Shown here piece after piece: positions 1 through 30,025 of a stretch of DNA of 30,025 bases. The DNA is from a virus. The notes below the pieces were generated by a model. That model was not told where the DNA came from. It made no database searches and worked only from the letters and a program-made list of their open reading frames with translations. The stretch lies in the IMG/VR virus record IMGVR_UViG_3300031578_013317, positions 1 through 30,025 of that record; one strand, given 5' to 3'. The position numbers were made by a program, and so were the translations under genes. Positions within the stretch are counted from its first letter, which is position 1. Every line of letters starts with the position of its first letter.

Positions 1-321
1 CTATTTTAATAGTGTTATAATAGTATCTAATGTGTCGATGCCTACGTTATTTGCCTTGTCTAGTGCTTCCGAACCCTGTTTGAGTATGGCTGACTCCTCA
101 GGTGTAAATTCAACCTCCCTGGTTAGCGTGTTAAGGTCTATGGTAGTGGAGTATTTAAACCCTACCTCTGTGCGCTGTAGGTTTAAGCTCTTTTGCTCCA
201 ACTCGCTAAAATCCACCTTATCTACAATACTCTTTACTAGCTGCATGGTGGCTACGTTATGCCGCTCTGGCAATATACCTGCGTATATTATAGCCATTCT
301 GTCTTTAAATGTAAGTATCAT
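1..321 (-). CDS. Small phage protein downstream of tail genes, unknown function
   Basis: This complete 106-residue ORF starts at ATG 321 and ends with a stop at the window's first base. It is the last visible gene of the minus-strand tail operon, 11 bp after the large tail protein. It has no signal peptide or membrane segment. It is mixed helical and acidic towards the C-terminus, with an FTPEES segment. I do not recognise the family. Position suggests a tail accessory or fibre-associated protein, which is inference only. Confidence 0.65.
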   Translation of the reverse strand: MILTFKDRMAIIYAGILPERHNVATMQLVKSIVDKVDFSELEQKSLNLQRTEVGFKYSTTIDLNTLTREVEFTPEESAILKQGSEALDKANNVGIDTLDTIITLLK

Positions 322-332
322 ATAAATTGCTT

Positions 333-3300
333 TTAAGTTGCTCTTCTAAATATACCATCATCACTAATATACAACGCTTTTAAATTATTTCCGCCTGAAG
401 TCTTTGGCATATAGAAATAATCTAAATGAATGGAATTTGCGGTCATTTCTGCATACAATCCGTTATTATAATCTATTCTGAACCTGTCCGGTTTAATCGT
501 AGTAGTAGCTGTATTCACACCTAATCGGTATGAATTAAATGTCATTACTGAGCTTTTTACGCTATCAGTGTCAACAAGCTCATCTAACTTGGCCGCATCT
601 TCGCCATTTGAATTAAAGAATTGAAGAGAGTTTGTGCTAGAGTCAATTACTATTCTCTTACCGCTGTTGGCACTCGACAGCTGCGCCTTTGTCATTACTA
701 CAACTCCATTCTTATCGACTCTAAATGGTGCCGTAGCCCTATTGGCGTAGCTATCACCTGCCCAAAATCGTATATCTCCATCACCGCTGGCATTGGACCC
801 GCAAATACCAGCCAAACCAACATCGTTCTCATCGCGCAACTCAATTCTCCTTCGTGCAAAAACTTCACCACTCTGCAATACCCTAAATGGTGCTGTAGCT
901 CGGTTGGCAAACGTTTGACCAGCCCATAACCTTACTTCGCTATCTTGAGTTCCAACGCCGCAAATTCCGGCTATATTATTACCCTCACTACCAAGCAAAA
1001 TTATATCGGAAAGGATTAATCCACCCTCTATGCTTGTATTACCTTCCAGCGCTTTCTTTAGATAAGCCGTCTCGAGGTCAACAGCCTGAGCCTTTCCTTT
1101 AGTAATATACTTATACAACCCTAACACCTCGCTGGCATTCAAGGCTCTGCTGTAGAAACGAGCCTCGTCGAGCAAACCATTAAAGTGATAAGGAACGTCG
1201 TTAGGATCGTAGCCAACAAAAAACTCATTGGAATGATATTGCAGTGTGGCGGTTCGATAGGCGTGTAATATTCCATCTATATAAAGATACATTGTAGTGC
1301 CATCGAAAATACAGGCTGCATGGTGCCATGATCCAAATAGTGTTTTTGTAGAATAAACGTCATACCACGATGCTCCATCACATAACCACCAAGAAATTGT
1401 TCCATTCGGCTGTTGAAATAGGCGGCAAAAAAACGTATTAGCCCATATACCTCCCTCAGTCTGGCCTGCAGCCATCCCAGGAGAGTTAAACCAAACCGAA
1501 AATGAAAATGCAGGAAGTCTGAATTTTGTTGAATCGGCCAAGAGATAACCAGTACCATCGAACTGTCTTGCACTCCCGCTAACACCATCCGCAACTTTAC
1601 TACTACCTCCATACGATTGTAGTGTATTACCATTGCCCGAGCTATCTCTAATTAAATCAGAATCATCATCATCAAACGACCAGTGTGCCATTAGCGAATC
1701 ATCTTTAGGAAAAACAGCATTAGCCTGGTTTAACGCAGCGCTGGCAGTCAGGTTAATGGTTGCACTAATTGTATTGAGCAAATTAAGCTTCTGCGTGTAG
1801 TAAGTCGAGAATATGCCGTTGAACGTTGCCGAATCAATCGTGCTAGTGGTGGCCATCGATGCCAAAAGTGGGGTAATGTAAGCGCTGAGCGCATAGTAAG
1901 CATCGTAGTAGTCATCGTAGCTAAGGTTAAGGTTATCTGCTGCTGATTCAACCTCTGCCACTTCAGCATTAATGGTTTGCCACTCCTTTAAAACGCTATT
2001 TTTTTCGTTCGGAGTCAGCTTGCTGTCGCTAGCAATGTCGAATAGCAGCGCATTGGCAGCATTAGCCGCTGTTTGTGCCGTTGTTATTTCAGTTCCAACA
2101 TCCTTATAAACAGTGCCACTCTTAAATTTAATATTACCCCCAATTTCCTCGGAATCCATATCAAAATAGCAGGCACCTCCTCCGCTCTGTATTCTACCGG
2201 TCTTAATGAATCGGCCATTAATGCTCGTAAACCCAAACAGTAGGCTAATTTGCCTTGCATTATCAATAACGCTCGAAATAACACCACCAAAAAAGTAGTA
2301 ATAGCTGCCCTGGTCTATGTCCATTTGGTTAGCAGAAATAACAACCTGTCCAGTGGTTCCAACCTTTAGGCAAGCAATATATAGGTAGCGTAAATTACTA
2401 TCTGGAATAGTTGAAGTTAAGCCTGTTATTGTCCACGTTTTAACGCTATCGGCAATAGTGAAGTGTGTAAGAACACCATTACCAACCAGCACATTATTGG
2501 CATTCCCCTGGTAGTTGGCCTGAAAGTAGCAGTCGGTATAGAACTGCATTCCCTTATTGCCAACGCTGAGCATAGAAGTTTCAATACTGAGCGGCGCAAG
2601 ATTGGTAGAGTCAAAGTAGCCATCTTGGTCAAAAATGGCATTTTTTAGCTCATCGTTCACTTTCCAGCTGCGCCGTGCCCTCGCCGGGTCGGTAAGCTTA
2701 TTCTGCTTTAGCACAATATCGGTTGCCTCAAGGGTAGTAAGAATTTGCGCCGTAAGGCTAGGTTCTACCGTATCGGCTAGCTCCAAGGTATATTTGTTGG
2801 GGTATACGATATTTTGTGAAACGGTGACTATTCTTATATCCCTATCAATACCTAGCTGGGTGTCGCTAATATGCACATAATCGCCTTCCTTAAAGGTAAA
2901 ACCATACTGCTCAACCCAAAGAGGGTCTACAGTGCATGAGTAGGTAACCTGTGGCTCGCTATTCTGGTTAATGCTTTCCTGTGCCTTTACCAACAACCTA
3001 GCCTCTGCATCATCTACATAGCTCTGAGGCATGTATATATCGAGGAGTATATACTTATCACCAACGCGGGGCTTTAGCGTATCGTTGGGCAACTCGTAGG
3101 CCTGCTCGTTGGTGAACTTAATGAGCGTAAACTTCTTGGTGGTGTGGTTGTAACTCGATAGCTCTAGCTCGTAACCAGCCAAGTCGCCTGTTTGAAAGTG
3201 AACCTTTGCCGTGGTGCCAGGTATGAGGTAAAGGGTATTACCATTACCATCGGTAGCATTTAGGTCGAAGTCCATGCTGCTATCGATAAACTCCAATGTA

Positions 3301-4112
3301 GTGGCCCCAAGCGCTGAGATGGTTCCCGTGCGCTCCGGCTTAATTTCCTCAAAAGTTTCGGTGCTCTCAATTACTCCGTAAACCGCTGTATTCTTTTCGA
3401 TGTATCCGCTGGCCAGCTGTAACCTTGTGGCGTTATTCCGGTAACCCTTAATAAGGTTCTGGTTGCTACCAAAGGCATATAAGCGTGTAACTATATCCTT
3501 GCTGCTAACATTATCGCGGGTAATGCTGTAAAGGCCATTGCCTTGCCCATACGCGAAATTAATTGGCAAAATATCTCCCCGCTTGCCAATATTCACCGTT
3601 TTATCGGCACCAATCCAATACTCAGTAGCCCACTCTTCAGCAATCTTTGTAATGGCTTCCAGAAGGTTATTATTGCTAAAGGTGAGGTTACGCACATCGG
3701 AGGCTATTACGTTGCCAACGGTCCAACCGCTCTGAACCCGGTTCAGGTTCTCCACTATAACCCTAGCCAGTAGCGTGGCATCGCCCATAAGGCTGAAATC
3801 TGCACCGCCAACATAATCGAGGTTATAGGTGTAGTAAAGCATCGAAACTTTGCGAAGCTCATACTCCAATCCCTCAAGTGTGAGGCTATAAACAAATTGA
3901 TTGGTGGCTGTTTTTTCCACCTTAGGCGGCTGGTTAAGGGTAAACTTTTGACCATCGAAAAAGCAGTAATCGCCAACCATAAAGGTAAATGGTGAGGCAA
4001 GGCTAGCCGTAAGGCTCATGGTATGCTCACCCATTACCTTGTGGGTAACGCTATCGCCCTCCGCTGGGTGTATGCTAATAACTACGCTGCCAAGGCGGTA
4101 AATATCTAACAT
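333..4112 (-). CDS. Large phage tail protein (baseplate/fibre) with LamG-like domain
   Basis: This 1259-residue protein is encoded downstream of the tape measure and a distal-tail-like protein, where tail-tip, baseplate or receptor-binding proteins sit. The N-terminal 400 or so residues are beta-rich (opening MLDIYRLGSVVIS) and resemble tail-tip/endopeptidase-type tail proteins. About residues 700-800 are helical. About 805-1000 form a concanavalin/LamG-type fold: HWSFDDD at its start, SFSVWFN, WHHAACIFDG, LYIDG and LLDEARFYSRAL near its end, the usual LamG signature order. After it, two copies of an AGICG...WAG...ANRATAPFRV repeat occur, suggesting a repeated shaft or knob element. LamG domains bind glycans, so host-surface attachment is likely (inference). 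It starts 4 bp after the preceding stop. Confidence 0.85.
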   Translation of the reverse strand: MLDIYRLGSVVISIHPAEGDSVTHKVMGEHTMSLTASLASPFTFMVGDYCFFDGQKFTLNQPPKVEKTATNQFVYSLTLEGLEYELRKVSMLYYTYNLDYVGGADFSLMGDATLLARVIVENLNRVQSGWTVGNVIASDVRNLTFSNNNLLEAITKIAEEWATEYWIGADKTVNIGKRGDILPINFAYGQGNGLYSITRDNVSSKDIVTRLYAFGSNQNLIKGYRNNATRLQLASGYIEKNTAVYGVIESTETFEEIKPERTGTISALGATTLEFIDSSMDFDLNATDGNGNTLYLIPGTTAKVHFQTGDLAGYELELSSYNHTTKKFTLIKFTNEQAYELPNDTLKPRVGDKYILLDIYMPQSYVDDAEARLLVKAQESINQNSEPQVTYSCTVDPLWVEQYGFTFKEGDYVHISDTQLGIDRDIRIVTVSQNIVYPNKYTLELADTVEPSLTAQILTTLEATDIVLKQNKLTDPARARRSWKVNDELKNAIFDQDGYFDSTNLAPLSIETSMLSVGNKGMQFYTDCYFQANYQGNANNVLVGNGVLTHFTIADSVKTWTITGLTSTIPDSNLRYLYIACLKVGTTGQVVISANQMDIDQGSYYYFFGGVISSVIDNARQISLLFGFTSINGRFIKTGRIQSGGGACYFDMDSEEIGGNIKFKSGTVYKDVGTEITTAQTAANAANALLFDIASDSKLTPNEKNSVLKEWQTINAEVAEVESAADNLNLSYDDYYDAYYALSAYITPLLASMATTSTIDSATFNGIFSTYYTQKLNLLNTISATINLTASAALNQANAVFPKDDSLMAHWSFDDDDSDLIRDSSGNGNTLQSYGGSSKVADGVSGSARQFDGTGYLLADSTKFRLPAFSFSVWFNSPGMAAGQTEGGIWANTFFCRLFQQPNGTISWWLCDGASWYDVYSTKTLFGSWHHAACIFDGTTMYLYIDGILHAYRTATLQYHSNEFFVGYDPNDVPYHFNGLLDEARFYSRALNASEVLGLYKYITKGKAQAVDLETAYLKKALEGNTSIEGGLILSDIILLGSEGNNIAGICGVGTQDSEVRLWAGQTFANRATAPFRVLQSGEVFARRRIELRDENDVGLAGICGSNASGDGDIRFWAGDSYANRATAPFRVDKNGVVVMTKAQLSSANSGKRIVIDSSTNSLQFFNSNGEDAAKLDELVDTDSVKSSVMTFNSYRLGVNTATTTIKPDRFRIDYNNGLYAEMTANSIHLDYFYMPKTSGGNNLKALYISDDGIFRRAT

Positions 4113-4116
4113 AGTA

Positions 4117-4764
4117 TTAATCTAAGGTAATATTATCACTAACTGAAAAATTGCTTGTTAATACTCCGGTGCCTCCAACCAGCACGGTATAGGTTCCAAT
4201 AGTGGTATAGGTATGCGTTAGCTCTCCCGTTCCTGTGCTGCTGGTTCCATCACCCCACCACATAGTTACCTTCTTATCGGTATTGGAATTTATGGTTACA
4301 ATGCTAGGTATATCAACAGTTATAATGGCGCTACCCATGCGCAACTCGGGAAGAGGACCAAGCAGCTTAATGCTAAACTCCAAACCTATGCGATTGGCAA
4401 TGGCGCTGGTTAGCTGCTTATATCCGCTAATTTCCTGAAGCAATACAGGGTAAACCTTACCCCTAAGCACGCTGGTAAGAAGGTGATAGCCATCGCCGCT
4501 AAGAAGTATGATTAGCTCGTTAATCTTCTTAACGGCATCCTTAAATGTGGCTTCAACTACCGTTAAATTCATCGAAATATCGAGGGCTTCATACTTAATG
4601 CTCGTGGCTGTATCTACCTCCACACCGCTTTCGTCAGGCCAATTATGCTGCTCTCGTGCCTTCACCTTCGGCATAACGTCCAAACCATCAACGCTGCGAA
4701 CGATGCAGCTGTAAGTTTGAAATAGGTCAAAATCATCAATTAAAAACCGTCCTTTTATTGCCAT
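4117..4764 (-). CDS. Distal-tail-like protein with C-terminal PKD-like domain
   Basis: This 215-residue protein lies between the tape measure and the large tail protein, the usual place of a distal tail (Dit-like) or baseplate hub component. The N-terminal 140 residues have no clear signature. From about residue 150, the pattern VTMWWGDG followed by LTHTYTTIGTYTV is the classic PKD-type beta-sandwich (WGDG turn, then THTY and GTYTV strands). A PKD fold on a tail protein would fit carbohydrate or surface contact. The spacing is 4 bp to the downstream gene and 1 bp from the tape measure stop. The Dit assignment comes from position; the PKD-like fold is seen in the sequence. Confidence 0.7.
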   Translation of the reverse strand: MAIKGRFLIDDFDLFQTYSCIVRSVDGLDVMPKVKAREQHNWPDESGVEVDTATSIKYEALDISMNLTVVEATFKDAVKKINELIILLSGDGYHLLTSVLRGKVYPVLLQEISGYKQLTSAIANRIGLEFSIKLLGPLPELRMGSAIITVDIPSIVTINSNTDKKVTMWWGDGTSSTGTGELTHTYTTIGTYTVLVGGTGVLTSNFSVSDNITLD

Positions 4765-4765
4765 A

Positions 4766-7700
4766 TTATTTACCTATTGCTCGTAAATCGTTAAATGTTG
4801 TAACACCTGTTGGACCATGCAAAGGGCTTATTGGGTTAGTGGTTCCTGTTTTGCTCAGCAGCGCAACCATGTTAAGGGTGTTGTTCTGAATTGCCATTAA
4901 AATATCGTTGGCCTGTAGCGTTAGCTCTCGTATTCCGGCAAGGCTATCGCCCATGCTGGCCATTCCAGCGCCAAGCGTATCGCTAAGCATATCGGCGGGC
5001 GTTTGAAAGGCTGCCGCAAGGTCGCTGTTAAAGCTCCCGGTAACGGCTGCCGCAATATCGGCCACGTGTATGCGTATGGCTCCCAATTGCCCGGCCAATA
5101 GGTCGGCGCTCTGCTGGTCCATCCCCTGAATTGCTCCGCTAAGTGTGCCAGCACTGGTGCCTGTGGTGGCAAACAGGTCGGGAAACATATCTTGCAGCTC
5201 CTTATACTTCTGGTCGAGAAGGTTAACGCTGGCTGTATACTCATTGGTAAGAGCAAGGCGCTCCTTGGTGCTTAGCGAACCATCGGCAAATGCGTTGGCA
5301 AAATCGGTGTAAAACTGCTCCATCTGCTTGCTCACCACCTCTGTCTTGAATCCTTCAAGAACAGCATTTTTAAGCAGGTCGGTGAGCTTCTTGCTAAAGT
5401 CCTCCGCACTGTTGGTAGCGGTGCTAAATGCCTCTACTATGCCATCTACAAGGCTATCGTAGCTGGTGCCTGTTAACCCCTCTGCCCAGGTGTTAAAGTA
5501 TTCCTTCTGCTTTTCCTGTAAGGTAATCCATTGTTCATATAATCCTTGCAAACGTTCTTTTTGCTGACCAGCAGCAGCATCAATTACCTTAGTCCAATCT
5601 GCGTTTGTAAAGTCCTTAAAATCCTTACTATTTAGAAGAGCTCGTATATCTGCAAGTTGCTTTTGGCCTTCATCTGTTGTTCCAAGGATGTTGGTGAATT
5701 TTTCCTTCATAAAATCATTCATCAATACAGCCTTGGTATCGTTTATTTTACTGGTAAACGCCTTTAGCTCGTTTTCAAGGTCCGTCGTGGTCTTACTGAA
5801 CGCATCAGCAGTTTCCTGTATAGCATCGGCATAGCCAGCACTCTTTTGCAATCCCTGAAGTAACTCAGTAAGCCTTATTTGTCTTTCCAGTGCAGCATTT
5901 GTATCGTTTATAGCCTCAGTTAGCCTTGCCGTTTTTTCGGCCTCTTTTTCGGCCCACGATTTACCATTACCCGTAAGCAACTTCTGAACTGTCAAAACAA
6001 CCTGCACCATTCCAGCCGCTACTTGTGCGTAGTTTTTGCTAGAAATTCCAGCCATAATATCACCAACACCACCCGCTAAGTTGCTCATGTTACCAAGCAT
6101 CTCGGCCATTCCCTTATTGGTTCCCTCCATTAGCTGGCTCATAGAACCCAAAACACCCGCTACCTGCTGCATGGCCTCCGGCGTTTTTTTGCCCAACTCT
6201 TGCTCGGCACTGCTTAGCTGCTCAGTAAATTTTAATCGCTCATTATCGGTAATTTTCGAGGCCTCCAACTCTTTCTTAAGTCGAGAAATATAGTCGCGCA
6301 ACTGCCTGGCACCCATTTGCTGAATGTTATCGAATACCCACTTGTAGGAGTCAACCTTCTTCCCATTTGCCTCATCGAGCGCGGCAAGCTCCTCCTTCAT
6401 CTTTTTATCGTTCTCAGCTGCCTCAGTATTGTAACCTGCAATGGTAAGCCTTAACCATTCATTGCTATATTGTTGAATTATAGCGGCTCTTTTCTGCTCG
6501 TAGCTCTGGTATTCTTTAACCAGGTCGTTAAGCTGGTCACGCTGTGCCTTGGCAACATCGTGCTGCTCCTTGGCAATGAGCTGCTGGCTGGCAATACCGG
6601 TAGGGGTATTTCCCAACTTTTTAGCCTCTTCTGCTTTTTTTGAAAGGTAATCTTGGTATGCAAAAAGATCCGCTTTATATAAATCCTTAGCATCGGAAAT
6701 ACTTTGCTTCAGCTGGTCAATATCTGTTTTATCCGCTGTTTTCTTAGGTTCCTGAATTTTCAACTTATCCAACTCAGCCCGTTTGGCAATAATTTGATTA
6801 GCCAGGCTATTGAGCTCAGCCGTATTGCCCCTATCGGTGGCTTGGTTGCGCTTCTGCTCAAGAGAACTTATTTCATCTTCCAGCGCCTTAATGGTGTTGG
6901 TTATGACGACGGTTCCATTGGCGTTGGCTCCAAAGAAGTCGCTCAACGATTTTTCGGCACCGCTATACTCCTCCTTAATGGCGGCTATGGATGTTTTTGT
7001 TTCATTCAGCTGAGCAGTTACATCATTTACGGCTTGGCCTTTCTTTGCCTGAAAGCTCATTGCTCCCTGCATGGCATAGCTGCTATTTGCTTTTCTTAAT
7101 TCAGCTGTTACCTTTTGAGCTTCGTTAAATTCATCCTGTGCCTTTTTGAGCGACCTTGTTCGGTCCAACTCATCGGCCCATAGCTGCGAAAGCTCCTTCT
7201 TGAGCGATTCTGCCTTAATCTGTAGCTCCAGCTGCTTTAGGTAGTTTTGAACCGCTACCGTATTCTCGTTAATTACCTTCCCCTCCTTGCTCAGCTCAGC
7301 GGTGTAGCCTGGTATCTGCTCCTTGAGCATTTTAATGGCATCTAAACGCTGCTTATCGCTTAGGCTTTGCTTATGAACGGTTTCAAGTAGAAGTTCAATT
7401 TCTCCCTTTTGTTTTCCAAACTCTACGCTGGCATCGCTGTAGGCCTTATTTATTAACTTTTGCGATTGAGTAATCTCATCGTTCTTTCCGGCATACTGGC
7501 TAAGGATGGTAATTAGTCCGGCAATTCCGGCAATGGCAATGGCGTATGGGTTGGCCAATACCGACTTGTTAAACATCATTTGGTTTGCCGTGGCAAAACC
7601 TACCGCCTTGGCCATCTCAAAGTATTCCTTGGCCATGGTGGCGGCTAAGGCTACTTTTTGCGCCACAGCGGTTAGTATTACCGCTGCCTTGTAGGCTCCA

Positions 7701-8572
7701 TAGGTTGCTACCAGCACCTTGAGCACCTTTACCACCTCGCCGTAGTTATCCACAATTGCGGTGGCTCCGGTTATGGTGCTTGCAAGAAAACCTTCATTTT
7801 TTGTTCCAATGTCGTTAAGCATCCTATCCCAAGCATCCTGTAGGTTGCTCACCATTCCGGTGAGGCTCTTGCTCTGCTTCTCCATCATGCCAGCAAAAAT
7901 GCCTCCGGTGTTGGTAAGGTTCTCAATAACCTTACGCACATCATCAAAGCCTACCTTACCATCGCTAACCATTTTAGTTATTACGGTATCGGTAACGCCA
8001 AACTGTTTGCTTATCTCGTGAATCATTGGTATACCAGCCTCGGTAAATTGGCGAAGGTCGTCGCCCATGAGCTTACCCTTGGCCTTTACCTGCCCGTAGG
8101 CGGTTATTAGCCTATCAATTGGCACGCTGAATCCTGCCGATACATCGCCAAGGCGCTTGAGCGTATCAATTACATCTTCCTGAGAAACTTGAAACGCTAA
8201 CAGCTGCTTAGCGCCTTGCCCAACCTGTGTTAAGGTGAATGGCGTTTTGGCGGCTAGGTCCACCACCTGCGCCATAAGCCGGTCGGAGTCGGCCTTATTG
8301 CCTAGCATGGTTTCAAAGGCAATATTCATCTGTTGAAATTCACCCCTAACGCTTACCAGCTGCCCAACAAAACCCTTGGCAGCTTCAAACGAAAAGTAGG
8401 CGGCCATTCCCGCAATGGCGGTCTTAAAGGCGCTGTTCATTCGGTCGGCTTCACTCACTGCTGAGTTGCCTACGCCATGTAGCTGGCTGCGCATCTTGGC
8501 AGTTTCCTCGTTAAAGTTCATGTTCTTTAACAGGAATTCAACATCGATAGGTCCTAAAGTTTCTCCGGCCAT
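4766..8572 (-). CDS. Tail tape measure protein
   Basis: This 1268-residue protein sets tail length by spanning the tail tube lumen. The N-terminal region (about residues 80-210) matches the tape-measure N-terminal family: FETMLGNKADSDRL, AAKTPFTL, then RLITAYGQVKAKGKL and LRQFTEAGIPMI. A hydrophobic stretch follows at about 285-360 (KVLVATYGAYKAAVILTAVA and AIAIAGIAGLITIL). Long coiled-coil helices fill about 370-750, and a smaller hydrophobic/glycine-rich segment lies near 840-880. It is by far the longest helical gene of the operon and follows the chaperone pair, the conserved order in tailed phages. ATG 8572 lies 4 bp after the stop of the chaperone extension frame. Confidence 0.93.
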   Translation of the reverse strand: MAGETLGPIDVEFLLKNMNFNEETAKMRSQLHGVGNSAVSEADRMNSAFKTAIAGMAAYFSFEAAKGFVGQLVSVRGEFQQMNIAFETMLGNKADSDRLMAQVVDLAAKTPFTLTQVGQGAKQLLAFQVSQEDVIDTLKRLGDVSAGFSVPIDRLITAYGQVKAKGKLMGDDLRQFTEAGIPMIHEISKQFGVTDTVITKMVSDGKVGFDDVRKVIENLTNTGGIFAGMMEKQSKSLTGMVSNLQDAWDRMLNDIGTKNEGFLASTITGATAIVDNYGEVVKVLKVLVATYGAYKAAVILTAVAQKVALAATMAKEYFEMAKAVGFATANQMMFNKSVLANPYAIAIAGIAGLITILSQYAGKNDEITQSQKLINKAYSDASVEFGKQKGEIELLLETVHKQSLSDKQRLDAIKMLKEQIPGYTAELSKEGKVINENTVAVQNYLKQLELQIKAESLKKELSQLWADELDRTRSLKKAQDEFNEAQKVTAELRKANSSYAMQGAMSFQAKKGQAVNDVTAQLNETKTSIAAIKEEYSGAEKSLSDFFGANANGTVVITNTIKALEDEISSLEQKRNQATDRGNTAELNSLANQIIAKRAELDKLKIQEPKKTADKTDIDQLKQSISDAKDLYKADLFAYQDYLSKKAEEAKKLGNTPTGIASQQLIAKEQHDVAKAQRDQLNDLVKEYQSYEQKRAAIIQQYSNEWLRLTIAGYNTEAAENDKKMKEELAALDEANGKKVDSYKWVFDNIQQMGARQLRDYISRLKKELEASKITDNERLKFTEQLSSAEQELGKKTPEAMQQVAGVLGSMSQLMEGTNKGMAEMLGNMSNLAGGVGDIMAGISSKNYAQVAAGMVQVVLTVQKLLTGNGKSWAEKEAEKTARLTEAINDTNAALERQIRLTELLQGLQKSAGYADAIQETADAFSKTTTDLENELKAFTSKINDTKAVLMNDFMKEKFTNILGTTDEGQKQLADIRALLNSKDFKDFTNADWTKVIDAAAGQQKERLQGLYEQWITLQEKQKEYFNTWAEGLTGTSYDSLVDGIVEAFSTATNSAEDFSKKLTDLLKNAVLEGFKTEVVSKQMEQFYTDFANAFADGSLSTKERLALTNEYTASVNLLDQKYKELQDMFPDLFATTGTSAGTLSGAIQGMDQQSADLLAGQLGAIRIHVADIAAAVTGSFNSDLAAAFQTPADMLSDTLGAGMASMGDSLAGIRELTLQANDILMAIQNNTLNMVALLSKTGTTNPISPLHGPTGVTTFNDLRAIGK

Positions 8573-8576
8573 GGTA

Positions 8577-8864
8577 TTATGCTCCTAAAAATTCTTCCAG
8601 CTCTTCAGCTGTATCAAGCGTTTTTTTCTTCTTATCGTAAACGTAGCGTGGTGCATCGGCTAGCATCATCTGTATGTTTGCCCAGCTCACCTGCCATAGT
8701 ATGTAGCCAACGCTCCAACCGGTTGCGGTGGCTATGCTCCAAATTAATCCCCAGGGGCTATGGAGGCCTTCAGAGTGGCCCTTTAACTCCCCTTCTCCTC
8801 CTGGCTCAGGTTCCTCTTCATCATGTTCACCGCCGGTAGCAACCTGATAATATTCATAAAATCT
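8577..8864 (-). CDS. Tail assembly chaperone C-terminal extension (-1 frame, likely programmed frameshift)
   Basis: This 95-codon open frame lies in the -1 frame relative to the chaperone gene and is too poorly initiated to be seen as a normal ORF. It opens right after a TAA in its own frame at 8865-8867 and ends at 8577. It contains no ATG before an internal MMLADAPRYV. The peptide runs through an acidic DEEEPEPGGEGE stretch to SPWGLIWSIATATGW, SVGYILWQVSW and MMLADAPRYVYDKKKK. That is a pattern I associate with T-type extensions of tail chaperones. The chaperone frame stops at 8783-8785, so slippage must fall between 8864 and 8785. Candidates are the GGGG at AAG-GGG two codons before the stop, or the TTTT at GAT-TTT near 8860. 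The exact slip site is uncertain. Confidence 0.72.
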   Translation of the reverse strand, partial: RFYEYYQVATGGEHDEEEPEPGGEGELKGHSEGLHSPWGLIWSIATATGWSVGYILWQVSWANIQMMLADAPRYVYDKKKKTLDTAEELEEFLGA

Positions 8865-9262
8865 TTAAGCCCTCCCTGCATGGTAACAATTACAAGCAGC
8901 TCATACAGCCTCTTTGCTGGTAACTTCCAAAGGAGGTAGCGGCCAAGTAGTGCGCTAAAAAGCCTAATGCTCCACTTGCTATTAAATACCGCCATGGCTA
9001 CGGTGCTGGCAATATACTTGCCGTGCAGGCTCACCAACCGGTAGGCTTCGGTAACGTCTCCGGCATCGAGGCCGGTGGTATCAATCCCCATGGATAGGTA
9101 GCGGCTACTCATAGCTATGAGCGTGCCTGCCTTGCTTGGGTAAATGGTAAACCCAATCTCCTTTTTGCCAATTACGCGTAAAAGAAAAGGGGCGGGGATT
9201 GTAAACCTTACGCCCCTTTCCAATAGGGTATCGGCAGCTTGCTGCTGAACCTTTTGCTCCAT
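8783..9262 (-). CDS. Tail assembly chaperone (gpG-like)
   Basis: This 159-residue cytoplasmic protein is expected to keep the tape measure soluble during tail assembly. It sits between tail tube and tape measure, the conserved chaperone position. The start was taken at ATG 9262, which overlaps the TAA of the tube gene (TAATG), rather than an upstream codon at 9328 inside that gene. The sequence is mostly helical and includes VRFTIPAPFLLRVIGKKEIGF early on and a hydrophobic segment LYELLVIVTMQ. Its last codons (EEKGS) overlap the -1 frame described at 8577-8864, so the gene probably yields a short G form and a longer GT form. Family assignment rests on position and frame architecture more than on motifs. 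Confidence 0.72.
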   Translation of the reverse strand: MEQKVQQQAADTLLERGVRFTIPAPFLLRVIGKKEIGFTIYPSKAGTLIAMSSRYLSMGIDTTGLDAGDVTEAYRLVSLHGKYIASTVAMAVFNSKWSIRLFSALLGRYLLWKLPAKRLYELLVIVTMQGGLKDFMNIIRLLPAVNMMKRNLSQEEKGS

Positions 9263-9771
9263 TATGCTGCTGGAGGTGTAATAGTTAAAGGAGCAGTATC
9301 GGCCAAGGTTGGGGTCATTACTCGGCACTGAATATCTACCAGCGCAACGCCTGTTTTGCTCAACTTGGCGTTTAACTTAGCAATAATTTGAGCACGAACA
9401 ATGCTCATAACTATGCCAGTTTTGGTGGTAACTTTTACGCTTCGCTGAATGTCCTCGGCGGTAGCAGGGGCTTCCCAAACGGTGTTTGGAGCAGTGCCGG
9501 TAACTGTTCCACCAAGCACCTTTACAAGCGTTTCGGGCGTGTAGTCCATAATGCTGAACTTCAGGGTTGTTTTTCCCTTCTGCATAATGGTTTCGATTGG
9601 ATCATCATCTTCCTCACTCTCAATGTCGGTAAGGGTAGGATCATCCTGCATGAGCTCGGCGCTGTCCTTATAGGTTTTGCCAAGCACGGCAAGGGTGGTG
9701 CCCATTGCTCCGGTTGCACCAATAGGGCCAATCTCTATCGAGGTTATGCCAATACTTCTTTTTTCAGACAT
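9262..9771 (-). CDS. Probable major tail tube protein
   Basis: This 169-residue beta-rich protein precedes the tail chaperones, the position of the tail tube subunit. It opens MSEKRSIGITSIEIGPIGA, followed by an acidic linker (IESEEDDDPIE). It then has alternating beta strands such as TTLKFSIMDYTPETLVKVLG and a repeat-like VTGTAPNTVWEAP, consistent with tube proteins of long-tailed phages. No sheath gene is seen, which argues for a non-contractile tail, unlike Mu itself (inference). ATG 9771 overlaps the preceding stop (TAATG), giving translational coupling. An alternative is a minor tail protein of the same fold. Confidence 0.6.
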   Translation of the reverse strand: MSEKRSIGITSIEIGPIGATGAMGTTLAVLGKTYKDSAELMQDDPTLTDIESEEDDDPIETIMQKGKTTLKFSIMDYTPETLVKVLGGTVTGTAPNTVWEAPATAEDIQRSVKVTTKTGIVMSIVRAQIIAKLNAKLSKTGVALVDIQCRVMTPTLADTAPLTITPPAA

Positions 9772-10598
9772 TATTGTATCTTTTTAAAAAGGTTTAAAAT
9801 GGTAGTTAACTTGTCTTTAATTATGAAACGGTAGCTAAACCAAATGGCTAGGGCTATTATTACCAGCCTGCCTACCCATAGCTGAAAGTATTGCCAGCTG
9901 GTTAGGTAGTTTACTCTCACGGTATTGGTAACCGCCTTCTGCTTACTCTCGTTGCGGCTTACCAGCAATTCATGGTTTACCTGCTTATTGCTATCGGTAG
10001 CCTTAACGGTTAGCGTATTGTTAGCCAGGCTAAATTCTTGCTTTACTCGCTCCCCCTGCAGCTGCGTAATTTGTGCCAGGTATACATTGCCAAGGCTATC
10101 GCATTTAAGGTAAGCATTCACCATGCTGCTGTCGGGTGGTAGGGCAACTTCAACCAATCGCTCCACGGTATCAATTCTTAATGAGTCGTGGGTTTCCAAG
10201 GTTGGCAGTGCCTTACGTGCGCAGCCGCTAGAGAGTATAACAATACCTACTAGCATAATTACTGCAACTACTGCCATGCCAATTTTATCACCAATCCCCT
10301 GGCTATCCATCAGCTTCTTGTTGTCAATTTTAAGAGAGGTAATTAACTTTCTGAATTCGGCAATTTGCTTCTTCAATGCCTCGTTTTCTCCACGTAGTTT
10401 GGCCACCTCTGTGGTTAGCTCCTTGTAGCGCGTTTGCATGTCCTCGCTGAATTCACGCCACAACTTAGCTACCTCGGCTACGTTGCTTATTTCGCTGCCC
10501 ATTGCATCGGCCTTATTCTTCCTGCGCGTAAGCAGGTAGGTAATAATAGCCACAATAATGGGCGAGAAAATGGCGAGTATGTCGTTAGTTAGCATCAA
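9771..10598 (-). CDS. Spanin-like lysis protein with three membrane segments and internal lipobox
   Basis: This 275-residue protein is encoded directly after the lytic transglycosylase with an ATGA overlap, so a lysis role is likely. Residues 5-24 form a membrane helix followed by RRK. Residues 40-95 are a charged coiled coil. Residues 107-125 are a second hydrophobic helix ending LSSGC (Cys126), a good lipobox. A beta/helical periplasmic part follows, then a C-terminal membrane helix at about 241-259. From Met97 or Met108 onwards it has exactly the plan of a unimolecular spanin: lipid-anchored N-terminus plus C-terminal inner-membrane helix. Either an internal start makes a separate u-spanin, or the N-terminal holin/i-spanin-like part is fused to it. 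This gene could complete outer-membrane disruption. Confidence 0.62.
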   Translation of the reverse strand: MMLTNDILAIFSPIIVAIITYLLTRRKNKADAMGSEISNVAEVAKLWREFSEDMQTRYKELTTEVAKLRGENEALKKQIAEFRKLITSLKIDNKKLMDSQGIGDKIGMAVVAVIMLVGIVILSSGCARKALPTLETHDSLRIDTVERLVEVALPPDSSMVNAYLKCDSLGNVYLAQITQLQGERVKQEFSLANNTLTVKATDSNKQVNHELLVSRNESKQKAVTNTVRVNYLTSWQYFQLWVGRLVIIALAIWFSYRFIIKDKLTTILNLFKKIQ

Positions 10599-11110
10599 AA
10601 CAGCTTTTCGTAAACTTTAGGGATGAATTTGCGAATAGATACCTTAACCTCTCCCTTGCATATTGCCTGGTCCTTATTAAGGTCATAGCCAGAATTTTGA
10701 AGCGCAATTTTTTTCACCATTTCTGGTGAAGCTCCAAACATATAGCTGTCAGGCTTTCCAATTGCAGCGGGATAGAATATGGCGAGGTAAACATCATCAA
10801 AGGTTTTCATCTTGCCCTTGTAGCGGTCGAGGTATTGAAACACATAATCAAGCTGCTCTACCTCATTCATGGAGGCTAGCTCCTTAATGGTTGTTCCAAG
10901 TTCCTTGGCCGTTAATGGCATAAACTGAATAAGACCTGTAGCCTTGCTCATTGGGTTCTGAATGCTTGCCCTGAATGTTTTGGCCGTTTCAATGGCCATA
11001 GCCAGCATAAGCCAGGCAGGCTGAATGCCAAGAATTTCACAACCGGTTAACAGCCGTGCGTAGAAATCTTCGCTAATCTTGTTGCCGTATGGTAGTTGGT
11101 TCTTATCCAT
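10595..11110 (-). CDS. Phage lytic transglycosylase (SLT fold), endolysin
   Basis: This 171-residue peptidoglycan-cleaving enzyme has the SLT/goose-lysozyme signature. Catalytic Glu41 lies in MAIETAKTF, followed by the conserved ATGLIQFMP block at about 57-65 and a downstream YLDRYKGK and YLAIFYP region lining the cleft. No signal peptide is seen, so access to the wall should depend on the small membrane protein encoded just upstream. The start codon lies inside the end of the holin-like gene (8 bp overlap), and the stop overlaps the start of the spanin-like gene. The three form a compact lysis cassette embedded between the capsid and tail genes. It could instead be virion-associated, but the context favours lysis. 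Confidence 0.85.
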   Translation of the reverse strand: MDKNQLPYGNKISEDFYARLLTGCEILGIQPAWLMLAMAIETAKTFRASIQNPMSKATGLIQFMPLTAKELGTTIKELASMNEVEQLDYVFQYLDRYKGKMKTFDDVYLAIFYPAAIGKPDSYMFGASPEMVKKIALQNSGYDLNKDQAICKGEVKVSIRKFIPKVYEKLF

Positions 11111-11285
11111 TTGCCTTAAGTATTGAATCCTTAGCCCAGAGTAGACCTATCCAGAATGGCGCAAAAGCACCGTATTCAGCCATATCGGCGATATGGGTAA
11201 AGAGGGCAATCGTGGCCACTACGCCTAGGGCAATGCCTAGCGCAGTGGTCCTACGATTTTTGGTTATCCTATCCTTAACGCCCAT
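11103..11285 (-). CDS. Small membrane protein, putative holin
   Basis: This 60-residue protein has a basic N-terminus (VKDRITKNRR), a hydrophobic helix at about residues 15-31 (ALGIALGVVATIALFTHI) and a second shorter hydrophobic segment at about 40-51 (FAPFWIGLLWA). Size, two membrane segments and overlap with the lytic transglycosylase gene suggest a holin that releases or activates the endolysin. It follows the major capsid gene by 5 bp. Phage holins are too diverse to confirm by eye, so this is a contextual call. Confidence 0.6.
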   Translation of the reverse strand: MGVKDRITKNRRTTALGIALGVVATIALFTHIADMAEYGAFAPFWIGLLWAKDSILKANG

Positions 11286-11290
11286 TGCTA

Positions 11291-12358
11291 TTAGGTAGAA
11301 GCAGCCTCTACAATGGCATATACACCCTTACCGTCGTTGCGGTAAATGCGGCCACCGGCGCGAACCAGTGTGCTGTATACGTCACCGTAGTATTGCGGAT
11401 TTTTTAGGTCTTCAAAGAAGTCCACCGTGCCAACCGCCTTTATAACGCTCATCTTTTGCCATGCAATGGCAGCGGCGTTATCGGCAGAGGCACCAGCTGC
11501 TCCGGGGTCCTTACAAACAGGGGTAGTCTCGTTGCCATAAACGGCCACGGTGCTACGCTCCATGAAGCTGAAACCATAGCGCTTGCCCAGTATGCCATTG
11601 GCAATATCGAGACCTGCGCTAAAATCGCGGTATTGGCTCTCACTCAGCGCATCTACCAGCATTTGATACATGTCGGAGTCGAGCATAATGAAACGGTCGG
11701 CCTTATCGACGCTATCCTTGTTCATAGTCTTTTGAAGAGCCGAAATATCAGGCCACGTAATTGCCTTACGGTTTCCTGTAGCACTCGGGGTATGGGCTGC
11801 AACTGCCGCACCGGTGGTGCGAACAATATTGGTAGCAGGACTCCAGCTCCTTAATATCCACTCGGCCATGAGCTCAGAGATTGCGCTCTTGCTGTTGGCC
11901 AGAACGGAGTTGCGCTTATCATAGCTCAACTCGTAATTATCAGCATTCGGTATAAGAACCGGGTCGCTGGTATACTCATCGAGCGCAAAGGTGACATCGG
12001 TATCAGTTCTTTTATTAACAGTTGCAGGTAGCGAACTTCGATTCTTACTTACGCTTGGCGATGCACCGGCTTGGGGTATATGAACCACCTTACCATTTAA
12101 CACATACCCATCACCATTTTGCGCGAAGTTAAGGAACGGGTTAGCCTTGTATAGAGCCTCCACAATGTCATTTACCCAAATCTCCTTTTGCACCGCCATT
12201 AAGGCAACACCGTGGGGCATGGGTATAAGGCTCAATACATTTAAGCCAACGAATACGGAGGTAAATGTTAACCCAGCAATGGGGCTTAGCACGCTTGCCA
12301 TCGTTGCATTAAATGCAAAGGCAAAGAGCATCGACAATAAGAATTTTAAGATTTTCAC
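11291..12358 (-). CDS. Major capsid protein with hydrophobic N-terminal segment
   Basis: This 355-residue protein follows the protease/scaffold gene. From about residue 55 (AVQKEIWVNDIVEALYKANPFL) it reads like a phage major capsid protein: an early N-arm/helix, VVHIPQAG, a YELSYDKR strand and a long spine region. It ends with a P-domain-like TVDFFEDLKNPQYYGDVYSTLVRAGG. The first 50 or so residues (MKILKFLLSMLFAFAF onward) are strongly hydrophobic and look like a signal or membrane segment, which is unexpected for a capsid subunit. They may be removed by the prohead protease or may target assembly to the membrane. The gene lies between protease/scaffold and lysis genes, with 33 bp upstream. 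Confidence 0.82.
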   Translation of the reverse strand: MKILKFLLSMLFAFAFNATMASVLSPIAGLTFTSVFVGLNVLSLIPMPHGVALMAVQKEIWVNDIVEALYKANPFLNFAQNGDGYVLNGKVVHIPQAGASPSVSKNRSSLPATVNKRTDTDVTFALDEYTSDPVLIPNADNYELSYDKRNSVLANSKSAISELMAEWILRSWSPATNIVRTTGAAVAAHTPSATGNRKAITWPDISALQKTMNKDSVDKADRFIMLDSDMYQMLVDALSESQYRDFSAGLDIANGILGKRYGFSFMERSTVAVYGNETTPVCKDPGAAGASADNAAAIAWQKMSVIKAVGTVDFFEDLKNPQYYGDVYSTLVRAGGRIYRNDGKGVYAIVEAAST

Positions 12359-12391
12359 GGTTATAAGTTTTTAATGTTAATAATCAATTAA

Positions 12392-12868
12392 TTACTGAAC
12401 AGGCTTGGTGCCAAACTTGCCCTCAAACTTCTCATCGAAAAGTTCGCGATGCTTCTCCTTTACATAGGATAGCTTGCCGGTCTTATCCAGCTCATCCCAC
12501 GACAGCTTGGCAAGCTTCTCGCGCTCACCTTCGGCACCCTTATTGCCCTCCTTAAGAAGCTCCTCGGCGGTTTTCCGCTTGGGAATACTAGAAAGGGTAA
12601 CCTTGGCACTCTCGGGGTCGGTATCGAACAGCTTCAGAAAGCTGTCTTTTCCGGTTGCATCAATGCGACCATCTTTTACAGCAGCATCAACAAGAGCAAC
12701 GGCATCGGCCTTTACCTTTGTTTTCTCTGCATCCTTCAGCACCTTAACCTCGTTGGTAAGGCGCACAATTTCGCCATCCTTATCGGCTAGCGTTGCGGTG
12801 ACCTTTGCGGCCAACTCTTCTTCGGTTGCTGCTTCGGCCATACCAAAGAGTAATGCGATTTTTTTCAT
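12392..12868 (-). CDS. Possible separate scaffold from internal in-frame start
   Basis: ATG 12868 lies in the protease/scaffold frame and would give a 158-residue protein starting MKKIALLFGMAEAATEEEL. It is preceded by an A/T-rich leader (acaactttaaaa) similar to other starts in this window. The product would be almost purely the charged, helical scaffold part without the protease. Nested protease/scaffold genes are established in lambda-like and Mu-like phages. Here the internal start is inferred from position and leader only. Confidence 0.45.
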   Translation of the reverse strand: MKKIALLFGMAEAATEEELAAKVTATLADKDGEIVRLTNEVKVLKDAEKTKVKADAVALVDAAVKDGRIDATGKDSFLKLFDTDPESAKVTLSSIPKRKTAEELLKEGNKGAEGEREKLAKLSWDELDKTGKLSYVKEKHRELFDEKFEGKFGTKPVQ

Positions 12869-13414
12869 TTTTAAAGTTGTTTTAGTGTCTTTATTCGGGT
12901 CTTCTTGGGTTGAGTCAATGAGTTTAACCGATAGCTTATCGGCATCAATTTCACCTTCCGGAGTAAATAGGTTAAGGATGTTGCCCTTCTTGTCGTAGAG
13001 GGTAAGGGCATTGTCGTTGCTTCCAATATCTACTATAGAGCCTTCCTTTAGTCGCCACTTGGTTACCGTTTCGCGGTATTGTCCTGGCTTAACATACTGA
13101 GGTTCCTGACTGGTAGCAATAATCTCAATACCGGCGCTGGCCATCTTAATTATGCCCTGCTCCACCTTGCTCGCAATGGAGGCGGCAAAGGGGTCGGTCA
13201 TGTCAAAATTGGCCTCAGCGGTAATGGTATTACCTTCAACCTTCACATCCTGCCAGCTACCAATGGGTAGCACCTCATCCTTCATGCCTCTAAATGCACG
13301 GTTGTGCATCCATAGCATTATGGGGTTTTTAACAAACTGCGAAAGGTCACCACCAGAGGTTAGCAACCAAAAACCGTAACTATTAATACTCTCATCTGAT
13401 ATAATGAATCTCAT
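12392..13414 (-). CDS. Prohead protease / scaffold fusion
   Basis: This 340-residue protein is the first gene of the minus-strand structural operon. The start was set at ATG 13414 (MRFIISDES), not at the longer reading from 13570, because the extra residues would cross the divergent promoter region. The N-terminal 160 or so residues resemble HK97-type prohead protease: His37 in MLWMHNR and Ser93 in KMASAGIEI are candidate catalytic residues. After a linker (about 150-180), a charged coiled coil begins with MKKIALLFGM. It continues through a KDGEIVRLTNEVKVL helix to the C-terminus, typical of scaffold. An in-frame internal ATG at 12868 could make the scaffold alone, as in the lambda C/Nu3 and Mu I/Z arrangements. 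Confidence 0.8.
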   Translation of the reverse strand: MRFIISDESINSYGFWLLTSGGDLSQFVKNPIMLWMHNRAFRGMKDEVLPIGSWQDVKVEGNTITAEANFDMTDPFAASIASKVEQGIIKMASAGIEIIATSQEPQYVKPGQYRETVTKWRLKEGSIVDIGSNDNALTLYDKKGNILNLFTPEGEIDADKLSVKLIDSTQEDPNKDTKTTLKMKKIALLFGMAEAATEEELAAKVTATLADKDGEIVRLTNEVKVLKDAEKTKVKADAVALVDAAVKDGRIDATGKDSFLKLFDTDPESAKVTLSSIPKRKTAEELLKEGNKGAEGEREKLAKLSWDELDKTGKLSYVKEKHRELFDEKFEGKFGTKPVQ

Positions 13415-13435
13415 TGATCGCGCTATTAATCGCAA

Positions 13436-13463
13436 CAAAGTAAGGTTGTATAGTGGTGTCAAA
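13436..13463 (-). promoter_or_regulatory. Candidate promoter for capsid-tail operon
   Basis: On the minus strand, TTTGAC (13463-13458) is followed after about 14 bp by TTACTTTG (13443-13436). This resembles the Bacteroidota sigma-ABfr promoter (TTTG, then TAnnTTTG), with one mismatch in the -7 box. It lies 21 bp upstream of ATG 13414. Next to it, 13474-13486 is a perfect 6-1-6 inverted repeat (atctat-g-atagat) that could be an operator for the divergent region. No late activator site can be recognised by eye. Confidence 0.4.
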
Positions 13464-13579
13464 AAAACTGCAAATCTATGATAGATAATATTTTGAAGCA
13501 TCACGATCACAGAATGTGCTATCATAAAAAGTGCAATTTTATCAACGGCCTTATTCGCCCAACTTTGCAAATAAAAAGT

Positions 13580-14032
13580 ATGGCCACACTATCCATAGCA
13601 CAAAAAAAGGAATGGGCAAAGCTGCTGTTTACAAAGGAGTCACTTAGCCAGAAGGAGGTGGCCAGCAGGGTTGGCGTTTCTGAGAAAACAATAAGCAAGT
13701 GGGTCAACGATAACGAGGGTGCCTGGTTGCGCCTCCGGCAATCCATTATTGTTACAAAAGAGGAGCAGCTACGCCGTATCTACGAGCAGCTCGATGAGCT
13801 GAATTCTGTAATTAGCCTTCGCGGTAGCGGCTTTAGGTATGCTACCCCAAAGGAGGCCGATACAATGAGCAAGCTTACCGCCTCGGCGCGTAACCTCGAA
13901 ACGGAGGCTAGCCTTAGCGATATTATAGAGGTTTCCAAAAGGTTGCTCAACTGGCTGCGTAGCTTCGACCTCGAAAAGGCTAAGGAGTTTTCTTCCGTAA
14001 TAGATTCATTCATTAAGGACCAATCGCGATAG
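13580..14032 (+). CDS. Small terminase-like protein with N-terminal helix-turn-helix
   Basis: This 151-residue protein is encoded 1 bp before the large terminase gene. Residues 1-45 contain a clear helix-turn-helix: LSQKEVASRVGVSEKTISKW. A coiled coil (EEQLRRIYEQLDELNSVI) and a helical C-terminus ending FSSVIDSFIKDQ follow. This is the usual layout of DUF1804-like small terminases of Mu-like phages, which recognise phage DNA and deliver it to TerL. ATG 13580 was preferred over an in-frame ATG at 13478, because the 34 extra residues lie in the divergent promoter region and look non-coding. It is the first gene of the plus-strand packaging operon. Confidence 0.78.
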   Translation: MATLSIAQKKEWAKLLFTKESLSQKEVASRVGVSEKTISKWVNDNEGAWLRLRQSIIVTKEEQLRRIYEQLDELNSVISLRGSGFRYATPKEADTMSKLTASARNLETEASLSDIIEVSKRLLNWLRSFDLEKAKEFSSVIDSFIKDQSR

Positions 14033-14033
14033 T

Positions 14034-15554
14034 ATGGCACGATTAACAGATAGGCAAGCGCTACAGGAATGGCAGCTATTTCGCGAGAACCTGCAAAAAT
14101 CAACCTCCGTAGATACCAACGAAACGGAGGCAGAGCGCAAAGCAAGGGTTAAGCATCTCGAGGCCAACTACGAGGAGTGGTTTGCATACTACTTTCCAAA
14201 CTACTACCTATCAAAACCCGCTAAATTCCATTTAAAAGCCACTAAAAGGCTATTAGAACACAAGCGGTGGTATGAGGTAAGGGCATGGTCGCGCGAGCTG
14301 GCCAAGTCCACCCGAGCCATGATGGAGGTGCTATACCTGGCACTTACCGGAGAAGTTAAAAACGTGCTGCTGGTTTCCAATAGCGCCGACAATGCTGAGC
14401 GGCTGCTTACTCCATTTAAGATTAACCTCGAGAGTAACAACCGTATTATTAACGACTACGGCTTTCAGGAAAACATAGGAAAGTGGGAGGCCAACGAGTT
14501 TACCGCCAAGGTAGGCTGCTCCTTTCGTGCCTTAGGTGCTGGTCAGTCGCCCCGTGGAACGCGTAACGAGGCCATACGGCCCGACTTTATTCTTGTAGAT
14601 GATATCGATACCGACGAGGAAACTCGAAACCCCAAGCGTATTAATACCAAATGGAATTGGATTGAGCAGGCGCTCATACCAACGGTAAGCGTTTCGGGCA
14701 ATATTCGTATACTATTTTGCGGCAACATTATTGCCAAGGATTGCTGCATAACTAGAGCAATTAAAAAGGCCGATAGCGTAGACGTAATAAACATTCGCGA
14801 TAAGCGAGAAAAGTCCTCGTGGCCCGAAAAGAACAGCGAAGCCGATATTGATTTTATCCTTTCAAAAATTTCCTACGCCTCGGCGCAAAAGGAATACTTT
14901 AACAACCCTGTAAGTGAGGGAACGGTATTTAAAGAAGTGCGATGGGATAAGGTTCCAGCCCTTAACCGCTTCAAGTTTTTGGTAGCCTATGGCGACCCTG
15001 CCCCTTCCAATAAGGATAATAAGGATAACTGCTACAAGGCCGTTTTTCTTTGCGGTATGCTAGAGGGTAACCTATACGTAATTACCGGATACCTCGAGCA
15101 TGTGCACAATGCCAAATTTGTGCAATGGTTTTGGGATATAGAGCAGTATGTTGGTAATAAATCCCAAACCTTCAACTTCTTGGAAAACAATAGCCTTCAG
15201 GACCCTTTCTATGAGCAGGTATTTCTACCTCTTTTTGCTGATGAGGGTAAGCGGCAAAACCACTTTGTAAATATCTCGCCCGATGAGCGTAAGAAGCCCG
15301 AAAAGTTTACCAGAATTGAAGGAAATCTCGAGCCACTCAACCGGCAGGGTAGGCTTATTCTCAATATCGATGAGGCCAAAAACCCGCACATGCAGCGGCT
15401 CGAGGAGCAATTTAAGGCGGTTGATCCGCAATTGAGTAGCCTGGTAGATGGACCCGATACCATCGAGGGTGCCTACTGGATTATAAACAACCGTATGGCA
15501 TCTACAATACCCATTATTATTGGTAAACGAGTAGCAAATAAAAAACGATACTAA
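14034..15554 (+). CDS. Terminase large subunit (Mu gp28-like)
   Basis: This 506-residue packaging motor has an N-terminal ATPase and a C-terminal nuclease. A variant Walker A is seen at about residues 87-93 (RELAKST) and a Walker B at 185-192 (FILVDDID). A coupling-like motif ends in FCGN at about 228-231. The RNase H-fold nuclease begins at VAYGDPAPS, with Asp321 as the first likely metal ligand. The length is normal for TerL. It acts with the small terminase encoded 1 bp upstream and docks on the DUF935-type portal encoded downstream. Mu-like phages package by headful from integrated copies, which is known for Mu and inferred here. Confidence 0.92.
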   Translation: MARLTDRQALQEWQLFRENLQKSTSVDTNETEAERKARVKHLEANYEEWFAYYFPNYYLSKPAKFHLKATKRLLEHKRWYEVRAWSRELAKSTRAMMEVLYLALTGEVKNVLLVSNSADNAERLLTPFKINLESNNRIINDYGFQENIGKWEANEFTAKVGCSFRALGAGQSPRGTRNEAIRPDFILVDDIDTDEETRNPKRINTKWNWIEQALIPTVSVSGNIRILFCGNIIAKDCCITRAIKKADSVDVINIRDKREKSSWPEKNSEADIDFILSKISYASAQKEYFNNPVSEGTVFKEVRWDKVPALNRFKFLVAYGDPAPSNKDNKDNCYKAVFLCGMLEGNLYVITGYLEHVHNAKFVQWFWDIEQYVGNKSQTFNFLENNSLQDPFYEQVFLPLFADEGKRQNHFVNISPDERKKPEKFTRIEGNLEPLNRQGRLILNIDEAKNPHMQRLEEQFKAVDPQLSSLVDGPDTIEGAYWIINNRMASTIPIIIGKRVANKKRY

Positions 15555-15555
15555 C

Positions 15556-15969
15556 ATGTATATAACCAAGGAAGAGCTAAAAACTCACATGAAGGTGGCC
15601 AACCTCGACGTAATTACCGGAGGCGATGATGTTATAGTCACATCGGCCATCGATGGTGCAGTAGCGGAGGCAATGGGCTACCTGTCCGACTTCGACACCG
15701 CTACCATTTTTGCGGCTACTGCCGAAAACCGCAACGCGCTACTGCTGACGTTCGTGAAGGATATTGCGGTGTGGCACCTGGTGGTGTTGAGCAACTACAA
15801 CGCCGATATTAAGCTACGCGAGAACCGATACAACCGAGCAGTGAAGTGGCTAGAAGGGGTTCAGCAAAAGGTAATAGTTCCTAATCTTCCCGCCAAGGTC
15901 GATGCCGAAGGCGCAACCATATCACCCATTAAGTTTGGCAGCAACGAGCAACGCATTCAACACTTTTAA
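15556..15969 (+). CDS. gp36-like head-tail protein (DUF1320 family)
   Basis: This 137-residue protein is encoded between TerL and portal. It opens MYITKEELKTHM and is helical, with repeated short helices through AMGYLSDFDTATIF and AVWHLVVLSNYN. It then has the RENRYNRAVKWLEGVQ segment typical of Mu gp36/DUF1320 proteins, which are relatives of head-tail connector subunits. The C-terminus is a short extended tail (SPIKFGSNEQRIQHF). It starts 1 bp after the TerL stop. The gene is displaced relative to Mu, where gp36 lies after the major head protein, but a DUF1320 gene beside the portal fits the connector role. Confidence 0.72.
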   Translation: MYITKEELKTHMKVANLDVITGGDDVIVTSAIDGAVAEAMGYLSDFDTATIFAATAENRNALLLTFVKDIAVWHLVVLSNYNADIKLRENRYNRAVKWLEGVQQKVIVPNLPAKVDAEGATISPIKFGSNEQRIQHF

Positions 15970-15972
15970 TAT

Positions 15973-18477
15973 ATGACAAAGCAAACACTTAAAGCACACC
16001 GAAGGGTGGCAACGCTTGCCAGCAAGCCAAGCGAAAACTTGGTAATAAATACGCTGGTGGTTAAGCCTAACACTCGCTCGGTGTCCAATATCGATACTTG
16101 GCGAACCGCCCTAAAGGCTGCCGATAGGGGAAAGCGCGAAAGGCTCTACGACCTATACGAGGATCTTCTTATAGATAATGTGCTATCCAGCGCGGTAGAT
16201 AAGCGAATAACGGCCATTACCAACAGCGAAGTAGCGTTTACCGATAAGAGCGGAAAGCCAAACCCTGTAATGGATACGCTTATTGAAACACCAGAATTTG
16301 AGGAAATAATTACCGAAATTCTCAACGCTAAGTTTTGGGGCAAAACGGTGCTAGAGTTATCGTTTATTACCGAGAAGGTAGTTCCTTACCTAATCCCTCG
16401 CACTAATGTTAGGGTAGACCTTGGCCTTGTGGTTGTAAATCCAGCTGACGAAACAGGTATACCCTACCGCGATAACGACTTTTTTCTTGAAGCCGGAAGC
16501 GATAAGGATTATGGGCTTATTCTTAAATCGGCTCCCTACGTAATTTACAAGCGAGGTGGTTTTGGCGATTGGGCACAGTTTACCGAAATATTTGGAATGC
16601 CATTCCGCTTGGGTAAATACTCCTCCCACGATGAAGATGGGCGCTCAGTGCTTGAGCAGGCCCTTGAGAAACAGGGTTCTGCCGCCTATATGGTTATTCC
16701 CAAGGAAACCGAAATTGAATTAATTGCAAGTACAACCAACGCCAACGGTATGCTCTACGACAAGCTGCGTGGCGCATGTAACGAGGAGATTCTTGTAGGG
16801 ATTCTTGGCCAAACCATGACCACGCTCAACGGTTCATCAAAAAGCCAGAGTGAAACGCACATGGATGTGGAGGAGAGTAAGCATAAGGCCGATAGGAGGT
16901 TTGTGCAGCGAATCCTTAATACTAAGCTCATTCCCATGCTCGAAAAGCGTGGCTATCCTGTAACGGGTGGTTACTTCTCATTCCCGGAGGCTGGCGAAAC
17001 GCTATCTACTACCGAGAAGGTAACGGTTTACGATGGTTTAATTAATAAGCTGCATCTCAATATCGATGAGGCATTCTTATACGAAACCTTTAGCGTTCCT
17101 AAGGGTGCCGATAAGCCAGCTCCACCACCTCCCGACCCATCCAAAACAGGGTTAGGCTACCACTTCGATACCGAAGAGGAGCAAGGGTTTTTAAAAAAGC
17201 TGTTCAGTTTTTTTTCAGTAGCCCCGGCTCACCAGGCTGGGGCATGCAGCTGCGGTGGCGATCACCTCACCAGCATTAATCTAGCCAGCGCGGAGGTCGA
17301 TAACGATGCCCTTCTGCATCGCGTGGCCTCCGGCAATAGCACCTTTTTCGATGTAGAGCTATTCCAATCAACAGCCACCACCCTGCTCGATGCCCTTCAT
17401 AATGGCTTTGCGCAAAAGAAATTTGTTGGTATTGCCTATGGCTTTGAACCCGATGCTCTTAAAACGGCTATGGAGCTCAACATATTTCGCTTTTCGGCAA
17501 CCAAAACGGTGGCCGAGGTGTATGAGCTCAACAAGGCTTTTCGCACCTCAAAGAATTTTGAGGAGTTCAGCCAAAAAGCCAGTGGTATTACTAATATATT
17601 TAACAAGCAGTGGCTACAAACCGAATACGATACCGCCTACCTAACCGCCGAAAGTAGCGCAACCTACTACAGGCTGAAGGAGCAAACCGACTTATTCCCC
17701 TACTGGATGTATGCCACCGTTGGCGATGCCAAGGTAAGGCCGGAGCACGCCGAGCTCAACGGCCTAATGCTACCCGCCAACGATGAGCGCTGGAATAGTA
17801 TTTACCCACCAAACGGCTGGAGGTGTAGATGTTACATTGTTCCAAAAATGCGCAGCGAATTTGAGGGAGAAGCGCAAAGCCTTGCCCAGAATCGTAAAAC
17901 GGTGGATAGCTACATGAAATCACCTGAATGGAAAATGAACGCCTCTCAGGGCTTCGATGTAAATAGGGCCATTACCGGAGAGGTGTTTACAAAGAATCAG
18001 CAGTATATACGCAAGTTTCCAAACGCCTCATCAAATAAGCTCAACAGCATGGGTGCCGAAAAGTGGGGCCTACCAACGGTTGAAAAGGCTATGAATGCTG
18101 CACCCAATGCAATTAGCCGATACGAGGGAACAGCGGAGGAGTGGTTAGCCACCAATGCCCACGATAATGTGGCAACGCTCACCGACTATAACAAGCGCTC
18201 CATTGCATTAACCAGCGAGGTGGTTACAAAGCACTCCACCTATGCTATGCTGCTACCCTCTATTGGCGAGGTGCTGGCCAACCCTTCGGAGGTATGGATT
18301 AATGGAGTTGTAGGCACCACCACAGCCAATAAAGTAGTATTTATTAAGTATTACAACGATACGGCCATGGTGGTTATTGGCGAAATTAGCGAGGGCAACA
18401 TTTACCAGGTGAGCACCTGGCTCGAGATGGAGGCCAAAAATAGCAATGATTATCGCAGGGGAATACTAATAAAGTAA
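15973..18477 (+). CDS. DUF935 portal fused to Mu F-like head morphogenesis protein and PBECR-type nuclease-like domain
   Basis: This 834-residue protein combines functions separate in Mu (gp29 and gp30). Residues 1-400 or so are a DUF935 portal (NVLSSAVDKRITAI, YKRGGFGDWAQFTEIFGMP). A linker with a CSCGGDH cysteine cluster lies near 424. The F-like part spans about 440-680, with PYWMYATVGDAKVRPEHAEL and YPPNGWRCRC (about 611-620), the signature of the F minor head family. About 713-834 (ISRYEGTAEEW, LPSIGEVLANPSEVW, VVFIKYYND, then a terminal RRGILIK) resembles the phage PBECR barnase/EndoU/colicin-like nuclease families. It forms the portal vertex and may carry an ejectable toxin-like domain (inference). 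The stop is 2 bp before the next ATG. Confidence 0.88.
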   Translation: MTKQTLKAHRRVATLASKPSENLVINTLVVKPNTRSVSNIDTWRTALKAADRGKRERLYDLYEDLLIDNVLSSAVDKRITAITNSEVAFTDKSGKPNPVMDTLIETPEFEEIITEILNAKFWGKTVLELSFITEKVVPYLIPRTNVRVDLGLVVVNPADETGIPYRDNDFFLEAGSDKDYGLILKSAPYVIYKRGGFGDWAQFTEIFGMPFRLGKYSSHDEDGRSVLEQALEKQGSAAYMVIPKETEIELIASTTNANGMLYDKLRGACNEEILVGILGQTMTTLNGSSKSQSETHMDVEESKHKADRRFVQRILNTKLIPMLEKRGYPVTGGYFSFPEAGETLSTTEKVTVYDGLINKLHLNIDEAFLYETFSVPKGADKPAPPPPDPSKTGLGYHFDTEEEQGFLKKLFSFFSVAPAHQAGACSCGGDHLTSINLASAEVDNDALLHRVASGNSTFFDVELFQSTATTLLDALHNGFAQKKFVGIAYGFEPDALKTAMELNIFRFSATKTVAEVYELNKAFRTSKNFEEFSQKASGITNIFNKQWLQTEYDTAYLTAESSATYYRLKEQTDLFPYWMYATVGDAKVRPEHAELNGLMLPANDERWNSIYPPNGWRCRCYIVPKMRSEFEGEAQSLAQNRKTVDSYMKSPEWKMNASQGFDVNRAITGEVFTKNQQYIRKFPNASSNKLNSMGAEKWGLPTVEKAMNAAPNAISRYEGTAEEWLATNAHDNVATLTDYNKRSIALTSEVVTKHSTYAMLLPSIGEVLANPSEVWINGVVGTTTANKVVFIKYYNDTAMVVIGEISEGNIYQVSTWLEMEAKNSNDYRRGILIK

Positions 18478-18479
18478 GC

Positions 18480-19052
18480 ATGGCCAACATTAATACCATC
18501 GATAAATTTTTTAAGCGCCTCGACGACTACGGCAAGCGGGCGGTTCCCAGTATTATTTCCGAAAAGGCAACCGAGTTCTACAAGCATAAGTTCACCACCA
18601 AGGAGTGGGATGGCAGGCCGTGGGAACCAACCAAGCGAATAGTTAAGAGTGGCTCGCTCATGGTTCGCTCCGGCAAATTAATGAACTCCATTCGCCCCAA
18701 AACGGTAAGCCTAAGTAGGGTGGTGGTAAGCGCTGGTGGCTCGGTAGTTCCCTACGCCAAGGCGCTCAACGAAGGCGAAACCATTACCATACCCGTTACG
18801 GCTAAAATGCGAAAATTCGCCTGGGCAAAGTATTACGAGGAGGCTGGAAAAGGAATTAAAACCGGAAAAGGGGGGAATACATACCAGGGCATTGGTGCCG
18901 GAAAGGAGGCCAACCGCTGGAAGGGATTAGCGTTAACTCCAAAGCAAACGCTTACGGTAAAGTTGCCGGAGCGTAGATTTATGGGCAAGTCGGCTATGCT
19001 TAACTCCTTTATTTTTCAAGCCTTTAAAGAAGAGTTTAAAAACCTATTTTAA
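18480..19052 (+). CDS. Virion morphogenesis protein (Mu gpG / phage tail S family)
   Basis: This 190-residue protein has the features of the gpG/tail-S family of head-tail completion proteins. These include an N-terminal helix (FFKRLDDYGKRAVPSIIS), then KEWDGRPWEPTKR and a glycine-rich LMVRSGKLMNSI segment. After these come the VVVSAGGSVVPYAKALNEG strand pair and a basic C-terminus (KLPERRFMGKSAML). It acts at the head-tail junction during virion maturation. It follows the portal/F fusion by 2 bp, as gpG follows F in Mu-like phages, in the same plus-strand operon. Confidence 0.85.
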   Translation: MANINTIDKFFKRLDDYGKRAVPSIISEKATEFYKHKFTTKEWDGRPWEPTKRIVKSGSLMVRSGKLMNSIRPKTVSLSRVVVSAGGSVVPYAKALNEGETITIPVTAKMRKFAWAKYYEEAGKGIKTGKGGNTYQGIGAGKEANRWKGLALTPKQTLTVKLPERRFMGKSAMLNSFIFQAFKEEFKNLF

Positions 19053-19067
19053 TACCATTTAAACACC

Positions 19068-19514
19068 ATGAAAGCACTTTTTAAAACTGTTCAGGATAGG
19101 CTAACCGCACAGGTATCGGCGCTGCAATTCATCGACTTCGATATGGGTCAAATTGACCTTCCTGAGGATGAGCGGCCAGCCATTAACTTCCCATGCGCCC
19201 TCATAGATATTAACTTTCCTACTACTGAGGATATTGCTGACGATACGCAGCTGGTTAATGCTGTAGTTTCTATTCGCATAGCCGACCAGGTGCAGGGCAC
19301 CACCGACTCCATTACTGCCGCATTGCAGCGCGATGCTGCGCTTGGCTACCTCGACCTTGTTGATAGCGTATATAAGGCCTTACAGGCTTATGAAACAAGC
19401 GAATTTAGCAACTTTTCGAGGGTAAGCCAGCAAGGGGCAATACGTGCCGATGGAATACGGGAGGTAACTATTAACTTAAATACTACCTTTGAGGACCTAA
19501 GCGCTACCAGCTAA
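19068..19514 (+). CDS. gp37-like head-tail joining protein (DUF1834-like)
   Basis: This 148-residue protein is the last gene of the plus-strand packaging/head operon. It has an N-terminal helix (LFKTVQDRLTAQV) and a beta-rich core with NFPCALIDINFPTTEDI and VNAVVSIRIADQV. A C-terminal strand (IREVTINLNTTFED) matches the plan of Mu gp37/DUF1834-like tail terminator proteins. Its final 11 bp overlap the convergent small gene at 19504-19794. The family call rests on fold pattern and position after gpG. Confidence 0.65.
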   Translation: MKALFKTVQDRLTAQVSALQFIDFDMGQIDLPEDERPAINFPCALIDINFPTTEDIADDTQLVNAVVSIRIADQVQGTTDSITAALQRDAALGYLDLVDSVYKALQAYETSEFSNFSRVSQQGAIRADGIREVTINLNTTFEDLSATS

Positions 19515-19794
19515 GGAATGGAATTTGTTTTTTTAGCTCGTTAACGGTTGGGCGGTGAGAAAAAATCTCATCGAGAAGCGGCTGGTTAAGGCGCAAACGG
19601 GTTGTAACCACAACCTCACTTATAAAGAACTCGCTTGAAAGTATGCCAAGGGTAACGTCGTAGTTGTTACATTGAATGTGCGCATAGTAGTAGAACCGGT
19701 AGGAAAGAACCTTATCGCGCTCCATTAATTTCTCCTTGGAGCGGCCCTTTTGGGTATTCTTTTTCTCTTTTTTTACAAAGTAGTCCTTTAGCAT
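19504..19794 (-). CDS. Small conserved-looking protein convergent to head operon, unknown
   Basis: This 96-residue protein has a lysine-rich N-terminus (VKKEKKNTQKGRSKEK). A helical part follows (VLSYRFYYYAHIQ), then LGILSSEFFISEVVVTTRL, which could be a helix-turn-helix with SEVVVTTRL as recognition helix. The C-terminus is TVNELKKQIPFLSW. I have an impression of similar short proteins in Bacteroidota prophages but cannot name the family. Its 3' end overlaps the end of the gp37-like gene by 11 bp. A strong hairpin lies just upstream of its start. A DNA-binding role is possible but unproven. Confidence 0.6.
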   Translation of the reverse strand: MLKDYFVKKEKKNTQKGRSKEKLMERDKVLSYRFYYYAHIQCNNYDVTLGILSSEFFISEVVVTTRLRLNQPLLDEIFSHRPTVNELKKQIPFLSW

Positions 19795-19808
19795 ATTACA
19801 AAAATAGT

Positions 19809-19834
19809 AAGGCCACGCAATCTTGCGTGGCCTT
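19809..19834. terminator. Strong hairpin, likely terminator of the head operon
   Basis: A perfect stem (aaggccacgca / tgcgtggcctt) closes a 4-nt loop and is followed on the plus strand by a short T run (cctttt). On the minus strand the U tract is weaker. Readthrough from the plus-strand head operon would end here. The hairpin could also insulate the 96-residue gene from minus-strand transcription out of the lipoprotein operon. The following stretch to 20022 contains no ORF or recognisable RNA. Confidence 0.7.
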
Positions 19835-20022
19835 TTGGCTGAATTTTGTTAAAAAAACATTTTTTGTCTCTTACTCATCAGCCTTCACCTCCTTCGCTTC
19901 TCGCGATCTGGTTTGTGGAGTATGCACCAACCAAGCTACATACCCCGTTACTCAACTCACTAATAACCCTACGCTATGAATACTGCAATTTATGCTCAAC
20001 TTTTACGTAGAACCAAATTTTT

Positions 20023-20652
20023 TTAGAGATTTTTTATGGCTATTTTTTTGCTGGTTGAGAAATTACGGCTAAGGCTCCGGCTACCTGTATAAATTTGGGT
20101 AGCTGGCGTTAGCTCAATGGTTAGATGATGGTCGGGCGTAATGGTAAAATCGGGCACAACAAGGTAAAGGGTGCCTAGGTATTCAAAACCTAAATTAACT
20201 ACCGTATGGGTGCTGGTATATCCATCGGTTTCAACACCAAAAGCTACATTGCCAACGGTAATAGCATCCTGTATGTTGCTTCCATCCCAATAGTAGGCCA
20301 CTACGTTGCCAATATCAAAGCCTGTAATGTTGGAAATGGAGAAGGTAATACCCTTTACTGTAATAGTTTTGCTCATGGTGCCAACTATACCATTATCGCT
20401 CGCCACGGCAAATACTACTTTACGGCTACCTGCCTTTTTAAATATGTGGGTAGGATTCTCGAGGGTGGAAGCATAGCCATCGCCAAAGTTCCAGCTCACG
20501 GCCCCGATGACGGTGCTAGTGTTGGTAAAGGTTACCGCCTCCGGTGCAGTTACCGTGGCCTTGCTGGCCGTAAAATCGACCGGTGTGCTCTTATCCTTGC
20601 TGCACCCGGCAGCCGCAAGAGCCATAATAAGAATGTAGGTTAACTTTTTCAT
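20023..20652 (-). CDS. PKD-domain lipoprotein (phage cargo gene)
   Basis: This 209-residue secreted lipoprotein has signal MKKLTYILIMALAAAGC, with a lipobox and Cys17. A PKD-type fold occupies about residues 25-100 (VSWNFGDG, ENPTHIFKKAGSRKVVF, the typical WNFGDG...H.F...G...V order). A beta-rich C-terminal part of unknown kind follows, to about residue 200. The protein is not needed for a virion and lies outside the structural operons, so it looks like a lysogenic-conversion gene altering the cell surface of the Bacteroidota host (inference). ATG 20652 overlaps the TGA of the upstream gene (ATGA), so the two are translationally coupled. Confidence 0.82.
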   Translation of the reverse strand: MKKLTYILIMALAAAGCSKDKSTPVDFTASKATVTAPEAVTFTNTSTVIGAVSWNFGDGYASTLENPTHIFKKAGSRKVVFAVASDNGIVGTMSKTITVKGITFSISNITGFDIGNVVAYYWDGSNIQDAITVGNVAFGVETDGYTSTHTVVNLGFEYLGTLYLVVPDFTITPDHHLTIELTPATQIYTGSRSLSRNFSTSKKIAIKNL

Positions 20653-20894
20653 TTTATTGGTTTTTTGTTAATATAAATACGAAACAATACTTTGAAAATC
20701 TCACTTTTTATCTCATACCAAGTAGCCGCAAGCTCAAGGCGTTTGAATAGGGTGGTATGCTTAACTGTAGCTCCGAACTCAACCAGTAGCTCTTGCTGGT
20801 AATCTTTTAAATCGGTAGCCTTTTTTATGGCGTTGGTGGCGTTGGCAGTGCCAATATCCGTTAATAACACCTTAACACCTTCAATAACTTGCAT
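20649..20894 (-). CDS. 81-residue protein coupled to lipoprotein, unknown
   Basis: The start is placed at ATG 20894 (MQVIEGVKVLLTDIG). The reading upstream to 20948 begins with TTG and would overlap the regulator gene. The product is helical (NATNAIKKATDLKDYQQELL, TLFKRLELAATWYEI) and ends in a basic tail (INKKPIK). No signal peptide or motif is recognised. The stop overlaps the lipoprotein start. The opening resembles phage proteins that track DNA or tail components, but I cannot assign it. Confidence 0.55.
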   Translation of the reverse strand: MQVIEGVKVLLTDIGTANATNAIKKATDLKDYQQELLVEFGATVKHTTLFKRLELAATWYEIKSEIFKVLFRIYINKKPIK

Positions 20895-20944
20895 TGCAAT
20901 TGGTTTGAATTGAAAAATAAAGTTAAGAAAATTAGTGCGATAAA

Positions 20945-21100
20945 TCAAAAAGGGGTATGCTCTTTTATTTTATAATCACGTTCAAGCTTCTCCGCAATAG
21001 CCCTAACCGCAAACTCATTGAACGACTTAATATTAAGCCGTTTAATAGCCTCCAATATATTTTTATCAACTCTTATTCGTCTAACAACCTTGTTATTCAT
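20945..21100 (-). CDS. Ribbon-helix-helix DNA-binding protein
   Basis: This 51-residue protein (ATG 21100, stop 20945) has the complete ribbon-helix-helix plan of Arc/MetJ/CopG regulators. It has a basic beta strand (KVVRRIRVD), helix A (KNILEAIKRLN), a turn and helix B (SFNEFAVRAIAEKLERD). It is the first gene of the minus-strand accessory operon ending in the PKD lipoprotein and probably autoregulates it. Its upstream region is only 45 bp before the cassette block begins at 21146, so the block may have separated it from its original promoter. Confidence 0.72.
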   Translation of the reverse strand: MNNKVVRRIRVDKNILEAIKRLNIKSFNEFAVRAIAEKLERDYKIKEHTPF

Positions 21101-21158
21101 GTCATTAAATGTTAATATGCCGTTAAAAGGTGCATATATAAGATAGTTAACTGCAAGG

Positions 21159-21590
21159 CTAAAGACCCGCTTCGTTGTCAGTTCGTTTTTTAATTACTTT
21201 GTTCATTGCCTTTATCAAATCATCTATAAAAGGCTGATGAATCTTAGGTATTTTATTTTTACGAACTGTTTGGCGTGAGCCGGAAAGCATCCGGCTCAAT
21301 TCGCCCCAGTTGATTAATTCAGAAGCATCAATATGTCTTCTACCATTTTTAAAAATGTTTTCTTCTAAGGTGCCGGTATCAATTCCGCTTCCAATTATTC
21401 CATGAAACTTAACCTTTGAAAAATCTTCAATATTTTGAATAACTCGTTTTTGTTTTAAAGGGCTTAATTCTTCATAGGGCTTATCCCACGCCTTCAAATT
21501 TGATTCATGTGTTATATAATGGTCCCCCATAGCCACTTTTTCATGAGATGGCAGCTCATTCCATGTTTTAATTTTTTCGGCAGTTGTCAT
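21159..21590 (-). CDS. Cassette A gene 2 (copy 1): HTH-like protein
   Basis: This 143-residue protein uses ATG 21590 (MTTAEKIKTWNELPSHEK), because the longer reading from 21692 overlaps the upstream gene. About residues 93-116 (WGELSRMLSG then SRQTVRKNKI) look like a helix-turn-helix, followed by a basic helix (LIKAMNKVIKKR). It lies 16 bp downstream of cassette A gene 1 and its stop lies 5 bp from the GCAGTTAAC box, the standard gene-then-attC layout. Two-gene cassettes with a DNA-binding partner are often toxin-antitoxin modules; that is a hypothesis here. The family is unrecognised. Confidence 0.75.
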   Translation of the reverse strand: MTTAEKIKTWNELPSHEKVAMGDHYITHESNLKAWDKPYEELSPLKQKRVIQNIEDFSKVKFHGIIGSGIDTGTLEENIFKNGRRHIDASELINWGELSRMLSGSRQTVRKNKIPKIHQPFIDDLIKAMNKVIKKRTDNEAGL

Positions 21591-21606
21591 TGTTTTAATT
21601 TTAAAA

Positions 21607-21948
21607 TTAAAATGATTTTGAATTTCTTGCTGCTCTTTCTCTTTCTTCCAAAAAATCGTTATAAGCTTCATAATTCTTAGTTCCGTCTGCATTCATCCAT
21701 GATGCTGGAGTGTTTGAAGTAATACTAAGTTTTTCGTGTAATTTTTCGGCAGATGTTTTTTGGTTAGCTGGTTTCGATTTTAATTCGATTCCATTTTCGT
21801 CTGTTAAATTATAAGCCATTTCCTTTTTTACAATTCCCGAATTATAAGTAACTTCTACATAGCCAGTAGATTTTGTAATTATAGAGGAAATAATACCTAA
21901 TCCCTTGCTTCCGTTTACCTTTGTTCCTATTTCAATCTTTGTTTTCAT
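21607..21948 (-). CDS. Cassette A gene 1 (copy 1): unknown 113-residue protein
   Basis: The start is taken at ATG 21948 (MKTKIEIGTKV), downstream of a good promoter, rather than at 22005 inside the -33 region. Residues 1-48 form a small beta-barrel-like pattern (GTKVNGSKGLGIISSI, TGYVEVTYNSGIV). A linker rich in K/S/T and a helical C-terminus (YEAYNDFLEERERAARNSKSF) follow. It resembles small SH3/KOW-like domains but is not identifiable. It is co-transcribed with the HTH-like gene 16 bp downstream. Confidence 0.7.
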   Translation of the reverse strand: MKTKIEIGTKVNGSKGLGIISSIITKSTGYVEVTYNSGIVKKEMAYNLTDENGIELKSKPANQKTSAEKLHEKLSITSNTPASWMNADGTKNYEAYNDFLEERERAARNSKSF

Positions 21949-21978
21949 CGTTGTATGTTTTATTGTTATTTGATGAAG

Positions 21979-22009
21979 TAAAGATAACACATTTGTGTGA
22001 CGCATGCAA
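21979..22009 (-). promoter_or_regulatory. Cassette A promoter (copy 1)
   Basis: On the minus strand, TTG (22009-22007) and TATCTTTA (21986-21979) are separated by 20 bp, close to the Bacteroidota TTTG / TAnnTTTG promoter. The -7 box ends 30 bp before ATG 21948. Palindromes acacatttgtgt (spacer) and acacaattgtgt (upstream) flank the -33 box and could be operators. Upstream of the TTG, a 23-bp segment is shared with the cassette C promoter. Confidence 0.6.
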
Positions 22010-22072
22010 GTATTTTAGTAATTATTTTCACACAATTGTGTTATTTATTTTCATTCTTAATAACAAAGCCCA

Positions 22073-22206
22073 GCAGTTAACACGTTGTATAAAACAAAGC
22101 GGTTTAAGTGGTTCTCGAAGCGCATCACCCGTACCAATTTCCCTGCATCGGGAAAATGGTGTAGCTCGCAATCCGCTTCGATTTCATACCACCACCGTTA
22201 GCCACC
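22073..22206 (-). repeat. attC-like site 1 (after GNAT cassette B, copy 1)
   Basis: This 134-nt imperfect palindrome lies between cassettes B and A. On the minus strand it opens with the box GGTGGCTAAC (22206-22197), 2 bp after the GNAT stop, and ends with GTTAACTGC (22081-22073). The arms pair over about 25 nt with bulges (left ACGTTGTATAAAAC then AAAGCGG; right GGTGGTATGAAAT then CGAAGCGG). The opening box is the reverse complement of the first bases of cassette B at 22550, and the closing box matches the end box of cassette A. This is the attC rule of integron cassettes. Predicted cleavage is G/TT. Confidence 0.8.
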
Positions 22207-22208
22207 AT

Positions 22209-22616
22209 TTAGGGCAGCAGAATCATCCAAATGTCATTGCTTTCTTTACATTTTACAAAGTCCTTATATCCTTTGCGTTTATACCATTCGTAAACCCAAG
22301 TTCCTTCTTTTACTTTAAGTTGAGAACTGGCATGATTGTCTTTTGCTATCTGAATGTGTAATTCTAACAATTTAGAAGCAATGCCATTTCCCCTCGCTTC
22401 TTTATCAACATGCAGTCCTTCTAAAATAACCACTGTTTCATCATCATCATACCAATATGTTCTGGCATAAGCTCTCCCGCTTTTTTCAATCATGTGAATT
22501 GATACACCCCAATCTGTTTTATCTTGATGTTTAATAAAACGGTGGCTAACAACAGGTTTAACTAATAAAGGTTTCCTACGTATGTGGTCAATAGTGCGTT
22601 TAATAAAGTTTTTCAT
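22209..22616 (-). CDS. GNAT acetyltransferase in cassette B (copy 1)
   Basis: This 135-residue N-acetyltransferase uses acetyl-CoA on an unknown substrate. The acetyl-CoA pyrophosphate loop is visible as EARGNGIASKLLE (Q/RxxGxG/A type, about residues 74-86), preceded by VVILEGLHVD and followed by WVYEWYKRKGYKDF, the usual motif A/B order. ATG 22616 and the first 22 residues lie inside the attC-like site of the preceding cassette. The cassette itself begins at VSHRF. A shorter start at Met42 is possible but would remove the first strands. Cassette-borne GNATs are common in integrons, often linked to resistance or stress; the substrate here is unknown. Confidence 0.85.
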   Translation of the reverse strand: MKNFIKRTIDHIRRKPLLVKPVVSHRFIKHQDKTDWGVSIHMIEKSGRAYARTYWYDDDETVVILEGLHVDKEARGNGIASKLLELHIQIAKDNHASSQLKVKEGTWVYEWYKRKGYKDFVKCKESNDIWMILLP

Positions 22617-22676
22617 ATTTTGATAATTTAATTGTTTTTAATCCTTTACTGGTCAAACCTGCGACCGTTACCGCCC
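22541..22676 (-). repeat. attC-like site 2 (after cassette C, copy 1), overlapping GNAT start
   Basis: This 136-nt imperfect palindrome runs from GGGCGGTAAC (22676-22667 on the minus strand, 2 bp after the 56-residue gene) to GTTAGCCACC (22550-22541). The arms are strongly paired: CAGGTTTGACCAGTAAAGG near the opening and the complement of CAGGTTTAACTAATAAAGG near the end differ at only three of 19 positions. The opening box is the reverse complement of the first bases of cassette C (TTACCGCCC at 23239). The GNAT start codon lies inside this site. Confidence 0.8.
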
Positions 22677-22678
22677 AT

Positions 22679-22849
22679 TCATAGAAACGGCACACGGTAA
22701 ATTGTAGCATCGTTTAAAACGATAGGAAAATCTTTCATCTTAAGTGAATGATATGGAAATCCAAATTCTTCACAAAGCTTTTTGAAATTACCCCGGCAAA
22801 TTGGCTCTTTGTCGGGGTAAATCAGAATAATTACGCTTTGTCTTTTCAT
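22679..22849 (-). CDS. Cassette C gene 2 (copy 1): 56-residue protein
   Basis: This short gene has ATG 22849 overlapping the stop of the 82-residue gene (TAATG). It is MKRQSVIILIYPDKEPI onward, with CRGNFKKLCEEFGFPYHSL and a C-terminal IYRVPFL. The GNFKKLCEEF...YHSLK part may be a small helix-turn-helix-like unit, as in short Bacteroidota accessory proteins. The family is unnamed. The stop lies 2 bp from the attC-like box. Confidence 0.7.
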   Translation of the reverse strand: MKRQSVIILIYPDKEPICRGNFKKLCEEFGFPYHSLKMKDFPIVLNDATIYRVPFL

Positions 22850-23097
22850 TAGTAAACAAATTCTGAAATGTCGTAATTGAAATTTTCTTTAAGCATTGTA
22901 TAAACTTCTTCGCCTAATTCTTGTGTTTTTTGAACATTACCATTCATCTCTTCAATTTCTTCATCTGTTAAATACTGATAGAAATTGTTATCGTTTGAAT
23001 CAACTTCTTGAATCATATATTCTGCGATGTTACCTTCGATAAAACTTTTGTTATCGTTTACGATTTGTTTTGCTAATTGTAATGCTGATGATTTCAT
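22849..23097 (-). CDS. Cassette C gene 1 (copy 1): acidic 82-residue protein
   Basis: This is a highly acidic, mostly helical small protein (QEVDSNDNNFYQYLTDEEIEEM is its most acidic part). It opens MKSSALQLAKQIVNDNKSF and ends FNYDISEFVY. It follows a clear promoter by 44 bp and is translationally coupled to the 56-residue gene. No family is recognised. Acidity and pairing with a small basic partner would suit an antitoxin, an inhibitor or a DNA mimic, but this is speculation. Confidence 0.72.
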   Translation of the reverse strand: MKSSALQLAKQIVNDNKSFIEGNIAEYMIQEVDSNDNNFYQYLTDEEIEEMNGNVQKTQELGEEVYTMLKENFNYDISEFVY

Positions 23098-23141
23098 TTT
23101 GTTTGTTTTTAGAGAAACAGCTTCGTTGTTGTTTCATGATG

Positions 23142-23172
23142 TAAATATACAACTCATTTTTCTATTGTGCAA
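23142..23172 (-). promoter_or_regulatory. Cassette C promoter (copy 1)
   Basis: On the minus strand, TTG (23172-23170) and TATATTTA (23149-23142) are separated by 20 bp, the same geometry as the cassette A promoter. The upstream 23 bp (minus strand GAAAATAATTAC then AAAAATACTTG) match cassette A at 22 of 23 positions. The first mismatch between the two large copies (23154) falls in this spacer. Confidence 0.65.
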
Positions 23173-23230
23173 GTATTTTTGTAATTATTTTCAAAATATT
23201 TCTATTTATTTTTAGACAACAAACAAAAAC

Positions 23231-23365
23231 GGGCGGTAACACACGGTATAAAACAATTGGGTATCTGTGGTTATTCGAGCATTTCAGCCCGTTTCAAACG
23301 TTGTGGTATTTTGACAGGTCAGAGCATCGCAGCCCAACCGATTTCATACCATCAACGTTAACTGC
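23231..23365 (-). repeat. attC-like site 3 (junction of the two block copies)
   Basis: This 135-nt imperfect palindrome lies between cassette A of copy 2 and cassette C of copy 1. On the minus strand it opens GCAGTTAAC (23365-23357), 5 bp after the HTH-like gene's stop, and ends GTTACCGCCC (23240-23231). The arms share GGTATGAAATC...GGTTGGG with the complement of GGTATAAAAC...AATTGGG. The duplication edge at 23357 is exactly the outer base of this site. It is the only complete attC-like site following cassette A. Confidence 0.8.
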
Positions 23366-23369
23366 AAGG

Positions 23370-23801
23370 CTAAAGACCCGCTTCGTTGTCAGTTCGTTTT
23401 TTAATTACTTTGTTCATTGCCTTTATCAAATCATCTATAAAAGGCTGATGAATCTTAGGTATTTTATTTTTACGAACTGTTTGGCGTGAGCCGGAAAGCA
23501 TCCGGCTCAATTCGCCCCAGTTGATTAATTCAGAAGCATCAATATGTCTTCTACCATTTTTAAAAATGTTTTCTTCTAAGGTGCCGGTATCAATTCCGCT
23601 TCCAATTATTCCATGAAACTTAACCTTTGAAAAATCTTCAATATTTTGAATAACTCGTTTTTGTTTTAAAGGGCTTAATTCTTCATAGGGCTTATCCCAC
23701 GCCTTCAAATTTGATTCATGTGTTATATAATGGTCCCCCATAGCCACTTTTTCATGAGATGGCAGCTCATTCCATGTTTTAATTTTTTCGGCAGTTGTCA
23801 T
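23370..23801 (-). CDS. Cassette A gene 2 (copy 2): HTH-like protein
   Basis: The translation is identical to 21159-21590: 143 residues with the WGELSRMLSG/SRQTVRKNKI helix-turn-helix-like region. Unlike copy 1, this copy is followed by a complete attC-like site, so it is the copy with a fully formed cassette end. Confidence 0.75.
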   Translation of the reverse strand: MTTAEKIKTWNELPSHEKVAMGDHYITHESNLKAWDKPYEELSPLKQKRVIQNIEDFSKVKFHGIIGSGIDTGTLEENIFKNGRRHIDASELINWGELSRMLSGSRQTVRKNKIPKIHQPFIDDLIKAMNKVIKKRTDNEAGL

Positions 23802-23817
23802 TGTTTTAATTTTAAAA

Positions 23818-24159
23818 TTAAAATGATTTTGAATTTCTTGCTGCTCTTTCTCTTTCTTCCAAAAAATCGTTATAAGCTTCATAATTCTTAGTTCCGTCTG
23901 CATTCATCCATGATGCTGGAGTGTTTGAAGTAATACTAAGTTTTTCGTGTAATTTTTCGGCAGATGTTTTTTGGTTAGCTGGTTTCGATTTTAATTCGAT
24001 TCCATTTTCGTCTGTTAAATTATAAGCCATTTCCTTTTTTACAATTCCCGAATTATAAGTAACTTCTACATAGCCAGTAGATTTTGTAATTATAGAGGAA
24101 ATAATACCTAATCCCTTGCTTCCGTTTACCTTTGTTCCTATTTCAATCTTTGTTTTCAT
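23818..24159 (-). CDS. Cassette A gene 1 (copy 2): unknown 113-residue protein
   Basis: The product is identical to that of 21607-21948, with the same start (MKTKIEIGTKV), promoter and 16-bp spacing to the HTH-like gene. It has a small beta-rich N-terminal domain and a helical charged C-terminus. The function is unknown. Confidence 0.7.
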   Translation of the reverse strand: MKTKIEIGTKVNGSKGLGIISSIITKSTGYVEVTYNSGIVKKEMAYNLTDENGIELKSKPANQKTSAEKLHEKLSITSNTPASWMNADGTKNYEAYNDFLEERERAARNSKSF

Positions 24160-24189
24160 CGTTGTATGTTTTATTGTTATTTGATGAAG

Positions 24190-24220
24190 TAAAGATAACA
24201 CATTTGTGTGACGCATGCAA
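24190..24220 (-). promoter_or_regulatory. Cassette A promoter (copy 2)
   Basis: This is identical to 21979-22009: TTG-N20-TATCTTTA on the minus strand, with the same flanking short palindromes and shared upstream segment. Confidence 0.6.
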
Positions 24221-24283
24221 GTATTTTAGTAATTATTTTCACACAATTGTGTTATTTATTTTCATTCTTAATAACAAAGCCCA

Positions 24284-24417
24284 GCAGTTAACACGTTGTA
24301 TAAAACAAAGCGGTTTAAGTGGTTCTCGAAGCGCATCACCCGTACCAATTTCCCTGCATCGGGAAAATGGTGTAGCTCGCAATCCGCTTCGATTTCATAC
24401 CACCACCGTTAGCCACC
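24284..24417 (-). repeat. attC-like site 1 (copy 2)
   Basis: This is the identical second copy of the 134-nt palindrome at 22073-22206, separating cassette B from cassette A. Its boxes GGTGGCTAAC and GTTAACTGC (minus strand) are intact. Confidence 0.8.
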
Positions 24418-24419
24418 AT

Positions 24420-24827
24420 TTAGGGCAGCAGAATCATCCAAATGTCATTGCTTTCTTTACATTTTACAAAGTCCTTATATCCTTTGCGTTTATACCATTC
24501 GTAAACCCAAGTTCCTTCTTTTACTTTAAGTTGAGAACTGGCATGATTGTCTTTTGCTATCTGAATGTGTAATTCTAACAATTTAGAAGCAATGCCATTT
24601 CCCCTCGCTTCTTTATCAACATGCAGTCCTTCTAAAATAACCACTGTTTCATCATCATCATACCAATATGTTCTGGCATAAGCTCTCCCGCTTTTTTCAA
24701 TCATGTGAATTGATACACCCCAATCTGTTTTATCTTGATGTTTAATAAAACGGTGGCTAACAACAGGTTTAACTAATAAAGGTTTCCTACGTATGTGGTC
24801 AATAGTGCGTTTAATAAAGTTTTTCAT
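24420..24827 (-). CDS. GNAT acetyltransferase in cassette B (copy 2)
   Basis: The 135-residue translation is identical to that of 22209-22616, with the EARGNGIASKLLE acetyl-CoA loop. As in copy 1, the start codon and first 22 codons are within the attC-like site of the preceding cassette (24752-24887). Two identical copies may raise dosage. Confidence 0.85.
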   Translation of the reverse strand: MKNFIKRTIDHIRRKPLLVKPVVSHRFIKHQDKTDWGVSIHMIEKSGRAYARTYWYDDDETVVILEGLHVDKEARGNGIASKLLELHIQIAKDNHASSQLKVKEGTWVYEWYKRKGYKDFVKCKESNDIWMILLP

Positions 24828-24887
24828 ATTTTGATAATTTAATTGTTTTTAATCCTTTACTGGTCAAACCTGCGACCGTTACCGCCC
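24752..24887 (-). repeat. attC-like site 2 (copy 2)
   Basis: This is identical to 22541-22676. Its opening box GGGCGGTAAC does not match the first bases of its own cassette in this copy (which begins TTGCCAG near 25442), unlike copy 1. That shows the right end of this copy is a hybrid. Confidence 0.78.
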
Positions 24888-24889
24888 AT

Positions 24890-25060
24890 TCATAGAAACG
24901 GCACACGGTAAATTGTAGCATCGTTTAAAACGATAGGAAAATCTTTCATCTTAAGTGAATGATATGGAAATCCAAATTCTTCACAAAGCTTTTTGAAATT
25001 ACCCCGGCAAATTGGCTCTTTGTCGGGGTAAATCAGAATAATTACGCTTTGTCTTTTCAT
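24890..25060 (-). CDS. Cassette C gene 2 (copy 2): 56-residue protein
   Basis: This is identical to 22679-22849, with ATG 25060 overlapping the stop of the 82-residue gene and the stop 2 bp before the attC-like box. The family is unknown. Confidence 0.7.
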   Translation of the reverse strand: MKRQSVIILIYPDKEPICRGNFKKLCEEFGFPYHSLKMKDFPIVLNDATIYRVPFL

Positions 25061-25308
25061 TAGTAAACAAATTCTGAAATGTCGTAATTGAAATTTTCTT
25101 TAAGCATTGTATAAACTTCTTCGCCTAATTCTTGTGTTTTTTGAACATTACCATTCATCTCTTCAATTTCTTCATCTGTTAAATACTGATAGAAATTGTT
25201 ATCGTTTGAATCAACTTCTTGAATCATATATTCTGCGATGTTACCTTCGATAAAACTTTTGTTATCGTTTACGATTTGTTTTGCTAATTGTAATGCTGAT
25301 GATTTCAT
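25060..25308 (-). CDS. Cassette C gene 1 (copy 2): acidic 82-residue protein
   Basis: The protein is identical to that of 22849-23097. Its upstream region diverges from copy 1 from 25365 onward, so the two copies differ only in promoter spacer and leader and could be expressed at different levels. Confidence 0.72.
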   Translation of the reverse strand: MKSSALQLAKQIVNDNKSFIEGNIAEYMIQEVDSNDNNFYQYLTDEEIEEMNGNVQKTQELGEEVYTMLKENFNYDISEFVY

Positions 25309-25352
25309 TTTGTTTGTTTTTAGAGAAACAGCTTCGTTGTTGTTTCATGATG

Positions 25353-25383
25353 TAAATATACAACGTATTTTTCTATTGTGCAA
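25353..25383 (-). promoter_or_regulatory. Cassette C promoter (copy 2), variant spacer
   Basis: The geometry is TTG-N20-TATATTTA as in copy 1, with two changed bases in the spacer next to the -7 box (ac for ga on the minus strand). The upstream 23-bp element retains one mismatch to copy 1. Confidence 0.6.
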
Positions 25384-25440
25384 GTATTTTTGTAATTATT
25401 TTTAAAATATTTCTATGTTTTTTGACACAAAATAAAAACT

Positions 25441-25470
25441 GGCAACAACACGTTATAATTCAAAAATGGG
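25441..25470 (-). repeat. Half attC-like site at the right edge of the cassette block
   Basis: On the minus strand a single arm ATTATAACGTGTTG followed by TTGCCAG resembles the closing arm of site 1 (TTTTATACAACGTG then TTAACTGC). The partner arm is missing: 14 bp further lies the stop of the phage gene at 25484. This marks the upstream edge of the cassette array and suggests truncation at the junction with the phage. Confidence 0.55.
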
Positions 25471-25483
25471 TCAAAAAGTATAT

Positions 25484-25711
25484 CTATAAATGAGTTTGCC
25501 AATTGGTTGAACCGTGTTCTTTAATTATCTTACCATCAGCTATACCTCGCTGATATTCCTCTTCAGCAAACGCACCTATGGCTTCCCGTAGCCGGTTGGC
25601 CAGCCACTCGGCCTCATCCTTGCTAAGGTCTCCGCCAACCGTAAACTTCTGCACACCTTGCTTCATTGTTACGGTTGGCCTCCCTCCAATTTGCTCAATG
25701 GATATCTTCAT
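25484..25711 (-). CDS. 75-residue phage protein, unknown
   Basis: The last gene of the right-hand minus-strand phage operon has ATG 25711 overlapping the stop of the GemA-like gene (TAATG). The sequence opens MKISIEQIGGRPTVTMKQG, then has a strand/helix pattern (VQKFTVGGDLSKDEAEWLANRLREAI) and an acidic helix (GAFAEEEYQRGIADG). No family is recognised. The cassette block was inserted directly downstream, so the operon's original continuation may have been displaced. Confidence 0.62.
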   Translation of the reverse strand: MKISIEQIGGRPTVTMKQGVQKFTVGGDLSKDEAEWLANRLREAIGAFAEEEYQRGIADGKIIKEHGSTNWQTHL

Positions 25712-26136
25712 TAGTTCTCCATCGCTAATCGTTTCTCTTCATCAACAATTGCTTGCCGCTTGGCCATAATAGCCATCAACTTTCGATGCAGCGCAATGAG
25801 CTCGCTAACGCTCAGCTCGTAAAGCATTTTGCCACTTATCCGCTCATCTAGCAGGAAGGTGTTAACCTTGCTCCAATCGTTGTTAGTGGTGTAAATACCG
25901 TATTTATTCAGCATAGTAAGCACGTTGCTGCGCCACTTCTTCAGCTCCTCGTTATTGGAATACCGGTTATTCATCATGTGCACCAGGCGGCTTACCAGCT
26001 CGTCCAACTGCTCATCGGTGAGGTCTGTTGTATGCTCAACGCCGTATGCTCCAAGCATGGTGGCTTTGCTATCCATTATGCCCATATGGCTCATAATGGC
26101 GTGAAACTGCTGTATTCTCTTAGCTCGTATGCTCAT
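25711..26136 (-). CDS. Probable GemA/gp16-like (DUF1018) regulatory protein
   Basis: This 141-residue helical protein opens MSIRAKRIQQFHAIMSHMG. It has LTDEQLDELVSRLVHMM, then the central VLTMLNKYGIYTTNNDWSKVN and the terminal LSVSELIALHRKLMAIMAKRQ. In GemA/gp16 proteins of Mu-like phages, an N-terminal helical unit with an 'L..L....L..LV..L' pattern and a C-terminal helix-loop-helix occur at similar places. GemA sits at the end of the early operon, as here. The match is by pattern and context only; GemA modulates host gyrase/transcription in Mu. Confidence 0.5.
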   Translation of the reverse strand: MSIRAKRIQQFHAIMSHMGIMDSKATMLGAYGVEHTTDLTDEQLDELVSRLVHMMNNRYSNNEELKKWRSNVLTMLNKYGIYTTNNDWSKVNTFLLDERISGKMLYELSVSELIALHRKLMAIMAKRQAIVDEEKRLAMEN

Positions 26137-26155
26137 GGCTGTAAGTGTTATTTTT

Positions 26156-26180
26156 GCCCCCTTCCCGGCCTCGAACCGGG
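26156..26180 (-). other. tRNA-like T-arm fragment in intergenic gap
   Basis: On the minus strand CCCGG-TTCGAGG-CCGGG followed by AAGGGGGC resembles a tRNA T-arm and 3' acceptor strand. The matching 5' acceptor half and D-arm are not found upstream, where the end of a coding gene lies. The last loop base is G, not a pyrimidine. The 60-bp gap between two genes holds nothing else recognisable. It may be a tRNA remnant, an attachment-site scar or a chance hairpin. Confidence 0.28.
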
Positions 26181-26196
26181 ATGGCTGCCAGTAGGG

Positions 26197-26658
26197 TTAC
26201 CCTAACGTTACGCTGTTTCCGGATATCGTTAGGCCAATAGTTTCACCGCTATGCGGGTTAGGCCTTACAAAGGCATTTAGGCTGCCTTTCTTATCGGCGG
26301 TTACCCGTAGCACAAACTCGCTAAACTCCATGCCGTCGGGGTGGCCATTCTCGCGAAGGTAGTCCTCAAATAAGCGGCCTTGGGCCTTTTTAATTTTCTG
26401 CTCTTTGGGGATGAGCGCCTCAATAACGGCTTCTAGCTCCTCCTTAATTCGCTCACGCTCCTCAATGGTAGAATCTAGCTCGTCAATAAGCTCTTGCTTT
26501 GATGCAACGGCCTGGCTTAGCTCCTCCAGCTCGAGGGCTAGCTCTTCGGCTGTTTTGGTAGCTTCACCGCTGCCTACGTTTGGTAAATTTTCACCGTTAG
26601 GCGTTTCGCCATTGGCTGCCGTAGCGGCCTTCTCTTCTTTACTTTTTTCTGTAGTCAT
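26197..26658 (-). CDS. Coiled-coil phage protein, unknown
   Basis: This 153-residue protein has a low-complexity N-terminus (KSKEEKAATAANGETPNGE). A long coiled coil lies at about 35-90 (ELALELEELSQAVAS, ERERIKEELEAVIEALI). A small alpha/beta C-terminus has YLRENGHPDGMEFSEFVL and ends SGETIGLTISGNSVTLG. It lies 10 bp after the radical SAM gene in the early operon. No family is recognised. Confidence 0.65.
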   Translation of the reverse strand: MTTEKSKEEKAATAANGETPNGENLPNVGSGEATKTAEELALELEELSQAVASKQELIDELDSTIEERERIKEELEAVIEALIPKEQKIKKAQGRLFEDYLRENGHPDGMEFSEFVLRVTADKKGSLNAFVRPNPHSGETIGLTISGNSVTLG

Positions 26659-26668
26659 ACATTTTTAT

Positions 26669-27430
26669 TTAAGGGTTAAAAAACATGTTTCTTTCAATAA
26701 CATCTGCAATACTATCCTTCCACCTGACCTGTGGATTGGAAGAAAGGTTATTTACAATTCCCATTATGTTGGTATCGCTATGCTGCCAGATAATAAGCTT
26801 CTTTACCAGTTGTAGCTTATCCTTGTGGTTGTTTGAGGCTACTCTTGCAATGGCGTGGTTCATTTTTCCAAGCCATATTTCACCTGAAATGAATGGACGA
26901 AGATTATTTATAATTAATTCAGGTGACTCATCAAGCATTGGCTCAATGCTTAAGCTTGTTTCAAAAGCCGCATCATAGGCAATAACTACCGATTCAGCAC
27001 GCTGCAAAAACGATGAGGCGTTTGGTTCGTAGAAGTGCAAAATGGCCGAATTGCTGCTACCAATGGTGAACCTAAATTCAACCTGTTCCCTGTAAGGTTT
27101 AAGTTCTTTGCATAGCCTCGATATGCACTCAGGAAATGCCTTTGTAACAATTAAAACCTTATTGCCAGGCATTAAGAATCGTTTCAAAAACTCAACGTGC
27201 ATGGTTAAGTTTTCAGGCCTAATGTCGTGAGCCGATGGATACATAGTAACTCCCTCACGTTTTTTGAAGTTATGGCCAAGCATGGCCGCCTTTATCTTAA
27301 ATTCGCTCGATTTTTTAAAACGGTAATTATTGGCGTTGGCATAGCAGTATATGCAACCATTTGCACAATTTCCGGTATACAGGTTTAGGCTATTCTCTGC
27401 CCATTCCTTGGTTCCAGTTTTCTTTTTCAT
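26669..27430 (-). CDS. Radical SAM protein (SplB/COG1533-like)
   Basis: This 253-residue protein carries the radical SAM cluster motif CxxxCxxC in GNCANGCIYCYAN (Cys22, Cys26, Cys29), which binds the 4Fe-4S cluster used to cleave S-adenosylmethionine. The CxYCYA form, the following conserved strand GNKVLIVTKAFPE and the EFRFTIGSSNSAILHFYEP region fit the spore-photoproduct-lyase-like COG1533 family. No C-terminal extra Fe-S domain is seen. In a Mu-like early operon it could modify or repair DNA, or modify a protein or RNA; the substrate cannot be read from the sequence. It sits 10 bp upstream of the coiled-coil gene and 3 bp after the replication-like gene. Confidence 0.82.
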   Translation of the reverse strand: MKKKTGTKEWAENSLNLYTGNCANGCIYCYANANNYRFKKSSEFKIKAAMLGHNFKKREGVTMYPSAHDIRPENLTMHVEFLKRFLMPGNKVLIVTKAFPECISRLCKELKPYREQVEFRFTIGSSNSAILHFYEPNASSFLQRAESVVIAYDAAFETSLSIEPMLDESPELIINNLRPFISGEIWLGKMNHAIARVASNNHKDKLQLVKKLIIWQHSDTNIMGIVNNLSSNPQVRWKDSIADVIERNMFFNP

Positions 27431-27433
27431 AAT

Positions 27434-27937
27434 CTACTTTTTATTCCAAAGCGTGGAGTAGTCCAACTCTGGCTTGCGTTTAACTGTTTCTAGCTCTCCC
27501 TCCCACATGCGCTGGTTTAGGAAGCTTGAGGCCAATGGCTGAAACTCCTTTTTTGCTCCTTGGTATCGGTATACATAGCTGCTCAGCATTTTCATCACAT
27601 CTTGCCGGTCGGGCAGCGTAATAGGTCGCTTGGTAATGGTGCGCTTTTCGCCATCCCAATACATGCGAGCCAGCTCCTTGGAGCCTCGCTTGTTGTTATA
27701 CTTTTCCCAAAAAGCATCGAAGGTTACGGGAACATCCACCTTAACCACCTTGGCACCGCTGTTATTCCTAATCCAATCCAACATGCTCTCATGCACAGGG
27801 AAATGGGTTGAGAACCATAGCAGCGAATCCCTATCCATTACCTCAGGGTAGGTAGCCTTGGCTATGAATCCCGTTTCGTGGTATGTAAGACCAATAAAGC
27901 CTTCCCACTTAGCCGATGTTAGGGTGTAGTCGGTCAT
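27434..27937 (-). CDS. Replication-organiser-like early protein
   Basis: In this 167-residue protein, residues 70-160 show a pattern common in C-termini of phage replication initiators and DnaT-like helicase loaders: FDAFWEKYNNKRGSKELARMYWDG, then YVYRYQGAKKEFQPLASSF and LNQRMWEGEL. The N-terminal 65 residues (SAKWEGFIGLTYHETGF) lack a known domain and no helix-turn-helix is obvious. It probably helps load the replisome in transposition/replication, or is a truncated relative of such proteins. It lies in a run of genes with 3 bp gaps. Confidence 0.5.
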   Translation of the reverse strand: MTDYTLTSAKWEGFIGLTYHETGFIAKATYPEVMDRDSLLWFSTHFPVHESMLDWIRNNSGAKVVKVDVPVTFDAFWEKYNNKRGSKELARMYWDGEKRTITKRPITLPDRQDVMKMLSSYVYRYQGAKKEFQPLASSFLNQRMWEGELETVKRKPELDYSTLWNKK

Positions 27938-27940
27938 TGC

Positions 27941-28192
27941 TTACTTTTTTAGCTTAGCATGAACCTCAGGCCAAACTATGTCGGCCATATCGCACTCCCA
28001 ATCATCCACAATGGCAGTTTTGCTAAATTGCCCATGAATGAGTTCAATTAGTGCGGCAAAAGCAATACACGATTGTGGGTAAAGGCCAAGTAGCTCATTT
28101 ATCTGTTTTTCGCTCAACTTTGCAACCCTTTTTATGCAATCTGCATAGTCGGGGTTGTTAAAATTCTCAGTGTTAATCTTTTTTAGTGGCAT
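27941..28192 (-). CDS. 83-residue early protein, unknown
   Basis: This small soluble protein opens MPLKKINTENFNNPDYADC. A helical LSEKQINELLGLYPQSCIAFAAL stretch follows, and the C-terminus is DMADIVWPEVHAKLKK. ATG 28192 lies inside the end of the preceding gene (10-bp overlap). No family is recognised. Confidence 0.6.
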   Translation of the reverse strand: MPLKKINTENFNNPDYADCIKRVAKLSEKQINELLGLYPQSCIAFAALIELIHGQFSKTAIVDDWECDMADIVWPEVHAKLKK

Positions 28193-28368
28193 AGCATTGT
28201 AGGTTGTGATATGAGTAAACCGAAGATGTAAAAGGTGGCAACTCCAAGGAGTATGCCCAAGAGAATGAGCGTTCGCAGCTCTCTACGCTCGTTACGCAGG
28301 TGTCTACGGTAGGTTAAATCGAGTAGCCTACGCTGCTCTTCTCTAGTTAGCTTATTGTCCGTGCACAT
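28183..28368 (-). CDS. Small single-pass membrane protein
   Basis: The start is placed at ATG 28368 (MCTDNKLTREEQ), inside the end of the upstream gene, giving 61 residues. A basic helix (YRRHLRNERRELR) is followed by one membrane segment (TLILLGILLGVATFYIFGLL) and a short tail. Positive charges before the helix predict a cytoplasmic N-terminus. The role is unknown; small early membrane proteins in phages often act on host defence or superinfection (inference). Confidence 0.58.
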   Translation of the reverse strand: MCTDNKLTREEQRRLLDLTYRRHLRNERRELRTLILLGILLGVATFYIFGLLISQPTMLCH

Positions 28369-28588
28369 AGTAGGGTTCAATTTTAAATAGGTCACAATCA
28401 TTACACTCAATCACGTAAAACTTGCCGTAGGGTCCGCTCCCTTCCTGCTTGGTTATGGCGGCGTGAGGGCACTGCTCCTGCTTAATATCCCTTTCAACCT
28501 CTGCCTTGAGCAGCCTTAGCGCGTATCGATCGGGGTATTGCTTGCTAAGGCGAACCAATTGCCTTAGCAAGCCCTGGTTTCTGGTCAT
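28352..28588 (-). CDS. Small zinc-ribbon-like early protein
   Basis: This 78-residue protein has a basic helical N-terminus (MTRNQGLLRQLVRLSKQ, then YALRLLKAEVERD). A possible metal site is made of CPH and CNDC about 25 residues apart, within a beta hairpin (FYVIECNDCDLFKIEPYYV). The DUF3164 gene ends 2 bp before its ATG. It could bind nucleic acid. The family is not recognised. Confidence 0.6.
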   Translation of the reverse strand: MTRNQGLLRQLVRLSKQYPDRYALRLLKAEVERDIKQEQCPHAAITKQEGSGPYGKFYVIECNDCDLFKIEPYYVHGQ

Positions 28589-28590
28589 GG

Positions 28591-29268
28591 CTATACCGAG
28601 CTCATGCTAAGACCAAGCCACATTTCGCGCCCCTCCGAATCCCTGAACTTGGCCTTAACGTAGGTAGAGGTTCTCTTGGGCCTGTAGGCATCGCGGATGA
28701 GGTTAACGGCCTCAATAAGCTTCTTATCGCCCAGCTCGTTGGCTTGCTTACTAAGGTCGAGCACGCGGCTAGCCTTTAGTATGCCTTTCTTGTCTGGCTT
28801 CAGCAAATCGCGAATAATGCCAATAAGCGCCTCGGTTCCCTCTCTCATTTGCGACTCTAGCCACTCATTTACCTTCTTAATACCCACGTCAAGGGTTTCG
28901 TCCCAACCATCTACCACATGCTGGCCAACAATTATCGATTGGTCGCCATCAATGGTGGTAAAGGTGTGGCTTTGCTGAGTAAGCATTTGCTCATCCGACA
29001 GCGTAAATAGCTCTTTCTTGAGCTCGAGCACGGTGGAGAAGTCGCTAAATACCTTGCGCTTGGCATTCTCGAGCAGGCTGCTTATATTGGTAAGGTCGTG
29101 AAAGGTGGCCTTTACCTGCGAATCTTTAATTTGCTCGTATGTTTGGCGCTGCGCCTTCAGGGCATCATCCTTGGCCTTCTTGTCGGCTTCCAGCTGCATC
29201 ATTAGCCGCTCTTTTTGCTCTGCCGTTAGGCTATTGAGGTTAATAACCTCCATTGTGCTGTTTTCCAT
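28591..29268 (-). CDS. DUF3164 family protein of Mu-like phages
   Basis: This 225-residue protein matches DUF3164, a family found in early operons of Mu-like phages of unknown function. It has an N-terminal LTAEQKERLMMQLEADKKAK helix. A long charged middle follows, with VFSDFSTVLELKKELF and TFTTIDGDQSIIVGQHVVDGW. The C-terminus is DAYRPKRTSTYVKAKFRDSEGREMW, whose 'RPxRxxxYvr..R' ending is characteristic. The start is ATG 29268, or ATG 29253 five codons later. Its presence supports the reading of this end of the window as early genes. Confidence 0.8.
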   Translation of the reverse strand: MENSTMEVINLNSLTAEQKERLMMQLEADKKAKDDALKAQRQTYEQIKDSQVKATFHDLTNISSLLENAKRKVFSDFSTVLELKKELFTLSDEQMLTQQSHTFTTIDGDQSIIVGQHVVDGWDETLDVGIKKVNEWLESQMREGTEALIGIIRDLLKPDKKGILKASRVLDLSKQANELGDKKLIEAVNLIRDAYRPKRTSTYVKAKFRDSEGREMWLGLSMSSV

Positions 29269-29272
29269 GGTA

Positions 29273-29587
29273 TTATTTATTGTTGGTTATACTTTCTTTT
29301 CTTTTTTCCAAGTGCTCCAACCGCTTACGCAGTATGCTGGTATCGTGTGCCACCGCCTCGTAGGTGTTGCGCTTTCTGCTATCGGGATTGTTCAGCCACT
29401 CATCGCGCTGGGCAATAATGTTGGTAAGGCTATCAATCTCAAGCTCCAAGGTGATGGAGTTTTTTATAACCTTTCTGCTTTCTTCGGTAATGTTCATATT
29501 CACAGGGTTTTTACTAAAATAAATACTCCTCCATCGCTTATCTTCCAGCTCCTCGAGCATGGTCGATGTATCTCTTATGCCACTCAT
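29273..29587 (-). CDS. 104-residue helical early protein, unknown
   Basis: This charged helical protein has a coiled-coil C-terminus (ILRKRLEHLEKRKESITNN) and a middle helix (SITLELEIDSLTNIIAQRDEW). It starts inside the end of the upstream gene (ATG overlap at 29584-29587) and ends 4 bp before the DUF3164 gene. No family is recognised. Confidence 0.6.
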   Translation of the reverse strand: MSGIRDTSTMLEELEDKRWRSIYFSKNPVNMNITEESRKVIKNSITLELEIDSLTNIIAQRDEWLNNPDSRKRNTYEAVAHDTSILRKRLEHLEKRKESITNNK

Positions 29588-29862
29588 GCCAATATTCTTG
29601 AGTTGGTTCTTACCTCGTATGAATCGTTGCTAACCCTGTTGGTTCGGTAGTGCCAATCGGTTAGCATTCTCAACCGATTTTCAATGCTCAGCTTTTTTAT
29701 TTCAAGAATGTTAAGCCGGGCACCAGCCTCTAGGCTCTTATCCACGCTCATGTGCGAAATAGCGGCGTAAATCCTATTCTTCTCATCGGCAATGGCGGTG
29801 AGTTGCTTTTTCAGCGTTAGTACATCTACCGTTAGCTGACTGAATTCGCTCATCCTAGGCAT
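29584..29862 (-). CDS. 92-residue coiled-coil early protein, unknown
   Basis: This protein opens MPRMSEFSQLTVDVLTLKK and continues with two antiparallel helices (TLKKQLTAIADEKNRIYAAI and LEIKKLSIENRLRMLTDW). Start and stop both overlap neighbouring genes by a few bases, a sign of translational coupling. No family is recognised. Confidence 0.6.
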   Translation of the reverse strand: MPRMSEFSQLTVDVLTLKKQLTAIADEKNRIYAAISHMSVDKSLEAGARLNILEIKKLSIENRLRMLTDWHYRTNRVSNDSYEVRTNSRILA

Positions 29863-30025
29863 TTTTCAGAGAATTAATGAATGTGGTGGCTAGATACATT
29901 GCTAAGCTTCTCTCTTCAGAATCCATTCCACTTTCTAACCTTATATTGAAATGGTCATTATAGGCCTCTACGGTTACTTTAACCTCGTTTAAGCCCTCTT
30001 TAAATGTTATTATAACTTCCTTCAT
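29855..30025 (-). CDS. 56-residue early protein at window edge
   Basis: This short gene has its ATG (MKEVIITFKEGLNEVKV) exactly at the last bases of the window. The true start could lie further upstream, so it may be partial. It is a strand-rich opening (VTVEAYNDHFNIRLES) followed by a helix (SLAMYLATTFINSLKNA). The stop overlaps the next gene's start by 8 bp. The family is unknown. Confidence 0.55.
   Translation of the reverse strand: MKEVIITFKEGLNEVKVTVEAYNDHFNIRLESGMDSEERSLAMYLATTFINSLKNA

Follow-up and report, generated by a model that had tools for sequence, protein, structure and literature searches.

The AT-rich DNA at 21146-25455, which lies between phage genes (33% versus 46% G+C), is very probably an array of six cassettes (A-B-C, twice) belonging to an integron-like system that is widespread in Bacteroidota and takes its phage layout here. 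The window, by which we mean the whole stretch of DNA analysed, is an entire IMG/VR contig of 30025 bp without end repeats, a linear and open fragment. Genes around the array include those for terminase, portal/head protein and tape measure, and the cassette genes and flanking phage genes all lie on the minus strand; the window has the phage layout without its recombinase. The predicted features are as follows.

21112-21148, plus strand: attI-like array end, consisting of a short hairpin, a TATA-type box and 8-9 nt, then GTT (TTAATATGCCGTTAAAAGGTGCATATATAAGATA/GTT)
21146-22196, minus strand: cassette A, copy 1; own start and end match over 9 nt
21159-21692, minus strand: ORF of 177 aa in A1, function unknown; weak phrog_34662 match at the C-terminus
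21607-22005, minus strand: ORF of 132 aa in A1, function unknown
22078-22200, minus strand: attC-like recombination site after A1; covariance model R1, 107.5 bits
22197-22666, minus strand: cassette B, copy 1; own start and end match over 10 nt
22209-22616, minus strand: GNAT-family acetyltransferase ORF in B1 (PF00583, E 1e-7)
22547-22670, minus strand: diverged-type recombination site after B1; R1, 52.8 bits, E 2e-12; outside the training set
22667-23356, minus strand: cassette C, copy 1; own start and end match over 10 nt
22679-22849, minus strand: ORF of 56 aa in C1
22849-23097, minus strand: ORF of 82 aa in C1
23237-23360, minus strand: recombination site after C1; R1, 108.5 bits
23357-24407, minus strand: cassette A, copy 2, identical to copy 1; ORFs 23370-23903 and 23818-24216
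24289-24411, minus strand: recombination site after A2, from the covariance model
24408-24877, minus strand: cassette B, copy 2; GNAT ORF 24420-24827
24758-24881, minus strand: recombination site after B2, from the covariance model
24878-25440, minus strand: cassette C, copy 2; ORFs 24890-25060 and 25060-25308; last ~75 nt unlike copy 1
25428-25455, minus strand: truncated site at the right array end (CAACACGTTATAATTC), then phage sequence

The array is built from three cassette types (A, B and C). An intact cassette extends from a GTT to the matching AAC and includes a long attC-like palindrome; in the recombinase frame (plus strand) the first copy of A reads GTTAACTGC ... GCAGTTAAC plus its site. 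The preliminary description had claimed five palindromes, and all five exist within a few nt of where it placed them (the five complete sites above), but only three are distinct, the other two being exact copies. This is because A-B-C occurs twice in tandem as a perfect 2211-bp repeat, 21146-23153 and 23357-25364 aligning with zero mismatches. It is rather unlikely that this second copy, in an otherwise real system, is an assembly error: exact 2-kb repeats are hard to assemble, and the sole other contig of the window phage (L010) ends inside the repeat, at 25238, but the GTT cut point is precisely where the repeat begins, and C1 and C2 diverge toward one end. In C2 the start/end match is lost because its end differs from that of C1 and its site breaks off near 25455; the end itself (25364-25440) looks as if produced by recombination with a related cassette. 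The proteins of cassettes A and C are small and of unknown function. The listed start of the GNAT ORF falls within the adjoining recombination site (22541-22616), and a later, non-ATG start is possible. At the other end of the array, the attI-like sequence resembles the succession of hairpin, TATA box, spacer and GTT seen 3' of recombinase genes elsewhere, and no palindrome occurs beyond the last cassette there. An unrelated 51-aa gene (20945-21100) begins 46 bp from this end, in the position where phage platforms carry the recombinase.

Sites of the same kind recur well beyond the window. A 22-nt pattern from one site end matches in nine viral contigs, and a pattern from the opposite (3') end in 26 viral contigs as well as 57 genome loci, almost all of them from Bacteroidota; the exact 5'-end pattern had no match in the genomes searched, and an Rfam search returned no family. 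The aligned sites are 122-126 nt long, start with (T/C)AAC, end with GTT(A/G) and have a conserved interior. A covariance model trained on 63 sites has an outer helix of 4 bp, spacers of unequal length and a long inner stem in which one base is unpaired, and it recovered the B-type window sites even though they were absent from the training set. The 18+4-bp stem covaries strongly, with 98.3% of cells paired and 97 cells showing double changes where shuffles averaged 28 (0/500), well above both shuffles and slid controls; wobble pairs are suggestive, and only suggestive, of folding of one strand. Long arrays occur in some genomes, for example ~20 same-strand sites in one 31-kb Geofilum contig. 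Judged by sequence, these are integron-like recombination sites of a single family (R1/R2) present in dozens of Bacteroidota genomes and phages.

Cassette boundaries follow a rule that ties each start to its own end. The start is the inverse of the cassette's own end over at least 9 nt in 73% of cases (179 sites), versus 1.3% when contexts are swapped, and the rule also held for 46/63 sites in an out-of-sample set; the matches that the preliminary description had picked out by eye in A, B and C are real and far beyond chance. Among cassettes with a match of at least 8 nt, positions 1-9 nearly always match and 12-15 mostly do, while position 11 almost never matches (mostly G opposite T) and 16 is mismatched. 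The terminal inverted repeats of all sites have the same fixed mismatches, G opposite T and T opposite T, at 11 and 16. Each start is, in integron terms, complementary to the R'' box of its own attC-like site. The unit so delimited appears to move as a whole: one cassette with its site is common to two phage contigs (L016 and L025) at 99.8% identity over 844 nt, and the identity stops at AAC cores on both edges. A relative of cassette C lies between unrelated flanks in a third phage contig (L026). A motif search for cassette-borne promoters gave no enrichment. That the palindromes are dispersed repeats between phage genes, terminator or MITE-like, and not recombination sites, could draw on their conserved interior and wide distribution; it is barely credible given start/end matches that are specific to each cassette, a mobile unit with exact edges, ~20 same-strand sites per array, and a fixed distance (47-54 bp) to a recombinase gene.

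This recombinase adjoins arrays elsewhere and is a tyrosine recombinase closest to XerA and IntI. It is without the IntI insertion, missing ~40 residues, so that K box and R box are about 60 residues apart versus 100 in true IntI, and its integron-integrase score of 187-213 bits is below the cut-off of 265. In chromosomes, a cassette start lies no more than 260 bp from the end of the recombinase gene in 26/33 cases, a figure that is slightly generous because two loci look like chance or in-gene matches (L110, L168), one is doubtful (L161) and two pairs count the same genes twice (L139/L170, L150/L171); the corresponding figure for random anchors, 126/660, is itself high (19%) because cassettes abound in the control loci. 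The hairpin, TATA-type box and GTT are present at most chromosomal att points. In phages, the end of the last cassette lies 47-54 bp before the recombinase start (L173, L178, L179, L182, L200). Co-occurrence across 119 genomes of one order points the same way: 40 have both sites and recombinase, 3 the recombinase only, 38 sites only and 38 neither (p = 8e-7), so that sites are present in 40/43 genomes with the recombinase versus 38/76 without it. The probable enzyme for these sites is a XerA/IntI-like tyrosine recombinase that is not IntI. We infer that the array-linked recombinase moves the cassettes and would do so through folding of single strands; the window phage may borrow the enzyme in trans. 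Neither IntI nor any recombinase gene is present in the 30025-bp record, an open fragment, in agreement with the preliminary description, and the profile of the recombinase family has no match in the window. A grouping of the phage recombinases as one clade was dropped as unsupported in a tree whose backbone is weak.

IntI is the defining enzyme of integrons and carries a specific domain that serves its specialised single-strand pathway (PMC4792948). The preliminary description read the region as a CALIN-like array, with the phage as a vehicle for integron cassettes. Of this, the cassettes, the integron-type sites and the absence of an integrase from the record stand; the idea of ordinary IntI material ferried by a phage is not supported, as chromosomes and phages alike have the same sites beside another tyrosine recombinase, and the phage cassette genes are reversed relative to chromosomal arrays. 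An IntI with its specific insertion is found neither in the record nor in the array-linked recombinase, and the attI at the array head lies beside a non-IntI recombinase in other genomes and phages, the window showing an attI-like end only. All 139 core sites (139/139) have GTTR, and just 16/139 fit the R' form GTTRRRY that pairs with R'' RYYYAAC in classical attC. A search of site-bearing genomes for IntI found one over the cut-off in 1/20, and the ~20 kb examined around that gene yielded no sites of the family. This true IntI (357 bits) is in Tangfeifania diversioriginum (L085, G003:C42:69596-70534), and was dropped as a candidate enzyme on the latter result. We consider it quite improbable that the array is an ordinary CALIN of standard IntI cassettes taken by the phage from a host integron, even though its layout rules are integron rules, one site-bearing genome does have a true IntI, and IntI1 recombined one site of P12002L, a phage with the same site family, in Qi et al. 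2023 (PMC9892861); the consistent presence of a different recombinase beside the arrays, the poor fit to GTTRRRY, the single IntI with no such sites in the ~20 kb examined around it and the opposite gene orientation of phage and chromosomal cassettes all weigh against it.

The preferred reading, an integron-like system with another recombinase, can be placed among known systems. With IntI integrons it shares a recombinase gene, an attI, GTT...AAC cassettes with a palindromic site, co-oriented site arrays, complementary R''/R' boxes and an asymmetric site stem. It differs from them in a recombinase that lacks the IntI insertion and scores below the IntI cut-off, in a core of GTTR and not GTTRRRY, in an end complementarity of 9-10 bp plus a further stretch with the fixed mismatches at 11 and 16, in the hairpin at most chromosomal att points, and in the reversal of phage cassette genes. 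XerA, XerC and XerD enzymes resolve dimers at dif-type sites; XerA / XerC / XerD, including archaeal XerA, provide the closest solved structures and the NCBIfam family of the recombinase, whose gene, unlike theirs, heads a cassette array. Treponema integrons have a true IntI, transcribed toward attI (PMC3607928); chromosomal arrays here share that direction of transcription, whereas phage arrays point recombinase and genes the other way, and the recombinase is not IntI. For Bacteroidetes proper, IntegronFinder 2.0 reported just one complete integron (PMC9024848). Qi et al. 2023 (PMC9892861) described integrons and CALINs in phages; they report Polaribacter phage P12002L as a CALIN with methyltransferase cassettes and suggest phage mosaicism for divergent site directions. 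We find that P12002L carries the window's site family around its methyltransferase genes, so IntI1 has probably already been shown acting on such a site (PMC9892861). Because this Bacteroidota phage had already been reported as a CALIN (PMC9892861), the novelty suggested by the preliminary description, which knew of no described case in Bacteroidota Mu-like phages, is weakened. A dedicated recombinase, an attI and systematic gene reversal are not described in the available portion of that paper (PMC9892861), and a search of open-access papers came upon neither the recombinase nor its att site nor the reversed layout of phages; these three elements appear undescribed in the papers covered.

Chromosomes and phages arrange the same parts differently. 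In the chromosomal layout (recombinase, attI, gene, site) the recombinase gene reads toward the array and the cassette genes read away from the att site, whereas in the phage layout the recombinase points away from the array and the cassette genes are reversed. The ratio of canonical to reversed gene orientation was 76:8 for genome contigs and 0:33 for viral contigs, and 25:0 and 0:11, respectively, out of sample; pooled, orientation is away from the att site for 101/109 genes in chromosomal arrays and reversed for 44/44 in phages. Seven of the eight reversed exceptions on genome contigs look phage-derived, judged from their proteins. The sole clearly chromosomal cassette with a reversed gene is L107:6553-7716 (Geofilum rhodophaeum, G005:C1), which codes for a protein of the ribosomal RNA adenine dimethylase family (PF00398), to which the Erm resistance methylases belong. 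We dropped the notion that the whole system is mirrored, as only phage cassettes are reversed. Since their genes are reversed relative to chromosomal arrays, the phage cassettes give the impression of a pool of their own, adapted to phages, and the reversal could follow from running with the flanking phage genes, which in the window are on the minus strand.

A mechanism consistent with these observations would have a recombinase of the family supplied by the host or by another phage. It would cut G/TT on a folded single strand, and cassettes would be inserted and removed at the attI-like site, by which the phage may exchange small accessory genes within a single region. A-B-C could have come to be present twice through a second insertion at the same point or from unequal recombination.

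Whether phages of Bacteroidota have an integron type of their own, with a dedicated non-IntI recombinase, an att site and phage-only cassettes of reversed genes that include DNA-modification enzymes, is in our judgement an evenly balanced question. If they do, site recombination on folded single strands would have arisen, or persisted, without the IntI-specific domain. A platform of integron type that uses a different recombinase and is common in Bacteroidota would escape IntI-based search tools, and would be a second system in which to test the evolution of cassette recombination. Complete phage platforms whose reversed cassettes include methyltransferases would be a direct route for gene trading by phages, and some of the traded genes plausibly act against host restriction. 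The phage platform on one IMG/VR contig of 169,658 bp (L179:251-5941) has three N6/N4 DNA methylase genes upstream of the recombinase, along with a PAPS-reductase-type protein and DUF4326, and is possibly an anti-restriction gene bank.

INPHARED holds no near match to the window phage, and a search with two flanking proteins found no relative lacking the array, so the empty site was not seen. As for the Mu-type transposition by which the preliminary description has the phage move cassettes between genomes, the phage proteins scanned, a subset of those on this fragment, included none recognisable as a transposase. A DUF5131/radical-SAM-like gene at 26669-27430 of the window recurs, as judged by eye, in two other contigs (L001, L182).
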